Source of the DNA: Haladaptatus caseinilyticus | GTDB taxonomy: Archaea; Halobacteriota; Halobacteria; Halobacteriales; Haladaptataceae | NCBI RefSeq assembly: GCF_026248685.1 | Contig: NZ_CP111036.1 | Coordinates: forward strand, 1,984,001 to 2,048,000 | Direction of reading: 5' to 3' | DNA: 64,000 nucleotides | Shown: positions 1 through 64,000 of the stretch, piece after piece | Layout: each line of letters starts with the position of its first letter | Position numbering within the stretch: position 1 is the first letter of the stretch | The notes under the pieces: generated by a model | What the model saw: the letters and a program-made list of their open reading frames with translations, nothing else | Databases searched by the model: none | What the model was told of the DNA's origin: nothing | Program-made: the position numbers and the translations under genes

Positions 1-234
1 CTCGACGACGCCGAAACCGGTGCAGGCGAGACGTGGGGGAAGGACGTTCACGGCGCGAACGTCGGCTTCGACACCATCGACTTCTCCGAGAGCGGTGTCG
101 TCGGACATCCGACCGAAGGATCGCGAGACGCGGGCGAGCGACTGCTCGCCGCGTCGAGCGACGAACTCGATGCGCTGGTCGAATGGCTTGGTGAACGGGA
201 GATGGCCGCCCTCTGGCCGGAGGAACACCGATGA
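1..234 (+). CDS. Creatininase family protein, C-terminal fragment
   Basis: The reading frame is open from the first base and ends at TGA 232-234, giving the last 77 residues of a protein whose start lies outside the window. The segment with GKDVHGANVGF followed by SGVVGHPTEGS and DAGERLL resembles the C-terminal part of creatininase-family amidohydrolases, where a G-x-x-GxP-x-x-A/GS-x-x-x-GE stretch is usual. The metal-binding N-terminal part cannot be seen. Its stop overlaps the start of the next gene (ATGA), so the two are probably cotranscribed and translationally coupled. The substrate is unknown. Confidence 0.7.
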   Translation, partial: LDDAETGAGETWGKDVHGANVGFDTIDFSESGVVGHPTEGSRDAGERLLAASSDELDALVEWLGEREMAALWPEEHR

Positions 235-1361
235 GGGTCGCAATCGTCGGCGGCGGCGCAGTCGGTGTGACCGCAGCACACGACCTCGCAGTTCACGGGG
301 AAGACGTCGTGCTGTTCGAAAAAGGTAACATTCCAAACGAGGATGCAAGTACGGGACGGGCAGCAGGTGTCCTGTACGACGCCTTCGCCGCTCCCGAAGA
401 CGCTCGAATCGGCGAGCGCGCGATAGAGCGATTCCGCGAATTTTCGGGGACGGGCGGGTTCGAATTCGTAGAAACGCCGTACGTTTGGTTCGCCCGGATC
501 GGTGACGAAAAGCGAGCAAGGGCCATTCGCGAACAGGTGCCACGGATGCAAGAGCAAGGCCGAGACGTATCGTTCATCGACGACGACGTCCTCGCGGAGC
601 GCTATCCGACGTTGAATACCGAAGACGTGGCCGTCGCCGCGATTGGCCGAAATACGGGGCGAACCGACCCGGGAAGCTACGCCAAAGCCGTCGCCGAGGA
701 GGCAAAAAAAGCGGGTGCCGAGATTCGAACCGGCATCGAAGTTGCGGTTCGATTCGATCCACCACGTATCGTTTCCGAGGACGGCGACGAGGTGTTCGAT
801 GCGGTAGTCGTCGCCACTGGCGTCCATACGAAACGCGTTCTGGGGGATGCCGGAATCGCAGTCCCGCTGAAGCCGTATCGGGTGCAGGCGCTCACCTGCG
901 AGTTCGAGGACGACACCGACGTTCCGATGGTGTACGACGCGACCGAAGGCTACTATCTGCGTCCGCATCCCGACGGTCTGCTGGCGGGAGATGGCACCGA
1001 AGAAGTGGAAAGTGACCCGGACGAGTGGAAACGCGAGAGTGACGAGGAGTTCGTCTCAGCCATGGAAGACCGCCTCGCGCATCGACTGGGCGCGAACTCG
1101 CGCGAGTTCGCGCCGAACGTCGAACGGTCGTGGGCCGGACTCTGCAACGCGACGCCGGATTACGATCCGCTCCTCGGTGAACTACGCCCCGGTCTCTACG
1201 TCGCCGCGGGATGGCAAGGCCACGGATTCATGCGGGCGCCGGGACTCGGCGAAGCGGTCGCGAGGGACGTCCTCGGAGAGGGTGGAATCCCGGAATTCGA
1301 CCCGACACGGTTCACCGGCGACGAGGAGTTCGACATCGTCGAAGGGATGGCAGTCGAATAG
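231..1361 (+). CDS. FAD-dependent amino-acid oxidase-like oxidoreductase (DAO family)
   Basis: The 376-residue protein opens with a Rossmann FAD-binding motif (VAIVGGGAVGVTAAHDL, about residues 3-19). It has the ATG motif before the second nucleotide-binding strand (VVVATGVHT) and a C-terminal GWQGHGFMRAPGLGEAVA segment typical of the DAO/glycine oxidase/sarcosine oxidase fold. Such enzymes oxidise the C-N bond of amino acids or N-methylated amines with FAD. It overlaps the preceding creatininase-like gene by 4 nt. Creatininase plus a sarcosine-oxidase-like enzyme is suggestive of small amine or amide catabolism, but that is inference from adjacency. The length is normal for the family. Confidence 0.85.
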   Translation: MRVAIVGGGAVGVTAAHDLAVHGEDVVLFEKGNIPNEDASTGRAAGVLYDAFAAPEDARIGERAIERFREFSGTGGFEFVETPYVWFARIGDEKRARAIREQVPRMQEQGRDVSFIDDDVLAERYPTLNTEDVAVAAIGRNTGRTDPGSYAKAVAEEAKKAGAEIRTGIEVAVRFDPPRIVSEDGDEVFDAVVVATGVHTKRVLGDAGIAVPLKPYRVQALTCEFEDDTDVPMVYDATEGYYLRPHPDGLLAGDGTEEVESDPDEWKRESDEEFVSAMEDRLAHRLGANSREFAPNVERSWAGLCNATPDYDPLLGELRPGLYVAAGWQGHGFMRAPGLGEAVARDVLGEGGIPEFDPTRFTGDEEFDIVEGMAVE

Positions 1362-1407
1362 CGAGACTGCGCTTCGAAAATAGTAACGCACCGCGGATGT
1401 CGAGACG

Positions 1408-1785
1408 CTACCCGGTTTTCGGGACGAGAACTTCGAGCGTTCCCGAATCGGTCAGCGTCGCGGTCGCATCTTTCGCGTCTACCTCGGCGTCCGCTGGGAG
1501 TTCGACACGGCCGTCGAGCGACATCCCGCGTCCGGGATACACCGTGTCGTAGCCGTCGTGGAACTCACGAAAGCGGTCGATTCGAACGAGAATTGCGTCC
1601 TCGGCGAATCGAACCTGGATGTCGCTTCCCGTCGCACCCGCCGCGTCGAAGACGACGAGGTAGGCGTCCTCGCTTTCCAGCAGGTCGGACGGAATCGGGC
1701 GCTTTTCTTGCACCTTGCTCGCGGCACGACCGATACGAGAGGCGACTGCTGTCGCGGTCGAACGACCGATATCGCGGAGCGTCAT
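1408..1785 (-). CDS. Hsp20/alpha-crystallin-like small heat shock protein
   Basis: The 125-residue protein starts at ATG 1785; a longer open frame upstream is only the shadow of the adjacent gene. The central beta-sandwich pattern (SEDAYLVVFDAAGA, then RFAEDAILVRIDRFRE, then VELPADAEVDAKDATATLTDSGTLEVLVPK) is the alpha-crystallin domain. The canonical C-terminal IxI motif is replaced by LEVLVPK. Family members hold unfolding proteins in soluble form without ATP. The start codon overlaps the stop of the upstream zinc-binding protein (ATGA), so the two form one unit. Confidence 0.85.
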   Translation of the reverse strand: MTLRDIGRSTATAVASRIGRAASKVQEKRPIPSDLLESEDAYLVVFDAAGATGSDIQVRFAEDAILVRIDRFREFHDGYDTVYPGRGMSLDGRVELPADAEVDAKDATATLTDSGTLEVLVPKTG

Positions 1786-1940
1786 AGTTCGATGGCAGAG
1801 AGACAGTCGGTTCCACCACAGTACGGACAGTTGAAATCCGCTACACCGACCTCGTCGGGCATGTCGTAGGTGTAGTGCATCTCGAACATATCCAGTTCGC
1901 AGTCGTCGTCCGTGCATTTCACCTCAAGGGTCGCGGGCAT
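1782..1940 (-). CDS. Small zinc-finger-like protein (52 aa)
   Basis: ATG 1940 gives 52 residues; the nine codons further upstream are not family-like. Five cysteines are arranged as C9-x4-C14 and C38-x2-C41-x4-C46 (CTDDDC and NCPYCGGTDC), which suggests one tetrahedral metal site, most likely zinc. Small single-ribbon proteins of this type are common in haloarchaea (the pattern recalls DUF7559) and have no firm function. It overlaps the Hsp20 gene start by 4 nt, so it is probably cotranscribed with it. Confidence 0.75.
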   Translation of the reverse strand: MPATLEVKCTDDDCELDMFEMHYTYDMPDEVGVADFNCPYCGGTDCLSAIEL

Positions 1941-2003
1941 ACACTCCGATAGGCGTCGCCAACACAATAAGTAACCGGAAACGGCAGGTTCCCGGACGTA
2001 TCG

Positions 2004-2645
2004 CTACGGTTCGCAATGACAGTAGGTGTCTACGACGTCACACTCTTCTCTGTCGGTCGGTGGGACGACACAGCAGTCCTTGACGACACCTGCGGAGACC
2101 GGCGGTTGGTACTCGTAGCAACCACCCTCACATTCGTTCTTCCTGTAACAGTCGTTTACTCGAATCGGTTCGTCGAACCGTGTGTCGAATTTGAGTCGTT
2201 CGCCCGTCGCTTTGGTTTCGACGTAGGCGAATGCGCGGTTCCGCTCGGGTTGCACGTGAACGTCCACCTCGTGGAACTCCGTTTCGTGGCGGACGCCGAT
2301 TTGTGTGGTGTAAATGCCGTCCTGTTTCGTTGCGAGCAGGCGAGCTTCATGCCTCCTCCCACCGTTTGCCAACATATCGACGCGTAGATAGCTGCTGTGC
2401 AGATATCCCCTCGAAACGAGTTCCGTCAACAGTGGCTTGCCGATCCGGTTAAATGCGGCTTCAGCGGTCGATTCGTCGCGATAAATCTGCTTTACACGCT
2501 CCAACTTTCCGAGATCCATTTTCTTTGCTGATGCAGCACCTGAGAAACTTACCATTCCGAATCCGACGCTTGCACTCGAACCGACGGCCCGGAGGATGGA
2601 CCGACGACTCGCCCCTGATTCATTGCATTTGATATCTCTGCTCAT
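2004..2645 (-). CDS. Tat-exported protein with Cys-rich C-terminus, possibly halocin-like precursor
   Basis: The 213-residue protein begins with a twin-arginine signal (SRRSILRAVG, residues 13-22), then a hydrophobic stretch and an ASA cleavage-like site near residue 40. A middle domain of about 125 residues (42-163) has no cysteine. The last 48 residues hold eight cysteines (166, 172, 176, 191, 192, 202, 209, 211). Tat export followed by a Cys-dense C-terminus is the layout of the HalC8 type of halocin precursor, in which the N-terminal part is the immunity protein. There is no sequence match that I can recall, so the function is open. The gene is monocistronic by spacing and flanked by 63 and 155 nt of non-coding DNA. 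Confidence 0.75.
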   Translation of the reverse strand: MSRDIKCNESGASRRSILRAVGSSASVGFGMVSFSGAASAKKMDLGKLERVKQIYRDESTAEAAFNRIGKPLLTELVSRGYLHSSYLRVDMLANGGRRHEARLLATKQDGIYTTQIGVRHETEFHEVDVHVQPERNRAFAYVETKATGERLKFDTRFDEPIRVNDCYRKNECEGGCYEYQPPVSAGVVKDCCVVPPTDREECDVVDTYCHCEP

Positions 2646-2771
2646 AAATGAACACTAGTTTTGCAAGATAAGTACGTTACCACTACGGAATTTGTGACTC
2701 CGTTTCGATTCGCTTCGGTGTCCGGAAACTCGTTCAAACGTGACCATCGAAGAGCGGTCGTATCCGCACCG

Positions 2772-2777
2772 TTTTAT
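2772..2777 (+). promoter_or_regulatory. TATA-like box for the radical SAM gene
   Basis: TTTTAT is centred about 26 nt before ATG 2801. This is the spacing expected if transcription starts at the start codon, that is, a leaderless mRNA. Confidence 0.6.
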
Positions 2778-2800
2778 TCGTCCAGTCGTAAAAAAGGGAT

Positions 2801-4558
2801 ATGATCGACCCCGGAGCCACTGGGACGGGAACAACAGACCCGACGGCCCTCGACGTGACGCTCGTGGATGGTTACGTCGACGAACCGGCCCACTTCGGCG
2901 TGCCGCCGTACATTTCGACGTACCCCCGATACACGGCTGGGGCGCTCGTGGATGCGGGAGTGCCAGCGGCACAAATCACCTACCACACCATCGACGAACT
3001 CCGCGAGGACAACGCGAAATGGAACGATGTGGCGGACGCAGACCTGTTCATCTACATCGGTGGGATGACCGTCCCCGGCAAGTACGTCGGCGGAACACCC
3101 GCCGAACCGGACGAAGTTCGCAAGATGGCGTGGACGGCCGACGGAACGAGCCTGATGGGTGGCCCGGTCAAGTTCGGCGTCGGCGACGAGAATGCGGGTG
3201 GTACGGAAACGAAACGCGACGACCTCGATTTCGATTTCGTCGCGAAAGGTGATGTGGAAGCTGCGGCCTATGATCTCGTAGAAAGCGGGCTGGAAGGCTT
3301 CGGCAACCGTATGCGGGATAACGAGGAGATCGACCGCTGGGCCGAAAACGGCGCGTTTGTGGTCGAACAGCATCCGAACCACCCTGACTATCTCATTTGT
3401 GAGATGGAGACGTCACGTGGTTGTCCGTATCGATGTTCGTTCTGCACGGAACCGCTGTACGGAAACCCTTCGTTCCGCGAACCGGAATCCGTCATTGGGG
3501 AAGTCGAAGGCCTCTACGAGCGCGGTGCTCGACATTTCCGTCTCGGGCGGCAGGCGGACATTCTGGCCTACGGTGGCGATGGCGAGAAACCGAACCCCGC
3601 CGCGCTTCGAAAACTGTACGGCGGGATTCGTGACGTCGCACCCGACATCGGGACGCTCCATCTCGACAACATGAACCCCATCACCATCGTGGAGTGGCCC
3701 GAACTGTCCCGTGAGGGGATTCGCGTTATCGCCGAATACAACACCGCCGGGGACACCGCCGCATTCGGCCTCGAATCTGCCGACCCCGTCGTACAGGAGG
3801 AAAACAACCTGAACGTCACTGCCGAGGAGTGTTTCGAAGCGGTGAGAATCGTCAACGAGGAAGCGGGGTGGCGACCCGGGGAGGACGGCGAAAACGCCCC
3901 GACCTTCGGTTCCGAGGCCGAAACCCGTCTGCCGAAACTCCTCCCAGGAATCAATCTCCTGCATGGACTGAAAGGTGAGCGTCGGGAAACCTTCGACCAC
4001 AATCGAGCGTTTCTTCAGCGAGTGTACGACGAGGGGTTGATGCTTCGCCGAGTGAACATCCGACAGGTCATGGCGTTCTCGGGCACCGAAATGAACGACG
4101 TCGGTGCGGACATCGCGAACGACCACAAGAAACTGTTCAAGCAGTACAAGCGAGCGGTCCGCGAGGAAATCGACAACCCGATGCTTCAGCGTGTCGCCCC
4201 GCCGGGAACCGTCCTCCCGAACGTTCATCTGGAGTACCATCAGGACGGGCGAACCTTCGGGAGACAGCTCGGAACCTATCCCCTGCTCGTCGGAATTCCG
4301 GGCGAGCGTGAACTCGGGCGAACCATCGACGTAGCGGTCGTTGACCACGGGTTCCGCTCCGTCACCGGCGTTCCGTATCCGCTCGACGTGAACAGCGCGA
4401 CGATGGACGAACTCACCGCGATTCCCGGGCTCGGAAAACAGCGTGCCGGAAACGTCATCGTCAATCGGCCGTACGAGACGCCGGACGACCTCGCTGAGGC
4501 GGTCGATGTCGATTTGAGCAAGTTCGCACGGGCCGAAAAACCGGGACGTGCGGATTGA
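2801..4558 (+). CDS. Radical SAM protein with C-terminal helix-hairpin-helix domain
   Basis: The 585-residue protein carries the radical SAM cluster motif CPYRCSFC (C208, C212, C215), which binds a [4Fe-4S] cluster and S-adenosylmethionine. The N-terminal 200 residues are a B12-binding-like or UPF0313-like region with no cobalamin DxHxxG motif that I can see. The C-terminus (about 522-560, DVNSATMDELTAIPGLGKQRA) is a helix-hairpin-helix similar to ComEA/UvrC-type DNA-binding modules. This architecture recurs in archaea, and the reaction is unknown. A TATA-like box 26 nt upstream suggests a leaderless transcript. No operon partner is evident. Confidence 0.85.
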   Translation: MIDPGATGTGTTDPTALDVTLVDGYVDEPAHFGVPPYISTYPRYTAGALVDAGVPAAQITYHTIDELREDNAKWNDVADADLFIYIGGMTVPGKYVGGTPAEPDEVRKMAWTADGTSLMGGPVKFGVGDENAGGTETKRDDLDFDFVAKGDVEAAAYDLVESGLEGFGNRMRDNEEIDRWAENGAFVVEQHPNHPDYLICEMETSRGCPYRCSFCTEPLYGNPSFREPESVIGEVEGLYERGARHFRLGRQADILAYGGDGEKPNPAALRKLYGGIRDVAPDIGTLHLDNMNPITIVEWPELSREGIRVIAEYNTAGDTAAFGLESADPVVQEENNLNVTAEECFEAVRIVNEEAGWRPGEDGENAPTFGSEAETRLPKLLPGINLLHGLKGERRETFDHNRAFLQRVYDEGLMLRRVNIRQVMAFSGTEMNDVGADIANDHKKLFKQYKRAVREEIDNPMLQRVAPPGTVLPNVHLEYHQDGRTFGRQLGTYPLLVGIPGERELGRTIDVAVVDHGFRSVTGVPYPLDVNSATMDELTAIPGLGKQRAGNVIVNRPYETPDDLAEAVDVDLSKFARAEKPGRAD

Positions 4559-4715
4559 AGCCGAACCCCCGATTTTCGTTTCCCAACACCGACTGACCGC
4601 CGGCCCCGAGCGAAGCGAGGATTCGGCGTGAAGGAGCGATAGGTGGATGAGGAAACTGCCGGGAATCTGCACACGACACAACTTTTGAACGTCAGCAGAC
4701 GACACGAATTCTAGA

Positions 4716-4907
4716 CATCAGCGAGCTACGCAACCGCTATCAGCAGTCCACCGCGAGTGAGGACGGAGTGACGAACGAGCGGGCCGACGACTGAGCGAAA
4801 CGAAGTTCCCGTGAGCGACGCAGGAGCGAAGGAGAGCACGGACGAGCTTGTTCTTCCGGAGTAAAGCGAGGGACGAGTGCTTTTGGTTCAGCTTTCACAG
4901 TGAGCCA
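4716..4907 (-). repeat. Dispersed intergenic element, copy A
   Basis: Read on the minus strand, its left block (4907-4875) matches the left block of copy B (54239-54271) at 28 of 33 positions without gaps; the shared core is CCAAAAGCACTC. The right end (4735-4716, beginning GGTTGCGTAG) resembles the right end of copy B (GGTTGTGTAG). The middle differs in sequence and length (192 versus 130 bp in total). The left block contains an imperfect short inverted repeat, TGGCTC with GAACCA. I regard it as non-coding. Confidence 0.55.
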
Positions 4908-5016
4908 GCAATGAGTGATGACGACGGTCACCGCTCTTGCTCGCGACCGTCCTAAAAGCTGGAGTAGAAAGGTGGCTGTCGATAATTCTTTAATGGTTGA
5001 CTACTTGGTTTCAACT

Positions 5017-5022
5017 GGAGGT
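5017..5022 (+). promoter_or_regulatory. Shine-Dalgarno site that fixes a TTG start
   Basis: GGAGGT lies 9 nt before TTG 5032. It has the ideal spacing for a ribosome binding site and points to TTG, not to the upstream ATG codons at 4915 and 4993, as the start of the TRAM protein. Confidence 0.7.
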
Positions 5023-5031
5023 CTACGACCC

Positions 5032-5466
5032 TTGGAAATCTCTGACAAACTCCTGTGTCTGTTCAGCGCTGATGTTACTCTGAAAGGCGACGAATACGTC
5101 GTCTCGATTCCACGACGCGAAATCGACACGGGTTCGGTCGAACCGGGAGAAACCTACCGTGTTGCGCTTATCTCGCGTGAAACGGAAACTGAACCGAGCG
5201 AAAACCAGAGCGAAGAGACGGTAACGACGAGCGACAATGGCGGTCCTACCCCCGTTTCGTCGGAACCACAGCCCCCCGTCGAGGGTGGTGAAATTCGCTA
5301 TGTCGAAGTCGAGGATATCGGAAAACAGGGCGACGGAATTGCTCGCGTCGAACGTGGGTACGTTATCATCGTCCCGGGCGCGGAAATCGGCGAACGCGTG
5401 AAAGTCGAAATTACGGAAGTAAAATCGAACTTCGCCGTCGGCGAGATTATCGAAGAAGAGTTCTAA
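5032..5466 (+). CDS. TRAM domain protein
   Basis: With the TTG start at 5032 the protein has 144 residues and begins (M)EISDKLLCLFSA, the usual opening of haloarchaeal TRAM proteins. An earlier ATG at 4915 would add 39 atypical residues drawn from the intergenic element. A variable acidic linker (about residues 48-85) joins the N-terminal region to a TRAM domain (about 90-144: YVEVEDIGKQGDGIARV, PGAEIGERVKVEI). TRAM is an RNA-binding OB-like fold found alone in archaea and in TrmA/MiaB enzymes; single-domain forms are thought to act as RNA chaperones. A T-run follows the stop. Confidence 0.85.
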   Translation: MEISDKLLCLFSADVTLKGDEYVVSIPRREIDTGSVEPGETYRVALISRETETEPSENQSEETVTTSDNGGPTPVSSEPQPPVEGGEIRYVEVEDIGKQGDGIARVERGYVIIVPGAEIGERVKVEITEVKSNFAVGEIIEEEF

Positions 5467-5473
5467 TCGCGAC

Positions 5474-5479
5474 TTTTTT
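5474..5479 (+). terminator. Oligo-T terminator after the TRAM gene
   Basis: Six T residues lie 8 nt after the stop codon. Oligo-T tracts terminate archaeal RNA polymerase without needing a hairpin. Confidence 0.5.
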
Positions 5480-5553
5480 CTGTCATCGAGAGTCAAAGCG
5501 AGCGGTGCGTGTCGTTCACGCCCACTCGTTGTCCTCCGGAACGATTCGACTCG

Positions 5554-6210
5554 CTATCCCTCGTACTCTGTTCCGTCGGGGGTTTTCGCACCTTCGGAAT
5601 CGTGGACGACGACGTCGCCCGAATCGGGATTCGCGGGTTCGTAATTGTCGCGCACCCCGATTGCCTCTTCGAGTTCACGGACTGCTCGTTCCTTGAGCGA
5701 ATCCGCGAGTTCCTCGGCGTGTTCCCGGTCGATATCTCGCCCGAGACCCTCACACTCGTGTGCTCGGACGATACCGGATTCATCCACTGCCTCACCCATC
5801 GGCTGGCTGGTTCCGTCCAGTTCGACGCTGAAGGGGTAGGTCTGACAGATAAGCGGTCGGTCGGGATGTACCGAACACGCACCCGTGCCGTCGCCGTCCT
5901 CCTCGTAAAATCGGCAGTCGCCGCAGTCGTCGGTTTGGAGTGCCCATTCGAACGTTTCACCTTCGCCGTCAGTTAGTCCGTAGGGCATCGGCCGCGCCAC
6001 GTCCCGGAAGTCGTACTCCGTTTCGTCCGCTAGTTCGCGGACTTCGTCGGGGAACACCGTCGCGGTGTGGGGATCGTCGGCCTCGCTGGTACAACAGGCA
6101 CCACAACGCGTACACTCGAATCCGATGTCCTCGATCGCGTCCGCGAGGTCGGCGCTGTCGAGTGCTTTCGCGCGTTCGAGTTCGGCTTCGAGACTCTCCA
6201 CGAGTTTCAA
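5554..6210 (-). CDS. YkgJ family cysteine-cluster protein
   Basis: The 218-residue protein has the family's cysteine cluster FECTRCGACC (C33, C36, C39, C40) and a second set around residues 95-125 (DDCGDCRFY, ACSVHPDRPLICQTYPF). These are expected to bind zinc or an Fe-S cluster. An N-terminal amphipathic helix and an acidic C-terminal tail are visible. YkgJ proteins have no settled function. It lies 19 nt after the MBL hydrolase gene on the same strand, so the pair may be one transcript. Confidence 0.85.
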   Translation of the reverse strand: MKLVESLEAELERAKALDSADLADAIEDIGFECTRCGACCTSEADDPHTATVFPDEVRELADETEYDFRDVARPMPYGLTDGEGETFEWALQTDDCGDCRFYEEDGDGTGACSVHPDRPLICQTYPFSVELDGTSQPMGEAVDESGIVRAHECEGLGRDIDREHAEELADSLKERAVRELEEAIGVRDNYEPANPDSGDVVVHDSEGAKTPDGTEYEG

Positions 6211-6229
6211 TTCGACCGACCGAGGAAAA

Positions 6230-6979
6230 TCATTGCGGCACGGCGCGCTCGCCGTCCCATCGAACGTCCCCCTCGACCGCCAATTTTTCGAGATGAGCGG
6301 CGACGGTTCGCTCGGCGAACTCCCGAACGCCGGAGATGTCCTTGTCGTAAGCCGAGTCAGTGATCTCTTCGAGCGTTCTCGCGCCGGCTGCTACGGCTTC
6401 CCGAACGGTCTTTTCGCGACGGAGCCGATGCTCGATGAGTCGTCGAACCGTCGTCCTCGGCTGGCCGATTACTGGCCCGTGTCCCGGGTACAGCGTTTCG
6501 GGATTTCGGGCATATAGTCGTCGGAGCGAGGTGAGATAAGCCCGCAGGTCGCCCTCTCCGGCGGCGATCATCACGCTCCCTTCCTCGATGGCGAGGTCCC
6601 CCACGAGGATTTCCCCGTTTCTTTCGAGCGCCACGTGGTCGGGGGCGTGCCCGGGGGTTTCGATGACGGTCAGCGAATCGATTTTCGTACCCCCTCGGAA
6701 CGTCCGCTCCGGCGTAACTCCCGCTGCGGCCTCGAATCGTGTTTCCCGGCCCTGTCGCGCCCAAACGGTCGCATCGCACGCTTCGGCGTAGTGAGCGACT
6801 GCCCCGACGTGGTCCGGATGCGTGTGAGTCACGAGGACATGCTCGATGTCGCTTTGTTCGACTATCCGGTCGAGTTCGTCCGTTCGTCCCGCCGGGTCAA
6901 CGAGCACCGAACCGACCACGTACGCGTTCGTGGTTCCGTGGGGAGCAACCGTGTCAGTCGGGACTGGAATGAGGTTCAT
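6230..6979 (-). CDS. MBL-fold metallo-hydrolase (LACTB2/glyoxalase II-like)
   Basis: The 249-residue protein holds the metallo-beta-lactamase signature THTHPDH (about residues 51-57), the later metal ligands GHAPDH, the bridging aspartate in VGDLAIEEG, and the final histidine in LYPGHGP. A C-terminal helical wing (about 180-249) resembles the winged-helix-like domain of LACTB2-type proteins, which include endoribonucleases and thioester hydrolases. Start ATG 6979 is followed directly by the first strand (NLIPVPTDTV). The gene is upstream of the YkgJ gene on the same strand. The exact substrate cannot be told. Confidence 0.85.
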   Translation of the reverse strand: MNLIPVPTDTVAPHGTTNAYVVGSVLVDPAGRTDELDRIVEQSDIEHVLVTHTHPDHVGAVAHYAEACDATVWARQGRETRFEAAAGVTPERTFRGGTKIDSLTVIETPGHAPDHVALERNGEILVGDLAIEEGSVMIAAGEGDLRAYLTSLRRLYARNPETLYPGHGPVIGQPRTTVRRLIEHRLRREKTVREAVAAGARTLEEITDSAYDKDISGVREFAERTVAAHLEKLAVEGDVRWDGERAVPQ

Positions 6980-7106
6980 GGTTGGAAAACGGGTCGTACT
7001 CGAAAAAGATCTCGCTTGCTCCCGTCGTTCATGTGCCGATGAAACGAAAGCGACGGATCGAAAAGTGGGAGGTAGTGCAGAGGGTTACCGGATGACTTCG
7101 ACGGAA

Positions 7107-7358
7107 TCAGTCGTTTAAAAGGTAAACCTGCTTTCGCGCATCGCGGAAACTGTGGCGCGAGACGACGAGGTCCTGCTCTTCCAGTCGGGTCAGGGCGTAG
7201 CGAACGGTTCGGTCGGGGAGAAGCGATTCGTCGGCGAGTTCGCCCTGCGTAAGCGCTTCCTCGGTCTCCAGTACCTTCGCGATGAGTTTCGCGCTCGGGG
7301 GGAGTTCACGCAATCGTTCGCGGAAATCACCTGCTGGTTTGGTCGCGGTGGTGCTCAT
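7107..7358 (-). CDS. Small winged-helix transcriptional regulator (MarR/TrmB-like)
   Basis: The 83-residue protein is almost entirely one winged helix: PPSAKLIAKVLETEEALTQ, recognition helix LPDRTVRYALTRLEEQ, and wing RHSFRDARKQVYLL. Single-domain HTH proteins of this kind are numerous in haloarchaea. A TATA-like box (minus strand of 7393-7402) sits about 40 nt upstream, and a 13-bp palindrome at 7431-7443 lies between this gene and the divergent F420-type oxidoreductase. Autoregulation is plausible but not shown. Confidence 0.85.
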   Translation of the reverse strand: MSTTATKPAGDFRERLRELPPSAKLIAKVLETEEALTQGELADESLLPDRTVRYALTRLEEQDLVVSRHSFRDARKQVYLLND

Positions 7359-7392
7359 GCTAACACCGCGCCCGAGGGACGTGGTAAAAGTT

Positions 7393-7402
7393 GGCTATAT
7401 GG
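7393..7402 (-). promoter_or_regulatory. TATA-like box for the winged-helix regulator
   Basis: The minus strand reads CCATATAGCC, centred 39 nt before ATG 7358, which would leave a leader of about 10 nt. Confidence 0.45.
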
Positions 7403-7430
7403 GTGTTCATACAATATCAACTCCTTTAAC

Positions 7431-7443
7431 GTGATTATATCAC
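7431..7443. promoter_or_regulatory. 13-bp palindrome GTGAT-TAT-ATCAC
   Basis: A perfect 5+5 inverted repeat with an AT centre lies in the 145-bp divergent spacer between the regulator and the F420-type oxidoreductase. It could be an operator or could simply overlap a TATA element. Confidence 0.35.
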
Positions 7444-7503
7444 ATTTTAACAACGTGACACGTCGGGCAGAAACTACAGTACGAATCCCGTCGTGGCCCT
7501 GCT

Positions 7504-7902
7504 ATGGAATCGATTCCAGACGATTATCACGACCTATTCGAGCGAAAAACGTTCGCGAATCTCGCCACCGTAATGCCGGACGGGACGCCACAGGTAACGC
7601 CGGTGTGGGTCGGATACGACGGTGACCACGTTCTGGTGAATACGGCGAAGGGACGGCAGAAGGAGCGAAACATCCAGCGCAATCCGAAGGTCGGATTGGA
7701 TATGCTTGACCCGGATGACCCGTACCGATTCGTCTCGGTTCGCGGCGAGGTGGAGGAAGTGACCGAAGACGGTGCGGTCGAACACATCAACGAACTCACC
7801 AAACGGTACATGGAGCGTGACGAATACCCGAATCTCGGTACGGAACAGGGTCCGCGTGTTATCGTTCGCATCCGCCCCGACCGCGTCGTGACCAGCGGCT
7901 AA
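7504..7902 (+). CDS. PPOX-class F420-dependent oxidoreductase
   Basis: The 132-residue protein has the split-beta-barrel pattern of the pyridoxamine-phosphate-oxidase superfamily: FANLATVMPDGTPQVTPVWVGYDGD, then KERNIQRNPKVGLDMLDPDDPYRFVSVRGEVEEV. The length and pattern match the short F420- or flavin-dependent enzymes common in haloarchaea and actinobacteria. The substrate is unknown. It is transcribed away from the small winged-helix regulator, which may control it. Confidence 0.85.
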   Translation: MESIPDDYHDLFERKTFANLATVMPDGTPQVTPVWVGYDGDHVLVNTAKGRQKERNIQRNPKVGLDMLDPDDPYRFVSVRGEVEEVTEDGAVEHINELTKRYMERDEYPNLGTEQGPRVIVRIRPDRVVTSG

Positions 7903-7916
7903 TTCCACTCAGCGGC

Positions 7917-8087
7917 TCAGTGGTGTGTTTTCGGCCCGTGGTCGGTTTTTGGTGCTTCGCTGTGACGGTTGTACTGGCCAAGCACACATCCGCAGTCGGG
8001 ACAGTGGACGACGATCACTCGTTCGTACTCGTGGCGAACGAGCTCGTCCGCGGTGAACTCGCCGTTACAGTGTTTACATATCGGCAT
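7917..8087 (-). CDS. Small zinc-ribbon protein (56 aa)
   Basis: ATG 8087 gives MPICKHCNGEF; an upstream in-frame ATG at 8123 would add 12 unlikely residues. Two Cys pairs, CKHC (residues 4-7) and CPDCGC (about 27-32), form a probable single zinc ribbon, followed by a His-rich tail (SEAPKTDHGPKTHH). It ends 14 nt from the convergent F420-type gene. Haloarchaeal genomes carry many such 50-60-residue zinc-finger proteins; the role of this one is unknown. Confidence 0.7.
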   Translation of the reverse strand: MPICKHCNGEFTADELVRHEYERVIVVHCPDCGCVLGQYNRHSEAPKTDHGPKTHH

Positions 8088-8176
8088 CCATACCACTACG
8101 TGGTGTACGTGAGCAAGGTGCAAAACAGTTCGTGCAACCGTGCGTTTCTCCGTTTGCCTGTCCGCTTTCAGTACCG

Positions 8177-8182
8177 TTTTAT
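8177..8182 (+). promoter_or_regulatory. TATA-like box for the methyltransferase gene
   Basis: TTTTAT is centred about 36 nt before GTG 8216, leaving a leader of about 8-10 nt. Confidence 0.45.
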
Positions 8183-8215
8183 CCCCCCGGCGAGGTACAC
8201 CCGTGTGAAGAAAGT

Positions 8216-8923
8216 GTGAAGGGACAGGAATGGTATCAGGCTACGGAGGTGGCCGAGGAATACGACGAGAAGCGATTCTCCCGTGGCGGCAGACTCATCG
8301 ACCGCCGTGAGAAGGAGGCAGTTCTCAACGCGATCGGGCCGGTCGAGGGGAAGCGCGTCCTCGAAATAGCCTGTGGAACTGGCAGATTCACCGTCATGCT
8401 CGCCGAACGAGGTGCCGATATCGTCGGCCTCGATATCTCATCCGCCATGCTCCAACAAGGCCGACACAAAGCACGAAATGCTGGCGTCGCCGACCACCTG
8501 GAGTTCATGCGCGGGGATGCAGCACGCCTCCCATTCCCCGACGACTATTTCGATACCGTATTCGCGATGCGGTTTTTCCACCTCGCGGACACGCCCGCTT
8601 CCTTCCTGAGCGAAATGCGGAGGGTCTCCAAGGAACAGGTCTTTTTCGATACGTTCGCCGGGCCGAGCACACGTAGTCTCTATAACTGGCTGTTACCGAT
8701 GGGGTCGCGGCTGTACTCCCTCGACGACGTGGAAAAACTCCTCGCCGAAACCGGTCTTTCGCTGGTCGATTCGGACCATGATTGGATTCTCCCCTACGGA
8801 TTTTATCGAAAGATTCCGGACGTCGTCGCGGAACGGATCCGGGAAATGGATACGGCCATCGTCGAGTCCGCGGTCGGTGATCAACTCGCGTCCGTTTCGT
8901 ACTGGAATGCCCAAGTGAAATAG
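8216..8923 (+). CDS. Class I SAM-dependent methyltransferase
   Basis: I place the start at GTG 8216 (235 residues, KGQEWYQATEVAEEYDEKRF...) because the 28 codons before it run through the promoter and read as shadow sequence. Motif I (VLEIACGTGRFTVMLAERG), the acidic residue after strand 2 (IVGLDISSAML), the GDAARLPFPDDYFDTVF segment and the post-motif helix identify a UbiE/COQ5-like small-molecule methyltransferase. The substrate is unknown. It precedes a glycosyltransferase that has its own TATA-like box. Confidence 0.85.
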   Translation: MKGQEWYQATEVAEEYDEKRFSRGGRLIDRREKEAVLNAIGPVEGKRVLEIACGTGRFTVMLAERGADIVGLDISSAMLQQGRHKARNAGVADHLEFMRGDAARLPFPDDYFDTVFAMRFFHLADTPASFLSEMRRVSKEQVFFDTFAGPSTRSLYNWLLPMGSRLYSLDDVEKLLAETGLSLVDSDHDWILPYGFYRKIPDVVAERIREMDTAIVESAVGDQLASVSYWNAQVK

Positions 8924-8938
8924 ACGCGTGCCGAATTA

Positions 8939-8945
8939 CTTTTAC
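8939..8945 (+). promoter_or_regulatory. TATA-like box for the glycosyltransferase gene
   Basis: CTTTTAC is centred 28 nt before ATG 8970, consistent with a leaderless transcript. Confidence 0.45.
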
Positions 8946-8969
8946 GTTCCCGGTATCTGAAAAGCGGAT

Positions 8970-9878
8970 ATGAACCTATCCGTGGTGGTTCCGACGCTCA
9001 ACGGGAAAAACCCGCTGAGCGCAAGCCTCGATGCGCTCTCCCGGCATGCGCCGGACGCCGAGGTCGTCGTCGTCAACGGGCCATCCGCGGACGGAACGAC
9101 CGGAATGGTGTGTGAACGCGATGACGTGAGCGCGCTCGTGGAAATCTCCGACCGAAACCTGAACGTCGCACGAAACGCCGGAATCGCCGAAGCCAGCGGT
9201 GACGCGGTCGCGATTATCGGCCAAGATGCCGAAATCGAGTCGTCGTGGTACGACGGCGTCGAGCAAGCGATCGCGACCGGCGCGGACGTAGTCACTGGGC
9301 CGGTTCACCGGATGGTTAGAGCTGGGATGACGACTGAAACGGTCGAAACGCGGACGATTGCAGGGCGGGACGTGACCTACTTTTCCGGTCAGAACGTCGT
9401 GTTCACCCGCGATACTATCGAAGCCGTCGATGGGTTCGACGAGAACCTGAACACTGGCGGCGCGCGTGACTGTGCCCACCGACTCGCCAGTCTCCATCGG
9501 TCAGTTACGTGGTCGCCGATGGTCAGTATCGGCCGGGACGAACGCGAGGACGAGGGGATCGAGCGTGATTGGGATGTCAAATATCGCTCGCTTGCGTACC
9601 GAATGACGAAAAACTACGGTCCGCGTCTGACGGTTTTCAGACGGACGATACAGGACGCAGTCGCCGACGCCAGAAAGACGGGACGAGACGTGGCGTCGGG
9701 TGACGCCGAACCGTCTGTTTGGGCGAGCTGTGGGAAACGTGTTTGTAAGGGTATCGCGGTCGGAACGAAAGACGGAATCGCCGCCCGTCTGCGTGACCGA
9801 AACGGTTCTCGAAACCCCGCCGGTCTTTCCTCCCGTGCGGACCGCGCCGTCGAGCGATACGATTGGCGGGACGCCTAA
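8970..9878 (+). CDS. Family 2 glycosyltransferase
   Basis: The 302-residue protein starts with the GT-A fold opening NLSVVVPTLNGKNPLSASLDAL and continues with EVVVVNGPSADGT and NVARNAGIAEASGDAVAIIGQDAEIE. In place of the classical DxD metal site it has GQDAE. The C-terminal third (YDWRDA ending) has no membrane segment, so it is a soluble or peripheral enzyme acting at the cytoplasmic face. The likely role is transfer of a sugar to a lipid or protein glycan, but donor and acceptor are unknown. Nothing nearby defines a glycosylation locus; a sugar nucleotidyltransferase lies 22 kb away. Confidence 0.8.
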   Translation: MNLSVVVPTLNGKNPLSASLDALSRHAPDAEVVVVNGPSADGTTGMVCERDDVSALVEISDRNLNVARNAGIAEASGDAVAIIGQDAEIESSWYDGVEQAIATGADVVTGPVHRMVRAGMTTETVETRTIAGRDVTYFSGQNVVFTRDTIEAVDGFDENLNTGGARDCAHRLASLHRSVTWSPMVSIGRDEREDEGIERDWDVKYRSLAYRMTKNYGPRLTVFRRTIQDAVADARKTGRDVASGDAEPSVWASCGKRVCKGIAVGTKDGIAARLRDRNGSRNPAGLSSRADRAVERYDWRDA

Positions 9879-9973
9879 CCGCGCTTGTTGATGCTGTTCC
9901 CGGCGGTTTTTTTCGATATGACGATTCGAACTGCTAGACGCAAGCCTCGAGCGAACGAAATCCCCGAACGATT

Positions 9974-10789
9974 TCAATCCACGGAAAGTGCCTCGACGAC
10001 ACGGGACGGATTTCGCGTAAACACCTTTCGCATAGCGTCTTCGGGTACGTCCAAGGTCAAAATTTCCATCACTGCGACGTTCGGATGGGCGTTCGGGGCA
10101 CCGCTGCCGAACAGCACGCGGTCGGGATGTTCCATGATGGCGCGCTCCATCTGGTCGCGGTAACGCACGAAACTCGTGTCCAGATAGCAGTCATCGGAGG
10201 AATCGAGCAAGTCGATCGCCTCGTCCATCAACTCGCGGTTGAGCGGATAGCCGCCGAAATGCGAGAGCACGACGGGGAACGACCGGTCCAGAAGGGTTTC
10301 GGTCGCGTCGGTCGGGGTAAACCCCTCGCCTGCATGGACGAGGACGGGGAGACCGCCATCCTCCAGTCGGTCGAGAACGGACTCGTCCGGCAGGCCATCT
10401 TGCACTGGATCGAGTTTGAACCCATGGAATCGGTCGTCGTAGGCGTACTGTTCGATATCTTCGGGAGAGGTGTGCCAGTCCTTCCGGCGGGCACCGAAAT
10501 TCCGCAGTCGCGCCGTAGCGTTTCCGGTCGGATCACGCGGGCCGTTGATTCGTGCAAAGGTGACGAAAGGCCGTTCGACGCTTCGTCGGGCGACGGCATT
10601 GTTTGCACGGAGATAGCTTTTGCCGTCCTGCGGTCCGGCAAAAACGACGGTCGAAACGACGCCCGCTTGATGCATCTCGCGCTCAAGCTTCTCGGGGGAG
10701 ATGGCCCGTCCCCGTGCCGTAACCGCCTCTTCTACGGGAAGACGGGAATGAACGTCGACGACGCGAAAACGGTGCTCCAGTTCCAACAT
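9974..10789 (-). CDS. Amidohydrolase-like TIM-barrel protein lacking canonical metal ligands
   Basis: The 271-residue protein has the barrel pattern of amidohydrolase family 2: VVDVHSRL at strand 1, HGFKLDPVQDG, LPVLVHAGEGF, VVLSHFGGYPLNRE and VLFGSGAPNAHP at strand 8. The strand 1 HxH motif reads HSR, and the strand 8 aspartate (usually FGSDxP) is glycine, so a classical metal site is incomplete. It may be an inactive homologue or use another chemistry. It is divergent from the thermosome gene, with about 130 bp between the starts. Confidence 0.75.
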   Translation of the reverse strand: MLELEHRFRVVDVHSRLPVEEAVTARGRAISPEKLEREMHQAGVVSTVVFAGPQDGKSYLRANNAVARRSVERPFVTFARINGPRDPTGNATARLRNFGARRKDWHTSPEDIEQYAYDDRFHGFKLDPVQDGLPDESVLDRLEDGGLPVLVHAGEGFTPTDATETLLDRSFPVVLSHFGGYPLNRELMDEAIDLLDSSDDCYLDTSFVRYRDQMERAIMEHPDRVLFGSGAPNAHPNVAVMEILTLDVPEDAMRKVFTRNPSRVVEALSVD

Positions 10790-10890
10790 CTGAAATTTCC
10801 TCGCGCGTAATATTATTTGAACCTATCGGTCGTCACGTTCGAATCCGGGATGTGTGTCGGCGTGTCATCCCGCGAACGTAGTGGAAAACT

Positions 10891-10897
10891 TTATATA
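10891..10897 (+). promoter_or_regulatory. TATA box of the thermosome gene
   Basis: TTATATA, preceded by the A-rich GGAAAACT, is centred 28 nt before ATG 10922. This strong box implies a leaderless or near-leaderless mRNA. Haloarchaeal cct promoters are known to be heat-responsive; no separate operator can be assigned here. Confidence 0.65.
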
Positions 10898-10921
10898 GAA
10901 TATCAATCATTCGTTGTAGTG

Positions 10922-12514
10922 ATGTCAGAATCAGGCTTCGGACAGCGACGCATGGGCGGACGACCGATGTTCATCCTCAGCGAGGATTCCCAACGAACAC
11001 ACGGACGAGACGCTCAGTCCTCCAATATTGCCGCTGGAAAAGCGGTAAGTGAAGCAGTACGGACCACGCTCGGCCCGCGTGGTATGGACAAGATGCTCGT
11101 CTCCGACGACGGTGACGTCGTCATCACCAACGACGGGGCGACCATCCTCAACTCGATGGATATCGAGCACCCCGCCGCACAGATGATCGTGGAAGTCGCG
11201 CAGACGCAGGAAGACGAGGTTGGCGACGGAACGACGACCGCTTCCGTTCTCGCGGGCGAACTTCTCGCCAAAGCCGAAGACCTGCTCGAACAGGACGTTC
11301 ACGCGACGACCATCGTCGAAGGCTACGCCCGCGCACGAGATATCGCAGTGGAAGCCATCGATGACCTCTCGCTCGCCGCAGATATCGACGACGAGATCCT
11401 CAAGCAGGTCGCCGAATCCAGCATGACCGGGAAAGGAACCGGCGATATTACGACCGAACGGCTCGCCGAAGTCGTCGTCAACGCCGTGCGACACGTCGAG
11501 GGCGACGAGAAGGTCGAACGCGACGATATTCGTGTTCACACGCAGGTCGGTTCCAGTTCCAGCGCGACGGAACTCATCGAGGGTATCGTCACCGACGCCG
11601 AACCGGCACACAAAAACATGCCGCGCTCGGTCGAGGATGCCACCGTCCTCGCCACGGACGGTACGTTCGGCGTCCGCGAGACGGAACTCGACGCGGAATA
11701 CTCCGTGGACAACGTCGATCAGCTCACAGCGGCGATGGACGCCGAGGACAACCAACTCAGAGAACTTGCCGATGCCATCGCCGACGCCGGTGTGGACGTC
11801 GTCTTCTCACATTCCTCCATCGACGACCGGACGGCCGCATACCTCGCCAACCACGGCATCCTCGCCTTCGAGGACGTCGATGACGACCTGACGACCGCAA
11901 TCGCACAGGCGACGGGCGGTAAACGCACCGGCAAGCCGGACGACGTGGACGAGGACGAACTCGGTCACGCCGACAACATCCGTGTCGAGAAGTACGGCGA
12001 CGAGAACCTCGCATTCATCGAGGGTGGCGCGGCCGCAAAATCCGTCACGCTCTTCGTCCGCGGCGGGACGGAACACGTCGTTGACGAACTGGAACGCGCA
12101 CTGAACGACGCGCTCGATGTCGTCTCCGCAGCCGTCGATACCGGAAGCGTCGTCCCCGGTGCAGGCGCAACCGAGATCAACATCGCAGGCCGCGTTCGCG
12201 ACGAAGCAGCGGGTGTCGAAGGCCGCCAACAACTCGCTATCGAGGCGTTCGCCGACGCCATCGAAGTGCTCCCACGTACGCTCGCCGAAAACACGGGTAT
12301 GGACCCGATCGACGCCCTCGTCGACCTCCGCGCCGCCAACGACGACGAAGCGGGGCGCGCAGGAATCATCTCCTCGGGCGAGACGGGCACGATCGCGAAC
12401 CCAGTCGAGGAAGGCGTCATCGACCCCGCCTCCGTCAAGCGCGAGGCAGTCGAAAGTGCTACCGAAGCCGCGACGATGATCGTCCGCATCGACGACGTTA
12501 TCGCCGCGAAGTAA
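10922..12514 (+). CDS. Thermosome subunit (group II chaperonin)
   Basis: Starting at ATG 10922, just after the TATA box, the protein has 530 residues. Visible hallmarks are [14 protein letters not shown] (about 47-60), the ATP-site motifs TNDGATIL (69-76) and [15 protein letters not shown] (101-115), and [10 protein letters not shown] in the equatorial domain. The 35 codons upstream in the same frame lie in the promoter. The protein ends [11 protein letters not shown] and lacks the Gly/Met-rich tail usual in CCT1/CCT2 chaperonins. As I recall, Haloferax CCT3 also lacks it, so this may be the third, non-essential type. It folds proteins in a double-ring complex in the cytoplasm. Confidence 0.93.
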
Positions 12515-12536
12515 ACGGCCGGAGTCGAGAACACGG

Positions 12537-12549
12537 TTTTTTGTTTTTT
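12537..12549 (+). terminator. Double oligo-T terminator after the thermosome gene
   Basis: Two runs of six T residues separated by a single G lie 22 nt after the stop codon, a typical archaeal intrinsic terminator. Confidence 0.65.
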
Positions 12550-12618
12550 GCCGGTCGAAACGGTGCTCCGTACGCCAAGTAGCAAACCCTAACCATCGGG
12601 CGTCCCAACACGCTGACC

Positions 12619-12882
12619 ATGAGCGAGCGCATCGTTTCGAGTCGCCCCATCTTCCTCGCGACTGCGACGACCATCGTCCTCGTCGCCGGGGGAATCGGCT
12701 TCGTCGTCGGGACGACGGGGCAGAACCGTGGCACGACGATGGACCTGTTTGGCGTTCCGCTGTTCGAGATGTCGCCGATAGCGATGGCGCTGTTCGGCAT
12801 GGTTCTTACGACGTTCGTGCTGATTCTGCTGTTCAGCCTCGTCACCTACGCATCACGGTACGACACCGAACAATCGGCCTGA
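12619..12882 (+). CDS. Small two-helix membrane protein (87 aa)
   Basis: Two hydrophobic segments are clear: PIFLATATTIVLVAGGIGFV (about 10-30) and IAMALFGMVLTTFVLILLFSLV (about 53-74). The short loop between them contains FGVPLFEMSP. It resembles uncharacterised haloarchaeal membrane proteins; no function is known. It follows the thermosome terminator and precedes another small membrane protein by 38 nt, so those two may be expressed together. Confidence 0.7.
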   Translation: MSERIVSSRPIFLATATTIVLVAGGIGFVVGTTGQNRGTTMDLFGVPLFEMSPIAMALFGMVLTTFVLILLFSLVTYASRYDTEQSA

Positions 12883-12920
12883 ACAGAACTGTTATTTCCC
12901 TCGAATGATTTCCGGTTGAC

Positions 12921-13190
12921 ATGGCAACCAAATCCTCCACCAGAACCAGCAGGGGACGAAGTTCGATATACGAGACGCTGGCGATTACGCTCACGATTCT
13001 GCTGGCGAACATGCCGACGCTCGGTGCGTTCTACGTCGCACTCGACACTTACGATGCTGGCATGGGAATCGGTTTCTTCCGGTATCTAACGACGACGATG
13101 AGCGGCGCGCTCATCTTCGCGATCCTCTGGACTGGCATCGTTTTCTTCGCGTTCGGCCCCGCGTTGGTCGGGGCGAGGGATCGACGGTAA
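12921..13190 (+). CDS. Small two-helix membrane protein (89 aa)
   Basis: A Ser/Arg-rich cytoplasmic N-terminus (about 1-18) is followed by two hydrophobic segments (LAITLTILLANMPTLGAFYVA and SGALIFAILWTGIVFFAFGPAL). No catalytic motif is seen and I do not recognise the family. It lies 38 nt after the previous small membrane protein and converges with the TRIC-like channel gene 14 nt away. Confidence 0.65.
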   Translation: MATKSSTRTSRGRSSIYETLAITLTILLANMPTLGAFYVALDTYDAGMGIGFFRYLTTTMSGALIFAILWTGIVFFAFGPALVGARDRR

Positions 13191-13204
13191 GGTATCGAAC
13201 TGAT

Positions 13205-13807
13205 CTACACCGTCGGTAGCCCCCACTCGTACCGAATCGCTAGCAGACGGAGACTCAAGACGACTCCTGCACAGGCGATGGCACTCGTCTGCGAACTGAC
13301 TCCACCCTCCACCAGTACCCAAAACGACATCCCGCCGAGCAGCGCGCAAGTCGCGTAGAAATCCTCGACCAACACCGAGGGGACGGTCTGGAGGAGCAAA
13401 TCGCTGATGAGGCCGCCGCCGACACCCGTCACCGTCGCAAGCAGCACGACGCCGAAGGCGGTGAGTCCGGCATCGTGAGCCACGAGCGCGCCGGTCGTGG
13501 CGAACGCGGACAGGCCGATCGCGTCCGGAATTCTGACGACCGGGCGTTCGGTCAAATCGTCGCCGAATCGCGAAAGGCCGACGGCGATTGCAACACCGAC
13601 CAGTGCGACGCTTACGTCACCCATCGACCGGAGGGCGGCGGGCGTCGTGTTGACCAACAGATCGCGGGTAACGCCACCGCCGAGCGCGGTCATCACGCCG
13701 AGAACTCCCACGCCGAGCAAGTCGAGGTCGGCGTCGCTGCCGCGAAGCGACCCGACGACGGCGAACGCCAGTAACCCGACGACGTTCATGATTCCGAACG
13801 CATCCAT
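13205..13807 (-). CDS. Trimeric intracellular cation channel family protein (TRIC/UPF0126)
   Basis: The 200-residue protein has about seven hydrophobic helices and the two pseudo-repeat signatures of the family, TALGGGVTRDLLV and TGVGGGLISDLLL, each with the GGG kink that lines the pore. Prokaryotic homologues form homotrimeric cation channels, mainly for potassium. The start at ATG 13807 (MDAFGIMNVVG) matches the usual short N-terminus. It lies 28 nt after the SAM hydrolase gene on the same strand. Confidence 0.88.
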   Translation of the reverse strand: MDAFGIMNVVGLLAFAVVGSLRGSDADLDLLGVGVLGVMTALGGGVTRDLLVNTTPAALRSMGDVSVALVGVAIAVGLSRFGDDLTERPVVRIPDAIGLSAFATTGALVAHDAGLTAFGVVLLATVTGVGGGLISDLLLQTVPSVLVEDFYATCALLGGMSFWVLVEGGVSSQTSAIACAGVVLSLRLLAIRYEWGLPTV

Positions 13808-13835
13808 CGTTATCCCGTTTCCCGCGTTTCACGCA

Positions 13836-14582
13836 TTATTTTTCCAATCGAATCTCGTCGCCAACGGCGACGCCAAACGCATCGTCGCCGCGTCCTTGGT
13901 TCACCGCGAGTTCGACGTTGCCGTGGCTTCCGACCGTCACGAGCTGACGGTCGAGTGCGACGTGTGCGTACGACGGTTCGACCGGCGCGGACGTTCCGTT
14001 CACTTCGATTTCGTCCACGGCATCGAGGAAGCCGCCGGGAACGTTCGTGATGGCGTTGCCGAAGTCGTCCACGACGAGGATTTCTCCCGCCGCCGCCGAT
14101 TCGCGGATTGTCGGCTCCGGGAATCGTAACGCTTCGAACTCGCCGGTGGGTTCGATGTCGGGGAGGGTTTCCATCGAATCGACGCCGGTTTCGTGGATCC
14201 GGGCGGCAGCGGGCGCGAACACGTCCCGACCGTGGAACGTCGAACTGTTCGCGTCTTCGTATTCGATTTCGAAGATTTCGCGGTCGCCAAGCTCCCGGGC
14301 GACGGGAAGCAAAACGCCGTTGTCCGGGCCGACGAGCGCATGGTCACCTGCTCGGACCGCGATCGCTGCGCGGTCGGTGCCGACGCCGGGATCGACGACG
14401 ACGAGATGGACCGCTGGCGGGAAGTACGGAAGTACTTCGCGGAGCCAGAACGCGGTCGTTCGGATGTCCTGACGTGGAAAATCGTGTGCGATGTCCACGA
14501 GACGGGTATCGCTGTGTCGGCACAGCACGCCCTTCATCGCGGCGGGATACGGCGTACCGAAGTCTGACGAGAGCGTTATCAT
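13836..14582 (-). CDS. SAM hydrolase / SAM-dependent halogenase family protein (DUF62)
   Basis: The 248-residue protein begins MITLSSDFGTPYPAAMKGVL, the diagnostic opening, where the aspartate holds the ribose of SAM. It contains VVDPGVGTDRAAIAV, ALVGPDNGVLLP and STFHGRDVFAPAAA. The archaeal members hydrolyse S-adenosylmethionine to adenosine and methionine with water as nucleophile. The loop characteristic of fluorinases and chlorinases is not apparent. Its start overlaps the stop of nadM (ATGA), so the two are translationally coupled. Confidence 0.9.
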   Translation of the reverse strand: MITLSSDFGTPYPAAMKGVLCRHSDTRLVDIAHDFPRQDIRTTAFWLREVLPYFPPAVHLVVVDPGVGTDRAAIAVRAGDHALVGPDNGVLLPVARELGDREIFEIEYEDANSSTFHGRDVFAPAAARIHETGVDSMETLPDIEPTGEFEALRFPEPTIRESAAAGEILVVDDFGNAITNVPGGFLDAVDEIEVNGTSAPVEPSYAHVALDRQLVTVGSHGNVELAVNQGRGDDAFGVAVGDEIRLEK

Positions 14583-15097
14583 ACGCCGTTGGAGTCGGTC
14601 TGGCTGACACGCTGGATACGCTCGATACCGCCGCTTTCCTCGATGACTTCGGTGACCGGTTCGGGAACGAGCTTCTGCCAGTCACCGCCTTCGACCATTC
14701 GGTCGCGGACTTCGGTACCTTCGAGGACATCACGGTTGAACATCGGCGATTGGCGAACTTCCACGCCAGCCTCCGTGAACAACTGGATAACGAGGGGATT
14801 GTTCGAGTAGGCCACGTCGAACTCCGGACTCATGCTTTGGACATGGCTCACCCACACGGAGTTCCTGTCCAAGTCCTCGATCGGCACCGCGTAGGTAACC
14901 AAGTCGGAGTCCACGAGGGATTTGGTTATCATCATGATTCGCTCGCCCGCCGTGAACGGGTCGTGCCGAGTGTGTGAGTCCCCGGCACTGCCGATGCCGA
15001 GGACGAGTTCGTCCACTTCTTCTGAAATCGTCTCGACCACGCTGTGGTGGCCGTTGTGGTAGGGTTGGAAGCGCCCGATGTAGAACCCGCGGGTCAT
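14579..15097 (-). CDS. nadM: Nicotinamide-nucleotide adenylyltransferase
   Basis: ATG 15097 yields 172 residues beginning MTRGFYIGRFQPYHNGHH, with the nucleotidyltransferase HxGH motif (HNGH). The longer open frame upstream is a shadow of the lonB region. GIGSAGDSHTRHDPFTAGER and the C-terminal GTEVRDRMVEG segment match archaeal NadM, which joins NMN and ATP to make NAD. It is divergent from lonB with a 166-bp gap and is coupled to the SAM hydrolase gene by a 4-nt overlap. Confidence 0.93.
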   Translation of the reverse strand: MTRGFYIGRFQPYHNGHHSVVETISEEVDELVLGIGSAGDSHTRHDPFTAGERIMMITKSLVDSDLVTYAVPIEDLDRNSVWVSHVQSMSPEFDVAYSNNPLVIQLFTEAGVEVRQSPMFNRDVLEGTEVRDRMVEGGDWQKLVPEPVTEVIEESGGIERIQRVSQTDSNGV

Positions 15098-15263
15098 GGT
15101 CGATTCGTCGGCCAGCGATTGTATAAGAGTGACGAGTCGCGTCCGGGCAAAACCGCCGTGTTTCACAGGTTTCCGGCCAACTGTTGGAAACCGGCACGCA
15201 GGGTCGCAGGGAGAAAGTATATCAGTTCGCCTGCCCTCGTTTGAATCACACCGAACGAATTCT

Positions 15264-17255
15264 ATGAGTAACGACACCGAAGCTCCACCACCGGAGCAGG
15301 AAACTGAGCAGGAGATAGATAGTCTCGGTAGCGACGTCGAAACCGAGATTTCCGACGACGTTTCGGAGGATGATCTGCTCGGTGGTCTGGAGATAGAAAG
15401 CACGGAAGAGGTCGAAATCCCCGACCGATTGGTCGATCAGGTCATCGGGCAGGATCACGCCCGTGACGTGGTGATGAAGGCGGCCAAACAGCGCCGTCAC
15501 GTGATGATGATCGGCACGCCCGGTACCGGGAAGTCGATGCTGGCGAAGGCGATGAGCCAACTCCTTCCCAAGAAGGATTTGCAGGACGTCCTCGTCTACC
15601 ACAACCCTGACGACGGGAACGAACCGAAGGTTCGGACGGTTCCCGCTGGGAAGGGTGAGCAGATAATCGATGCCCACAAAGAAGAGGCTCGTAAGCGCAA
15701 CCAGATGCGCTCCTTTTTGATGTGGGTCATCATCGCCATCGTGGTGGGATACGCCCTCCTCATCGCTGGCAAACCGTTGCTGGGCATCCTCGCCGCAGGT
15801 GTCATCTACCTCGCGTTCCGCTACGGCTCCCGTGGAACCGACGCGATGATTCCGAACCTGCTGGTGAACAACAGTGACGTGACCAGCGCGCCGTTCGAAG
15901 ACGCAACGGGTGCACACGCCGGCGCGCTGCTGGGCGACGTCCGTCACGACCCGTTCCAATCCGGCGGTATGGAAACGCCGAGCCACGACCGCGTCGAACC
16001 GGGTGCTATCCACAAGGCCAACAAGGGCGTGTTGTTCATCGACGAGATCAACACGCTCGACATCCGGAGTCAGCAGAAGCTGATGACGGCGATTCAGGAA
16101 GGCGAGTTCTCCATCACCGGCCAGTCCGAGCGGAGTTCGGGCGCGATGGTGCAGACCGAACCCGTCCCGACCGACTTCGTCATGGTCGCGGCGGGCAACC
16201 TCGACGCGATGGAGAACATGCACCCCGCGCTCCGGTCCCGTATCAAGGGATACGGGTACGAAGTGTACATGGACGACACCATCGACGACACGCCGGAGAT
16301 GCGCCGCAAGTACGCGCGGTTCATCGCACAGGAAGTCGAGAAGGACGGTCGTCTCCCGCACTTCGACGAGAACGCGGTCGAGGAAGTCATCCTCGAAGCC
16401 CAGCGCCGTGCTGGACGGAAAGACCACCTCACGCTCAAACTGCGTGACCTCGGTGGTCTCGTCCGCGTCGCGGGCGACATCGCTCGTGCGGAGGACGCGG
16501 AGTTCACTACGCGCGACCACGTCCTGCAGGCGAAGCGACGCTCGCGCTCCATCGAACAACAGATCGCCGACGACTTCATCGAGCGACGGAAGGACTACGA
16601 ACTCACCGTCTCCGATGGCGACGTCGTCGGGCGTGTCAACGGTCTCGCCGTCATGGGCGAGGACAGCGGTATCATGCTCCCCGTGATGGCGGAAGTGACG
16701 CCGTCGCAGGGGCCTGGCCAAGTCATCGCGACCGGTCAACTGAAGGAGATGGCAGAGGAGTCCGTCAAGAACGTCTCCGCCATCATCAAGAAGTTCAGCG
16801 ACGAGGACATCAGCGAAAAGGACGTTCACATTCAGTTCGTCCAGGCGGGACAACAGGGTGTTGACGGCGACTCTGCGTCCATCACGGTCGCCACGGCCGT
16901 CATCAGCGCGCTGGAAGACGCCCCCGTCGAACAGGACGTCGCCATGACCGGTTCGTTGTCGGTGCGCGGGGACGTGCTCCCCGTCGGTGGCGTGACCCAC
17001 AAGATCGAAGCCGCTGCGAAGGCGGGCATCAAGACGGTCATCATTCCGAAAGCGAACGAACAGGACGTGATGATAGAGGAAGAGTACGAGGAGATGGTCG
17101 ATATCATCCCCGTCTCGCATATCAGCGAAGTGCTCGAAGTGGCCCTCTCGGGCGAACCCGAGAAGGATAGCCTCATCGACCGCTTGAAGAACATCACCGG
17201 CAGCGCGTTGGAACACGAAATCGGCGGCAGTACGGGTCGCCCCAGCCCGCAGTAG
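15264..17255 (+). CDS. lonB: Membrane-anchored ATP-dependent protease LonB
   Basis: From ATG 15264 the protein has 663 residues. Order: acidic N-terminus; AAA+ domain with Walker A GTPGTGKS (about 84-91); two hydrophobic helices inserted in the AAA+ module (about 152-187), which anchor archaeal LonB to the membrane; Walker B-like GVLFIDEINTL; and the C-terminal protease domain with Ser537 (GDSAS) and Lys580 (THKIEAA). The 43-residue spacing between the two matches the archaeal Lon dyad. It degrades misfolded and regulatory proteins, and haloarchaeal LonB is known to influence carotenoid and lipid composition. It has its own promoter (AGTATATCAG near 15216) and oligo-T terminator. Confidence 0.96.
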   Translation: MSNDTEAPPPEQETEQEIDSLGSDVETEISDDVSEDDLLGGLEIESTEEVEIPDRLVDQVIGQDHARDVVMKAAKQRRHVMMIGTPGTGKSMLAKAMSQLLPKKDLQDVLVYHNPDDGNEPKVRTVPAGKGEQIIDAHKEEARKRNQMRSFLMWVIIAIVVGYALLIAGKPLLGILAAGVIYLAFRYGSRGTDAMIPNLLVNNSDVTSAPFEDATGAHAGALLGDVRHDPFQSGGMETPSHDRVEPGAIHKANKGVLFIDEINTLDIRSQQKLMTAIQEGEFSITGQSERSSGAMVQTEPVPTDFVMVAAGNLDAMENMHPALRSRIKGYGYEVYMDDTIDDTPEMRRKYARFIAQEVEKDGRLPHFDENAVEEVILEAQRRAGRKDHLTLKLRDLGGLVRVAGDIARAEDAEFTTRDHVLQAKRRSRSIEQQIADDFIERRKDYELTVSDGDVVGRVNGLAVMGEDSGIMLPVMAEVTPSQGPGQVIATGQLKEMAEESVKNVSAIIKKFSDEDISEKDVHIQFVQAGQQGVDGDSASITVATAVISALEDAPVEQDVAMTGSLSVRGDVLPVGGVTHKIEAAAKAGIKTVIIPKANEQDVMIEEEYEEMVDIIPVSHISEVLEVALSGEPEKDSLIDRLKNITGSALEHEIGGSTGRPSPQ

Positions 17256-17273
17256 CCGGTTCCGCAGAATTCG

Positions 17274-17288
17274 TTTTTAGCTGTTTTT
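17274..17288 (+). terminator. Double oligo-T terminator after lonB
   Basis: Two runs of five T residues (17274-17278 and 17284-17288) follow the lonB stop by about 20 nt. Confidence 0.55.
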
Positions 17289-17402
17289 GTGACGCGGAGT
17301 CGTGACGCTACGTCGTCCGTTTCCGGCGTGATTCGGGCAGTGGTTAATGTGTGCTCGTGATACGATCGAGTTGGATTCGATGGCGTGACGATAGGGGTGA
17401 GC

Positions 17403-17423
17403 GGGCAGGCCGCTGGCCTGCCC
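17403..17423. repeat. Perfect 9-bp inverted repeat with 3-nt loop
   Basis: GGGCAGGCC, loop GCT, GGCCTGCCC. The stem is very stable and lies in otherwise gene-free sequence. Confidence 0.6.
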
Positions 17424-17703
17424 GGCCCTGTCGATTTGGCCGGGAACGGGCGAAAGAGCGCACCGAAAGTGGCGCTTCGCGCCGCTGAGAGGAGCGAGTG
17501 CGTTCGGGCGTGGCTTGCGCCTCGCGGTTGCGGACAGCATATTTCTACCACGACGTCGTTTCGTGACTCACCATCGGCATGGTGTGAGACTCAAAACAGC
17601 AGTCGGTACGGCTATACGCGAACCGATCACTGCTCGCTCGTTTCGGACAGCATACCGTGAGAGTAGATACCTTTTCACCGCCCCCCATCCAACACAAAAC
17701 CGA

Positions 17704-18588
17704 ATGCCCGCGCCGAACTGGAACGCGTTCACCGCCGTCACGCTGGTCGTCCTCGCCATCCTCATCGCACTGGCGCGGGCCTCACAAGCGGTGCTGACCG
17801 GAGAGGGAGGCCAGTTGGAAACCATCCCGGAAGCAGGAGAGGAGTCGCAATCCGACTCGGTTCCGGAATCGTTTCCCATCGGCGGGGAACGATCAGTCCT
17901 CGAAAACAACCGGGCACCGTCCGAACCGGACCCGACTCAACCAGCGTCAGAGCAGACTTATCGGACGGACGAACACCCCGAGCAAACCGGTGAGCAACCC
18001 AACCCAGCAGAGGAACTGACGACGGGGATGCTCCTGTTGAACGTCGCGCTGAGTCAGGGCCTCTTCGGCGTGATTCTCGTTATCTCAGCGATACTCGCGG
18101 CGATTCCGCGCTCCGCGCTCGGTATCGAATCGGCGACCCGCTTCGAACTCGGCGTCGGAATCGCCCTCGGTGTCGCGTTATTCGTGGCGAACGAACTCGG
18201 TCAACGGGTAGCCGACGCCCTCGGTATCGAATACGAGGACGGTCTGCGCGAACTACTGACGCCGGACTCGGTTCGGGGGTGGGTGCTCCTGCTCGGCGTC
18301 GCCCTTCCCATCATCGCCGGGTTCGAAGAACTGCTGTTTCGGTCGGCACTCGTCGGCGTTCTCGCCGTCGGCTACGACATTTCGCCATGGCTACTCGCCG
18401 CCTTTTCGTCGGTCGCGTTTGCCGTGGGCCACGGCGCGCAAGGGCCGGGGGGAATCCTCGTGACGGGCACACTCGGTGCCGTACTCGCCGCGGCCTTCGT
18501 CCTCACGGGGAGCCTCCTGGTCGTCGTCGTCGCTCATTATCTCGTCAACGCGTTGGAGTTCGCCGTTCACGCGGGCAACGAGACGTGA
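17704..18588 (+). CDS. CPBP family intramembrane metalloprotease
   Basis: ATG 17704 gives 294 residues; earlier in-frame starts run through non-coding DNA. An N-terminal helix (about 8-28) is followed by a long acidic, Pro/Gln-rich extracytoplasmic loop (about 32-103) and then several helices. The CPBP motifs are present: FEELLFRSALVG (EExxxR-type glutamates), AFAVGHG, and VVAHYLVNA (HxxxN). Relatives include CAAX prenyl proteases (Rce1) and bacteriocin-processing enzymes. The substrate is unknown. The long acidic loop is unusual for the family's core fold and is probably haloarchaeal decoration. Confidence 0.85.
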   Translation: MPAPNWNAFTAVTLVVLAILIALARASQAVLTGEGGQLETIPEAGEESQSDSVPESFPIGGERSVLENNRAPSEPDPTQPASEQTYRTDEHPEQTGEQPNPAEELTTGMLLLNVALSQGLFGVILVISAILAAIPRSALGIESATRFELGVGIALGVALFVANELGQRVADALGIEYEDGLRELLTPDSVRGWVLLLGVALPIIAGFEELLFRSALVGVLAVGYDISPWLLAAFSSVAFAVGHGAQGPGGILVTGTLGAVLAAAFVLTGSLLVVVVAHYLVNALEFAVHAGNET

Positions 18589-18699
18589 AAGACGAGTCGC
18601 TGCTCGCCGTCCGTTCATAGCGTCGCCGTTCGCGGTTCGAGGAACGGAAGTTCCTCGCTGTTCTCGTGAACGACGAAAGGAGAACGAGAGTAAGAAGGG

Positions 18700-19137
18700 C
18701 TATCGCTCTTCGGAATCCAGCACGCGAATCTGGTCACCGCGCACGGTAACCGGAATCGGGACGGTCGCCTCGTACAGTTCGACCGTCACCTGGTCTTTGC
18801 CCTCGTCGATACGCTGTACCTGTGCCTTCTCGCCTTTGAACGGACCGGCGATGAGTTCGACGATGTCCCCCTCCGCGATACCCTCCACGTCGGGCGTGGG
18901 CGAGAGGAAGTGTTCGACTTCGGAAATGCTACTCACGCCGGGCACCATGCTTCGGGCGTGTGGAATCTCCTCCAGCACGCGGGTGATGACCGCGTCGTCG
19001 TCCGCCTCGACCATCACGTAACTCGTCAGTGAGTCGGGGGCGAGAACGGCGTGGATTTCCGGTTCTTCGCGGTTGACGATCATGTCCGCGACGGTTCGTT
19101 CCTGACTGGCCGTGGTCTTTACTGCGTAAATTGGCAT
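18700..19137 (-). CDS. spt5: Transcription elongation factor Spt5 (NusG homologue)
   Basis: Starting at ATG 19137 (MPIYAVKTTASQERTVADM) the protein has 145 residues: an NGN domain (about 1-85), which clamps RNA polymerase, and a KOW domain (about 90-145: GDIVELIAGPFKGEKAQVQ). With Spt4 it raises processivity. It lies 9 nt after secE on the same strand, the conserved archaeal order ftsZ1-secE-spt5. A longer start three codons upstream is possible but begins inside the secE-spt5 spacer. Confidence 0.95.
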   Translation of the reverse strand: MPIYAVKTTASQERTVADMIVNREEPEIHAVLAPDSLTSYVMVEADDDAVITRVLEEIPHARSMVPGVSSISEVEHFLSPTPDVEGIAEGDIVELIAGPFKGEKAQVQRIDEGKDQVTVELYEATVPIPVTVRGDQIRVLDSEER

Positions 19138-19146
19138 CGTGGTCAC

Positions 19147-19314
19147 CTAGGCGGGGAGGAAGCTCATCACTGCGAAGATGACGAACCCGAGCAGTCCGAC
19201 GAGGACGATACCCGCACCGGCGATTTTCGAAATCTTCGAGAACTCGTCCCACGAGGGCGTACTCGCCAGTTTGAGTACGCGAACGTACGACGCGACGTCG
19301 AGTTTAACATCCAT
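19147..19314 (-). CDS. secE: Protein translocase subunit SecE/Sec61-gamma
   Basis: The 55-residue protein runs from ATG 19314 to TAG 19147-19149. It opens MDVKLDVASYVRVLKLASTP, then an amphipathic helix (SWDEFSKISKIA) and one membrane helix (AGAGIVLVG...GFVIFAVMSFLP). This is the complete single-span SecE of archaea, which clamps SecY in the membrane. Its place between ftsZ1 and spt5 supports the call. Confidence 0.93.
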   Translation of the reverse strand: MDVKLDVASYVRVLKLASTPSWDEFSKISKIAGAGIVLVGLLGFVIFAVMSFLPA

Positions 19315-19446
19315 AGTTAGTTGTGTTTGGCTATCGGGCTTTTTCTATCTTTCCAAGGCGGTTGTCCCGCGATGGTGGTTCGATTCGGGGAAATACGTCT
19401 CACCTGCTGGCAGAAAATGGGGAAACGACTCTACAGAACGACGCGA

Positions 19447-20604
19447 CTACTCTACGTAGTCGATATCTTCCATTCGACTCTTGGCTTGCGCCTGCGCTTC
19501 CTCGTTACGGCCGTAGATTTGAGCAGACTGAACCCCCGTGACGACGATCATCGTGCGCATGGTGCCTTCCAGACTCTCGTCGATGGACGTCCCCCAGATG
19601 ATGCGGGCGTCGGGATCGATGCGGTCGTAAATCTGTTCGACGACGCCTTCGGCTTCCTCGATGGACATATCGTTCCCACCCGTGACGTTGACGAGTGCGG
19701 ATTTCGCGCCGCTGATGTCCACGTCGAGGAGCGGCGAGCGTAGGGCGCTCTTGACCGAATCCTGTGCCTTCTGGTCGGAATCGCTCTCGCCGAGGCCGAT
19801 CATGGCCACGCCACCTTTCTCCATGACGGTTCGAACGTCGGCGAAGTCCAGGTTGACCAAGCCGGGCTTGGTAATGAGTTCCGTGATTCCCTTCACCGAG
19901 CGCATGAGCACTTCATCAGCTACTTTGAACGCCTGCTTGACGGGAAGTTTGCCGACGGAATCGAGCAGTCGGTCGTTCGGAACGACGATGACCGTGTCGC
20001 TCACGTCGCGTAGACGTTCCAACCCTGCCTCGGCGTTCGTGCGTCGAACCTCGCCCTCCGCCGTGAACGGCGTCGTGACGATAGCGATGGTGAGCGCACC
20101 TGCCTCGCGCGCCGCCTTCGCGACGACTGGAGCACTTCCGGTACCCGTTCCACCACCGAGTCCGGCGGTGACGAATACCATATCGGAACCCTGAATCGCG
20201 TCGTAGATATCCTCCTGACTCTCGAGTGCGGCTTCCTCGCCGACCTGCGGAAGCGACCCTGCGCCGCGTCCGCTGGTTTTCTGTTCACCCATCAGGATTT
20301 TCGTGTCCGCTTCGATCTCGACGAGATGTTGAACGTCGGTGTTCGCGGCGACCAGCGATGCGCCGTGAATACCCTCCTCGGCCATCCGATTGACCGTGTT
20401 TCCGCCGCCACCGCCACATCCGACGACGGTGATGTTGGTTTGGAGGTCTTTGAGTACGTCCTGCAGTTGGTCATCTGTCATCGTTCCCGACGGAGTCGTC
20501 CCCGACGGGGTTCCGTCTTGTGAGGTACCACCGAGTTGCGACTTGGGGGAGGTCTGTTGGTCCCCTTCCGCCTCCTCAATGGCGTCTTCGACAATGGAAT
20601 CCAT
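19447..20604 (-). CDS. ftsZ1: Cell division protein FtsZ1
   Basis: I start at ATG 20604 ([13 protein letters not shown], the usual FtsZ1 opening), giving 385 residues; an in-frame ATG seven codons upstream is possible. The GTPase core has [14 protein letters not shown] (62-74) and the tubulin signature GGGTGTG (150-156), then PNDRLLD and the T7-loop region NLDFADV. FtsZ1 assembles the mid-cell scaffold that recruits FtsZ2 and the division machinery in haloarchaea. The position upstream of secE-spt5 favours FtsZ1 over FtsZ2. An AT-rich box (minus strand of 20631-20640) lies about 31 nt upstream. Confidence 0.95.
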
Positions 20605-20630
20605 CCTTGAGGTTTGGTTTACCAACGCAG

Positions 20631-20640
20631 ATTAATTATC
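20631..20640 (-). promoter_or_regulatory. TATA-like box for ftsZ1
   Basis: The minus strand reads GATAATTAAT, centred about 31 nt before ATG 20604, leaving only a few nucleotides of leader. Confidence 0.5.
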
Positions 20641-20739
20641 TTTCCCCTCTGGATGACGTATGTCAGACGCATATAGCTATCCAACAAAGCAAGCTTTATT
20701 ACTTTTCGAATTTGGGAGAAATTTATCAAGAAGAATAAA

Positions 20740-22083
20740 TCAGATCGGAAATGTATGTGTGCGATCAGTTCTCACTGCATCCGGCGAGATAGTTCTCCCA
20801 TTGACCGTAACCGCCGTGCCTGACGAAAGTTTTCCGAACTTGGGGCCTTCCGAAATTCCCAGTTTGCGTGCCTTCTCGGGGTCGAAGGCGACTTCTCGCA
20901 CCACGACTTCGTCCGGCGTCCGCTCCACTGCATCGTACTTCCGGTCGAGGAGCGCCACCAACGCGTCGATGATGGCGTCGTATTCGTCCGGTCCGCGAAC
21001 CGCTGCACGCCCCACAACCCGCGTTCCGCTTTGATCGGTTTCGAACGCGATGGCGTGTTCTGCAACTGCCGCCCGTGTTTCCTCGCGGTCGATTCCTGTC
21101 GCGCTGTCGAGCAAGTCACCGGGAAGCGAGACGAGTTCGAACTCGGGTTTGTCGCCCTTCGAACCGTCGAACCGACGCGCGGCTGCACCAAACCGCAGGC
21201 CGGACTCGACGGACGACAGTTCGGTTTCCAGCGTCTCTACGAGCGAGAGGGGAACACCGGATACCTCCCGCACCCACGTTTCGCTCACGATTCGGTAGCC
21301 GAGAGCGGAGATGACCGATTCCAGTTCCGGGTACTCCCCTTCGCAAACGGCGTACTCCGCGCCACTTCGTTCGAACGCTTGACGAATCGTTTCCCGTGAC
21401 TCCGCTGGTGGACCCATCGTCTCCAGATTCCAGTCGGACGCGATATGGCCCACCGCCCAGTCAGTCTCTCGGACGATCCGCTCGAAACGCGGAACGTAGT
21501 GGCCACCACCGAACCCGACGAGTTGTCGCTCGCGGGTCGGTTCGACGCCGCGAAGATCGAGGATGGCACGAGCTACTGCGCGTGCCGCCGTCGAATCGTG
21601 CCACTGCTCTTCATCGCTGCCGAGTTCTACGAACATCGACGGGACGCCGACTTCGCTCGGCCCGTGATGGGTACACTCCATCCCCACATCGTACGATTCC
21701 GGCGCGTGATCGTCGAACGCGCGGAGCAGTTCGGCCTGCGCGTTCGGACTGGATTCCGCTAGTGTTCCGTCTTCGCCACCGTACTCCGCCGGTCCGAAGT
21801 TCCCGGTAAAGTGGGTGGTCAACAGTGGCCCGGTGTCGCCCGAATGGCGCGAGGCGAAAACGAGTAGATCCGGATTCGAGAACGCCTCGGCGACGTGCTC
21901 GATATCGAGGTGGAGGGATTCGAACTCGCGGAGTTCGAACCCCTCGGTTCGGTAGAATCGACCCCCGCCGTCGGCGTCGGGGCGGGAGTCGTCTTCGTGT
22001 GCTGTCCATCCCGTCTCCGAACGGAGATACTCGCCGATATGCTCCGAGGCGTGATCAGCGCGACTGACGACGACTGCGATCAT
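20740..22083 (-). CDS. dtdA: D-aminoacyl-tRNA deacylase (archaeal GEK1/DTD2 type)
   Basis: From ATG 22083 (MIAVVVSRADHASEHIGEYL) the protein has 447 residues, a normal length for haloarchaeal DtdA with its C-terminal extension. The DTD2 core shows FASRHSGDTGPLLTTHFTGN, ECTHHGPSEVGVPSMFVELGS and FGGGHYVPRFERI. It removes D-amino acids mischarged onto tRNA. An in-frame GTG two codons upstream is an alternative start. It precedes ftsZ1 on the same strand, separated by a promoter-sized gap of 135 bp. Confidence 0.92.
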   Translation of the reverse strand: MIAVVVSRADHASEHIGEYLRSETGWTAHEDDSRPDADGGGRFYRTEGFELREFESLHLDIEHVAEAFSNPDLLVFASRHSGDTGPLLTTHFTGNFGPAEYGGEDGTLAESSPNAQAELLRAFDDHAPESYDVGMECTHHGPSEVGVPSMFVELGSDEEQWHDSTAARAVARAILDLRGVEPTRERQLVGFGGGHYVPRFERIVRETDWAVGHIASDWNLETMGPPAESRETIRQAFERSGAEYAVCEGEYPELESVISALGYRIVSETWVREVSGVPLSLVETLETELSSVESGLRFGAAARRFDGSKGDKPEFELVSLPGDLLDSATGIDREETRAAVAEHAIAFETDQSGTRVVGRAAVRGPDEYDAIIDALVALLDRKYDAVERTPDEVVVREVAFDPEKARKLGISEGPKFGKLSSGTAVTVNGRTISPDAVRTDRTHTFPI

Positions 22084-22144
22084 ACCCACAACTCCGCGCT
22101 AAAATCGAAAAAGGGCGTCGATGCCGTTAGAAGCGCCGATACCG

Positions 22145-23434
22145 TCAGACCTGTTCCGCCGGACTTCGTTCCCCACCCTTGATGCGCCGATAGACGCGTC
22201 CGACGAGGAGCTGGAACTCCTCCCGGCGGTACGCGAGCAACAGGAGACCGAGAACGATGTACACGACACTGAAGCCGATGAGTGCTTCGTAATGATGGAA
22301 GCTCGGGAACAGCTGGACGAGGAACAGTCCCAACAATGCGACTGCCTCTCGAATACTGATATTGAAGTTGACGAGAATGGTCAGTGCGAAGAAGCTCTGT
22401 GCGGCGGTGAGCCAGATTTCACCGTTCTGTTTGTCACCGAGCGGAAGCGTGTGAAAGTTTCCAAGGGAAATGCTGTACACGAGAACGAGCGTCCCGATGA
22501 GAAGCGTCCACTGGTTGAGCTTCGACGAGATGAGTGCGTTGAATGCTGCCGTCGAGCGCGCCTTGTTGACGAGGTAGGCGACGACGATGAGTTCCGGACT
22601 CTCGCTGGCGAGCGGCGCGACCCACTGAATCATCAGGAACGGTGGAACGCCGATTTGTTTCCCATATTCCTCTAGTCCGTGTGCGAACGGTTCGACCGCG
22701 GTGAAGATGACCAGACCTGCGAAAAGGAACATCCCGACGTATATCGGAACGCGGATGTTTTTCGTGAACGATTGGAAGTAAGCCGGAATCCCGACCTGTT
22801 CTTCCTCACTATCAGGTGCGTTCAGCGTGAAGAGGATGTACGTAAAGTAGAGTCCGACCAGGAACAGCATGTCGGGCCAGCCGATGCCGCCACCGAGGGG
22901 AACGAGGAAGGCATAGACGGTTGCGACGAACAGAAAGAGGATTTCGGTCGAAATATCCGGGTCGAGCTTCACGCGGTCGGCGAGGAAACCGCTACGGTTT
23001 TCGACCGCGGGGTCGTTCGTCGTCTTCGCTTTGTAAATCGCGAAGACGGCGATGGCCGACCAACCGAGTCCGATGAGGATACGATTCGCACCGGTCATGT
23101 TCGCGACGGCGAGGCTCGCGTTCTCCGCTCCGCGAGGGGTACCGGCGAACGCGCCCGCGTTCCACGCATACAGTGCGTCAACTGCGTACTCCGGAGCGAC
23201 GGCGAGGACGGCGAGGATCGCGAGCGCGAACGCACGCGGGACGTCCTCTTCCGCCGTCTCGGCCGCCCACGCCAGCAGGAACGATGCGCCAAGCACAGAA
23301 ATTCCCGTAATGGCTATCGTCGCGAGATTCGAAAGGCCGTGGGCGTGGCCGGTCGCCCACAACCCCATCCACGGTGCAGTCAGGAGGACCGAGAACAGAA
23401 CTGCAGTAAGGGGGTGTCGTAATCGTCCAGTCAT
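22145..23434 (-). CDS. Sodium/calcium-type cation antiporter (CaCA superfamily), divergent
   Basis: ATG 23434 gives 429 residues with about eleven hydrophobic helices. The second alpha-repeat shows the ion-binding motif WVAPLASESPELIVVAYLVNKA. The first repeat is more divergent (AVAPEYAVDALYAW). The N-terminus (TGRLRHPLTAVLFSVLLTAP) and a central cytoplasmic loop (about 150-170) are visible. It would exchange sodium for calcium or another cation across the membrane, important for ion balance in a halophile. It is directly downstream of a second, more canonical CaCA gene. Confidence 0.85.
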   Translation of the reverse strand: MTGRLRHPLTAVLFSVLLTAPWMGLWATGHAHGLSNLATIAITGISVLGASFLLAWAAETAEEDVPRAFALAILAVLAVAPEYAVDALYAWNAGAFAGTPRGAENASLAVANMTGANRILIGLGWSAIAVFAIYKAKTTNDPAVENRSGFLADRVKLDPDISTEILFLFVATVYAFLVPLGGGIGWPDMLFLVGLYFTYILFTLNAPDSEEEQVGIPAYFQSFTKNIRVPIYVGMFLFAGLVIFTAVEPFAHGLEEYGKQIGVPPFLMIQWVAPLASESPELIVVAYLVNKARSTAAFNALISSKLNQWTLLIGTLVLVYSISLGNFHTLPLGDKQNGEIWLTAAQSFFALTILVNFNISIREAVALLGLFLVQLFPSFHHYEALIGFSVVYIVLGLLLLAYRREEFQLLVGRVYRRIKGGERSPAEQV

Positions 23435-23480
23435 CGAAATTGATTTTCTTCCCCCCGCAAGTAACGCTTGCGTTCCGGAA

Positions 23481-24446
23481 TCAGGGGAAAAGGAAGAACA
23501 CGAACACGCCGTACCCACCGACGAGCAGCAGACCGTTGAATCGTGAGATGCGGTGGTGGTGGGCCATCAGTGCCATCGCCGCGACGGTGAATGCGACGAG
23601 GAATGGAAACTCGAACGTCCGCGTCGTTACCGGAACGTTCACGGGGACGACCAACGCCAGCACGCCGATGACTGCGAGGATGTTGTAGATGTTGCTTCCG
23701 ATGACGTTGCTGATGCTGAGGTCCGCCTCGTCGCGAGCGGAACTGACCATCGAGGTGGCGAGTTCGGGGAGAGAGGTGCCGAACGCGACGACGGTCAGAC
23801 CGATGAACAGGTCCGAAAAGCCGAATCCGCGGAGCAGTTCGATGCTCCCCATGATGAGCAGGCGCGACCCTGCCAACAGGACGGCGACTGCGAGGACGAA
23901 CGTTCCGACGGTACGAGCGTCGGCGGTTCCGTCGTCACCAACCTCGTCCCTGACGGCGGCCGCGTCTCCCGCTCGGCGCGTGTGCCGAAGGATGTAGACG
24001 GTGAACACGCCGAGGACGACGAGCAACAGCACGCCGTCGGCGGTGGCGAGCGTGCCGTCGCTTCCGAGGACGACGAGCAGCACGACGGCAGCGAGCATGA
24101 ACGACCCATGTCGCCACAGCAGGTCCCGGTTGACGGCTAACGGTTGGACGAGTGCGGATGCACCCAAGACGAGGCCGATATTGGCGATATTCGATCCCAC
24201 GATGTTGCCGAGGCCGATGTCGCCGGAGACGGAAACCGCACCGATGAGGCTGACGAACAGTTCGGGTGCAGTCGTGGCGAATGCGATTATCGTCACGCCG
24301 ATAGTTACAGGGGCGATACCGACCCCGAGCGCGAGCGATGACGCGCTATCGACGAGCAGTTCTGCACCGACGTAGAGGAGCACGATACCACCGAGCAGTA
24401 ACGACACGTCGGCGATCGTTCCGAGCGTGAATAGCGGCGCATACAT
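23481..24446 (-). CDS. Calcium/sodium antiporter (YrbG-like, CaCA superfamily)
   Basis: The 321-residue protein has ten hydrophobic helices in two inverted halves. The two alpha-repeat signatures are intact: [15 protein letters not shown] with [16 protein letters not shown], and [15 protein letters not shown] with [16 protein letters not shown]. This matches the potassium-independent Na+/Ca2+ exchangers. It is 46 nt upstream of the second exchanger gene on the same strand, and divergent from aroE with about 80 bp between starts. Confidence 0.92.
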
Positions 24447-24495
24447 ATCCTTCCCGTTTATTTCACTATCAATATATATTTCTTCCGACGGATGG

Positions 24496-24503
24496 GCTTA
24501 TCC
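24496..24503 (+). promoter_or_regulatory. TATA-like box for aroE
   Basis: GCTTATCC is centred 27 nt before ATG 24526, consistent with a leaderless transcript. Confidence 0.45.
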
Positions 24504-24525
24504 GGGTCCGAACAACAGGTATCGT

Positions 24526-25323
24526 ATGGACGTATATGGATTGGTCGGCAACCCCGTCGGCCACTCGCTGTCGCCGCCGATGCACGAGGCGGCCTACGAC
24601 GAACTGGGAATCGATGCGCGCTACGTCACCTTCGAACCCGATGCTATCGGGGCAGCTATCTCCGGTGCACAAGACCTCGGCATCGAGGGACTGAACGTGA
24701 CGATTCCGTTCAAAGAGGATGCGCTCTCGCACGTCGAACCCGATCCGCTCGCGGACCGGATCGGGGCGGTGAACACGATCGACTTTTCGGGCTCGGCACC
24801 GCCAGCCGGCTATAATACGGATGCTGAGGGGGCGCGCCGCGCCTTCGAGCGCCACGACGTGTCGCTTGCGGGGACGTCAGCGGTCGTCGTCGGCGCGGGC
24901 GGCGCGGCACGGGCAATCGCGTTTATGCTGGCGGATGACGGGGCGCGCGTTCGAATCGCCAATCGGACCGTTTCGCGCGCCGAATCGCTGGCGGCGGTTG
25001 TCCCGGAGGCGAGTGCACATGGATTGGAGGCACTCGACGACATCGTTCCGGACGCAGATATCCTCGTCAATGCCACGAGCGTCGGGATGGAGGACGACGC
25101 GTCGCCCGTCCCGGCCGAGACGCTTCACGGGGACCTCGCGGTGATGGATGCGGTGTACAGTCCGCTCGAAACCCGACTGATCCGAGAGGCGGCGGATCGT
25201 GGCGCGACGACCATCGATGGCGCTTGGATGCTCCTGTTTCAAGGAGTCGTCGCGTTTGAAACCTGGACCGGACGAACTGCTCCGGTCGAGCGAATGGACG
25301 CCGCCTTGCGAAGACGCCTTTAA
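24526..25323 (+). CDS. aroE: Shikimate dehydrogenase
   Basis: ATG 24526 gives 265 residues starting [20 protein letters not shown], the AroE opening that binds shikimate. The catalytic lysine is K63 in [11 protein letters not shown], the partner aspartate lies in YNTDAEG, and the NADP site is [14 protein letters not shown] with the NRT motif ([10 protein letters not shown]). It reduces 3-dehydroshikimate to shikimate in the pathway to chorismate, the substrate of the PabB protein 0.7 kb downstream and the precursor of menaquinone. The 33 codons upstream in frame are promoter sequence. Confidence 0.95.
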
Positions 25324-25349
25324 GTGATGGGGCTTTGTACTGTCCTGTA

Positions 25350-26042
25350 ATGGGGCTTATCACACGGCTGAAATCGTTGCTCGGTCTTGGCGATGAGCGT
25401 TCGAAAACGCGCCAGCGCGACTCCGGCGTTACGATAGAACGCGAACCGACCGAAGCGAGAGAACAAGCGGACGCGTCGAGCGAGCGGGCAGTGAAGCAAA
25501 CTGAGAACGAGGTAGCGACCGGCGAGTCCCCGGAATCGGACACCAGCGTTTCGACGGAGGACCTCGTCGATGCGGATGAACCGACGGACCACATCGAGGA
25601 AGCCGAACCCGAGAACGCTGCGGAACCAGCCGAGGCAACCGGACCGAGTGCACAAGCAGGACAGCCTGCCCAAACCGAGGCGACGGAGCCCGAACCGGAA
25701 CCGGAGGAGCTCACCGAGGAGGGGGAAGTCGAATCGAAATCCGCCGACGACGAACGGGCATCCGAAACCGACGAAACCGAACCGGAAACCACGGACGAAT
25801 CCGAGATGACGGAACCGGAGGCAGCGGAACCAGAATCGACGGAATCAGAACCGGACGTGGAAGCGGGCCGTCCGCTTGAGGATGTGAAAGGAATCGGCCC
25901 AGCGTACGCCGACCGCCTTCGAAATGCGGGCGTGGACGATGCGGCGCAGTTGGCGGTCGCCGATTCCGAGGAACTCGCGGAGAAAACCGATCTCTCGGCG
26001 AAGCGAATCGAAGGCTGGATAGAGCGTGCAAAATCGATGTGA
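25350..26042 (+). CDS. Helix-hairpin-helix protein with long acidic linker
   Basis: ATG 25350 gives 230 residues. A short basic N-terminus (GLITRLKSLLGLGDERSKTR) is followed by about 140 residues of Glu/Thr/Pro/Ser-rich low complexity. It ends in a helix-hairpin-helix module (about 172-230: LEDVKGIGPAYADRLRNAG, then AEKTDLSAKRIEGWIERA). The C-terminal part resembles HhH_5 domains that bind DNA non-specifically or mediate protein contacts. The function is unknown. Its stop lies 15 nt inside the extended frame of pabB, so the two may be coupled. Confidence 0.75.
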   Translation: MGLITRLKSLLGLGDERSKTRQRDSGVTIEREPTEAREQADASSERAVKQTENEVATGESPESDTSVSTEDLVDADEPTDHIEEAEPENAAEPAEATGPSAQAGQPAQTEATEPEPEPEELTEEGEVESKSADDERASETDETEPETTDESEMTEPEAAEPESTESEPDVEAGRPLEDVKGIGPAYADRLRNAGVDDAAQLAVADSEELAEKTDLSAKRIEGWIERAKSM

Positions 26043-27528
26043 AAAACCAGTGGTCGTCACCTCGCGGTCCGCGTACCGCGAGGTGGCCCGCGACGCACCG
26101 ATCGGTGCGAGAGTCCCCGTCGAAGTTCGCGTCGAGGTCGACGACCCCTTCCTCGCGTATCGGCGGGCACGGGACGGAACTGGCGGCTTTTATTTGGCGA
26201 CGACGGGGGGACAGTCCGGATGGGGCTACTTCGGTATCGAACCGAGCGAGCGATTGCAAACGCATTCGAACGCGGAGTCCGTATCCGGTGGTTCGGGCCC
26301 GAGCCTCGGCGCGCTGGCTGGCGTTCTCGACGGCGAGGAACTCGCTCGCGGCGATTGCGATGTTCCGTTTCCCTGCGGCCTGTTCGGGTGGATTTCCTAC
26401 GACCTCGTGCGCGAACTGGAAACGCTTCCGGGCATTGCTGTGGACGACCGTACCCTACCGCAACTCCAGTTCGGACTGTACGATCGCGTTGCGGCGTGGG
26501 AGGCGAATCGGTCGGACGCCGACGGTTCGGCGGGAACGACCCTTCGGGTTACGGCCTGCCCCCGACTCGACGATCCCGACGAGACCTACGACGAAGCTCG
26601 AGAAACGGCGCTGGAATTGGCACACTCCGCGATAGATGGTAACGAAGGTGTCGGAAACCCACCGACTGACGAGCGAGGGCCGTTCGTGAGCAGTTGCGGG
26701 CGGGAGGCCTTTGCGGAGCGCGTGCAGGCGGTCAGACAGTATATTCGCGACGGCGAGACGTTTCAGGCAAACATCTCCCAGCGACTCGAAGCACCCGCGA
26801 GCGTGCATCCAGTCGAAGCCTTCGATGCACTCCGACGGGTAAATCCCGCGCCGTACTCCGGATTACTCGAATTTCCGGGCGTAGATTTGGTGAGTGCCAG
26901 TCCGGAACTCCTGCTCGACGTGGAGGGTAACCGGGTTCGCACGGAACCCATTGCGGGGACGCGAAAACGCGGGGATACACCCGCAGAGGACACGGAGCTC
27001 GAAGCCGACCTGCTCGGCGACGAGAAAGAGCGTGCCGAACACGCGATGCTGGTCGATTTGGAACGAAACGACCTCGGAAAAATCGCCGAGTATGGCTCCG
27101 TCGAAGTGACCGACTATCGTCGGGTCGATAGATACTCGGAGGTGATGCACCTCGTCTCGGACGTCGTCGGGCGTCGTCGCCCCGACGTCGGACTGACGGA
27201 CGCGATCGCGGCGGTGTTCCCTGGAGGGACCATCACGGGCGCACCAAAGCCTCGGACCATGGAGATCATCGACGAATTGGAATCGACGCGGCGAGGACCG
27301 TACACGGGTAGCATCGGCATGCTTGGCTTCGACGACCGTGCGACCCTTAATATCGTCATTCGGACGTTGGTTCGGTTTCGTGATGAGTATCACCTTCGCG
27401 TCGGGGCCGGAATCGTACACGATTCCGTGCCGGAACTGGAATACGAGGAGACGCTTCGAAAAGGGAAAGCGCTGGTGCGTGCCATCGACGAGGCTCTGGA
27501 GCACGAGGATGGGTTTTCGGTCGAGTGA
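26026..27528 (+). CDS. pabB: Aminodeoxychorismate synthase component I
   Basis: The 500-residue frame opens at GTG 26026 (overlapping the HhH gene by 17 nt); GTG 26050 is an equally credible start. The chorismate-binding fold is complete: GGQSGWGYFG, RQYIRDGETFQANISQR, PELLLDVEG, RTEPIAGTRKRGDT, EHAMLVDLERNDLG and AVFPGGTITGAPKPRTMEIIDELE. With PabA it aminates chorismate to 4-amino-4-deoxychorismate. Anthranilate synthase component I is the close alternative; the neighbouring pabA and aminotransferase class IV gene (pabC) favour the folate branch. Confidence 0.85.
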   Translation: MQNRCEKPVVVTSRSAYREVARDAPIGARVPVEVRVEVDDPFLAYRRARDGTGGFYLATTGGQSGWGYFGIEPSERLQTHSNAESVSGGSGPSLGALAGVLDGEELARGDCDVPFPCGLFGWISYDLVRELETLPGIAVDDRTLPQLQFGLYDRVAAWEANRSDADGSAGTTLRVTACPRLDDPDETYDEARETALELAHSAIDGNEGVGNPPTDERGPFVSSCGREAFAERVQAVRQYIRDGETFQANISQRLEAPASVHPVEAFDALRRVNPAPYSGLLEFPGVDLVSASPELLLDVEGNRVRTEPIAGTRKRGDTPAEDTELEADLLGDEKERAEHAMLVDLERNDLGKIAEYGSVEVTDYRRVDRYSEVMHLVSDVVGRRRPDVGLTDAIAAVFPGGTITGAPKPRTMEIIDELESTRRGPYTGSIGMLGFDDRATLNIVIRTLVRFRDEYHLRVGAGIVHDSVPELEYEETLRKGKALVRAIDEALEHEDGFSVE

Positions 27529-27751
27529 CCGTAACAAATCGGTTTCGACCGAATCTGAACTGTTGACGGGGTCTCCAGCACGACACTTACAAGTAATCGA
27601 ACGTCCGTCACACGCGACCGACGAGGTACGTCCGAGAACCGTATTCTCGAACACAGCTCCGTCAACTCCGGAACCCCCCAAACCAACAGGGTTTACCAGC
27701 GACCCCGCTAATCCACCCATACGTTCGACGCCATTCCCCGGACTCCCGACT
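27529..27751. other. 223-bp pabB-pabA spacer
   Basis: No coding region is seen. The gap is too long for translational coupling, so pabA may have its own promoter, although I cannot point to a convincing TATA box at leaderless spacing. The A/C-rich track CCCCCCAAACCAACAGGG lies at about 27674-27691. Confidence 0.4.
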
Positions 27752-28363
27752 ATGATCTTCGTCATCGACAACTACGACTCGTTCGTCTACAACCTCGTCC
27801 AATTCGTGGGTGAGTTCGCCGCGGAGGTCGTCGTTCGGCGAAACGATGCCATCGATATCGAGGGGATCCGTGAGCTCGATCCGGACGGTATCGTCGTCTC
27901 CCCCGGTCCCGGAACGCCCGACGACGCAGGCGTTTCGGTGCCTCTCTTCCGGGAAACGACGTACCCCACACTCGGTGTCTGTCTGGGTCATCAAGCACTC
28001 TGTGCGGCTAACGGTGCACCAGTGGTTCACGCCCCCGACGTCGTCCACGGAAAGTCGTCGATAGTAACCCATGATGGCGAGGGTATTTTCGCCGGGCTAC
28101 CCGAGATGATCGAAGTCGGACGGTATCACTCGCTCGCAGTCGAACGAGACGACCTCCCCGACGGACTGATCGAGACGGCCCAAACCGCGGACGATTGTCG
28201 AACCGTTATGGGAGTTCGCCACGCCGACCGTCCCCACATCGGCGTACAGTTCCATCCCGAGAGTATCCTGACTGACGGTGGAAAACGACTGGTTCGGAAC
28301 TTCTGTGAACTGTGCAAGACGCGAGACGAAAGCGAGAGAGGTGAGTCGTGCAATTCCATGTGA
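27752..28363 (+). CDS. pabA: Aminodeoxychorismate synthase glutamine amidotransferase component II
   Basis: ATG 27752 gives 203 residues of a class I glutamine amidotransferase, starting MIFVIDNYDSFVYNLVQFVG. The oxyanion region VVSPGPGTP, the nucleophile Cys77 in LGVCLGHQAL, and the His168/Glu170 pair in VQFHPESI complete the triad. It hydrolyses glutamine and passes ammonia to PabB. The same type can serve TrpE; the context with pabB and pabC argues for p-aminobenzoate synthesis. It overlaps pabC by 16 nt. Confidence 0.9.
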   Translation: MIFVIDNYDSFVYNLVQFVGEFAAEVVVRRNDAIDIEGIRELDPDGIVVSPGPGTPDDAGVSVPLFRETTYPTLGVCLGHQALCAANGAPVVHAPDVVHGKSSIVTHDGEGIFAGLPEMIEVGRYHSLAVERDDLPDGLIETAQTADDCRTVMGVRHADRPHIGVQFHPESILTDGGKRLVRNFCELCKTRDESERGESCNSM

Positions 28364-29199
28364 ACGGCACCCTCGTCCCGGCCGAGGAAGCCACCGTCAA
28401 CGTGCGCGACCGGGGGTTCATGTACGGCGATGCGGCGTTCGAAACCCTACGCGCCTACGATGGCACGGTGTTCGAGTGGGACGCCCACGCCGAACGGCTC
28501 GACAAGACCTGTGAGGTGCTTTCCCTCGATCACGGAATCAGCGACGATGACCTCCGGTCGCGAATTCGGGAGACGCTGACGGCGAACGACTTGCGGGACG
28601 CCTACGTCAAATGTTCGATCACGAGGGGAGTCCAGCCCGGAAAACTTACCCCGGGCCCCGCAGACGATCCGACGGTCGTCGTCATCGTCGCCGAACTGCC
28701 ACGTGGTGGAACGGGTGGCGAATCGGTTTGGAACGACCCTGCAACCGTCGAGGTGGTGAAAACCAGGCGTGTACCCTCCAAGGCACTTCCCGCGCACGCG
28801 AAAACACACAATTACTTGAACGGAATCCTCGCTCGTCTCGAAACCGAGGCCGACGAGGCACTCATGCTCGATTCGGCGGGTACCGTGACGGAAGGCGCGA
28901 CGAGCAACCTGTTTTTCGTCCGCGAGGGTGTGCTCCACACGCCCTCGCTTTCCGGCCCGATCCTTCCGGGAATTACCCGCAGTGTCGTCCTCGAACTGGC
29001 CGATGAGGACGGAATACCGACCCGGATTGGCAGGTACACCCCGGCAGACGTTCGGGACGCGGACGAAGTGTTCATGACGAACACGACGTGGGAAGTTCGT
29101 CCGGTCGGGTGTCTCGACGATATCGCGTTCGAAGTCGGCCCCATCACTCGGGAACTCGCGACGGCGTTCGACGCGCTGGTCGAAGCGCGCCACTATTGA
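28348..29199 (+). CDS. pabC: 4-amino-4-deoxychorismate lyase (aminotransferase class IV)
   Basis: The protein starts at GTG 28348 (MQFHVNGTLVPAEEATVNVRD, 283 residues), overlapping the end of pabA. Fold-type IV PLP hallmarks are RGFMYGDAAFETLRA, the Schiff-base lysine K152 in HAKTHNYLNG, and EGATSNLFFV with phosphate-binding GITRSVVLELA. Branched-chain and D-amino acid aminotransferases share this fold, but adjacency to pabA/pabB supports conversion of aminodeoxychorismate to p-aminobenzoate and pyruvate. Confidence 0.88.
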   Translation: MQFHVNGTLVPAEEATVNVRDRGFMYGDAAFETLRAYDGTVFEWDAHAERLDKTCEVLSLDHGISDDDLRSRIRETLTANDLRDAYVKCSITRGVQPGKLTPGPADDPTVVVIVAELPRGGTGGESVWNDPATVEVVKTRRVPSKALPAHAKTHNYLNGILARLETEADEALMLDSAGTVTEGATSNLFFVREGVLHTPSLSGPILPGITRSVVLELADEDGIPTRIGRYTPADVRDADEVFMTNTTWEVRPVGCLDDIAFEVGPITRELATAFDALVEARHY

Positions 29200-29235
29200 A
29201 AAGCCTCAAGCCACTTCGTTGGCTATTTCCTGCCG

Positions 29236-29646
29236 ATGGACGAGAATAGCTGCATCGCCACGCTCGCCGAAATCCCCGACCACAGCACCTTCTTGTTCAC
29301 CATTCGGGATGGGTTCGACGAGGAGGAGGCCGTCTTGGTCATGCAGGACGACGACGTGCTCGCATGGAAAAACTACTGCCAGCACTGGACGGACGTCCGC
29401 CTCGACAAGGGCGACGGTGCCGCGATGCGCGACGGCGAACTCGTCTGTGGCAAACACGGCGCGCTGTTCGAGGCCGATTCGGGTGTCTGCTCTTACGGCC
29501 CCTGTGAAGGTGCGGTTCTCGACCCAGTCGGCGTGACGGTCGAGGACGGTGCGGTGTTCCTGACCGACCCGGATTACGAGTTCGTCCAACAGGGATCCTC
29601 GATGGAGTACGATTTGTCCTCGAACCGGTCGCTGGGCTTCGAATAG
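29236..29646 (+). CDS. Rieske [2Fe-2S] domain protein
   Basis: The 136-residue protein is a single Rieske domain. The cluster ligands are Cys-x-His in NYCQHW (about 47-50) and Cys-x2-His in LVCGKHGALFEADSGVC (about 71-75). Stand-alone soluble Rieske proteins act as electron carriers for oxygenases or in NirD-like roles; no oxygenase is adjacent. It starts 36 nt after pabC and may be carried on that transcript. The partner is unknown. Confidence 0.88.
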   Translation: MDENSCIATLAEIPDHSTFLFTIRDGFDEEEAVLVMQDDDVLAWKNYCQHWTDVRLDKGDGAAMRDGELVCGKHGALFEADSGVCSYGPCEGAVLDPVGVTVEDGAVFLTDPDYEFVQQGSSMEYDLSSNRSLGFE

Positions 29647-29682
29647 GTTCGATCGTTCACCGGCGTGGCTTTGCCCCCCTAG

Positions 29683-29979
29683 CTATCCTCCCCGACGGAT
29701 CGTAAACGTCGGTTCGTCGATGGCTTCGCTCTTGCATTCCGGACACCGAGATGGGCGGTTCGCGGGGTCATCGAAACGGTCGAATCCGCAGTCCCGGCAT
29801 TCCGGCGGGGCGACGAGCAGTCGTTCGCCACCGGACTCTACCGACCGAGCAACGTGTTTCACGTGTCGAAGTGCCGTGCCGGCCGTGATATCGAACTCCG
29901 CCGCGAGGACGCTCGGTGAAGCGGGCTGATCCCGCAGAAAGGCTGTTATCCGTTCCCGCGTCGTCTCGTCGTCGGTCAT
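29683..29979 (-). CDS. HTH transcriptional regulator with C-terminal zinc ribbon
   Basis: ATG 29979 gives 98 residues; the 54 codons upstream lie in the divergent promoter region. An N-terminal winged helix (TTRERITAFLRDQPASPSVLAAEFDITAGTALRHVKHVARSV) is followed by a zinc ribbon with CRDCGFDRF and CPECKSEAI. This HTH-plus-ribbon form is a common, uncharacterised archaeal regulator. It is divergent from the receiver/HTH-10 regulator gene with a 93-bp spacer that contains a perfect 12-bp palindrome. Confidence 0.82.
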   Translation of the reverse strand: MTDDETTRERITAFLRDQPASPSVLAAEFDITAGTALRHVKHVARSVESGGERLLVAPPECRDCGFDRFDDPANRPSRCPECKSEAIDEPTFTIRRGG

Positions 29980-30052
29980 GATTTGGGATTTGTGTCGGGT
30001 GTTCAAATTTCTACCGTGGATAATGTGACGACGTAAAATGTTTTCCCGTAGC

Positions 30053-30064
30053 AGTACATGTACT
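30053..30064. promoter_or_regulatory. Perfect 12-bp palindrome AGTACATGTACT
   Basis: It lies 8 nt before ATG 30073 in the spacer between two divergent regulator genes, next to a GTAAAAT box at about 30033-30039. The position suits an operator that blocks initiation of the HTH-10 gene. Confidence 0.45.
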
Positions 30065-30072
30065 AACGTGCG

Positions 30073-32064
30073 ATGGGGGAAGTATCGGATGGACGTGAGG
30101 ACGCCATGTCGAGTAGCCGTACCGTTCTTTTCGTAGAACACGAAACTGATATCGCACGGTCGCTTTCCCGTTCCGCCGGCGAACTAACGGTGCACATCGA
30201 GTCGTCCGCGGCGGACTGCCTCGACCACCTCGACCAACGGGCGATAGACTGCATCGTCAGCAACTACGACTTGTCGGACGGTGACGGTATCGAACTCCTC
30301 GAATCCGTGCGCGCGAAGTATCCAAACCTCCCGTTCGTCCTGCTCACGAACGAAGGAAGCGAGCACGTCGCCAGCGAGGCGATCGCGGCGGGCGTAAGCG
30401 ATTATCTCCCCACGACGGCTGTCGATGATGTAGACGTCCTCCGGGACCGAATCGAAGTTGCCATCGACAAACACCTCGGAGGAGATGGCGAGAGCCGGAT
30501 CAAAGCACTCACGACCGCTTTTCCGGACGTTGCATTTCTCCTCGACGACAGGGGTCGTTACTGCGAACTCTTGGTCGGGCCCAATACCGAAAGTCTGGCC
30601 GCGAGTTCTCCCGCAAACCTCGTCGGGAGATCCATGCACGACGTGTTTTCCGAGGCGGAAGCGGACCGGTTTTTGGCACACATCCACCGGACGCTCGACT
30701 CCGGGCGTGTGGAGACGATGGAGTATCCGTTGGAAGTCGAGCGTGGCCAACGCTGGTTCGAAGCCCGCACGACGCCGCTCGGGGCGAAAATCGATGGCCG
30801 AGACGCCGTCGTTTGGGTCGCACGTGACATTACCGACCGGCGGGACCGGGAACGAAAACTGGCACATCAACACGACGAGTTGGAGACCCTGAACCAGATT
30901 CACCGCGTGATTCAGGAGGTCATCCACGAACTCGTCCACGCCGCGACTCGGGACGATATCGAGCAGTTAGTCTGTGAACGACTGGTCGAATCCGATCTGT
31001 ACGAACTCGCGTGGACCGACGAAAGCGAGGTGAGTCGAGAGGGGGTTACACCCCGAACTCGCGCAGGAGGCATCGACGGCTATCTCGACACCCTCATTCA
31101 GTTTGGGAACAACATAGAGGACGATCCTGCGGACGTGGCCATGCAAACGGGTGAACTACAGGTCATCCAGGACGTTCGAGAGACGAAGAAAATCCCGTCG
31201 TTCGTCTGCGAGGAGGCACTTTCACGCGGTATCGAATCCGGGATTTCCATCCCGATTTCGTATGGAAACACGATTTACGGCACGCTGTCTCTCGTTTCGA
31301 CGCGGAAAGGTGTGTTGGGGAAGCGGGCGCAGGCCGCGCTCGAAATCCTCGGCGACACTATCGGGTTCGCCATCAACGCCGCAAAGAACAAGAAGATACT
31401 GCTATCGGACAGCTCCGTCGAACTCGAATTTCAGGTTACCGACCCACGGGAGGTTTTTTTGACCGTCTCCCGAAAGTTGAACTGCCAGTGTCATCTGCAC
31501 GGCCTCGTTCCGGCTTCGGATGGAAAACTGCTTCACTACGTTCGAATCAACGGTGCACAACCGGACCGTGTCGAGGAGATGGTGTCCGATGCAGAACAGG
31601 TCGAGGAGTGCCGACTCATCGACATCGACGATGTCGGCTTCGTTCTCGAAACCGTGATGTCCGAATCGACGATCAAGAAACTGGTCGAGGCAGGTGCTGC
31701 CGTGCAGTCCGCGACTGCGGACGACGGTGAAGTGACCATCATCGCCGAAGTGCCACATGATACCGATGTTCGACAGGTCGTCGATACTTTTCAATCGGCC
31801 TATCCGGACTCACAGCTGGTGGGGAAGCGAACCGTCGACAGGCCGACGCAGACGACACAGGATTTCCGCCAGTCCCTCACCGAACGACTTACTGAGCGGC
31901 AGGTGACCGCACTTCGGACCGCTTACTTCGCAGGTTACTACGACTGGCCTCGCGGAAGCAACGCGGAGGAAGTGGCAGGATCCCTCGACATCGCCTCGGC
32001 GACGCTTCACTACCATCTTCGTCGGGCACAGAACGAACTGCTATCCGCCTTTTTCGACGGATAG
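30073..32064 (+). CDS. Bacterioopsin-activator type regulator: receiver, PAS, GAF, HTH-10
   Basis: The 663-residue protein combines a receiver-like domain (about 15-135; candidate phospho-acceptor D66 in SNYDLSDG, though the acidic pocket reads VEHETD), a PAS domain (about 140-265), a GAF domain (about 285-440), the BAT linker domain, and a C-terminal HTH-10 (about 600-660: LTERQVTALRTAYFAGYYDWP, SATLHYHLRRAQNEL). Relatives sense oxygen or light and activate genes such as bop. An internal ATG at 30106 with GTGAGGAC upstream is an alternative start. No cognate kinase or target is adjacent. Confidence 0.88.
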   Translation: MGEVSDGREDAMSSSRTVLFVEHETDIARSLSRSAGELTVHIESSAADCLDHLDQRAIDCIVSNYDLSDGDGIELLESVRAKYPNLPFVLLTNEGSEHVASEAIAAGVSDYLPTTAVDDVDVLRDRIEVAIDKHLGGDGESRIKALTTAFPDVAFLLDDRGRYCELLVGPNTESLAASSPANLVGRSMHDVFSEAEADRFLAHIHRTLDSGRVETMEYPLEVERGQRWFEARTTPLGAKIDGRDAVVWVARDITDRRDRERKLAHQHDELETLNQIHRVIQEVIHELVHAATRDDIEQLVCERLVESDLYELAWTDESEVSREGVTPRTRAGGIDGYLDTLIQFGNNIEDDPADVAMQTGELQVIQDVRETKKIPSFVCEEALSRGIESGISIPISYGNTIYGTLSLVSTRKGVLGKRAQAALEILGDTIGFAINAAKNKKILLSDSSVELEFQVTDPREVFLTVSRKLNCQCHLHGLVPASDGKLLHYVRINGAQPDRVEEMVSDAEQVEECRLIDIDDVGFVLETVMSESTIKKLVEAGAAVQSATADDGEVTIIAEVPHDTDVRQVVDTFQSAYPDSQLVGKRTVDRPTQTTQDFRQSLTERLTERQVTALRTAYFAGYYDWPRGSNAEEVAGSLDIASATLHYHLRRAQNELLSAFFDG

Positions 32065-32201
32065 CGCGTGAACGACACGTATTGAACTGCATTGGCTACC
32101 GCGGTCAGTCCCCGACGCCGACCGTCGGGTGGGTCGCTGTGGTCGATCCTATGGGCACTACAATGAAAAAGGACTTAGGGGGCGGGAGTGACGGTCCTTC
32201 C

Positions 32202-33179
32202 ATGAAAGCCGTCGTCCTCGCGGGCGGATACGCGACGCGCCTGTGGCCCATCACGAAACACCGGCCGAAAATGTTTCTCCCGATCGGTGAGACAACGGTC
32301 ATCGACCGCATTTTCGCCGACCTCGAAGCCGACGACCGTATCGACACGGTGTACGTCAGTACGAACGAGCGATTTGCGGACGAGTTCCGCACGCATCTCG
32401 AAGCGAGCGAGTTCGAAAAGCCGAAACTGAGTGTCGAAGATACCTCCGAAGAAGACGAGAAGTTCGGGGTCGTCGGCGCGCTGGCCCAACTGGTCGAGCG
32501 TGAGGAAGTCGATGACGACCTGCTCGTCATCGCCGGAGACAACCTCATCAGTTTCGACGTGGGCGACTTCGTGGACTTTTTCGAGGCGAAAGAGTCGCCG
32601 ATTCTGGCCGCCTACGACGTTGGAAGCAAAGAACGCGCGAAATCCTACGGTCTCGTGGAACTGGAAAACGACCGCGTCGTCGATTTCCAAGAAAAGCCGG
32701 ACGATCCCAACTCGACGCTGGTTTCCATCGCCTGCTATGCCTTTACGCAGGACAATCTGCCACTCCTTCAGGAGTATCTAGAAGACGGTAACAACCCGGA
32801 CGAACCCGGCTGGTTCCTCCAGTGGTTGCAAGCCCACGAACCGGTCTACGCCTACTCGTTCGAGGAAGCCTGGTTCGACATCGGCACGCCCGAGAGCTAT
32901 CTCGACGCGGTGGCATGGTATCTCGATGGCGAATCGTACGTCGCTGACAGCGCCAGTCTCGACGACACGGATGTCGGTGAAAACGTCCACGTAATGGGCG
33001 GTGCGGAACTCGTCAGCGCCAGTCTCGACAACGCCATCATCTTCTCGAACGCGACGGTTCGGGACTGTGACGTGCGCGACTCCATCATCGACGAGAAGAC
33101 GCACATCGAAAACATGGACCTCGCGGGCGCGCTGATCGGTGCGCACACCCAGATCACGAACGGCGCACGCGACGAGTAG
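32202..33179 (+). CDS. Sugar nucleotidyltransferase (glucose-1-phosphate thymidylyltransferase-like)
   Basis: ATG 32202 gives 325 residues opening MKAVVLAGGYATRLWPITKHRPK, the NTP-binding signature. DDLLVIAGDNLISFD and EEAWFDIGTPESYLDAV are the other catalytic segments. The C-terminal third has left-handed beta-helix hexapeptides (ADSASLDDTDVGENVHVMGGAELVSAS...), so it is a pyrophosphorylase with a GlmU/GlgC-like tail. It activates a sugar 1-phosphate for glycan or lipid assembly; the sugar cannot be assigned. The 40 codons upstream in frame are non-coding. Confidence 0.88.
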   Translation: MKAVVLAGGYATRLWPITKHRPKMFLPIGETTVIDRIFADLEADDRIDTVYVSTNERFADEFRTHLEASEFEKPKLSVEDTSEEDEKFGVVGALAQLVEREEVDDDLLVIAGDNLISFDVGDFVDFFEAKESPILAAYDVGSKERAKSYGLVELENDRVVDFQEKPDDPNSTLVSIACYAFTQDNLPLLQEYLEDGNNPDEPGWFLQWLQAHEPVYAYSFEEAWFDIGTPESYLDAVAWYLDGESYVADSASLDDTDVGENVHVMGGAELVSASLDNAIIFSNATVRDCDVRDSIIDEKTHIENMDLAGALIGAHTQITNGARDE

Positions 33180-33275
33180 CGACGAATCACGAATCCCTTC
33201 TCCGTTGAACCGTCTTCGTAGTGACAGCCACCTTCGCTGAACGTCTCCCAGAATCGTGTCGTACCGTCACGGGGC

Positions 33276-34262
33276 CTATTCGAACGCCTCTCGAAGCGCC
33301 TCGCCAGCGCGCTCACGCACGTCGTTGGCCGCTTCGACACCTGGGAACGGTTCGGAGAGGCGACGCATGTTAGCGAAGTCGTGAATCATGTCGTCGTAGT
33401 GGGTGTGGTCGACGGGGATATCGGCATCGGCGAGTGCCTCACCGTACGCAAACTGTTCGTCGCGTAACGGGTCGTATCCACAGGTGAACAGGGTCGCCGG
33501 CGGTAGTTCGGCGAGGGTCCGTCGCGGAGCACGCAACGGCGAGGCTCGAAGGTTCGCCCCGTCGATATCGTCCCGAAGGTAGTGATTCCAGAACCACACC
33601 ATTCCCCGGGTAGTCAGGAAGAAGCCGTCGGCGTTCTCCTCGTAGGAGGGGGTGTCGAACGAGTGGTCGGTTACGGGGTAAAACAACACTTGGTGGTCGA
33701 TTTCCGGCGCGTCTAGTCCCTTTTCGACGGCCATCTGTGCGACGACGGTCGCGAGATTACCGCCCGCGCTCTCACCAGCGACGGCGAGTCCCTCACCCGC
33801 TCCGATTTCGTCGGCATTGTCGGCGGTCCATTTCACCGAGAGGTACGCGTCTTCGACGGCAGCGGGAAACGGATGTTCCGGTCCCTTTCGATAATCGACG
33901 GAGACGACGACACAGTTGCCCTCGTTCGCGAGCGAGCGTGCGACTCCGTCGTGGGTGTCGAGGTTGCCGACGACCCACCCCCCTCCGTGGAAGTAGACGA
34001 CCGCTGGAAGCGTCTCGTTCGGGTCGGGGTCGTAGATTCGAACGCGGATATCCCGTGCGTACGCCGGTATCTTGCGCTCCGCTACCGCCGCAACCGGTTC
34101 CGGATCGTCAGCCGGAGTAAACAGCCCACCGAGCAATGCTCGGGCCTGTTCGGGCGATTGGTGGGTAAGGTCGGGCGCTCCTTCTTCGACCAGCGTGTCC
34201 AGCAATGCCCGGGCGTCCGAATCGAGTTCCGCCGCTCGTCGCTCGTCTATTGGAGTGCTCAT
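33276..34262 (-). CDS. Alpha/beta hydrolase (hormone-sensitive lipase family esterase)
   Basis: ATG 34262 gives 328 residues. The oxyanion-hole motif HGGGWVVGNLDTHD, the nucleophile elbow VAGESAGGN, the acid in CGYDPLRDEQ and the histidine in HYDDMIHDFANM form the HSL-family triad. These are cytoplasmic carboxylesterases acting on short acyl esters. The 55 codons upstream in frame overlap the end of the Dph6-like gene region and are not used. It converges with the nucleotidyltransferase gene. Confidence 0.9.
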   Translation of the reverse strand: MSTPIDERRAAELDSDARALLDTLVEEGAPDLTHQSPEQARALLGGLFTPADDPEPVAAVAERKIPAYARDIRVRIYDPDPNETLPAVVYFHGGGWVVGNLDTHDGVARSLANEGNCVVVSVDYRKGPEHPFPAAVEDAYLSVKWTADNADEIGAGEGLAVAGESAGGNLATVVAQMAVEKGLDAPEIDHQVLFYPVTDHSFDTPSYEENADGFFLTTRGMVWFWNHYLRDDIDGANLRASPLRAPRRTLAELPPATLFTCGYDPLRDEQFAYGEALADADIPVDHTHYDDMIHDFANMRRLSEPFPGVEAANDVRERAGEALREAFE

Positions 34263-34375
34263 CGAATACGGTACGACACCGTTCTCCATAGTCTCGCTGG
34301 CCCACGACGACGGTCCATGCGACGGATGGAATGCTGCGCCGAACTGCCCGCTCGCTTCGCTCGCGGAGAACACCC

Positions 34376-35080
34376 TCACCCTAATGTAGCATCCGTAATT
34401 CGTACCCGTCCACGTGTTCCATCCCACGTCGTATCGTATTCCAGCTCGATTGGTCGGTCCATGTGTGGTGCATCCGTCACTAACGTCTCGAACTCCCCGC
34501 CCTCGCCCAAAACGTGAACACCGTACTCGTCGTTGAGTTCAGCCAGTTCGGCCAATGCTTCCTCGTCCACCGTTCGACCGAGCCACGATTCGTCCAATCC
34601 GTAGGCTGCGACCTGGACGATTTTGATTTCGAATCCGGCGTCTATCATCGCGTGGCCGAGTTCGCGTGGGTTTTTCTGCCAGAGGGGGGCGAACAAATCG
34701 ATACCGAGACGGTCGCACAGGGCTTGGATTCTGCTCGTCTGGAACTCGCTTTCGACCGCACCTGCCGTGACGCCCGCCAAATCGAGGTCAAGGTCACGAA
34801 GCGCGGTTTCTAGCGTTTCCGTTTCCTTGTCGCCTTGTGCACCTGCGTCCTCGACGGATTTGGCGTCGAAGTCCCCCTCGACGTTCACGAGGGGAATGCC
34901 GATGCTTTCTGCCACGAGCGTCGTGAGGGTTGTCGCCGGAACGTGATACATGTAGGAATCGCCCGCCGGGTGAACGGTGAGCAGTCGTTCGACGTTCAAA
35001 CCATCCTCGAGCGCTCGATAGAGCGCCCACGAGGAATCCTTTCCGCCGGAAAAGAGGCTGACCCACGCCTGCTGGTTCAT
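34376..35080 (-). CDS. Diphthine-ammonia ligase-like PP-loop ATPase
   Basis: ATG 35080 gives 234 residues with the PP-loop SLFSGGKDSSWALYRAL at the start, then VPATTLTTLVAESIGIPL and the conserved EFQTSRIQALCDRLGIDLFAPLWQ and LGEGGEFETLVTDAP segments of Dph6 (DUF71). Dph6 amidates diphthine on elongation factor 2 to give diphthamide. It follows the DUF373 gene on the same strand by 37 nt, and the esterase gene follows it. Confidence 0.9.
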   Translation of the reverse strand: MNQQAWVSLFSGGKDSSWALYRALEDGLNVERLLTVHPAGDSYMYHVPATTLTTLVAESIGIPLVNVEGDFDAKSVEDAGAQGDKETETLETALRDLDLDLAGVTAGAVESEFQTSRIQALCDRLGIDLFAPLWQKNPRELGHAMIDAGFEIKIVQVAAYGLDESWLGRTVDEEALAELAELNDEYGVHVLGEGGEFETLVTDAPHMDRPIELEYDTTWDGTRGRVRITDATLG

Positions 35081-35117
35081 GGTGTGGTTTGCGAGTGGGA
35101 GAATAAATGGCCCTCGG

Positions 35118-36257
35118 TTACTCCACGATTTCCTCTTCGAACGACGTTCCACTCACGTAGGACGCGACGCGCACGCCGAGGAGGCTGACGAAGACGCCAA
35201 GCAGAACGTACACGGCGAGTCGTGTTCCGGGGTCCAGCGTGAACTGGGAAACGGTCGTCTGACCGACTGTAATCTTCGGAACGGCGACAGGGGCGATTTT
35301 TCCGTCTCGTTGGAGGAAGTAGGCCGAAAACCCACGAACGACAAGTCCGACAGCGAGGACGCCGAACGGAAGATTTAGGTGAGAATTTCGAACGCGGTCG
35401 TTCCGGATTGCTTCGTCCAGCAGTCGGCCCATGCTCGCAGTGAGGGCGGCGACTGCGATCCACGGAACGCTCTCGAACGTGAACGCCATGGCCGTCATGA
35501 GGATTCCTTCGGAGGACTCCAACGGGGCGGCACGGAGCGCGCCGACGAAGACGCCGATGAGCGACAATCCGAGGCCGACGACGTAGGTGACGATGGAGAC
35601 GCGACCGGAGTACAACGCGTCGCGCGCCTCGGCGGGTAACTCACGGAAGTAGTCGCCGATCGCGAGCCCTTTGTACAGGACGAACAGGCCGATAACCGCG
35701 GTGATGGCGGAGGTCGCCATGGCGAGCCCCCACTGTAACAGTAACACCGGAAACGCGATGAGGGCGATACCGGTCGGGACGAGCACGGTCTGTCGAAGCT
35801 CCTCGTCCGCGAGGAACTGCTTCAGGAGGTAGTACGTGGATTCGATGTCGCGGGCCTGTCGGACGACGACACGGTCCACCGCATCGACGCGGACGCGGCT
35901 TTCGACGATGGGGACGAGCCGCTCGTCTTCCGCGCTGTCGATGACGATGATCGCCGAGTCGGCCTCGTGTTCGGCGACGAGTTCGTCCATCTGCGCGGCT
36001 ACGGCACGGTCCGCACCGACTCGCGTTTCGGCGGTGCCGGAGATGACTGCAACCGTCGTCTCCTCGTCGCTATCGCGGAGGTCACGGGCGACGCGGAGGG
36101 CTTCGAGTAGGCAGTTGACACTCGAATCCTCGGGGTCGGCGAGTCCGACATCGGTGACGAGTGACCGAACTGCTTCCCACCCGGCGACGGGCATCTTCAG
36201 TCCGGTCTTCCGGCCGATATCGTTGTTTCTATCGACACACACCACGAGCGTGCTCAT
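35118..36257 (-). CDS. DUF373 family membrane protein
   Basis: ATG 36257 (MSTLVVCVDRNNDIGRKTG) gives 379 residues. The N-terminal 140 residues form a soluble alpha/beta domain (ATRVARDLRDSDEETTVAVISGT, DSAIIVIDSAEDERLVPIVESR). The rest has about six to seven membrane helices ending in a basic-acidic tail. The family is archaeal, widespread and uncharacterised. A TATA-like stretch (minus strand near 36285-36292, TTTTTATC) lies about 30 nt upstream. It is divergent from the repeat-cupredoxin lipoprotein gene across 149 bp. Confidence 0.85.
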   Translation of the reverse strand: MSTLVVCVDRNNDIGRKTGLKMPVAGWEAVRSLVTDVGLADPEDSSVNCLLEALRVARDLRDSDEETTVAVISGTAETRVGADRAVAAQMDELVAEHEADSAIIVIDSAEDERLVPIVESRVRVDAVDRVVVRQARDIESTYYLLKQFLADEELRQTVLVPTGIALIAFPVLLLQWGLAMATSAITAVIGLFVLYKGLAIGDYFRELPAEARDALYSGRVSIVTYVVGLGLSLIGVFVGALRAAPLESSEGILMTAMAFTFESVPWIAVAALTASMGRLLDEAIRNDRVRNSHLNLPFGVLAVGLVVRGFSAYFLQRDGKIAPVAVPKITVGQTTVSQFTLDPGTRLAVYVLLGVFVSLLGVRVASYVSGTSFEEEIVE

Positions 36258-36373
36258 TCGGTATCTCATCCCAGACGGGCAGGGGATAAAAAGGTCTTCT
36301 TTATGCCAACTAGTTGTCGTTCGGAGCCGTGTGTGCCGTTCCCCATATTTTTGGACCGCCTAAAAATCGGAAC

Positions 36374-36380
36374 GCTTTAG
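36374..36380 (+). promoter_or_regulatory. Candidate TATA box of the repeat-cupredoxin gene
   Basis: GCTTTAG is centred 30 nt before ATG 36407; an alternative box, CCTAAAAA, lies at 36358-36365. Confidence 0.35.
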
Positions 36381-36382
36381 TT

Positions 36383-36400
36383 GTTTAGGTATGCCTAAAC
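36383..36400. promoter_or_regulatory. DtxR/IdeR-like operator palindrome
   Basis: GTTTAGG-TATG-CCTAAAC is a perfect 7+7 inverted repeat. The inner part (TTAGGTATGCCTAA) resembles the DtxR iron-box core TTAGGTTAGCCTAA. It starts 3 nt after the candidate TATA box and ends 6 nt before the start codon, so a bound repressor would cover the transcription start. Confidence 0.6.
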
Positions 36401-36406
36401 CGATAT

Positions 36407-38791
36407 ATGCAAACCGACAGGCGGACCCTGTTAAAAATCGGTGGTGCGGCCGCTACGAGTTCTCTCCTTGCTGGATGTGGGGCCTTTACCGGCGAACTGA
36501 ACGCGAAAGACGTAACCGCGGAGGCGGCAATCGCCGCCGAGTGGAACGCCATGCGCGCACGACTACACGACGCCTTTGCGCTCGGCGTCGCGGGCGAGTT
36601 CGAAGCCGGTGTCTCCGTCGCCGAGAACATCTTTACACGGTTCGAGAAGTCGAGCGGCGAATGGGGTGCACACGAAAAACTCGAACACACGAGCGAAACG
36701 CAGTACGAGGAGTTCGAGGAAGCACTCGGGCAGTTGAAGACCGCTCTCGAAGACGAGAACATGGACGAGGTGAAAACCGAACTCAACCTCGGTAACGAGC
36801 ACCTTCGAAAGGCCCAAATCGGGCTGGTTGGTGAAGCGAACGTTCACGCGCTCGATTTACAACTACTCGGCGCTCGGTTCGAGGATAGCGCGATGCTGGC
36901 CGATGCTGCGACGTTCAAATCGGCCCGAACCGTCGCTGAACGAGCGCTCTCGGCGTTCGAGGACGGCACAGTTCACGACGAACTCGAATCGGCGAGTTCG
37001 GAGACGTACGAGTCGTTCGAGAGCGCGGCCAAGACGACGGTCTCCGCGGCGAAGAAAGAAAGGAAAAGCGTAGTCCGAAAGCAATCGAACGCGGCCGTGA
37101 AAGCCGCCGTTTCGGGGTCGTACGAACTGGGAACCGAGAACGCTGCCGGCGCGGGGCACATCGCGGTCATGCAGGGACAAGGCTTCGACGCCAAAGCCCT
37201 TGCATCGCTCGGCGGCCCCTCGAAATCGTTCGCGCACGCCGCGAGCCTGAACACGTATCGTGCCCGAGCTACGGACTGCAAGTGGCTCGCCGAACAGGGT
37301 GCGACCGGCTACGCAAAGCGCATGGCGAAAGACATCTTCGCCCATTTCGAGGGCGCAAAAGCGCACGAAGCGCTGGAACACGCGAATCACGACGCCTACG
37401 AGAAGTTCGAACACGGACTCGAAGAACTCGCCGCCGCCGCTGGAAAGGGGAACTCCAAAGCCGTCGAACAGGCGGTCAGTGAAATCGACAGCAGTCTTCG
37501 AACCGGAATCGCGGCGCTCACGACCGAAACGGAAGCCGCCATCCTTCAGTCGGGCTTCCTCCGTGCACGATTCGGCGACGCGCTCGAACTCCATACGATG
37601 GGTAAATCGGAGGCCGCCGCAACGATCTCCCAATCGATCTTCGAACGCTTCGAGAAGGACGAACTCGGTCTCCACGAGACGCTCGAACACACGAGCGAGA
37701 AACTTTACGAGCGGTTCGAACACAAGCACTTGAAGGAGGGTCTCATTCCTGCGTTGAAAGGCAACGGGTCGAACACGAGTACCCACTTCGAAGGCTCCAT
37801 GCAAGCCCTTCTCGACTTCGAGACGAAGGCCGGAAACGCGACGCTCGTCGCTGGCGCGGAGGCCACGTTCATGGCCAGTCGTGGATTCGATGCCGCAGGC
37901 GTTGCGAAACTCGGTAACGGAAGTCGCTCGAACGCTATCGTCGAGGCGACGTTCGAACACTTCGAAAACGGTGCAGGGGGATATCACGAAGCACTGGAGC
38001 ACGCCGACCACGACCGCTACGAGTCGTTCGAAAAGGCATTCGGGGGCATCAAAAGCGCCAACGAGACCTATGCGAAGGCGAAACAATTCGGCAACGAGGC
38101 CGTTCAGTCCGTCTACGCGATCGTTGGAACCGCGGGCGGCGACTTCACGGGCGCGGCGGCGACGATCGTTCAGGATGCCTTCCAACAGTTCGAGACGGCC
38201 GAGGTTCACGACCTGCTCGAAAACGGTGACCACGCCGCCTACGAAGCGTTCGAGAACGAAGTGAAGGAGTACGCGAGCGCCCTGAAGTCCGGTGAAGGGA
38301 TCGACGCCGCGAGTGAGGCGTTCGCCGCTGCCGCGCTTCGTGCACAGTTCGCGGTCGTCGGCGAAGTCGGCAACGCCCCCGTCGGAACGCAGTCAGGCGG
38401 GGAGGAAAACGGCGAGACGAAACTGGCGGGGGGTCCAAACGTGAAACAGGGCGTCCCCGAAGACGCGGACCACGTCGTCGAGATGAAGGCCGTCTCGTTC
38501 AGTCCCTCCGAGCTGACTATCAAGAAAGGTGACACTGTCGCATGGAAACACGTCGGCGGCGAGGCTCACACGGTCACTGCCACCGAGAAATCGCTCCCGA
38601 ACGGTGCGAGTTACTGGGCGTCCGGCGGATTCGAATCCGAATCGAAAGCGACGGCGGGATGGAAGAACGGTACCGGTGCGGTTCAGTCCGGGCAATCGTT
38701 CGTCCACACCTTCGAGACGGCGGGAACGTTCGAGTACCACTGCATACCTCATGAGGCGGCGGGCATGACCGGAACTATCGTCGTCGAGTAG
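36407..38791 (+). CDS. Tat lipoprotein with six His/Glu helical repeats and C-terminal cupredoxin (DUF5059-like)
   Basis: The 794-residue protein starts with a Tat lipoprotein signal (DRRTLLKIGG, lipobox LLAGC with Cys24), so it is anchored outside the cell. Residues 40-655 carry six repeats whose core is FE-x(4-9)-HExLEH...YExFE; the HE cores are at 89-94, 190-195, 320-325, 423-428, 527-532 and 601-606. Residues 688-794 form a halocyanin-like cupredoxin with copper ligands H721, C779, H782, M787 (C-x2-H-x4-M). The repeats match my memory of DUF5059. An iron-box-like palindrome precedes the gene. A role in metal capture or redox at the cell surface is inference. Confidence 0.85.
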   Translation: MQTDRRTLLKIGGAAATSSLLAGCGAFTGELNAKDVTAEAAIAAEWNAMRARLHDAFALGVAGEFEAGVSVAENIFTRFEKSSGEWGAHEKLEHTSETQYEEFEEALGQLKTALEDENMDEVKTELNLGNEHLRKAQIGLVGEANVHALDLQLLGARFEDSAMLADAATFKSARTVAERALSAFEDGTVHDELESASSETYESFESAAKTTVSAAKKERKSVVRKQSNAAVKAAVSGSYELGTENAAGAGHIAVMQGQGFDAKALASLGGPSKSFAHAASLNTYRARATDCKWLAEQGATGYAKRMAKDIFAHFEGAKAHEALEHANHDAYEKFEHGLEELAAAAGKGNSKAVEQAVSEIDSSLRTGIAALTTETEAAILQSGFLRARFGDALELHTMGKSEAAATISQSIFERFEKDELGLHETLEHTSEKLYERFEHKHLKEGLIPALKGNGSNTSTHFEGSMQALLDFETKAGNATLVAGAEATFMASRGFDAAGVAKLGNGSRSNAIVEATFEHFENGAGGYHEALEHADHDRYESFEKAFGGIKSANETYAKAKQFGNEAVQSVYAIVGTAGGDFTGAAATIVQDAFQQFETAEVHDLLENGDHAAYEAFENEVKEYASALKSGEGIDAASEAFAAAALRAQFAVVGEVGNAPVGTQSGGEENGETKLAGGPNVKQGVPEDADHVVEMKAVSFSPSELTIKKGDTVAWKHVGGEAHTVTATEKSLPNGASYWASGGFESESKATAGWKNGTGAVQSGQSFVHTFETAGTFEYHCIPHEAAGMTGTIVVE

Positions 38792-39973
38792 TCAGACGTT
38801 TCCGTTCAGCGCGTCGAAAATACCGTCGGTGAACTCGCGGTTGGTCCACAAACCGACTTCCATCCCACCCGCAACGACCGCGGACTCGATGGGGACTTGT
38901 CCTCCTCCCATCCGTGCGTGCCCCCCTGCATCGGCCCCCGGAATCTCCGCGACTGCCGATTGGAGCGCTTTTCCCATGTGAACTCGATCGTCACGCGACC
39001 GTCCAGAAAGATGGATCGTGTCCTCTCTCTGGCCGTAGACGACAACCGCCGTCACGCCTTCCAGTTGCATGAGTTCGTCGGCCGCCTGCGGGATGGCATC
39101 GACGTTCGTGAGTTCGCCGACGTTGCAAACCGCGAACGACCCGCGGACCTCGCGTTCCGTGATGGCGCGAGATTTGATTTCGAGTACCTCGGCGCTCACT
39201 TGTGGGTTCGCGATCCTGTCGAGGCGGTGCTCATCGACACCCTGATACAGATACGCACTCGAGGCGAACTCGGCTTCGGAACAGCCGTTCGTGAGGTGTT
39301 TCGTATCGGATTGGATTCCATACAGTAGCCCCGTCGCGATGTTCGTCGGGAGGACGAACTCGTCTTCTGGTGGGATTTCGTCCGGACCGACGGGAGTCGC
39401 ACCGAGTTCGCCGAAATATTCCGCCACGATAGTCGAACAGGCACCGTAATTCGTCCGTTTATCCGTGAACACTTCGCCCGTCCCGTTTCCGGGATGGTGG
39501 TCGATAACGGCGTATGGTTCGATACGTTCCGCCCCATCGAAGCCGCGTGGTGTATTGTGATCGACGAGGACGATCGTAGAAGCAGTGAGGTCGGTTACGT
39601 GTTTCACCCGTTCCGTTTCGATGTCGAGAATGGTTCGAAATGCACGGTTTTCCTGATGTCGTATTTGGCCGGAATACTGTAATGTGGTTTCGGTTCCGAC
39701 CGTTTCGGCGAGGTATGCGACAGCGATGGCACATGCCATCGCGTCGGGGTCCGGATTTGGGTGCATCAAGACGACGATTTCGTCACGTTTGGCTAGCGCT
39801 CGCTTGAGTCTGGCACCCATCGGCCGCCGAATCCAACGGACGACCAGCCAGAGCGAGACTGCGAGCACGACTGCTCCCAGTGCCGCACCGATGATGAGCA
39901 TCGGATTTTCGGAGCTGTAGACTTGCGCCGTCCGAAACAGCCCCTGAACCGACTGGTCGGCCGGAAACTCCAT
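38792..39973 (-). CDS. Membrane-anchored DHH-family phosphoesterase
   Basis: The 393-residue protein has one N-terminal membrane helix (about 25-47, IIGAALGAVVLAVSLWLVV), then a DHH domain with VLMHPNPDPDAMACA (DxD site) and AVIDHHPGNG (the DHH motif). A DHHA1-like end carries AGGHARMGGGQVP. Relatives cleave phosphodiesters such as oligoribonucleotides or cyclic dinucleotides; being membrane-bound recalls GdpP-like architecture, but no PAS or GGDEF domain is present. It converges with the repeat-cupredoxin gene, ending one base after that gene's stop. Confidence 0.88.
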   Translation of the reverse strand: MEFPADQSVQGLFRTAQVYSSENPMLIIGAALGAVVLAVSLWLVVRWIRRPMGARLKRALAKRDEIVVLMHPNPDPDAMACAIAVAYLAETVGTETTLQYSGQIRHQENRAFRTILDIETERVKHVTDLTASTIVLVDHNTPRGFDGAERIEPYAVIDHHPGNGTGEVFTDKRTNYGACSTIVAEYFGELGATPVGPDEIPPEDEFVLPTNIATGLLYGIQSDTKHLTNGCSEAEFASSAYLYQGVDEHRLDRIANPQVSAEVLEIKSRAITEREVRGSFAVCNVGELTNVDAIPQAADELMQLEGVTAVVVYGQREDTIHLSGRSRDDRVHMGKALQSAVAEIPGADAGGHARMGGGQVPIESAVVAGGMEVGLWTNREFTDGIFDALNGNV

Positions 39974-40035
39974 ACTCCGAGTTGTCGATATGCGGTGCCA
40001 AGAACTTTTCCCAACGGTAACAGATGTCAGACGTT

Positions 40036-40881
40036 TCAGCCCTCTCGATACGCCGAAATCGCATCCGCATACCCATCACGATACGTTGGATACCGGAATC
40101 GATAGCCCAACTGTCGGAGTTTTTCGTTCGAGCACCGTTTGCTCGAACGCGCACGCTCGCTCGTTGCTGCTCCTTTTGTCGGCTTATCGACACCACATCG
40201 GTCCGCGAGCCACTCCGCGAGTGTTGGTTTCCAAATCGGTTCGTCGTCGGATACGAGCACGATTTCGTCCCGTGCGTTATCGGAATTCAATAGAAACCGA
40301 ATCGTTCCCGCGGCATCTTCTCTGTGAATCAGATTTAGGTATCGCTCCGATACCGGCCCGTCCAGATACCGCTCCAACCGGTACCGGTTCGGGCCATACA
40401 GCCCGGCGAATCGAGCGATCGTCCAGTCTACTGCGCTCTCCTCGCGGACGATTCGTTCGGCTTCGACGAGAATTTCCTGTCGTTCGGATTTCGGTTCCAG
40501 TGGCGTCGATTCGTCAACCCATGCCCCGTCTCGGTCGCCGTACACCCCAGTGCTCGATGTGTAGATGATTCGCTCCGGGGATGCGTCTCGACCCGCAAAA
40601 TGCGTGAGTGCTGTTCGAAGTCCATCCACGTAGGCGTTCCGTGCGTTGTCGGAACTGCGGCCGCCTGCACTGACAGCGTAGACGAGGGCGTCAGCGTCGG
40701 GGACCGCCGACAGGGACGTTTCGTCGGTCACGTCCGCCCGAACTCCGTTGAATCCCTCGTTTTCGATCGCCCGTATTCCGTCCGCGGACCGTCGGACGCC
40801 GAACACGTCGTGTCCCGATGCCGTCAGCTGACGACCGAGTTCGAGACCGACGTACCCACAGCCGAGAATTACGACGTTCAT
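40036..40881 (-). CDS. NAD-dependent epimerase/dehydratase family protein (YeeZ-like)
   Basis: The 281-residue extended-SDR protein opens with the dinucleotide motif VVILGCGYVGLELGRQL and has IYTSSTGVYGDRDG in the active-site region. The usual YxxxK catalytic pair is not obvious after the tyrosine. NLIHREDAAGTIRFLL is the family's substrate-domain segment. It is a probable sugar-nucleotide or small-molecule oxidoreductase/epimerase of unknown specificity. It lies 37 nt downstream of the DUF5791-like gene on the same strand. Confidence 0.8.
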   Translation of the reverse strand: MNVVILGCGYVGLELGRQLTASGHDVFGVRRSADGIRAIENEGFNGVRADVTDETSLSAVPDADALVYAVSAGGRSSDNARNAYVDGLRTALTHFAGRDASPERIIYTSSTGVYGDRDGAWVDESTPLEPKSERQEILVEAERIVREESAVDWTIARFAGLYGPNRYRLERYLDGPVSERYLNLIHREDAAGTIRFLLNSDNARDEIVLVSDDEPIWKPTLAEWLADRCGVDKPTKGAATSERARSSKRCSNEKLRQLGYRFRYPTYRDGYADAISAYREG

Positions 40882-40918
40882 GGATTGCCTTCGGCCGGGT
40901 GATGGATAACTTCGCCGT

Positions 40919-41347
40919 CTATCGGTCGTTTCGGCTGGCGATGAAATGGTGAATGAGGGCGTACTCTTCGAGCGTCATCGGCGCTCGCCCTTCGATTTTC
41001 TGCTGGATTGCGCGGGCACCGAGGTCGCTGTCGAGGCTGGACGCCAGTGTGTCCACGTCGAGTAGTCCAGTCGTCATTCCCATCAACAGGTGGTCGCGTA
41101 CTTCGAGCAGGATGGTGTCCTTCGGTGGAGCGTCTCCGGTGGCAAGGATTGCAGCGGCGTCTTCCAGCGTGAGTTCCGGTTTCCCGCCATCCGCAACGGA
41201 CTCGACCGCGAGACGGTCGAGGTCCGTCGCCGCGACCACGTCGTCAACGCCGACCGATTCGATGGTTTCCGCGAGTTCGCTGACATACTGGGTGTGTACC
41301 TCCTCCGGGGTCAACTCACCGGGATTGTCTATCTCGTCGTAGAGCAT
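40919..41347 (-). CDS. Haloarchaeal conserved hypothetical protein (DUF5791-like)
   Basis: ATG 41347 gives 142 residues, mostly helical, without signal or membrane segments: LTPEEVHTQYVSELAETIES at the start and APMTLEEYALIHHFIASRN at the end. I recognise it only as a conserved haloarchaeal family. It overlaps the end of the large pilus-operon gene by 32 nt in another frame, so it is probably cotranscribed as the last member or uses a promoter inside that gene. Confidence 0.75.
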   Translation of the reverse strand: MLYDEIDNPGELTPEEVHTQYVSELAETIESVGVDDVVAATDLDRLAVESVADGGKPELTLEDAAAILATGDAPPKDTILLEVRDHLLMGMTTGLLDVDTLASSLDSDLGARAIQQKIEGRAPMTLEEYALIHHFIASRNDR

Positions 41348-44300
41348 GATCGTCACGAAGGGTGCGCAAGTCAAATGGGTTGTTACTCCGGTTCGACCAT
41401 CCGGGCGACCGTTCGTCCGCATCTCCGTTTACGTCGCCGACGCCCGCTTTCCCCGGTGGCACTGCGATGACGACCGTCGTCCACGTGTCGAACGAGATGG
41501 GTGTCGTCCGGCCCAACAGTTCCGTCGCTCCGTCGTCATCGACATCCATTCGAACGGGTCGTGTCCGCCGGACGTACGCCACCGATGCACCCGGTGAGAC
41601 AGGCGATCCTTGTCGCGCTCGAACCGTAAACTGGGCATACGTGCCCGACACGTCTACCTGCCACACGTTGACCGTCGCGTACCAGTAGCCGGGAACTGGT
41701 GCGACCGGGAGTCCAGCCGCGAGGGAGGACATCGTCTCGCTGACCCACTTCCGTTGGGCGACCTCGACACCCTTCTCTATCGCTTGCTTCGTCAGTCGCT
41801 TCGTTTCGTATTCGACGATTCGACGGACCGTCTTCGTCGCGGGGTCGACTATGGACCCTTTCACGCCACCCGTCTCCGAGCGCGCCCTTTCGAGACCACT
41901 TTGGACTTGGAGGGCAAGTTCGTCGCGTTGCATCCGTGTCCACTGTTCCGATGGACCGTTCCGCAGTTCCTCGATTTCCAACGCGATCGGTCGTGCCGCG
42001 GAGCCATTCGAGAGTGCGAGCGCACGGCCTGCGGTCGTATCCCACCGTGCGAGACCGCGACGAACGGCAATTCGTCGCTCCTGCCGCGTTGTGCCCGTCG
42101 GTTCGAGCGAGTCGATGAGGGTTCGCTCTACGTCTTCGATCGATTTTCGTACCGAAATCTGGACCTCGTCTCGCTGTCGGCGTAACGTTTCGTTTTCGAT
42201 TGCAGAAAGCGTCGTATTTGCGGCACGGAGCGTGAGCGCACCGTTTCTGAGGCTCACTCGTTTTTCCTTCCTCGCGTCCGGAAGTAGTGAAACGATTCCG
42301 TCCGCCACGTCCGACGAGGGTACCGCGAACACGTTGATATTCCGCGCGGACATCGGATGCACTCGCTCACCTCGTGGAACTGTCGAAACGTGGTCGTGTC
42401 CGACTGCGGAGAGCGTGAGATACGCGGGGTCACCATCGACGCTGAGATTCGTCGGCGCACCAGGTCCGGCCGTCGGAAGGGGATTTCGAGTCGGTCGTTC
42501 GACTCGTTTCCGTGCTTCCAGAACTTTCCGTACTCGGTCGAGTGGCACACCGGTCACGTCACGGATTGCCGAACTGTACCCCTGCTGTGTCCGTCGAGTC
42601 AGTTCTGCCCGGACGTCGAGGCGATCGAGAACACGCTTTACGTACGCTGTCCGAACCGCATATCGCGCTCGCTCCGCTGCGCTGTCGTAAGTCGAAGGTG
42701 CGTTCACCAACTCGCCGCGGTGTGCTCGAACCGTCCGCGCAAGTGCCGCCGCGGGATTCGTCTTGCCGCTCCCGACAGCACCGCGAGAAACCGTCACGGA
42801 GAGGTTTCGGATCTCGTTACAGAGTCCGCGAACATCGCTATATACCCACGACCGAAGGCCCTTCGGAACTCGACCCTGTTCCGTTTTCGGACGCGTATCG
42901 AGTGTTCTATCGACAGCGCGGCGCGCGAGTCGCTCGGGACCACCGCCGTCCGAAATGAGTCGAGAGACGGCTTTTCGCTCGATATCAGCGAGATTCGCCC
43001 CGGAAAATCGACCTCCCGGTCGGTGTGCAGTAGGCAATGGTCGAGTCGGTGCCGTTTCGGTCGTCGTATGGTCGCCCGCAACACCGAGCGAAACGATGAA
43101 TTCGTCCGTCCATTGACCGGTCGTTCGTTTCGTCCGGTTGTCCCGTTTCCATTGACGAATCGCGACGTGCGTTCGTTGGACGCGCCGAGCGTCGCTCCAG
43201 AGGAGGTGCCACCCTTCGATCGTTTCGGGTTCGTTACCCTCCGCCTTCTCGACTACGACCCGCGTTTCCGTCCGCTGCTCGACGAGCGTCCAATTTTTCC
43301 CCGGTGATCGTGATCTTGGGCGGGATTCGTCGCGAACGTTCCGGACACTCGCCACGGGCCGAACGGTCACTCGGTAGCCGGAGTCGACGGCGGCGTCGAA
43401 CGCACTCTGTTCGTCGTTCTCGATAATGTCGAGCAGTGCCTTCTCTGCCGACTCGTTTACGCCGACGATCATTCCATCGTTGGGTGTCCGAGTCATGTTC
43501 GATGGATCGGAGATGGTGGTCGGTTCGTCGCGCAATCCTCCGGTGGTTTCGAGTACAGTGTCGGCCCACAGCGTCCCGTGTTTCGTCGTCGGTATCAGGA
43601 CGTCGGCCACGCCAACCTGGGCCGTCGCTCGTCGAAGACCATGCCGTCCGGCAGGGTCACTTCGACCGAATGCGTTCCGTTGCTCTTCGAGCAGTGCCCC
43701 GTTTGTCATCAGTTCGACGTGCCGGTTTGCGAGAACATTCTCGATAGGCGCACCGCCGTACTGAGCGTATCCTCGTGCCCACGTCGTAGCGTAGAGTCGA
43801 GCGGTGAGCCGCCGTCCCAGGCCGGGTTTGAACGGGTCGCGATCGAGCCGTCGCTCGAACTCCTGTACTCGTTCGTGAAGTGCGAGCACCGGTGTCTCCA
43901 CGACTAGCGTCATATTTCGAGATGCTCGTGCGACGACCGACTCGCCCCGATATGCCTGTATTGAAACGTTTTCGATGCGAACGCGGAGTCCTGATTCGGT
44001 TGCCGTTCCGACGGGGGCGATGTGAACGCGACGTACTGCTTGCCGAAGCGCGCTCGCGTTCGGTGTCGGTGCGAGCGAGGCACTCGCCCGCACGTCACCG
44101 ACGTGTGCGGATGTGGCGCGGAGTTCGTTTCGCGCGGAAAGATAGATTCGAAGCCGCAAGTACGCGCGAAACGGTTCGGAACCATTCACGACGTTCCCCT
44201 CGGTCGTGTTCGCTGGTCGTATCACTGGCTGGGCTGCCGCATCCCTGCTTGCTCGTTGCACTGCGCTCCGCAGTGTCGTTTGTGTACTCGCCGTAAGGCG

Positions 44301-44453
44301 GTCCATCGCACGTTCGACGCTCCGATCCACCGTCGGTGATTCACGCGATCCCAACGTTCCCGCGAACGTCGCACTGCCGACCAGCAACAGGACACCGACG
44401 AGGGCGAACGGAACCCGTCCCCGAGTGTCGTCTGCCAATCTCATTTCGACCAC
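41316..44453 (-). CDS. Very large surface protein of the pilus-like operon (1045 aa)
   Basis: The protein has one N-terminal membrane helix (about 14-33, RVPFALVGVLLLVGSATFAG) and then about 990 residues that are mainly extracytoplasmic. These are Arg-rich and helical, with a Ser/Thr/Pro-poor composition, and end in a hydrophobic stretch (about 990-1005, WTTVVIAVPPG). No enzyme motif is seen. Large proteins of this kind occur in haloarchaeal operons that encode a Tad-like ATPase and membrane platform (the DUF7286-type gene, by memory). It overlaps the upstream gene's stop by 13 nt. It may be a pilus-associated or secreted structural component; that is inference from context. Confidence 0.75.
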   Translation of the reverse strand: MVEMRLADDTRGRVPFALVGVLLLVGSATFAGTLGSRESPTVDRSVERAMDRLTASTQTTLRSAVQRASRDAAAQPVIRPANTTEGNVVNGSEPFRAYLRLRIYLSARNELRATSAHVGDVRASASLAPTPNASALRQAVRRVHIAPVGTATESGLRVRIENVSIQAYRGESVVARASRNMTLVVETPVLALHERVQEFERRLDRDPFKPGLGRRLTARLYATTWARGYAQYGGAPIENVLANRHVELMTNGALLEEQRNAFGRSDPAGRHGLRRATAQVGVADVLIPTTKHGTLWADTVLETTGGLRDEPTTISDPSNMTRTPNDGMIVGVNESAEKALLDIIENDEQSAFDAAVDSGYRVTVRPVASVRNVRDESRPRSRSPGKNWTLVEQRTETRVVVEKAEGNEPETIEGWHLLWSDARRVQRTHVAIRQWKRDNRTKRTTGQWTDEFIVSLGVAGDHTTTETAPTRPLPTAHRPGGRFSGANLADIERKAVSRLISDGGGPERLARRAVDRTLDTRPKTEQGRVPKGLRSWVYSDVRGLCNEIRNLSVTVSRGAVGSGKTNPAAALARTVRAHRGELVNAPSTYDSAAERARYAVRTAYVKRVLDRLDVRAELTRRTQQGYSSAIRDVTGVPLDRVRKVLEARKRVERPTRNPLPTAGPGAPTNLSVDGDPAYLTLSAVGHDHVSTVPRGERVHPMSARNINVFAVPSSDVADGIVSLLPDARKEKRVSLRNGALTLRAANTTLSAIENETLRRQRDEVQISVRKSIEDVERTLIDSLEPTGTTRQERRIAVRRGLARWDTTAGRALALSNGSAARPIALEIEELRNGPSEQWTRMQRDELALQVQSGLERARSETGGVKGSIVDPATKTVRRIVEYETKRLTKQAIEKGVEVAQRKWVSETMSSLAAGLPVAPVPGYWYATVNVWQVDVSGTYAQFTVRARQGSPVSPGASVAYVRRTRPVRMDVDDDGATELLGRTTPISFDTWTTVVIAVPPGKAGVGDVNGDADERSPGWSNRSNNPFDLRTLRDDHALRRDRQSR

Positions 44454-45289
44454 GTCCTGACCACGAGTTCGGTTCGTCCGACCGCGGCGGAGCGAGCCGC
44501 CGCGGTCGGTGCGCCGAATTGCTCCCGAAGTTCGGATTCGATTGCCGTCGTCATCGAACGAACGAGCATCCGTCTCGTCTTCATACTACCAATATCGGGG
44601 GACAACGAGTCGGGGTCGTATCGCTTTCTCAGTCGCCGACTTCGTCCTGCGACCGAATTTGCGACCGACCGACGGTCTCGAAGGGCGATTTCCGTCGAAC
44701 GTTTCGGGAACAATCCGGAAACGATTCCAGTCGCGACGACACGTGCAACGTCGCGATAGCCTCCTCCCCGTGCCGCGTCGATTGCATCGTCTCGAACTCC
44801 CGGCAGTCCGCTCGGGACGGATAGAACTGTCGCGTGAACGGCGGCATCACGTGGTGGCGACTCGCCAACGGCAAACTGACCACGGATATGTGAGTTTCGA
44901 TACGGCGTCCATCGAACGACGATTTGCGTGTCCGATGGTGAGCCGAGCCGTTCTTGAACCCGATTCGCCACGGATCGTTCGAATCCATCGCCCGTTCGCG
45001 TAAGTTCGACTCCTCGAACAGTCGTGTTGGAAACGGCGGCATCGGCGAGCAGTCCGGCGAGCGTATCGTGTGTCGTTCGAGGCAGTCGTCGTGATTCGGT
45101 TTGAATCGTGTAGTTCACTTGTGCTGTGCTGGTTGCGAGGACGTTCGCGGTCGATTCTGTATTCGACGCTTTGTCCACTGTGTCGGGCGACTGCACATCG
45201 ACGAGGACGAATGCGCTCGCACTCACCACGAGGAGACAGAGTGTCACGTCGAAAACGGAGCTTATCGCTCGCATACGGGTTTCTTTCAT
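44441..45289 (-). CDS. Pseudopilin-like membrane protein of the pilus-like operon (282 aa)
   Basis: ATG 45289 gives 282 residues; ATG 45274 (MRAISSVFDV) is an alternative. An N-terminal helix (about 8-27, SSVFDVTLCLLVVSASAFVLV) follows a basic stretch and is followed by an extracytoplasmic domain. This resembles TadE/TadG-type minor pilins in layout rather than in recognisable sequence. The start overlaps the stop of the upstream gene by one base (its stop is at 45289-45291), so expression is coupled. No function can be assigned from motifs. Confidence 0.72.
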   Translation of the reverse strand: MKETRMRAISSVFDVTLCLLVVSASAFVLVDVQSPDTVDKASNTESTANVLATSTAQVNYTIQTESRRLPRTTHDTLAGLLADAAVSNTTVRGVELTRTGDGFERSVANRVQERLGSPSDTQIVVRWTPYRNSHIRGQFAVGESPPRDAAVHATVLSVPSGLPGVRDDAIDAARGGGYRDVARVVATGIVSGLFPKRSTEIALRDRRSVANSVAGRSRRLRKRYDPDSLSPDIGSMKTRRMLVRSMTTAIESELREQFGAPTAAARSAAVGRTELVVRTWSK

Positions 45290-45681
45290 CACCACACCCC
45301 TATGTGAAGTCGGGCGGGACGAATTCGGCCGGGTGCGGTTCGGACGCTCACGACGGTTTCCGCGGTATCCGCGTTCGCGGGAACGGGTGGCCCCACGTGC
45401 CACCGGTTGACTGTAGTCCCGGATCGTGAACGTAGCGAGAGGGAGATGTTCAGACGCTTCCCGTCGGGTTTCGACTGCATCCCATCGGACAGCTTTCTCG
45501 GCTCTACGACGCCGTTCGAACTCGCGATTTCTCGGACATCCGAAAGTATCGTGGACGCAATATTTCGCTCCGGATTTGGCGTCGCGTCGCCCAGAACACC
45601 TGTGTAAGTGACGAGCCCAACGCACACCGCAAACACCGCGATGATTGCCGCGAGCGGTTGCGTCTGTCCTTTCTTCGACAT
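45289..45681 (-). CDS. Prepilin-like protein of the pilus-like operon (130 aa)
   Basis: ATG 45681 gives MSKKGQTQPLAAIIAVFAVC: a short basic leader ending KKG, then a polar residue and a hydrophobic helix (about 9-28). This is the layout of archaeal class III (prepilin) signals, which PibD cleaves after the glycine. The rest (about 30-130) is a small extracytoplasmic beta-rich domain. I infer a minor pilin. It sits between two other membrane-tethered proteins in the operon. Confidence 0.72.
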   Translation of the reverse strand: MSKKGQTQPLAAIIAVFAVCVGLVTYTGVLGDATPNPERNIASTILSDVREIASSNGVVEPRKLSDGMQSKPDGKRLNISLSLRSRSGTTVNRWHVGPPVPANADTAETVVSVRTAPGRIRPARLHIGVW

Positions 45682-45688
45682 TCGTCTG

Positions 45689-46183
45689 TTACCCCGAGAC
45701 CAGCGTCGCATCGACTCCCTCCCACGAAACACAACGAATCAAAAGCGTGCTTTCCGCACTTTTCCACGTCGGCCGCCCGTTTTGGGCGTCCCGTGCCGCC
45801 GACCGAAATGCAGACGATGAATCGAAAAGGGTCGATGGATGTTCCCCGCGCAGCAGTCTCCAGAGCTTCGTTCCCTCCTCGATTGGCACGACAGAGTCGT
45901 GAGCAAACGTCGCGTGGGCGCTCCCGTCATCTCCACGCAACCCGAGTCCACGACGCCCGAGTTTTATTTCCCGTGCCGAAAGGGGATGTTCGGCGGTTGC
46001 TGTGTACTCACAGCCGGCTACGACATCGACGGTGTTGGCCGCACGGGTAGCGTCCGGCGGCGGTGAGGTCGGTAGTTCGGTAGCGACGCCGAATACCACG
46101 AAACTCGCCACCGTTACCCCGAGCCAGATATACCACGCATCGACAGGAGTGTCGAACATGGCCAGGATTCGGCGCGTTTTCAT
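45689..46183 (-). CDS. Membrane-tethered protein of the pilus-like operon (164 aa)
   Basis: The protein begins MKTRRILAMFDTPVDAWYIW with a hydrophobic segment (about 16-35, AWYIWLGVTVASFVVFGVAT), then a soluble domain with one cysteine near 57 and one near 150. I do not recognise a characterised family; it looks like the DUF7283-type member of this haloarchaeal operon. It starts 8 nt after the TadC-like gene's stop and is followed by the prepilin-like gene 7 nt later. Confidence 0.7.
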   Translation of the reverse strand: MKTRRILAMFDTPVDAWYIWLGVTVASFVVFGVATELPTSPPPDATRAANTVDVVAGCEYTATAEHPLSAREIKLGRRGLGLRGDDGSAHATFAHDSVVPIEEGTKLWRLLRGEHPSTLFDSSSAFRSAARDAQNGRPTWKSAESTLLIRCVSWEGVDATLVSG

Positions 46184-46191
46184 ACTTAAAC

Positions 46192-47904
46192 CTACGCCGT
46201 CAGGGTTCCGGCGAGCGTGAACGCGATGAGAAAGATCGCGGTTGCCGAAAGAATCGACTGACCGACTCGATAGCCGACCAGGGTCCGGTCCAATCCATGC
46301 TCCAAGCCAACCGCTACCGTCGTGAGTATCGCGGCAAGCAAGAGGACGTAGCCCCCGACCGCGAGCCCTAAGACGTCGGCCGGAAATGCACTACCGAGCG
46401 AACTTCCCGTCCCTACTGTTCCCGTCGACCCGGACATTCCTTCGGCGAGAGCCACAGTTGCTCCCGAGACGAGTGGACCAAAAATTGCTGCCGTGTGACG
46501 GAGCGTTCCCGTAACCTGCGCTAACTCTCGCCGTGCTTCACGTTCGACCTGTTGTAACTCGTCTAGATGGTCGGCCATCGATAGCACAGCCTCGCCGGCC
46601 GGGCGTCCTTCACGCGCTGAGAGTGCGAGGAGCGAGACAGCACTCCGTGCACGGGGACTGGGGACGCCCGAAAGTGCGCCGTGTTCTCCGAGAAACGACT
46701 CCCGTATGCCCCGTTGTAGCTGTCGTTGAATTCTGTTCGCCCGCTCGAACATCACACCAGTTTCGCCGGTGATTTCGTCCGTAGCAACGACGATCGCCCG
46801 TTCGACAGCGGTTCCTTCTTTCACTCGACGGCCAACGAGATACAGCGCATCCGTTACGTTCTCCTCGACGGCACGGACTCGCGTTCGAACCTGAACCGTT
46901 GGCTGAGTGGCCCCCACGAGTAACCAACCGACGAGACACCCCGTACCCGCGATCCAACGCGTCCAATGGGCGAGAACTAGCCCCGTTCCGAGAAACGCGG
47001 TACCACCGGCGAGACTACTGAGGGCCAGCACGTCCCACCATCGGTTCGGAACGTCAGGATGTGAGCGAGTCACGTCTGGCGGCGGAAACGCGACCGGTCG
47101 GTGGGTAATGAGCCAAACGCTTCCACAGACGAGTCCGAAGGGTAACACGAAATCGTACACGACGACAAGTAAGATCGGCGACACTGGAACACCGGCCGTT
47201 CGCGCCGCCGGAAGCACCGCGATCAGCGCCAGTGGAAGCAAAACGCCGAAGGCGTACATCGCAGTCGCGGGTTCCCGAATATCGCCGACGAACGCTGCCA
47301 TCCGTTCCCGGGTTCCGTCGAGTATCGCGGATAGGGCACGGTCCAGTGTTCGGGCGCGCTCGCCGGATGGGGCCTCACTCGCCGCCGCGACGAGTATCAT
47401 CGCACGATGAAGCGGTGGGTTCCACGTTTTCCACTCCTCGGCGAACGTCGTTACCCCCGAGTCGGGAGATCCGACCGCCCGCCGGACGTGGTCGCCGAGA
47501 CTGTTCGCAAGTGGTCCATCACCGGTTCTGGCCGCGAAGGTCGCGGCGGCTTCCGCAGTTGGTTCGATCCGCATCCGGAGAACGGCTCTGGCAACGATGT
47601 CTGGTGCATCTCCGAGTGCCTGCGTTCGTTTGATTTTGGCGACGAGGACCGGTGCATGACGAATCGATATCGGGGTGAAAACCGTACCCGCAAAAAGCAC
47701 ACCGGCGACCGGTACCCGAACCCCTGGTGGAACCAACGCGGTCACGACGATTGCGACGAGACATACGAGTATTCCCGCACCATTTCCTGCTCGGATAACG
47801 TCGGTGCTATCGATACCGACCTCTAAAAAGCCGAGCGAGTGGTCGATGGTAGCATCGGCGGAGACCGTCCACGGGTACAGCGACGCGAGTCGCGCGAGTA
47901 TCAC
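46192..47904 (-). CDS. Type II/IV secretion platform protein (TadC/GspF family, duplicated)
   Basis: The 570-residue protein has about eight to nine membrane helices and two GspF/TadC-like halves (about 90-270 and 335-560), each with a cytoplasmic helical bundle (KRTQALGDAPDIVARAVLRMR; VRAVEENVTDALYLVGRRVKEG) and paired helices. Such proteins form the inner-membrane base on which the ATPase turns. Its start overlaps the ATPase stop (ATGA), the usual pairing of PilB-PilC or TadA-TadC. Confidence 0.88.
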   Translation of the reverse strand: MILARLASLYPWTVSADATIDHSLGFLEVGIDSTDVIRAGNGAGILVCLVAIVVTALVPPGVRVPVAGVLFAGTVFTPISIRHAPVLVAKIKRTQALGDAPDIVARAVLRMRIEPTAEAAATFAARTGDGPLANSLGDHVRRAVGSPDSGVTTFAEEWKTWNPPLHRAMILVAAASEAPSGERARTLDRALSAILDGTRERMAAFVGDIREPATAMYAFGVLLPLALIAVLPAARTAGVPVSPILLVVVYDFVLPFGLVCGSVWLITHRPVAFPPPDVTRSHPDVPNRWWDVLALSSLAGGTAFLGTGLVLAHWTRWIAGTGCLVGWLLVGATQPTVQVRTRVRAVEENVTDALYLVGRRVKEGTAVERAIVVATDEITGETGVMFERANRIQRQLQRGIRESFLGEHGALSGVPSPRARSAVSLLALSAREGRPAGEAVLSMADHLDELQQVEREARRELAQVTGTLRHTAAIFGPLVSGATVALAEGMSGSTGTVGTGSSLGSAFPADVLGLAVGGYVLLLAAILTTVAVGLEHGLDRTLVGYRVGQSILSATAIFLIAFTLAGTLTA

Positions 47905-49823
47905 GCCGAGTCACCGTTCATCGAGCCACCGTCCATTCGTTCTGTCGTCACTGCTACCTCCTGCTTCGACCGGGAAACCTCCGTTTCGAGGGCGGACGTT
48001 CGGGCGGCGATCGCCGCCCGAACGTCCGAATACGTTTCGGTGGAATCGGCGAGTGTGGCGACGAGGACGCTGTTTCCACGGTCGATTCGAGCGGTCGAGA
48101 CGAGTTCGCCCTCGTCGAGTTCGTACAGGGATTCGAACCGGACGTCCGCCCCACTGCCGACGATTTCTTCGATGGATTTCACGCGCTTACCGCTGGTCTC
48201 GTCAGTTTCGTAGGATTCGAGGGTGATGATAAAGTCAGTCGTCGAAAACGACGACGGGGGAACACCGAGGTCGGTAACCACGCGTTCGTAGACTGCATTC
48301 CCGCAATCGCCGTGAATCGTTCCGAGAACGGCACTCCCGCTGGCACCGACTCGCATCGCCTCGTACAGGACGTTCGCCTCCTCCCCACGGACTTCACCGA
48401 CAACGAGTGCCCCTTCACCCAACCGGAGCGCGGTTCGAAGGGCCTCGTCAGGGTGCAAACCCGGTTCGTCATCGGTAGTCGTCGTCCGAAGTGACTGCAC
48501 ATCACGCCCGTTCTGCTGTAGTGATTCGACCGGAAGTTCGGGCGTATCCTCGATAACGACGGTTCGTGTTTTGTTGGGGAGTTCCCGAAGCAGTGCGCCG
48601 AGGCAGGTTGTCTTTCCCGCCCCACGAGTTCCCGCGACGAGTCCGGCGGCGGACCGCTCGACTGCGAACGAGAGGAGACCAGCGGCATCAGCTGAAATCG
48701 TACCATTTTCGACTAACGCCGGGAGTGTCCACGTTTCGTCCGACTGAACGCGAAAGGCGAATCCGACCCCGTCGCTGACGGGGTCGGTGACGCCCGCAAC
48801 ACGAACGGTACTGTCACGAACGTCGGCGACGGCATCGAGAGTCGGACTTGCACGCGAGAATGCGCGGCCGCTCGTCCGCCGAAATCGGGACGCAAGCGAC
48901 TCCGCACCCGCCGTCGTGAGATGGACGTTCGTCCGCATCAGTTCACCATCAACACGGACGCGAAGGGGATTGGTATCGACCGGCGCGGTCACGAACACGT
49001 CGGACACTACCGGGTCTGCGAACAGATCGGAGAAAATACCGTACTCCTGAGTGTACTTTCGGAGGGTTGTAGTGAGTTCATGGATGGGGTCGTCGGCTGT
49101 CGCAACCGTCCTGACTGCCTTTCCAGCGGCCCGTTTGCCACCCGTGACGCCCCCACTCGCGAGGAGTTCGACGGCCTGATGAAGCGTTTCGAACATGGGT
49201 TCGTCGAACGAGTTCTCCAACGGTTCGATGTGATAGGTTCGAATGTCGTCGTCGGTGTGTTCGGTCGCTTCCGTGTCGTAGTATCGAACCGTCGCGCCGG
49301 TTTCGATCGTGTACTGATCGGTCAGTCGCGCGTCGGTCGGTGGTCGAATCGCAACCCGAGATCGAGAAATGGTCGGACCGACGAACGGTCGAAACGCGGT
49401 TTCGTACCCCTCGATTCGGTGAATACCCTCCGCGAATCCGGTTTCCGCGGCGATTTTTGACACCATCCCGGCACGACCAGTTGCATCTATTCCGGCCCGA
49501 AACGGGTCGCGCCGTGCGTGTTCTGCGAGACGTTCATCGTAGAACCCGACGCGCTCGACGAATCGCCCTGCCGCGACGAAAAACGCCGCGTCGTCGCCTT
49601 CGTAGGCGTGCTCGATACCGTTTTTCCGTACCAAAATTCGGTCGGCTTCGCGTGTCACAAGGGCGTCGATGACCGTTGCTCGACAGAGAGGGTCGTCCGC
49701 GAGTCTCCCGCTTCCCGAACAACCGCTCGCATCGACGACCAATAGGTCACCGTCGAACGAGGCTTCGCAGTGACAACGGCTGTCGGAGTCGCTCCCTCGG
49801 TATTTCGCCAGTGGGTTCCACAT
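47901..49823 (-). CDS. Type II/IV secretion system ATPase (TadA/PilB-like)
   Basis: The 640-residue protein has an N-terminal region with four cysteines (C17, C19, C35, C47) that could bind a metal, a helical linker, and a secretion ATPase core from about 255: SDVFVTAPVD, Walker A GTRGAGKT (398-405), the Asp box EDTPELP, Walker B ALVVGEVRGEE (about 472-482) and the His box GTIHGD. It powers pilus or archaellum-type assembly from the cytoplasmic side of the membrane. It is the first large gene after two small ones in the operon, and its partner TadC-like gene follows with a 4-nt overlap. Confidence 0.92.
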   Translation of the reverse strand: MWNPLAKYRGSDSDSRCHCEASFDGDLLVVDASGCSGSGRLADDPLCRATVIDALVTREADRILVRKNGIEHAYEGDDAAFFVAAGRFVERVGFYDERLAEHARRDPFRAGIDATGRAGMVSKIAAETGFAEGIHRIEGYETAFRPFVGPTISRSRVAIRPPTDARLTDQYTIETGATVRYYDTEATEHTDDDIRTYHIEPLENSFDEPMFETLHQAVELLASGGVTGGKRAAGKAVRTVATADDPIHELTTTLRKYTQEYGIFSDLFADPVVSDVFVTAPVDTNPLRVRVDGELMRTNVHLTTAGAESLASRFRRTSGRAFSRASPTLDAVADVRDSTVRVAGVTDPVSDGVGFAFRVQSDETWTLPALVENGTISADAAGLLSFAVERSAAGLVAGTRGAGKTTCLGALLRELPNKTRTVVIEDTPELPVESLQQNGRDVQSLRTTTTDDEPGLHPDEALRTALRLGEGALVVGEVRGEEANVLYEAMRVGASGSAVLGTIHGDCGNAVYERVVTDLGVPPSSFSTTDFIITLESYETDETSGKRVKSIEEIVGSGADVRFESLYELDEGELVSTARIDRGNSVLVATLADSTETYSDVRAAIAARTSALETEVSRSKQEVAVTTERMDGGSMNGDSA

Positions 49824-49849
49824 ATTCGGACGTGGCCTCGTCTTCTGAT

Positions 49850-50377
49850 TTAAAGTTCACCGGAGCGGATGACGAGGATGACTCGCTCGCCGTGTTGTTT
49901 CACTAACAGGAGTTCGATGGTAGTATGCTCTATATCACGGATGACGAGCGGTTTCCGGTCGGGTTCGAGCCGCCAGCGATCGCTATTCTCGTTGCCACCG
50001 TTGCGCATGGCGACTCGAAGGTCGAACGGGACGTGGTAAACGTGGCGTCGTCCTCCTTCGATACGGTAGGCCAGCACATCGCCGTAGACGTCTTTTGATC
50101 GGCGAGTTCCGGGAACCCCACCGATTGCGACGTACTCTACATCGGCAACCGTTACGGATGGTGACGGAACCGAAAGCGTCACAACCCTTCGTGCGCCGCG
50201 GTCGCCGATGGACACCGCACTCTCGTCTACAAGGTCGGTCATGGCGTTTTCGAGTCGCGTCAGTTCCTGGTCTACGTGGTGGTTCGTACGAACACTCCGA
50301 GCATCGTCGATAGCGGGATAGGAGATGCTACAACAGACGACTGCGAGTACGACGGCGAGAACGGTTCGAACGCTCAC
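49850..50377 (-). CDS. Minor-pilin-like protein of the pilus-like operon (175 aa)
   Basis: The protein opens MSVRTVLAVVLAVVCCSISYPAI, a single N-terminal hydrophobic helix with a very short basic leader, then an extracytoplasmic domain (about 25-175) containing RRVVTLSVPSPSVTVADVEY and RHVYHVPFDLRVAM. By layout it is a membrane-tethered or pseudopilin component (DUF7311-like, by memory). It overlaps the upstream coiled-coil gene by 4 nt and precedes the ATPase by 26 nt. Confidence 0.72.
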   Translation of the reverse strand: MSVRTVLAVVLAVVCCSISYPAIDDARSVRTNHHVDQELTRLENAMTDLVDESAVSIGDRGARRVVTLSVPSPSVTVADVEYVAIGGVPGTRRSKDVYGDVLAYRIEGGRRHVYHVPFDLRVAMRNGGNENSDRWRLEPDRKPLVIRDIEHTTIELLLVKQHGERVILVIRSGEL

Positions 50378-50832
50378 AGCACCTCGCGAAGTCGTGTGAA
50401 AATGGAACCTTGCTTCGAGTTCGTTGCGACCGATCGCTCGTCTCGTTCGACCCCCACCTCGATTTCCGGCACGGGTTCCTCTGCGGACAGGTCGGACTTA
50501 CGACGGGGTCCGATCGGTGGTTCACGCTGTGCCGGTGACGATTCTCGCTGGCGCGTTTCAGCCTTAGCGAGTGCGGCATCCGCACGTCGCTCCACGTCGG
50601 CGTTGACGGACCGTATCGTACCGACGTAGCCACGGATTGCTTGGACAGCGGCGTCGAGTTCGTCCAACCGGGATTCGATATCATCCACGCTCGTACTTAT
50701 TTCTGACATGTTTTGACGGGTCCCACTGTCGCTCAGATCTGGAACCGGATCCCCATCAGTTAGCGCTCGCTCGACCGTACGAAGCCGTTTGTCAAGTGTT
50801 TCGTGATCGGACACGTCCGGAGTTGGTTTCAT
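50374..50832 (-). CDS. Coiled-coil protein, first gene of the pilus-like operon (152 aa)
   Basis: ATG 50832 gives 152 residues; an in-frame ATG at 50901 would read into the divergent cetZ2 start and is unlikely. A heptad-rich helix (about 45-105: SEISTSVDDIESRLDELDAAVQAIRGYVG...) predicts a coiled coil, followed by a charged linker and a C-terminal IFTRLREVL helix. There is no signal peptide, so it is cytoplasmic and may contact the ATPase. It starts 67 bp from cetZ2 on the other strand. Confidence 0.75.
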   Translation of the reverse strand: MKPTPDVSDHETLDKRLRTVERALTDGDPVPDLSDSGTRQNMSEISTSVDDIESRLDELDAAVQAIRGYVGTIRSVNADVERRADAALAKAETRQRESSPAQREPPIGPRRKSDLSAEEPVPEIEVGVERDERSVATNSKQGSIFTRLREVL

Positions 50833-50899
50833 CTTTTTACTTAAAATTGATGTAACTGATGGCAGAAAATTCATTACGGGTGAATGGGTGGGCTTTGGC
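50833..50899. promoter_or_regulatory. Shared divergent promoter region, pilus-like operon and cetZ2
   Basis: Only 67 bp separate the two start codons. The AT-rich stretch TTACTTAAAATTGATG (about 50836-50851) is the best TATA candidate for cetZ2, which would give a leader of about 25-30 nt. The minus-strand reading of ATGAATTTTC around 50866-50876 could serve the operon. Confidence 0.45.
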
Positions 50900-51976
50900 A
50901 TGAAAGTCGTCCTGATTGGTATCGGTCAAGCCGGAGGAAAACTGACGCAGAAGCTCGTCGAATTCGACGCGAACATGGATTTTGACGCCGTTAAGGGTGC
51001 TCTGGCGGTCAACTCCGCGAGAACGGATTTGCAATCACTCGACCTCGATACGGTTCTGGTCGGACAAGAACGGGTAAAGGGTCACGGCGTCGGCGGTGAC
51101 AACGAACTCGGTGCGGAAGTGATGCAAAGCGATGCGGGAGAAGTCATGAGTGCGCTCGATGGACGCATCACCGCGGAGGCAGAAGCCGTCTTCGTCGTCG
51201 CGGGACTCGGTGGCGGAACTGGGAGTGGTGGCGCGCCGGTGCTCATCCACGAACTCCAACGGATCTACGAAATACCCGTCTATGCACTCGGTGTCCTCCC
51301 CGGACGTGGCGAAGGGTCGATGTATCAAGCCAACGCCGGTCGGTCGTTGAAGACCGTCGTCCGCGAGGCGGACGCAACCCTTCTCATCGATAACGATGCG
51401 TGGCACGAATCCGGTCAAAGCGTCGGGGAAGCCTTCGACGCCATCAACCAGCAAATCGCACAACGTGTGGGTATCTTGCTCGCGTCCGGCGAGGGGGTCG
51501 AGGGGGTCGGCGAAAGCGTTGTCGATTCGAGCGAAGTCATCAACACGCTCCGTTCCGGTGGCGTCGCGGCCCTCGGCTACGCGAGCGCGGACGCGAGCGA
51601 GGAGAGCGGTGAGAACATCAACACCGTTACGAGCAACACGCGGCAGGCAATTCTCAGCAACCTGAGCGTGCCGAAAGCCACGGACGCGGATTCAGCGCTT
51701 CTCGTCGTTGCGGGGGATGCCGACAGGATCCCGCGAAAAGGTGTCGAAAAGGCACGAAAATGGCTCGAAGGGGAAACCGGAAGCCTCCAAGTTCGCGGGG
51801 GTGACTACCCGCTGGACAGTAACCGACTCGCTTCGCTCGTCCTGCTTGGCGGCGTCGAACGCTCACCGCGAATGAAGGAGTTCATGGAGCGTGCGAAGGA
51901 GGCAAACAAGCAAGAGGTGCGGAAAGAAGACCCCGCGGAGCTGTTCCAGAACGACAAAATCGACGACCTGTTCTGA
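50900..51976 (+). CDS. cetZ2: Tubulin-like cytoskeletal protein CetZ2
   Basis: ATG 50900 gives 358 residues opening MKVVLIGIGQAGGKLTQKLV, with the tubulin signature GGGTGSG (104-110), VLPGRGEGSMYQANAGRSLKT and the C-terminal VLLGGVERSPRMKEF. Segments such as VKGHGVGGDNELGAEVM and the stretch EVMSALDGRITAEAE match what I recall of Haloferax CetZ2 better than CetZ1. CetZ proteins are GTP-dependent filaments of the cell envelope that control shape and motility. A GTG four codons upstream is a less likely start. The C-terminal tail is short, as in CetZ2. Confidence 0.92.
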   Translation: MKVVLIGIGQAGGKLTQKLVEFDANMDFDAVKGALAVNSARTDLQSLDLDTVLVGQERVKGHGVGGDNELGAEVMQSDAGEVMSALDGRITAEAEAVFVVAGLGGGTGSGGAPVLIHELQRIYEIPVYALGVLPGRGEGSMYQANAGRSLKTVVREADATLLIDNDAWHESGQSVGEAFDAINQQIAQRVGILLASGEGVEGVGESVVDSSEVINTLRSGGVAALGYASADASEESGENINTVTSNTRQAILSNLSVPKATDADSALLVVAGDADRIPRKGVEKARKWLEGETGSLQVRGGDYPLDSNRLASLVLLGGVERSPRMKEFMERAKEANKQEVRKEDPAELFQNDKIDDLF

Positions 51977-51987
51977 GCAGGCCCTCG

Positions 51988-53154
51988 TCAGTATCGTTCG
52001 TTTTCGACCATCTCCTCCAGTCGGTCGAGACCGAGCTCGAGACGTTCCATGCTGTTTGCGAAACTGAGTCGAATATATCCCTCGCCAGCGTCGCCGAACG
52101 CAGTGCCTGGTGCCGTAACGACGCTGTATTCCGAGAGCAGTCGTTCGGCGACGTCTGCGCACGAACCATCGAGTTCGCTTACATCGAGAAACGCGTAAAA
52201 CGCGCCGTCCGGTCGAGGACACGAGACGTGGGGGATCCCTTCGATACGATTGACCAGAAAATCGCGTCGTTTATGGAACGCGTTCTTCATCTCCCGTATC
52301 GGGTCCTGTGACCCCGTCAAAGCGGCGAGAGCGGCGTGTTGTGCGATACTTGACGGACAAGCGGTCGTGCTTTCGCCGAGGCTCGTCGCGGCTTCGACCA
52401 CGTCCTCTGGGCCGACGAGCCATCCGAGTCGCCACCCGGTCATGGCGTACGTTTTCGAGCAGGAATCGACCGTCAGCAGTCCTTCAGGGTAGTCCGTGTA
52501 CTCGGCGATGCGCCGGTAGTCGTCGCCGTAGGTCAAGCGAGCGTACACCTCGTCGGCGATGACGAAGGTACCGGATTCCTTTGCGGCCTCGACGACTGCG
52601 TTGACAGCGTCCTCGTCGTACACTTGACCTGTTGGGTTCGATGGTGTCGTCAAGATAACTGCGACGGTATCCCGATTCAACTGCTCGATAATACGCTCCG
52701 GATCGAGATCGAACCCGTCGTCCGCGGACAGTGGAATTTCGACTGGTTTCGCCCCCGCAAGTCGTGCCTGATTCCGGTAGTTCGGCCACGCCGGTGTCGG
52801 AATCAGCACTTCGTCACCCGGCTCTGCAATCGCGGAGAGCGTCAAAAACAATGACTCCATCGCGCCCGTCGTAACCGAAACGTGTCGCTCCGGGTCGAAC
52901 GAGACACCGGTTTCGTCCGTCATTCGGTCCGCGATTGCGGTTCGTAGCGTGGGAATACCCGAACCGGATGTGTAATGCGTTGCACCGCCTCGGGCCGCCT
53001 GTTCGGCCGCGTCGATGACGTGCTCCGGCGTGTCGAAATCCGGTTCCCCGACTTCCAGTCTGACGAGGTCGCCGCCCCGTTTCTCCGCGAGTTCGAACAT
53101 CACGCGAATACCCGACCGCTCGAACGCGGACGCCCGCGACGCGATTCTGGTCAT
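51988..53154 (-). CDS. Pyridoxal-phosphate aminotransferase class I (aspartate aminotransferase-like)
   Basis: ATG 53154 gives 388 residues. The fold-type I pattern is complete: RLEVGEPDFDTPEHVIDA, TTGAMESLFLTLSAI, TPAWPNYRNQ, TTPSNPTGQVYDEDA, ADEVYARLTYG, and the Schiff-base lysine in SCSKTYAMTGWRLGW with the substrate arginine in GYIRLSFAN. Such enzymes transaminate aspartate, aromatic or other amino acids; the specificity is not readable. It converges with cetZ2 (11 bp apart) and is divergent from menB. Confidence 0.9.
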   Translation of the reverse strand: MTRIASRASAFERSGIRVMFELAEKRGGDLVRLEVGEPDFDTPEHVIDAAEQAARGGATHYTSGSGIPTLRTAIADRMTDETGVSFDPERHVSVTTGAMESLFLTLSAIAEPGDEVLIPTPAWPNYRNQARLAGAKPVEIPLSADDGFDLDPERIIEQLNRDTVAVILTTPSNPTGQVYDEDAVNAVVEAAKESGTFVIADEVYARLTYGDDYRRIAEYTDYPEGLLTVDSCSKTYAMTGWRLGWLVGPEDVVEAATSLGESTTACPSSIAQHAALAALTGSQDPIREMKNAFHKRRDFLVNRIEGIPHVSCPRPDGAFYAFLDVSELDGSCADVAERLLSEYSVVTAPGTAFGDAGEGYIRLSFANSMERLELGLDRLEEMVENERY

Positions 53155-53249
53155 GGTTCCGACCGTCGTTCGCGCGGTGCAAGTAGTTTCGCAGACCCAT
53201 CGCATCTTGCCGGGTCGTGTGAGTAGACGGGGGCGAAACCGGACGGGAA

Positions 53250-53258
53250 CCTATTAGG
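53250..53258 (+). promoter_or_regulatory. TATA-like box for menB
   Basis: CCTATTAGG is centred 28 nt before ATG 53282, consistent with a leaderless transcript. Confidence 0.4.
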
Positions 53259-53281
53259 TCGCTCCGAATTCAGTTTTCGAC

Positions 53282-54178
53282 ATGGTATCCAAACTCTTCG
53301 ACAGGGAACGATGGGAGGAAATCGGCGATTTCGATTTCCGTGATATCACGTACCACGTGGCCAAAGAAGGGGGAACGGTTCGAATCGCCTTCGACCGTCC
53401 CGACGTGCGAAACGCGTTCCGTCCGGGAACGGTGGACGAACTCTACCGAGCACTCGACCACGCAAAACGCCAGACCGACGTCGGCTGTGTGCTCCTGACC
53501 GGCAACGGTCCGTCCTCGAAAGACGGCGGATGGGCGTTCTGCTCCGGCGGTGACCAGCGCGTCCGTGGCGGTGCAGGCTACGAGTATCAGGGAGAGGACG
53601 AAGACAGCGAGGCCGCATCCGAGGCAGGACGTCTGCACATCCTCGAAGTACAGCGCCTCATCCGCCACATTCCAAAACCGGTCATCTGTGTGGTTCCGGG
53701 ATGGGCCGTCGGCGGCGGCCACAGCCTCCACGTCGTCTGCGATATGACGCTCGCATCGGAGGAACATGCGAAGTTCCTCCAGACCGACCCCGACGTGGCG
53801 AGTTTCGACGGCGGGTTCGGATCGGCCTATCTCGCCAAGCAGGTCGGCCAGAAGAAGGCTCGCGAAGTCTTCTTCCTTGGGAAAACCTACTCCGCCGAGG
53901 AAGCGGCGGAGATGGGCATGGTGAACGAGGCAGTCCCTCACGAGGAACTGGAAGCGGTGGCCTTGGAATGGGCCGAGGCGATCAACTCGAAGAGTCCGAC
54001 TGCGATGCGGATGCTCAAATACGCCTTCAACATGACCGATGACGGCATGATCGGCCAGCAGGTGTTCGCGGGCGAAGCCACCCGACTCGGGTACATGACC
54101 GACGAAGCCCAAGAAGGCCGGGACGCATTCGTCGAGAAACGCGACCCGGACTTCTCGGACTATCCGTGGCATTACTAA
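53282..54178 (+). CDS. menB: 1,4-dihydroxy-2-naphthoyl-CoA synthase
   Basis: The 298-residue crotonase-fold enzyme has the MenB-specific GWAFCSGGDQRVRG and FLQTDPDVASFDGGFGSAYLAKQVGQKKAREVFFLG. The C-terminal ending FVEKRDPDFSDYPWHY is the MenB signature that crosses into the neighbouring subunit's active site. It cyclises o-succinylbenzoyl-CoA in menaquinone synthesis. It stands 2 kb from menA-menC-menE on the same strand, separated by a small membrane protein, a GNAT enzyme and the RNA polymerase epsilon gene. Confidence 0.96.
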   Translation: MVSKLFDRERWEEIGDFDFRDITYHVAKEGGTVRIAFDRPDVRNAFRPGTVDELYRALDHAKRQTDVGCVLLTGNGPSSKDGGWAFCSGGDQRVRGGAGYEYQGEDEDSEAASEAGRLHILEVQRLIRHIPKPVICVVPGWAVGGGHSLHVVCDMTLASEEHAKFLQTDPDVASFDGGFGSAYLAKQVGQKKAREVFFLGKTYSAEEAAEMGMVNEAVPHEELEAVALEWAEAINSKSPTAMRMLKYAFNMTDDGMIGQQVFAGEATRLGYMTDEAQEGRDAFVEKRDPDFSDYPWHY

Positions 54179-54238
54179 AGCCCACCTTTGACGACGGTCG
54201 CGGGCAAGCGGGACGGCGACCGCCGCAGTCCCGCTCGT

Positions 54239-54368
54239 TGGCTCCTCGTAAAAGCTGAGCCAAAAGCACTCCTCCTTCCCTGCTATCAGTCGTCACCCCG
54301 CTCGCTCGTCGCTCTGCTCCTCGCTCGTGAGGATGCTGGCCTTCAGTGGTTGTGTAGTATGGCTATGA
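54239..54368 (+). repeat. Dispersed intergenic element, copy B
   Basis: The left block (54239-54271) matches copy A at 28 of 33 positions and contains a perfect 6-bp inverted repeat, TGGCTC / GAGCCA, with a 12-nt loop. The right end is GGTTGTGTAG followed by GGCTATG. The 258-bp spacer after menB (54179-54436) holds this element and no supportable gene; an apparent 62-codon frame across it is an artefact of the element. Confidence 0.55.
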
Positions 54369-54436
54369 GACGATAACTGGTTTCCACACCAGACACAACA
54401 AAAAGCATACAACACCCCTATCGAATTAGGTCATCA

Positions 54437-54637
54437 GTGCCGACTCCACCGCCGTTTCCAACCATCTCCGAACTCGTTACTTTCCTCATCGTTGCATTCG
54501 TTGTGATTCGATTCGGAGTGGCGTCTTCCTTTGGGAACCGGCGTTCCGGGAAGGCCAGTCGGTTGTTGACACTCATCGGATTACTTGCCGGACTCTACCT
54601 GTTTTTCCTCTTGTACACTCGGTTCACGGTTTATTGA
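54437..54637 (+). CDS. Small two-helix membrane protein (66 aa)
   Basis: GTG 54437 starts a 66-residue protein with two hydrophobic segments (about 11-28, LVTFLIVAFVVIRFGVA; about 43-61, LLTLIGLLAGLYLFFLLY) joined by a basic loop (GNRRSGKAS). No family is recognised. Its last 57 bases overlap the convergent GNAT gene, so one of the two could be over-called; the amphipathic layout and clean GTG start make me keep it. Confidence 0.55.
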   Translation: MPTPPPFPTISELVTFLIVAFVVIRFGVASSFGNRRSGKASRLLTLIGLLAGLYLFFLLYTRFTVY

Positions 54638-55153
54638 ATCAACCATTGCCCAGTCGAGTTGCTTCGCGTGTCGTACGGCAAAAAGGTCAAATCGCTCGTC
54701 TGCTTCTTCCCTGCTCCGTTCTAATCCGCGAGATTCGCAGAACGAGATAGCGGTTTCGTTGGGTTCGATGACGGACAATCGAATCACCTGCGTCTCCCGT
54801 TTCCGTAGTTCCTCTTCGAATCGTTCGAGCAGTTGTGTGCCGACTCCGTTCCCCCAGTAGTCTGGATGCACGTAGATTCGATAGAGGTGGAACGTTTCTT
54901 CTTGTTCTTCATCCGGCACGCCGATAACGAACCCAACGACACCGTGGTTACCCTTCGCGACGAAGAACGGACGTTCGTCGCGGTTCACGTCCGCAACGAC
55001 GTTTTCGGGTGCGAACCAGGAATCGACTGTCCCTTCGACCGCCTTTTCACCCATGGTTTCGTCTTGAGCAGCGTACCACGAAACTCGGGGGACCTGTTGG
55101 ACGGCGTGCGCGTCTTGCGGCGTGGTTTCCCGAATCGTCGAGGAGTCGTCCAT
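54581..55153 (-). CDS. GNAT family N-acetyltransferase
   Basis: The 190-residue protein has the GNAT fold: FFVAKGNHGVVGFVIGVPD on strands 2-3, the acetyl-CoA motif A LYRIYVHPDYWGNGVGTQLLERF (the Q/RxxGxG/A pattern as YWGNGVG), and VIEPNETAISFCESRGLERS on motif B. The substrate is unknown, possibly an amine, peptide N-terminus or antibiotic-like molecule. The C-terminal 19 residues overlap the small membrane gene on the other strand. Confidence 0.88.
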   Translation of the reverse strand: MDDSSTIRETTPQDAHAVQQVPRVSWYAAQDETMGEKAVEGTVDSWFAPENVVADVNRDERPFFVAKGNHGVVGFVIGVPDEEQEETFHLYRIYVHPDYWGNGVGTQLLERFEEELRKRETQVIRLSVIEPNETAISFCESRGLERSREEADERFDLFAVRHAKQLDWAMVDSINREPSVQEEKQVESGK

Positions 55154-55367
55154 ACACGGACTTTAAAATTCATTGATAAAATCTCCCTATCTCATCGCGA
55201 ACGGACTCGGTTTAAGTAGTTCTCGCGACAAGGTAAGGATATGGACGGAAAGCGGAACGGGTTCTGACTACAATCTCACACGGACATCAGCGATAGCTGT
55301 CGAAATGGTGTCTCTATTTCTTCTGCAAACCCATCTTTGAACTACCTCGCCCGAGTAGACGGGTGTG
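55154..55367. other. 214-bp spacer with possible micro-ORF
   Basis: The spacer holds the divergent promoters of the GNAT and RNA polymerase epsilon genes. A TTTAAG box (55211-55216) lies 28 nt before an ATG (55241) that opens only nine codons (MDGKRNGF, stop at 55265-55267). Transcription from this box would run on into the epsilon gene with a roughly 125-nt leader. Confidence 0.4.
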
Positions 55368-56126
55368 ATGTACCGAGGCGATGGCGATCCGAAGACTGCC
55401 GGTTGGCAGTGGGAGTCGGAAGCGGACGCCGAGCGAAACGACCGAGAAACGCGCGTGCTAAGCCAACTCCCGGGGGATGGTGCGGTTCGGCGGGCGGACC
55501 TCCAGCGCGACCAGTCGGTTCGAAAGTGGGGGCCGGTGACGCCCAGCGCGACAGTTATCGGTCGGGCGAAATCGCCGGAAGATGACCTGAGCGACAGCAT
55601 TCGTCGATTGCACGAAGAACGCCACTCCGCGATGGCCGGACACAGCAGTCGGATGCACCATCTGGACAAACTCCGGGTGAGCCACGCGCTCTGTAACGAC
55701 CTCTCGCTGACGCCGTGGCAACGTGACTGCGTCCTCGGCGTCATGTCGGAACTCGATTTGACCGCCTTCGGGAGCCAACGGGCCATTCCGAAGGTCGCGC
55801 TGGTCGTCATCCGCCACATCGTCGATAGGGAGCGCGAACACCACCTCGGACTGCACGATACCGAGTGGATTCACGGACTACCGCCGGAACGACTGACCGA
55901 CCTATACGACCAGTTCGAGTCGCTCACGGACGAAAACGAGTTCACGAACCTCGCGGAAAAACACGGACTCGACATCACGAGTCTGAACCGGCTCCGGCGC
56001 GTTCTCACGGCCCAACTCGACGAGCACGGACTGGAGTACGCGGTTCACGGTCGGAATCCACACCGGGACCCGAACCTGCCGAGTTCGACGAGCCGGGGCG
56101 CAACTGGTGCCGAGGCGGGGGATTGA
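55368..56126 (+). CDS. rpoeps: Haloarchaeal RNA polymerase subunit epsilon
   Basis: ATG 55368 gives 252 residues (a GTG lies one codon earlier). DGAVRRADLQRDQSVRKWGPVTPSATVIGR and the helical core LTPWQRDCVLGVMSELDLTAFGSQRAIPKVALVVIRHIVDRER are what I recall of the haloarchaeal protein annotated as RNA polymerase subunit epsilon. The helical core also resembles the cyclin-like repeat of TFB. Its role in the polymerase is poorly defined. It is flanked by men genes without obvious functional link. Confidence 0.78.
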   Translation: MYRGDGDPKTAGWQWESEADAERNDRETRVLSQLPGDGAVRRADLQRDQSVRKWGPVTPSATVIGRAKSPEDDLSDSIRRLHEERHSAMAGHSSRMHHLDKLRVSHALCNDLSLTPWQRDCVLGVMSELDLTAFGSQRAIPKVALVVIRHIVDREREHHLGLHDTEWIHGLPPERLTDLYDQFESLTDENEFTNLAEKHGLDITSLNRLRRVLTAQLDEHGLEYAVHGRNPHRDPNLPSSTSRGATGAEAGD

Positions 56127-56179
56127 GCACGATATCGAGAAGACGGACCGAGAATCTCGAAACGAACGTGCGAACGCGG

Positions 56180-56193
56180 TCGCTCGCGAGCGA
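56180..56193. repeat. 14-bp perfect palindrome TCGCTCGCGAGCGA
   Basis: It lies in the 234-bp spacer between rpoeps and menA, which has no gene. It could be the stem of a transcript end or a simple GC-rich motif. Confidence 0.4.
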
Positions 56194-56360
56194 GTATTCA
56201 CCCTGCAGAACCCGAACCGTGCTTCCTCGTATCTACTCCTTGTCGCGAGAATCACTTAAATGGGTTCTCGGCGGTTCGACTTGTTTCGTTACAGAACGGC
56301 CAACACGCATCCCTCCAAAACCGTAGACGCTATACCCCGTTCGCTAGAACAATCACGGTA

Positions 56361-57302
56361 ATGACCGAAACGGCGACCGAGGTCTCTCGCACGAAAGCGT
56401 GGCTCATGGCGGCCCGACCGCACACCCTCCCCGCCGCAGCCGCGCCGATTTTCGTCGGGGTTGGACTCGCCGTCCACGAAGGGTTGTTCGCCCCGCTTCC
56501 CGCGCTCGCCGCCTTCGTCGGTGCGGCGCTCATCCAGATCGGCACCAACTTCGCCAACGACTATTACGACGCCGTGAAGGGCGTCGATACCGACGAACGG
56601 ACAGGATTCACCCGGGTCACCCAATCCGGGCTCATCGCACCCGACGAAGTCAAGCGCGCGATGTACGGCACGTTCCTGCTCGCCATCCTCGTCGGCGCGT
56701 ACCTCGTCTACGTCGGCGGGATCCCGATTCTCGTCATCGGGCTCGCGAGCGTCGCCAGCGGCATCGCCTACGCAGGCGGACCGTTTCCCCTCGGATCGAA
56801 CGGGTTAGGTGACCTATTCGTCTTCCTCTTTTTCGGCGTTATCGCCGTGATGGGGACGTTTTACGTGCAGGCCGCGGCGCTCCTCGCCGCGCCCCTCACG
56901 CTCGAAATCCCCGCGGGGACCGTCACCTGGCAGGCGTTTCTCGCGAGCCTCCCCGTCGCAGCAATCTCCACCGATATCCTCGTCGTGAACAACGTCCGGG
57001 ACTTGAAAACCGATAAAAAAGCGGGCAAGAAGACGCTTGCCGTGCTCATCGGCTCCACCGCCAGTCGTGGCGAGTTTGTCGGAATGCTGTTGCTCTCGTA
57101 CCTCGTCCCCGTCTACTTCTGGACGGGGAGCGAGTTCGGCCCGCTCGTTCTTTTGCCCCTCATTACTGGCCCCTACGCCGTGATGATTGCTCGAACCGTC
57201 CTGACGAAAACGTCGGGCGAGGCGCTCAACCCAGCCCTCGAACAGACGGGGAAGCTGCTGGCCCTCCACTCGGGGTTGTTCGCCCTCGGAATGGTGCTCT
57301 GA
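56361..57302 (+). CDS. menA: 1,4-dihydroxy-2-naphthoate polyprenyltransferase
   Basis: The 313-residue protein has about nine membrane helices. The two Asp-rich UbiA-family sites are GTNFANDYYDAVKGVDTDER and VVNNVRDLKTDKKAGKKTLAV. The N-terminal AWLMAARPHTLPAAAAPIFVG is typical of MenA. It attaches the polyprenyl chain and releases CO2 at the membrane, giving demethylmenaquinone. Stop and menC start are separated by one base, so menA-menC-menE is an operon. Confidence 0.95.
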   Translation: MTETATEVSRTKAWLMAARPHTLPAAAAPIFVGVGLAVHEGLFAPLPALAAFVGAALIQIGTNFANDYYDAVKGVDTDERTGFTRVTQSGLIAPDEVKRAMYGTFLLAILVGAYLVYVGGIPILVIGLASVASGIAYAGGPFPLGSNGLGDLFVFLFFGVIAVMGTFYVQAAALLAAPLTLEIPAGTVTWQAFLASLPVAAISTDILVVNNVRDLKTDKKAGKKTLAVLIGSTASRGEFVGMLLLSYLVPVYFWTGSEFGPLVLLPLITGPYAVMIARTVLTKTSGEALNPALEQTGKLLALHSGLFALGMVL

Positions 57303-57303
57303 G

Positions 57304-58326
57304 ATGAAAATCGAAACACGCGAGTTCTCACTCCCGTTGGAATCGCCGCTTAGCACTGCCCATGGAACTATCGAACACCGAAACGGGATTCTCGTCCGAA
57401 TCGAGGATGGCGACGAGGTCGGAATCGGCGAAGCGACGCCGCTTCCGGGCTGGACTGAATCGCTCACCGCATGCCGTGCGGCGCTGACCGATGTGGACTC
57501 TCCGGTGGATGCCCTCGCAACTCTCGAATCGACGCCTGCCGCCCGGCACGGTCTCTCGCTCGCGCTGGCCGACCTTCGGGCGAAGCGCGAGAAACGACCA
57601 CTCTATCGATATCTTTCGGGCCCGGAGCAGGTAGAAGCGATTCCGGTGAACGCGACCATCGGTGACTCTCCACCCGACGAAACCGCCGATGCCGCACTGG
57701 ATGCTGTCGCCGCGGGTTTCGGGTGTCTGAAGGTGAAAGTCGGTGCACGCTCGGTTACCGACGACGTAGCACGGCTTCGAGCGGTTCGTGACGCGGTCGG
57801 GTCCGACGTCGAACTCCGAACCGATGCGAACGGCGGTTGGTCGCGTGCGCAAGCGCGCGAAGCGTTCCACAAACTCGACCCGCTACGAGTTACCTACGTC
57901 GAGCAGCCGGTGTCGGGGGACGATATCGAGGGTCTCGCCGACCTCCGCGGTCGGTCGGTCCGCGTCGCCGTGGACGAGTCGATAGCCGAAACCTCGGTCG
58001 ATACGGTACTCGATGCCGACGCCGCCGACGTTCTCATCTGTAAGCCGATGGTACTCGGTGGCCCGGACAAGGCCGTAGAAGTCGCGAAGCGCGCCCGTGA
58101 TGCTGGTGTCTCGTCGGTCGTGACGACGACCATCGACGGCGTCGTTGCCCGAACGGCCGCGATTCACGTCGCTGCTGCGATTCCCGATCGACCGGCGTGT
58201 GGACTGGCAACCGGGACGATGCTGGCTCGTGACGTCGGCCCCGACCGTGCACGCATCGTGAATGGGTCGATAAGCGTTCCGCAAGCGCCCGGAAACGGCG
58301 TCGCCGATACGTGGGGGCGACAATGA
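57304..58326 (+). CDS. menC: o-Succinylbenzoate synthase
   Basis: The 340-residue enolase-superfamily protein begins IETREFSLPLESPLSTAHGTIEHRNG, then the KxK motif CLKVKVG and metal ligands in LRTDANGGW, YVEQPVSG and VAVDESIAE, and the second lysine in ILICKPMVLGG. It dehydrates SHCHC to o-succinylbenzoate. Dipeptide epimerase is the usual confounding family, but placement between menA and menE settles it. Its stop overlaps the menE start (ATGA). Confidence 0.94.
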   Translation: MKIETREFSLPLESPLSTAHGTIEHRNGILVRIEDGDEVGIGEATPLPGWTESLTACRAALTDVDSPVDALATLESTPAARHGLSLALADLRAKREKRPLYRYLSGPEQVEAIPVNATIGDSPPDETADAALDAVAAGFGCLKVKVGARSVTDDVARLRAVRDAVGSDVELRTDANGGWSRAQAREAFHKLDPLRVTYVEQPVSGDDIEGLADLRGRSVRVAVDESIAETSVDTVLDADAADVLICKPMVLGGPDKAVEVAKRARDAGVSSVVTTTIDGVVARTAAIHVAAAIPDRPACGLATGTMLARDVGPDRARIVNGSISVPQAPGNGVADTWGRQ

Positions 58327-59855
58327 AGGACGAAGAGGTGACGATGGGGTGGGGTAAAACGCACGATTGGCTCGCTCACCGAACGGCGGTTACACCGGAC
58401 TCGACCGCACTCATCGAGGCGGGAGACGGTACCGAATGGACGTACGCCGACGTCGATTCGTCGGTCGAGGAAACAGCCGGAAAACTCGCCGGACTCGGGC
58501 TTCGTTCGGGCGACCATCTGGGCGTCCTGATGGAAACACGATTGGCATCAGTGTTGCTCGTTCACGCTGCGATGCGACTCGGTTGCGTGCTCGTCCCGCT
58601 GAACGTCCGTCTCGCCGTCCCCGAACTCCGTCGACAGGTCGAGCACACCGACCTGTCGGTACTCGCCTGCGAGGCCGAAACTGAAACGACGGCCCGCGAT
58701 ATTTCAGGTACTGTTCCGGTCGTGTCGGTCGATGTATCGACCGACACGACCCTCTCCGAGTGTGAACGGACCGAATTCGACCCCATGGTGTGGTCGCGCG
58801 ACGACCCACAAGTCATGCTGTTCACGTCGGGAACGACGGGAAATCCGAAAGCCGTCGTGCTCACCATGGGTAACCTGCTGGCGAGTGCGACCGCCTCCGC
58901 GTTTCGGTTGGGCGTGCTCCCGGGAGACCGCTGGCATCTCTGCCTCTCGACGTATCACATGGGTGGTCTCGCTCCCCTCCTCCGTTCGACGCTGTACGGC
59001 ACGACGGTCGTCCTGGAATCGGGGGGTGGGTTCGTCCCCGAGGAAACGCTGACAAACGTTCGAACCTACGACGCGACCGGAATCTCGCTCGTCCCGACGA
59101 TGCTCCGTCGGCTGTTGGACGCCGACGATTCCGACGGTGCGTCCCGTCTGGACTCCCTTCGATTCGTCCTGCTCGGTGGGGCACCAGCCCGTAAGGAACT
59201 CATCGATAAGTGTGAAACGTGCGGCGTTCCGGTCTGTCCGACATACGGAATGACCGAAACCGCATCGCAGATCGCTACTGCCCGACCCGAGGAAGCGTTC
59301 GAACACCGTGGAACAGTCGGTCGGTCCCTCATGTTCACCGACGTTACCGTGATTGACGACAGCGGCAGCCCAGTTCAAGCGGGCGAATCGGGCGAACTCG
59401 TGGTTGCCGGACCCACCGTTATGGCGGGATACTACGGCAACCGTGACGCGACTGAGGATGCGTTCGGCGAATACGGTCTCTACACTGGCGATATCGGCTA
59501 CCGGGACGATACTGGCCGTTTGTGGGTGCTCAACCGACGTTCGGACCGTATCGTCACCGGTGGCGAAAACGTCCATCCCGGCGAAGTCGTGACGGTTCTC
59601 CGCGATCATCCCGCGATTCGTGATGTTGCAGTCGTCGGCATCGAAGACGAGGAGTGGGGCGAACGAATCGGCGCACTCGTCGTCCCGATGGCCGACGAAA
59701 CGGTTTCCCTCGAATCGGTTCGTGCGTACTGCGACGGCCGTCTGGCCGGGTACAAACAGCCACGGCTCCTCGAAGCGACCGACGAACTGCCGCGAACGCC
59801 GTCGGGAACGATCGACCGCGAAGCGGTCCGCGAGCGACTTCGTTATGACTCTTGA
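58323..59855 (+). CDS. menE: o-Succinylbenzoate-CoA ligase
   Basis: ATG 58323 (overlapping menC's TGA) gives 510 residues of an acyl-CoA ligase: P-loop VMLFTSGTTGNPKAVVL, VCPTYGMTETASQIA, YTGDIGYRDDTGRLWVLNRRSDRI, and the C-terminal lysine in LPRTPSGTIDREAV, where the usual GK is GT. It activates o-succinylbenzoate for MenB. The GTG at 58311 is an alternative start. The last 13 bases overlap the convergent CHRD gene. The GT in place of GK at the catalytic C-terminal lysine position deserves a check against other haloarchaeal MenE. Confidence 0.93.
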   Translation: MKDEEVTMGWGKTHDWLAHRTAVTPDSTALIEAGDGTEWTYADVDSSVEETAGKLAGLGLRSGDHLGVLMETRLASVLLVHAAMRLGCVLVPLNVRLAVPELRRQVEHTDLSVLACEAETETTARDISGTVPVVSVDVSTDTTLSECERTEFDPMVWSRDDPQVMLFTSGTTGNPKAVVLTMGNLLASATASAFRLGVLPGDRWHLCLSTYHMGGLAPLLRSTLYGTTVVLESGGGFVPEETLTNVRTYDATGISLVPTMLRRLLDADDSDGASRLDSLRFVLLGGAPARKELIDKCETCGVPVCPTYGMTETASQIATARPEEAFEHRGTVGRSLMFTDVTVIDDSGSPVQAGESGELVVAGPTVMAGYYGNRDATEDAFGEYGLYTGDIGYRDDTGRLWVLNRRSDRIVTGGENVHPGEVVTVLRDHPAIRDVAVVGIEDEEWGERIGALVVPMADETVSLESVRAYCDGRLAGYKQPRLLEATDELPRTPSGTIDREAVRERLRYDS

Positions 59856-60439
59856 ACCTGCAAGCTGGACGACCGACTGATGTTGAGCGTGTTGCTCGCG
59901 TTGATCTGGATATTCTGATTGAAACGAACGCGCGCGTCCGAGGTCGGTGACAGCTGCCCCCTGATTTCGCCCTCCGGATTCGCCTCCGTGTGAACGTTGA
60001 CATAAGCGTTACCGTCCTCCATGGCCGTCACCAGCGCGTCGAGTGGTTTTCCTTCGAGCGGTCCGACGAAGTCCGCCGCCGAGAACTGCCCCGACGAGAG
60101 CACGCCGTCGAACCGTCCGGCGATCAACTGTGGATTCGTCCGCTTCGGGCCGGGGTACAACCATACGACGACCGGACCGCTTTCTCCAGCCCCACCGCGG
60201 TGGATATGCGCCTGCGTGACGTTCTCGATTTCGCTCACGAGCACGACGAACCGTATCGATTCTCCCTCTTGGACGACCATCGCAGTCCCCTGGGCGTCCG
60301 TCTGCACCGATGGTGACTGTTGTTCACCCGACATTCGTCCAGCGCTGAACGCTACCCCATCCTCCGATTGTGCGTTGGCGACGCTGCTTCCGACACCCAA
60401 TGCGACCCCCGTTTTGAGCATGTCGCGTCTGTTGAACAT
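59843..60439 (-). CDS. Tat-exported CHRD domain protein
   Basis: I start at ATG 60439 (MFNRRDMLKTGVALGVG, 198 residues); ATG 60454 is possible. The twin-arginine signal NRRDMLKTG leads to a hydrophobic helix and an ANA site near residue 24. The CHRD signature follows: ENVTQAHIHRGGAGESGPVVVWLY and AYVNVHTEANPEGEIRGQL. CHRD was first seen in chordin; its prokaryotic function is unknown, with the conserved His pair suggesting metal binding. It converges with menE, with 13-bp overlap. Confidence 0.87.
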   Translation of the reverse strand: MFNRRDMLKTGVALGVGSSVANAQSEDGVAFSAGRMSGEQQSPSVQTDAQGTAMVVQEGESIRFVVLVSEIENVTQAHIHRGGAGESGPVVVWLYPGPKRTNPQLIAGRFDGVLSSGQFSAADFVGPLEGKPLDALVTAMEDGNAYVNVHTEANPEGEIRGQLSPTSDARVRFNQNIQINASNTLNISRSSSLQVQES

Positions 60440-60520
60440 TCTACTTTCCCCCATTCAACGTCAACTGACTGTCGTATAAATGACTGGGCCGAGTGATGCC
60501 CGGCCCTGCTCCGAAGAACG

Positions 60521-60528
60521 CTTTTATT
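60521..60528 (+). promoter_or_regulatory. TATA-like box for the NRDE gene
   Basis: CTTTTATT is centred 27 nt before GTG 60551, consistent with a leaderless transcript. Confidence 0.5.
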
Positions 60529-60550
60529 CGGTCACTGGCTACGAGTATAC

Positions 60551-61246
60551 GTGTGTACACTCATCGTCGCGTGGCGGGTGTTCGACGAAACGCCGATCGT
60601 CGCCGCCGCGAATCGGGACGAAGCCCTGGGGCGACCGTCGAACCCTCCCGGAGTGCTGGACCACGACCCGACCGTAATCGCCCCACAGGACCGGGAGGCG
60701 GACGGAACGTGGGTCGGGTACAACGAACATGGCCTGTTCGTCGGCGTGACGAATCGGCGGGCGGACATCGACGGTGAACGCTCCCGTGGACTACTGGTTC
60801 GGGACGCATTGGCCCACGAGTCACCGGCCGATGCCCTCCAGTTCGTTCACGACGAACTCGCGAAACGGCAGTACGCAGGCTTCAATCTCTTTCTCGCGGA
60901 TGCCGATGAGGCAACCATATTGGAGTGGGACGGCATCCTCCAAACGACGCATCTCGACCCGGGGGTTCACGTCATCGTAAACGAGGGAATGAACACCCAC
61001 GCACCGAAATCGAACCGAATTCGAGACGCGGTGCATCCCGACCCCGACGAGACAGTGGTCGAATGGCGCACCCGAGCGAAAGCAGTACTCCGAAATCACG
61101 ACATCGGCGCGTGCGTCCACGGCGATGGGTACGGAACTCGTTCATCGTCCATCGTGACTATCGAGGAAGGGGAAAGTGACAGGTACGAGTTCGCCGACGG
61201 TCCCCCCTGCCAAACCGACTACGACATCGTGGAAGGTCACCTTTAA
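60551..61246 (+). CDS. NRDE family protein (TANGO2-like, Ntn-type)
   Basis: GTG 60551 starts a 231-residue protein with the invariant N-terminal Cys2 (MCTLIVAW) and the naming motif AANRDEALGRPS. TWVGYNEHGLFVGVTNRR and GFNLFLADADEATILEWD continue the NTN-hydrolase-like fold. Human TANGO2 is the best-known relative, linked to haem or lipid handling; the enzymatic activity is unproved. The TATA box 27 nt upstream supports the GTG start. It is 25 nt upstream of the next HTH gene. Confidence 0.9.
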   Translation: MCTLIVAWRVFDETPIVAAANRDEALGRPSNPPGVLDHDPTVIAPQDREADGTWVGYNEHGLFVGVTNRRADIDGERSRGLLVRDALAHESPADALQFVHDELAKRQYAGFNLFLADADEATILEWDGILQTTHLDPGVHVIVNEGMNTHAPKSNRIRDAVHPDPDETVVEWRTRAKAVLRNHDIGACVHGDGYGTRSSSIVTIEEGESDRYEFADGPPCQTDYDIVEGHL

Positions 61247-61271
61247 ACGCCCGCCCGTCCCTGTATTGAAT

Positions 61272-61622
61272 ATGAGCACGGCCACGTCCGAGGAAGAACT
61301 CACCGAGGACGAGTACGCAGGACTCGAACTCGTCCGCGAAACGGGTGGAATCCACCAAAGCGATTTTTGGAAACAGCTCGACGTTTCATCCCGAAAGGGA
61401 AGTCGAATCATCGAGTCACTGGTCGCGAAAGAATTCGTTCAGCGAGAAAAGACCGTCTACGACGGACACAACACGTACTTCGTCACTCCCGCCGCGAAGG
61501 ACCTCGACTTCTCCCTGCTGATGGCGGGCGATATGCTCTCGCCGTTCATCGGTGAGGAGGAAATCGATCCCGAAAGCGACGCCTTCTCGCAGTGGATCAT
61601 GAACCTGGCGTACGAGGAGTAA
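61272..61622 (+). CDS. Winged-helix DNA-binding protein (Lrp/MarR-like)
   Basis: ATG 61272 gives 116 residues. LTEDEYAGLELVRETGGIHQ, SDFWKQLDVSSRKGSRIIESLVAKEFVQRE and the wing VYDGHNTYFVTP form one winged helix of the kind fused to many haloarchaeal membrane proteins. A C-terminal helical tail (LDFSLLMAGDMLSPFIGEEE) may dimerise it. It follows the NRDE gene by 25 nt and may be on the same transcript. Its target is unknown. Confidence 0.85.
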   Translation: MSTATSEEELTEDEYAGLELVRETGGIHQSDFWKQLDVSSRKGSRIIESLVAKEFVQREKTVYDGHNTYFVTPAAKDLDFSLLMAGDMLSPFIGEEEIDPESDAFSQWIMNLAYEE

Positions 61623-61790
61623 CGCAACAGCTTTAGAGACCTCCTTTGAGCGCTCATACGAACAACTAACGCATCTTCCGTACTTCCGTAGCAATTCAGG
61701 TTTACTGAACTTTTATCGATATTAGAAAAACCACTGTCAGGGACATCGAAATGGAACAGCGCCACCGCGAGTAGCGGAAACGCCCGACGG

Positions 61791-63059
61791 TTACTCCAGC
61801 GCGCCTCCGGTTCGAATCACAGTTCTTTCGCCGAACTTCGGCCCGATGAACTGCACACCGACGGGAAGGCCGTCGGTTTCGCCCGCGGGAACCGAAATCG
61901 CGGGGAGGTTGGCGAGGTTTACGGGAACTGTGTTCGCGTCCGCGAGGTACATCTGGAGCGGGTCGTCCAGGCTCTCGCCGAGTTCGAACGGCGGAACCGG
62001 CATCGTGGGACTGGCCAGTACGTCCACGTCTTCGAACGCGGAATCGAAGTCCTGTTTCACCCACGCGCGGGCGTCCTGCGCTTTTTTGTAGTATTTGTCG
62101 TGGTAGCCAGCCGAGAGGGCGTAGGTGCCGAGCAGGATGCGGCGTTTCACCTCGTCGCCGAAGGCTTCCTCGCGGGCTTCGGAGAACACCTCGTTCCAGT
62201 TGCCGTCGTAGCCGCCGGAGTGCCCGTATCGAACGCCGTCGTAGCGCGCGAGGTTCGAGGAGGCTTCCGACATAGCGATGACGTAGTAGGCTTCGACCGC
62301 GTGTTCGACGGACGGAAGCGACACGTCGTGGACGGTCGCGCCCTGCGATTCGAGGTCCTCCATGGCATCTTTGAACTGTTCGACGACGCCGTCGTCCGCA
62401 CCCTCGACCAGTTCCGTGGGTACGCCGATGTCAAGTCCGTCAACGTCGCCGTCGGCAGCGCTCGCGTAGTTGCTGTCGTTCCCTTCGTCCCTGGTCGTCG
62501 CGTCGTGCTCGTCGGCCCCGGCGATAACGTCCAGCAGTCCGGCCGCTTCCTCGACCGTCGGCGCGATCGGGCCGATCTGTTCGAGACTGTTCGCATAGGC
62601 GACGAGTCCGTAGCGCGAGACGAGACCGTACGTCGGCTTGATGCCGACGACGCCGCAGAACGCGGCGGGACAGCGAATCGAACCACCCGTGTCGGTTCCG
62701 AGTGCGAGGTCGGCCTCGCCCGCCGCAACTGCCGCAGCACTCCCGCCCGACGAACCTCCTGGGACGCGCCCCGGCGCGACCGGGTTTTCAGTCGCGCCGA
62801 AGGCTGACGTTTCGGTGGTCGTTCCCATGCCGAACTCGTCCATGTTGGCCTTCCCGACGATGGTCGCGCCAGCGTCCTTCAGTTTCGTTACGACGGTTGC
62901 GTCGTAGGGCGGAACGTACTCCTCGAGCATGGCCGACCCACAGGTGGTTCGGACGCCTTCGGTGCTGATGTTATCCTTGACGGCGACCGATTTTCCGGCG
63001 AGAGAACCGCCTTCCTCGCCCTCGATGGTTTCTTCAGTGATGAAAATATTCTCACTCAT
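61791..63059 (-). CDS. gatA: Asp-tRNA(Asn)/Glu-tRNA(Gln) amidotransferase subunit A
   Basis: The 422-residue amidase has the Ser-cisSer-Lys triad: K28 in SVAVKDNI, the cis-serine in TDTGGSIRCPA, and the nucleophile serine preceding it in GRVPGGSSGGSAAAVAAGE. GVVGIKPTYGLVSRYGLVAYA follows. GatA releases ammonia from glutamine for GatB, which amidates the mischarged tRNA. Its start overlaps the stop of gatC (ATGA). gatB is not in the window. Confidence 0.95.
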   Translation of the reverse strand: MSENIFITEETIEGEEGGSLAGKSVAVKDNISTEGVRTTCGSAMLEEYVPPYDATVVTKLKDAGATIVGKANMDEFGMGTTTETSAFGATENPVAPGRVPGGSSGGSAAAVAAGEADLALGTDTGGSIRCPAAFCGVVGIKPTYGLVSRYGLVAYANSLEQIGPIAPTVEEAAGLLDVIAGADEHDATTRDEGNDSNYASAADGDVDGLDIGVPTELVEGADDGVVEQFKDAMEDLESQGATVHDVSLPSVEHAVEAYYVIAMSEASSNLARYDGVRYGHSGGYDGNWNEVFSEAREEAFGDEVKRRILLGTYALSAGYHDKYYKKAQDARAWVKQDFDSAFEDVDVLASPTMPVPPFELGESLDDPLQMYLADANTVPVNLANLPAISVPAGETDGLPVGVQFIGPKFGERTVIRTGGALE

Positions 63060-63334
63060 GATACGTTCGGCCCCTTGAAATAGCCCTCTTCGGACTCCGA
63101 TGTGTTCGACAGCGCTTTTTCCTGTTCCAAACTGTCCCGTACCTCGTCGTCGCGCATGACGTTGACGAGGTCGACGTCTCGCTCGACTTCCGGGACTTCA
63201 TCCAACGTCTCGAAATATCCCAGGATATCCGCGAACTGTCCGGCGAACTGCTCGGCTTCCTCGTCGGAAATCGCCACACGAGCTAGCCGTGCGACGTGCC
63301 GAACCTCGTCAGGCCCGGGGGACGTATCGCTCAT
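63056..63334 (-). CDS. gatC: Asp-tRNA(Asn)/Glu-tRNA(Gln) amidotransferase subunit C
   Basis: The 92-residue protein reads VRHVARLARVAISDEEAEQF, FADILGYFETLDEV and a C-terminal extended stretch, the GatC pattern that wraps the GatA-GatB interface. It is coupled to gatA by a 4-nt overlap. It is divergent from tfb, with 254 bp between the starts. Confidence 0.94.
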   Translation of the reverse strand: MSDTSPGPDEVRHVARLARVAISDEEAEQFAGQFADILGYFETLDEVPEVERDVDLVNVMRDDEVRDSLEQEKALSNTSESEEGYFKGPNVS

Positions 63335-63539
63335 GTATCGAAGAACCCGCGGACGAGCGGTAAGGGTTTCGATACGCTACTTCATGGGTTGTCATACGCG
63401 AACGGAGAGCCACCGAGGGACGAGAGTTGGCTACGATAGCAGTCGTACTTCTCCTCACGCCGATTTATTCTTGAACTGTCTTTGGAAACGAATGTTCAAA
63501 AATGCCACTAGAGTTAAGTTGGTGTGTATCCTATGCAAT

Positions 63540-63596
63540 ATGTCTATCGATTCTCCGACCCTCTGCCTTTCTCCGACAGCACGCGCCCATGACTGA
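63540..63596 (+). other. Possible upstream ORF overlapping the tfb start
   Basis: ATG 63540 opens 18 codons (MSIDSPTLCLSPTARAHD) whose TGA (63594-63596) lies just inside tfb, in a different frame. If the mRNA starts upstream, ribosomes could terminate here and reinitiate at ATG 63589. No homology is expected. Confidence 0.25.
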
Positions 63597-64000
63597 TACA
63601 CGTACTCGACCAACCGACGAAACGGAGACCAGTGGCGAGCGAACGGAATCCGACGAACGACAGGCTGATGAGCAGGAGCGCTGTCCCGAATGTGGCGGGC
63701 AGTTGGTGACCGACGAGGAGCGCGGCGAGCGGGTCTGTGACGACTGTGGGCTCGTCGTCGAAGAGAACGCCGTCGACCGTGGACCGGAGTGGCGAGCGTT
63801 CGACGCGAGCGAGCGTGAGCAAAAATCCCGCGTCGGCGCGCCGACGACGACGATGATGCACGACAAGGGACTGTCGACCAACATCGACTGGCGCGACAGG
63901 GACGCCTACGGAAACTCGCTCGGCTCTCGGCAGCGCGAGAAGATGCAGCGACTGCGCAAGTGGAACGAGCGGTTCCGCACCCGCGACAGCAAGGAGCGCA
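63589..64000 (+). CDS. tfb: Transcription initiation factor TFB, N-terminal part
   Basis: ATG 63589 opens a frame that runs off the window after 137 codons. After an acidic leader comes the TFIIB zinc ribbon (CPECGGQLVTDEERGERVCDDCG) and the B-reader/linker with GPEWRAFD, SRVGAPTTTMMHDKGLSTNIDW and the start of the first cyclin repeat region (REKMQRLRKWNERFRT). TFB binds TBP-DNA and recruits RNA polymerase. Haloarchaea encode several TFBs; which one this is cannot be told from the fragment. Confidence 0.93.
   Translation, partial: MTDTRTRPTDETETSGERTESDERQADEQERCPECGGQLVTDEERGERVCDDCGLVVEENAVDRGPEWRAFDASEREQKSRVGAPTTTMMHDKGLSTNIDWRDRDAYGNSLGSRQREKMQRLRKWNERFRTRDSKER

Follow-up and report, generated by a model that had tools for sequence, protein, structure and literature searches.

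A DUF5059-cupredoxin lipoprotein of haloarchaea under iron-box control as a candidate iron-binding surface protein

The locus described here raises the question of what a haloarchaeal lipoprotein with a long, repetitive helical region and a terminal copper domain does for the cell. The open reading frame, identified by sequence and profile search, occupies 36407..38791 on the forward strand of the window (the whole 64,000-nucleotide stretch of Haladaptatus caseinilyticus contig NZ_CP111036.1 that was analysed) and encodes 794 amino acids. The original prediction had pictured a surface lipoprotein carrying repeated helical motifs that resemble metal sites, an outline that the present analysis supports. 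Judged from the sequence, the N-terminus (36407..36478, forward strand) is a Tat-type lipoprotein signal: the predicted lipobox is there as LAGC with the lipidated Cys24, it is preceded by a twin arginine at residues 5-6, and R5, R6 and C24 are all invariant in the alignment of homologues (alignment A1). Between this signal and the C-terminal plastocyanin-like domain lies a helical region of ~620 residues. PF16502 (DUF5059) matches it at full length (757.9 bits against a gathering threshold of 25, E 1.4e-227; model positions 1-619 on residues 41-658), so the helical part belongs to a known but uncharacterised family. The protein is already in the databases as Pfam DUF5059, a name that occurs in the literature surveyed in annotation tables and lists only. 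The gene stands alone: over 40 loci there was no conserved operon partner or transporter neighbour, local clusters excepted. Its divergent neighbour in the window (35118-36269, reverse strand) encodes a DUF373 membrane protein and starts ~80 bp from the distal operator.

The proximal operator (36383..36400), GTTTAGG-TATG-CCTAAAC, is a DtxR/iron-box-like palindrome recognised from the sequence and from homologous promoters; its 16-bp core (36384-36399) is a perfect TTTAGGNNNNCCTAAA and ends 7 bp before the ATG. The distal operator of the pair (36349..36364), TTTTGGACCGCCTAAA, has one mismatch to TTTAGGNNNNCCTAAA and lies 35 bp upstream of the proximal one. By chance, 0.01 matches of such a palindrome would be expected in the window. 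All 66 distinct homologous promoters carry the proximal TTTAGGNNNNCCTAAA, either exact or with a single mismatch, 2-7 bp upstream of the start codon (shuffles gave 0). In 59 of the 66 there is also a distal copy, which has no more than two mismatches and usually stands 35-36 bp away from its proximal partner. The iron-box-like operator assumed in the original prediction is therefore real. One genome (G207) encodes two full-length copies of the family (L075 and L076), each with its own operator pair.

The same exact palindrome occurs at nine sites in this genome. Two precede a class-III aminotransferase gene, the first of the region that contains both IucA/IucC genes, another three stand before genes for two Peripla_BP_2 lipoproteins (the binding-protein type for Fe-siderophores) and one FecCD permease, and one is that of the DUF5059-cupredoxin gene. 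The other three (G000:C1:1896899, 2425238 and 2466383; L083, L085 and L086) stand before genes without a known iron role, which encode a 157-residue unknown protein, a DUF7552 protein and an RGP-like (reversibly glycosylated polypeptide) protein. Across ten genomes, nine related ones included, the exact palindrome was found 4-16 times per genome compared to 0-1 for a reversed-pattern control, and in three of the nine (G326, G172 and G059) a comparison of coordinates places palindromes inside or beside IucA/IucC clusters. Several Fe_dep_repress (PF01325) proteins are encoded in this genome.

Published expression data point the same way. HVO_1228 of Haloferax, annotated as a halocyanin (hcpE), shares the PF16502 family, the architecture and the operator, and we see no essential difference between it and the present protein. 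When endA is knocked down in Haloferax volcanii, HVO_1228 rises by 4.2 log2 together with iucA, iucB, iucD and two iron-binding proteins (PMC7714728). In a cas1 fen1 mutant it falls by 2.92 log2, and iucA, bdb and dat fall with it (PMC9051519). The main text of a paper on the iron-starvation proteome of this species (PMC11349517) does not name it. Because the palindrome is common to siderophore and Fe-ABC genes and HVO_1228 is co-expressed with the siderophore operon, we hold with high confidence, from sequence and published expression tables together, that the DUF5059-cupredoxin gene is a member of the iron regulon. This is the firmest of our functional conclusions.

What, then, would an iron-regulated surface protein do with its repeats? 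The six motif starts predicted at first, H89, H190, H320, H423, H527 and H601, proved exact, and the pattern FE-x(4-14)-H-x3-E-x6-Y-x3-E has one copy in each of the six repeats, with 4-9 residues between FE and H in these copies, compared to a mean of 0.001 matches (maximum 1) in 2000 composition shuffles of the protein. In copies 2 and 6, HD takes the place of HE. The last His of HExLEH, which had been taken as part of the core, turned out to be mostly particular to this protein, since His at positions 94, 325, 428 and 532 is found in only 5, 3, 20 and 14 of 63 full-length homologues, respectively. The core kept across the DUF5059 family in these homologues is instead a pentad: the Glu of FE, a His, a Glu at +4, a Tyr at +11 and a Glu at +15.

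The repeats align as units of ~80-107 residues, and all lie on the forward strand. Motif and homologue alignment define them, with AlphaFold2 models in addition for repeat 1 (single unit) and for repeats 3 and 4 (tandem). Complete pentads are present in repeat 1 (aa 38-144, 36518..36838; E80 H89 E93 Y100 E104), repeat 3 (aa 280-377, 37244..37537; E315 H320 E324 Y331 E335), repeat 4 (aa 378-477, 37538..37837; E416 H423 E427 Y434 E438, with invariant H441 and H460 besides), repeat 5 (aa 478-575, 37838..38131; E520 H527 E531 Y538 E542) and repeat 6 (aa 576-655, 38132..38371; E596 H601 E605 Y612 E616), the last of which has a short first helix. Repeat 2 (aa 145-246, 36839..37144) is degenerate in the family, its H190 being kept in 33 of 63 homologues, and it is followed by a linker with the remnant of a helical unit, recognised in the homologue alignment (aa 247-279, 37145..37243; invariant D261 and H277). 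Within the pentads of repeats 1, 3, 4, 5 and 6, 24 of 25 positions are invariant in the 63 full-length homologues, compared to 30 of 113 for all H/E/Y columns of the DUF5059 domain (hypergeometric p 6e-18 for the pentad enrichment). When 41 units taken from nine proteins are aligned, full invariance is confined to the motif columns F, E, H, E, Y, E.

The plastocyanin-like cupredoxin (aa 685-794; 38459..38788, forward strand), defined by profile and homologue alignment, matches PF00127 with 57.1 bits against a cut-off of 21.2, and all 63 of the 63 full-length homologues keep its type 1 copper ligands H721, C779, H782 and M787, which bears out the C-terminal type I copper site proposed earlier. 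The protein resembles the halocyanins (TIGR03102) in being haloarchaeal, lipid-anchored and equipped with a type 1 copper domain, but this domain makes up only ~110 of 794 residues and the halocyanin model scores 35.1, well below its cut-off of 93.8. Natural forms of ~500 residues contain only repeats 1, 2 and 6 and the cupredoxin. In five of eight such three-repeat forms (L054, L068, L069, L071 and L052) the axial Met is replaced by His or Gln, a change that should shift the redox potential of the copper. Short forms (L052, L054, L063, L068, L069 and L071) lie near a gene that, from a look at its sequence, appears to be Thi4-like; Thi4 is a thiazole synthase and is often iron-dependent.

One could imagine an iron-sparing electron carrier, that is, a respiratory copper carrier made under iron shortage, in which the bundles would be no more than an acidic stalk spacing the cupredoxin. 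The complete type 1 site, the view of halocyanins as haloarchaeal one-electron carriers (PMC8305020), iron control that suits iron sparing, and a repeat number that varies down to three in the ~500-residue forms, as that of a stalk might, are all consistent with this scenario. A stalk, however, would not require five units to keep their E/H/E/Y/E set unchanged, and none of the genes of the five other cupredoxin matches in the genome lies near an iron-box palindrome; we therefore consider a pure stalk-carrier rather unlikely.

With an input alignment made of the protein's own repeats only, AlphaFold2 folds repeat 1 as an up-down four-helix bundle with the third helix broken after HxxxE (pLDDT 85.8, pTM 0.74), and repeats 3-4 modelled in tandem also form four-helix bundles (pLDDT 90.9, pTM 0.82). 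In family-averaged helical wheels, the Glu of helix B and the His, Glu, Tyr and Glu of helix C line up along a single stripe at 58-118 degrees to the hydrophobic face, an arrangement that would fit a shared polar groove; if the helix were straight, however, the last Glu of the pentad would be far from the His. The predicted fold is of the same general type, four-helix bundles, as that of imelysin and EfeM. No match to the PDB reached E 0.001, and neither ferritin nor imelysin is among the matches listed for the single-unit search. The single unit has PsbQ, SMBP and cytochrome c' as neighbours, and the tandem has vinculin/alpha-catenin bundles, with EfeO and EfeM lower in the list. The best single-unit match, PsbQ/CyanoQ (Z 14.0, rmsd 1.9, 98 residues), has a Z typical of unrelated helical bundles and no evident function in common with the protein. 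As all the matches are in the background range for helical bundles, the fold is ordinary and uninformative on function.

Such a stripe might also be a metal-free network of internal hydrogen bonds and salt bridges by which each bundle stays stable at high salt. The conserved Arg and Asp residues of the first helix (R50, R52, D55, D290 and D391) could pair with the Glu and Tyr residues of the third, and in repeat 2 the His gives way to Tyr with the Glu residues retained (EYEYE) in 19 of 63 homologues, as a structural role would allow. Yet the pentad of repeat 6 is intact although its RxRxxD helix is missing, the H, E, Y and E of repeat 2 have been lost together in several homologues (EYAAV, ERAAV), as would be expected of a joint site, and a His that never varies in any of five units is more than structure alone would require. 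A purely structural network hence seems to us quite improbable.

If the groove does bind a metal, it need not be iron. The DtxR family includes Mn sensors, and with several PF01325 proteins encoded in the genome the operator might answer to Mn or another metal, while the cupredoxin itself is of a kind that binds copper; the sites would then serve copper or manganese handling. The small metal-binding protein SMBP (PF16785, PDB 3u8v), which is multi-metal, is likewise a single four-helix bundle and superimposes with VIA Z 10.5 and rmsd 2.2 over 81 residues. Its profile weakly matches three of 41 units (best E 0.00087), but the fold match is within the helical-bundle background, and SMBP has neither a cupredoxin nor a tandem array. 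Against another metal stand the other operator sites of the genome, which mark siderophore and Fe-siderophore ABC genes, and the co-expression with the siderophore operon reported in PMC7714728 and PMC9051519, and we regard this alternative as very unlikely. Least probable of all is a haem scavenger with the bundle His (together with Tyr) as ligand, for although iron-starvation control, the conserved His and Tyr and a weak resemblance of unit profile and model to the cytochrome b562 and cytochrome c' bundles would suit it, three invariant Glu per unit are better suited to a metal ion, CxxCH is absent and the b562/c' matches are helical-bundle background.

The original prediction had also compared the protein with EfeO. 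M75 imelysin consists of two four-helix bundles, and EfeO/EfeM likewise are iron-regulated, extracytoplasmic proteins that combine a cupredoxin with helical bundles bearing conserved His and Glu (PMC3143127, PMC9174327); in the present protein, unlike these, the domain order is reversed, the units are six, and the copper site is a classical type 1 site. What stands of the comparison is the joining of a cupredoxin to helical bundles under iron-box control; kinship with EfeO/M75 is not supported, the profile comparisons being null. With E allowed up to 10, PF09375 (M75) is not among the matches listed for the protein, a comparison with E. coli EfeO by hhalign returned probabilities of 0.2% and 0.1%, and no M75 protein was found in this genome. 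In the fold search the tandem model meets EfeO (7wgu_B) at rank 22 (E 1.2, prob 0.60) and EfeM (7q1g) at rank 36 (E 2.1), both a long way from significance. The motif differs too, GxHxxE in M75 compared to HxxxE plus a further YxxxE in the DUF5059 protein, and ferritin-like di-iron bundles use paired E/ExxH motifs rather than E...HxxxE...YxxxE. The FTR1 permease was found neither in this genome nor in the class sample (0 of 391 Halobacteria genomes), with positive controls detected. With no M75 profile, profile-profile similarity or FTR1, and with a different motif and a reversed order, we find membership in EfeO/M75 and EfeUOB unsupported.

DUF5059 exceeds its cut-off in 99 of 391 Halobacteria genomes, and a search with the unit profile through 393 genomes of the phylum gave no convincing member beyond Halobacteria. 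The one non-haloarchaeal unit match considered (L097, E 4e-5) was set aside, as it proved to be a membrane protein's soluble helical tail, which lacks the His/Glu set; this membrane protein (L097:5392-6270) lies near a multihaem-like (CxxCH) protein. A viral collection held no DUF5059 relatives, and one profile scan of genome contigs returned unrelated cupredoxins only. IucA/IucC is present in 38 of the 99 DUF5059 genomes compared to 73 of the 292 others (odds ratio 1.87, p 0.014, kinship ignored); as this co-occurrence is weak, the DUF5059 protein is not a strict siderophore partner.

At the level of sequence, then, we regard architecture, conservation, operator and co-regulation as established. 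Iron control, the surface anchor, five invariant pentads and a redox copper centre together lead us to favour surface iron capture with a one-electron step. That the protein is an iron-starvation surface protein whose repeated carboxylate/His sites bind iron beside a redox copper domain we hold with evenly divided confidence. Against it count the position of the last Glu relative to the His on a straight helix, a common bundle fold with no significant match to a metal protein, the lack of a conserved transporter neighbour, the weak co-occurrence with IucA/IucC and the silence of the iron-starvation proteome paper's main text on HVO_1228. The scenario would run as follows. In iron-replete cells a repressor, presumably of the DtxR family (Idr/SirR/TroR type), would occupy both palindromes of the promoter, and iron loss would free the gene along with those for siderophores and Fe-ABC import. 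The protein would be exported by Tat and anchored by lipid at Cys24, with its chain of four-helix bundles projecting outward. The five bundles with the invariant Glu/His/Glu/Tyr/Glu set would then probably bind iron, and the type 1 copper domain would probably pass one electron to or from the bundle iron, the direction being perhaps oxidation, by the logic of Fet3 and EfeO, or perhaps reduction of Fe3+. Siderophores or the Fe-ABC binding proteins might in this way receive surface-captured iron in a redox state that can be used.

In Hfx. volcanii, siderophore-independent importers of Fe3+ and Fe2+ have been inferred from growth, with no genes assigned (PMC7407949), and the DUF5059-cupredoxin protein could fill this role. 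More tentatively, and as something that we consider possible rather than likely, the protein may be a separate haloarchaeal device for surface redox iron capture, with up to six iron-loading bundles that a single type 1 copper centre would charge or discharge, and with delivery of the iron to ABC importers without FTR1, possibly the Haloferax siderophore-independent uptake itself.

This study adds to the knowledge of DUF5059 its repeat structure, its conserved pentads and its regulon, although the gene may already figure in published archaeal DtxR/Idr regulons. A hitherto uncharacterised family, present in about one quarter of the sampled haloarchaeal genomes, is tied by a promoter element to the iron-starvation regulon, and the pentad residues are identified targets for mutation. 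Haloarchaea live in iron-scarce habitats, and part of their iron uptake is not assigned to any protein; the DUF5059-cupredoxin lipoprotein is probably a component of their iron acquisition that has so far gone unrecognised. If its sites do hold iron, it would be a multi-site counterpart of the logic of bacterial EfeO and yeast Fet3, built from different parts.

Follow-up and report, generated by a model that had tools for sequence, protein, structure and literature searches.

Subclade 4F of the archaeal type IV pili was described with an adjoining FtsZ-like gene (Makarova 2016, PMC4858521), and the pilB2/C2 genes were placed beside cetZ2 by Brown & Duggin 2023 (PMC9856176); the system and its position by cetZ2 are already published, and this arrangement is among the chief published hints tying the tubulin-like CetZ2 to a surface machine. 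The halobacterial coiled-coil protein of 4F is arCOG07564, and an extra Cys-rich N-terminal domain is frequent in 4F ATPases (PMC4858521). In Halobacterium salinarum, the pil-2 genes are co-transcribed and include prepilin candidates (PMC4292770). An earlier note on the DNA analysed here had stated that the product of this pilus-like class is not known, which mostly holds, as we saw no report of a filament or function for pil-2; pil-2 transcripts do occur, at low abundance, and increase when cells adhere (PMC4292770). The CsmR paper (PMC13286277) contains no mention of cetZ2, pilB2, pilC2, HVO_0745 or HVO_0746. Here we provide genome counts of linkage and breakage for this system, which are new.

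We analysed a stretch of 64,000 nucleotides from Haladaptatus caseinilyticus (the window). Open reading frames and Pfam matches revealed a minus-strand set of eight genes (41316-50832) divergent from plus-strand cetZ2 (50900-51976), with gene ends mostly overlapping or at most 30 bp apart. The order outward from cetZ2 is DUF7310, DUF7311, T2SSE ATPase, T2SSF, DUF7283, DUF7285, DUF7284 and DUF7286, then DUF5791, after which an epimerase gene follows in the same direction:

50900..51976, plus strand: cetZ2, starting with ATG at 50900 (CetZ_C PF21011, 1.1e-64; Tubulin PF00091, 2.2e-30)
50374..50832, minus strand: DUF7310 coiled-coil protein, operon gene 1 (PF23991, 4.4e-28, 98 bits, 'coiled-coil region' in Pfam)
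49850..50377, minus strand: DUF7311 (PF23993, 1.1e-35), with an N-terminal hydrophobic segment read from the sequence
47901..49823, minus strand: PilB2-type secretion ATPase with a Cys-containing N-terminus (PF00437, 3.5e-20)
46192..47904, minus strand: PilC2/TadC-type platform protein (PF00482 T2SSF, 6e-07)
45689..46183, minus strand: DUF7283 (PF23954, 1.4e-53), with an N-terminal hydrophobic segment read from the sequence
45289..45711, minus strand: DUF7285 (PF23956, 1.3e-30), start placed at 45711 from homologues
44441..45289, minus strand: DUF7284 (PF23955, 2.3e-78), with a hydrophobic N-terminal segment, start placed from homologues
41316..44444, minus strand: DUF7286 (PF23957, 1178 bits), about 1,040 aa
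40919..41347, minus strand: DUF5791 (PF19104), start placed at about 41347 from homologues
40036..40881, minus strand: neighbourhood gene for an NAD-dependent epimerase-like protein (PF01370, 3.8e-13)

The window CetZ protein scored 493 bits against PDB chain 4b45 and 325 bits against 4b46, which we take to be CetZ2 and CetZ1, respectively, both from Haloferax volcanii; on these identities it is nearer to CetZ2 than to CetZ1. Across 145 genomes the cetZ2 group was well separated, the best group scoring at least 429 bits and the next at most 340, with a single exception that is a partial match (G118).

The window locus shares with the pilB2/C2 regulon of subclade 4F the ATPase, a TadC-like platform, several pilin-like proteins, a coiled coil, a large surface-type protein and the adjacent FtsZ/CetZ gene, and we saw no essential difference from the published description (PMC4858521, PMC9856176); the assignment to 4F is by gene content and order, and DUF7310 presumably corresponds to arCOG07564. 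The ATPase exceeds the PF00437 cut-off (72.4 versus 24.9 bits), as expected for the VirB11/T2SSE type, its profile matches the structures 2oap, CpaF and FlaI, and it has the Cys-rich N-terminal domain of 4F ATPases, in which C19 is invariant and C17, C35 and C47 are nearly so among 15 aligned ATPases. The adjoining platform gene likewise exceeds its cut-off for the TadC/T2SSF type (PF00482, 29.9 versus 25.2 bits). The closest ATPase, from Haladaptatus salinisoli, was found by a contig search with an ATPase alignment, a single-sequence query having given no match. The H. salinarum pil-2 ATPase (pilB2, OE1347R) apparently belongs to the same group, arCOG01818; H. salinarum pilC2 carries an in-frame stop and NRC-1 pilB2 is interrupted, whereas both genes read through in the window (PMC4292770). 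With bacterial Tad/Flp systems the locus shares the T2SSF platform and a TadA-like ATPase domain that lies below the family cut-off (TIGR03819, 122 versus 373 bits); unlike Tad/Flp, the Pfam matches of the nine genes include no secretin, TadZ or prepilin peptidase, and haloarchaeal DUF proteins take the place of Tad/Flp-type partners.

Reasoning by analogy from relatives, we infer, for the assembly mechanism and the roles of single subunits, that the ATPase and T2SSF platform would drive assembly of the membrane-tethered, pilin-like DUF7283, DUF7284, DUF7285 and DUF7311. The DUF7285 N-terminus (KKGQTQPLAA...) resembles a pilin by eye, and its prepilin cleavage is putative. DUF7286 has an N-terminal hydrophobic segment and a large ectodomain and may be an exported or tip-like component; its AlphaFold2 model (pLDDT 81.1) gave no clear match to the PDB, and its profile gave a single weak one (E 0.2). 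The DUF7310 coiled coil could act as a cytoplasmic regulator or adaptor.

The junction recurs in many haloarchaea: of 145 Halobacteria genomes, 70 carry DUF7286 no more than 20 kb from cetZ2, and all 70 have it in the divergent orientation. Among 94 fetched ATPase loci, cetZ2 adjoins 67 and DUF5791 adjoins 78, both fractions being biased upward, as six unlinked DUF7286 regions were left out and the ATPase was sought only in DUF7286-positive genomes; a clean profile detected DUF7310 in 97 fetched loci. The DHH protein, epimerase, DUF5791, pilus and cetZ2 genes form a wider block found in several haloarchaeal families.

The earlier note had counted nine pilus genes; eight are confirmed, and the ninth, DUF5791, is probably a neighbourhood gene and no pilus part. 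It sits on the far side of the pilus block in 62 of 67 cetZ2-linked loci, and in 28 of 125 cetZ2 loci it is the direct neighbour of cetZ2, no modelled pilus gene intervening (within 500 bp in 25), and the pilus block therefore occupies that slot; a wider count of 34 DUF5791-cetZ2 loci adds four remnant loci and two with DUF7310 between. This comparison sets DUF5791 and the epimerase apart from the pilus. The predicted DUF5791 structure is all-helical with two helix-turn-helix-like repeats (pLDDT 94.4), and its best alignments, over about 60 residues, were to XRE-type repressors or controllers at middling Z scores of 5-5.5; the best Foldseek E value was 2.2, and the top PDB match by sequence was a pyruvate:ferredoxin oxidoreductase chain (E 0.005).

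These patterns make it probable that the locus is an inherited old block, a haloarchaeal pilB2/C2 system with separate leaderless promoters and at most loose or facultative coupling to CetZ2. Remnants in genera with linked members, together with split operons, suggest an ancestral block that was repeatedly lost or broken rather than a recent mobile insertion. DUF7286 fragments persist between DUF5791 and cetZ2 in four genomes (G012, G056, G067 and G125), three of which also keep DUF7310 sequence there, and each of the four belongs to a genus with other, linked members. Recent or mobile acquisition of the pilus block beside cetZ2 in some lineages, as Brown & Duggin 2023 suggested, would fit the sharing of genes beyond the block among cetZ2 regions whether or not they contain it (PMC9856176, and also seen here) and the named Natrialbaceae loci, of which none of 16 is linked to cetZ2 (one being too short to tell). 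Against it stand the remnants, the use of one slot and orientation in seven families (f1, f2, f3, f4, f5, f7 and f8) and the clustering of the PilB+PilC tree mostly by genus, and we regard it as very improbable. On that unrooted tree the label 'at cetZ2', which rests on PilB, changes 9 times compared with 23.6 for shuffled labels, one of the 9 (G040) probably being a contig break, and ten unlinked rows (f4 and g29) form the sister group of the linked f4 row. Unrooted trees cannot separate gain from loss; for loss as the direction of change we rely on the remnants and on the finding that several families have the block in a common slot and orientation. The Natrialbaceae branch, never linked, gives ancestry no support by itself.

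At the junction itself, the sequence suggests one leaderless promoter for the pilus and a separate one for cetZ2, in back-to-back arrangement:

50862..50874, plus strand: predicted cetZ2 core promoter, BRE/TATA-like, covering -38 to -26 in an ATG-anchored profile built from 125 cetZ2 upstream regions
50839..50848, minus strand: candidate TATA-like element of the pilus operon (TTTTAAG), read from the sequence, at leaderless distance from GTG 50814

The 67-bp gap reported earlier (50833-50899) is correct for the DUF7310 start at ATG 50832; the true start is likely GTG 50814, giving 85 bp, because the start in a congener (G123) aligns nearby and TTTTAAG then lies at leaderless distance. The window copy of the cetZ2 block lacks the AACGTT core found in many relatives. 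Starts lie 74-80 bp apart, ATG to ATG, in members of families f2, f3, f4, f5 and f8. Spacing in the window was taken by hand; of 73 promoter scores in the divergent-spacing scan, 15 stayed at or below the 95% point of random sequence, and scores are flattered because the best start was picked by promoter score. Promoter activity on both sides is presumed. The short distance that often separates the two promoters would allow shared control, although the data do not demand it. A bidirectional switch, in which BREs overlapping in many species would admit one initiation complex at a time, for CetZ2 or for the pilus, with DUF5791 as local regulator and DUF7310 as contact between the products, seems distinctly unlikely.

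The earlier note had read the junction as pointing to shared control or a functional link, a step that our data do not support as stated. The spacing of the cetZ2 leaderless-type block is nearly fixed in linked and unlinked genomes alike, and among 13 unlinked pilus loci whose start could be assigned, 6, from two genera, have what looks like an intact promoter on the pilus side. As a neighbour of the pilus, DUF5791 persists no less often than cetZ2. Co-occurrence of cetZ2 and DUF7286 over all 145 genomes (Fisher p 0.001) leaves no association once adjacent genomes are removed (p 0.43), both values being uncorrected for kinship. Either side survives without the other, with seven genomes having an ATPase locus and no cetZ2 match at E 1e-90 and 23 having cetZ2 without DUF7286, and any coupling to CetZ2 would therefore be loose or facultative within an inherited neighbourhood. 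The junction thus suggests an old gene order broken many times rather than proof of joint working; the old-looking order, the repeated breaks with both sides surviving and the separate promoters lower the weight of the gene-order clue.

CetZ2 could instead be a working partner, its filaments scaffolding or positioning the machine, perhaps through DUF7310, with the junction kept for co-regulation; we judge this unlikely. The survival of either side alone weighs against it, and the linkage at 67 of 94 ATPase loci and the 74-80-bp spacing across families speak for it. Selection for coupling might itself account for linkage that persists through several families. DUF7310 remains beside cetZ2 in six genomes (G024, G033, G141, G124, G057 and G087) with the rest of the operon partly or wholly elsewhere, but as the gene nearest cetZ2 it would trivially be retained after any break within the operon. 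Selection on DUF7310 after pilus loss was also considered, and dN/dS in the remnant genomes was uninformative because the DUF7286 fragments there are still constrained (0.04-0.42 versus 0.23-0.49 for intact pairs). CetZ2 dN/dS in remnant genomes (0.03-0.13) resembles that of linked controls (0.06-0.15), which would count against partnership except that the losses look too recent. In Haloferax kept under mating conditions, most time points show a reduced cetZ2 transcript (PMC7749143, also cited in PMC10606840), whereas pilB2 is up in adherent Halobacterium (PMC4292770), a weak contrast between different species. In favour of partnership, Thermococcales cetZ genes also adjoin a type IV pilus locus, which is of a different clade, clade 1 (PMC4858521, PMC9856176).

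Open reading frames and family matches resolve the pilus locus into eight minus-strand genes, which encode, from cetZ2 outward, a DUF7310 coiled-coil protein, DUF7311, the T2SSE ATPase, the T2SSF platform protein, DUF7283, DUF7285, DUF7284 and DUF7286, and are followed in the same direction by genes for DUF5791, an epimerase and a DHH-family protein:

50900–51976, plus strand, cetZ2
50374–50832, minus strand, DUF7310 coiled-coil protein
41316–44444, minus strand, DUF7286 protein
40036–40881, minus strand, NAD-dependent epimerase (family match)
38792–39973, minus strand, DHH-family protein (family match)

A plus-strand gene for a DUF5059 protein with a plastocyanin-like domain (36407–38791) is convergent with the DHH gene. 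By its ATPase, the nearest named genome among the matches listed is Haladaptatus salinisoli (71% identity), in a scan that may omit records of the window's own genome.

The earlier note had proposed shared control of a pilus operon and cetZ2 and asked whether their junction is conserved across haloarchaea, a check largely done by others already, since the neighbourhood of pilB2/C2 (this pilus system) and cetZ2 is published. Subclade 4F systems are described as combining a hybrid pilin set with a halobacterial coiled-coil protein and often a surface-layer-like protein, accompanied in Halobacteria by a neighbouring FtsZ-like gene (Makarova et al. 2016, PMC4858521), and the pilB2/C2 regulon is said to adjoin cetZ2 in most Haloferacales and Halobacteriales species, not in Natrialbales (Brown & Duggin 2023, PMC9856176). 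The latter report also names companions of cetZ2 with or without the pilus, arCOG04674 (34/41 species) and an epimerase (32/41); going by its position, arCOG04674 is probably DUF5791.

We searched 145 whole Halobacteria genomes with DUF7286 and with the window cetZ2 at E 1e-90, and obtained matches in 111 and 125 genomes, respectively. The two genes lay within 20 kb of each other in 70 genomes ('adjacent'), divergent in 70/70, and were both present but apart in 32; cetZ2 occurred without DUF7286 in 23, DUF7286 without cetZ2 in 9 and neither in 11. The conserved junction is thus borne out: the neighbourhood is real, widespread and already published. Among the matches listed in the open-licence literature (titles and abstract openings), no paper dealt with promoter layout or with remnants of the operon. 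The ATPase was absent at the junction in six adjacent genomes (four with remnants, and G045 and G046), and ATPase and platform genes stood at cetZ2 with DUF7286 elsewhere in three of the 32 'apart' genomes (G033, G141 and G124), so that 67 ATPase loci count as linked (70 − 6 + 3). The 'apart' status of G040 is probably a contig break. In G045 and G046 (loci L054 and L055), DUF7286, DUF7284 and DUF7285 lie beside cetZ2, with no ATPase, platform or DUF7310 gene at that place.

We obtained 160 of 166 planned regions and modelled them with iterated profiles. The ATPase was found in 94 modelled loci, with cetZ2 beside 67, DUF5791 beside 78, both beside 62 and neither beside 11; the fractions 67/94 and 78/94 lean upward because each of the six missing regions was unlinked and the search for the ATPase covered genomes with a DUF7286 match. 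DUF5791 and cetZ2 were neighbours, and the models placed no pilus gene between them, in 28/125 cetZ2 loci (25 of them at ≤500 bp), a count that sets aside four remnant loci and two loci with DUF7310 between (34 with these). The remnants, between DUF5791 and cetZ2, come from four genomes, and in each case other members of the genus are linked:

G012: a single open frame with the start of DUF7310 and the end of DUF7286
G067: intact-looking DUF7310 and the end of DUF7286
G125: pieces of DUF7286, DUF7311 and DUF7310
G056: broken DUF7286 end

In six further genomes from four genera the operon was split, with part elsewhere (G024, G033, G141, G124, G057 and G087). Brown & Duggin suggest recent or mobile acquisition (PMC9856176). 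On a PilB+PilC tree of the 94 loci (a quick, unrooted search with long branches), the label 'at cetZ2' changed 9 times, one change being probably the G040 contig break, against a shuffled mean of 23.6, and ten unlinked loci of family code f4 and of g29 were sister to a linked f4 locus (SH-aLRT 100). On the cetZ2 tree, also unrooted, linked status changed 17 times, or 13 times if the remnants, and the partial loci assigned by hand, are treated as once linked. We read these sequence comparisons as pointing to one old gene block, broken many times, rather than to insertion.

Among named ATPase loci, cetZ2 fell inside the stretch around the ATPase in 35/80 (the best 80 of 559 confirmed; three stretches too short to tell).

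cetZ2 near the ATPase, by family (loci, not genomes; best 80 of 559)
Haloferacaceae: 16/18
Haloarculaceae: 10/25
Haladaptataceae: 3/5
Natrialbaceae: 0/16
Natronomonadaceae: 0/5
Halobacteriaceae: 0/2
Remaining groups: 6/9

The pilus genes of Halorussus ruber (L193) are scrambled and changed in orientation, with cetZ2 still near, and a single contig of Halorientalis persicus carries two such loci (L205, L267), one at cetZ2 and the other away from it with a broken DUF7286.

In an ATG-anchored profile pooled from 125 cetZ2 upstream regions, a BRE/TATA-like block spans −38 to −26, and the base at −1 is almost without exception T or C. An AACGTT core began at −37 to −33 in 65/125 regions (57 at −34; shuffle mean 0.54), in 31/70 adjacent versus 34/55 other genomes; it was absent upstream of cetZ2 in the window and its congener. 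The profile, pooled and not read row by row, fits a leaderless, self-contained cetZ2 promoter whether or not the genome is linked. DUF7310 genes have a similar promoter-like block and a CCA about 10–12 bp before the start; where the start was assignable, CCA stood at about −18 to −9 in 36/45 genes at cetZ2 and in 6/13 away from it, these six from two genera. For 73 DUF7310 genes whose locus also contains cetZ2 (the window's row being invalid), the median ATG-to-ATG distance was 79 bp. The TATA centres of the two promoters were 10–19 bp apart in 34 and 20–29 bp in 10, with 15/73 promoter scores not exceeding the 95% point of random sequence. Two TBP–TFB complexes on centres 10–19 bp apart should collide, judging from their general footprint sizes. 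In the remaining rows, the window's aside, 30 to 134 bp separate the predicted promoters, so they need not overlap; for the window, a reading by hand puts this distance at about 27 bp.

Studies on other haloarchaea report that cetZ2 deletion alters cell shape in early biofilms (at 1 h the cells are shorter, and by 6 h they are longer; PMC10606840) and that the cetZ2 transcript is down at most time points under mating conditions (PMC7749143). In adherent Halobacterium salinarum cells, pilB2 rose 8.5-fold from a low level, and a reference gene and flaI rose 2.8- to 2.9-fold in the same comparison; pilC2 of this species contains a stop codon, and strain NRC-1 has an interrupted pilB2 (PMC4292770). 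With kinship ignored, the full set of 145 showed co-occurrence of cetZ2 and DUF7286 (odds ratio 5.4, p 0.001; by genus, p 0.05), an association not seen once adjacent genomes were removed (odds ratio 1.7, p 0.43; by genus, p 0.71). CetZ2 end branches were similar in length (median 0.044 in linked versus 0.049 in bare genomes). Co-occurrence and branch lengths neither show nor exclude coupling, and the functional link between cetZ2 and the pilus suggested in the earlier note is unproven and is somewhat weakened by the present comparison.

Several DUF7310 proteins carry a variable linker and then a short amphipathic-looking C-terminal stretch (for example SLLDRVRESL in relatives), a candidate binding or membrane motif. 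The predicted structure of DUF5791 has two helix-turn-helix-like repeats at high model confidence. It matches XRE-type repressors and controllers at a middling level, which agrees with the proposal in PMC9856176 that arCOG04674 is a transcription factor; by sequence DUF5791 also weakly matches a chain of an unrelated oxidoreductase (E 0.005). DUF7286 is predicted to form a large multi-domain ectodomain, for which the window model gave no clear PDB match. Among 14 control genomes searched, Methanosarcina acetivorans also had a DUF7286 match, so the family is not confined to Halobacteria.
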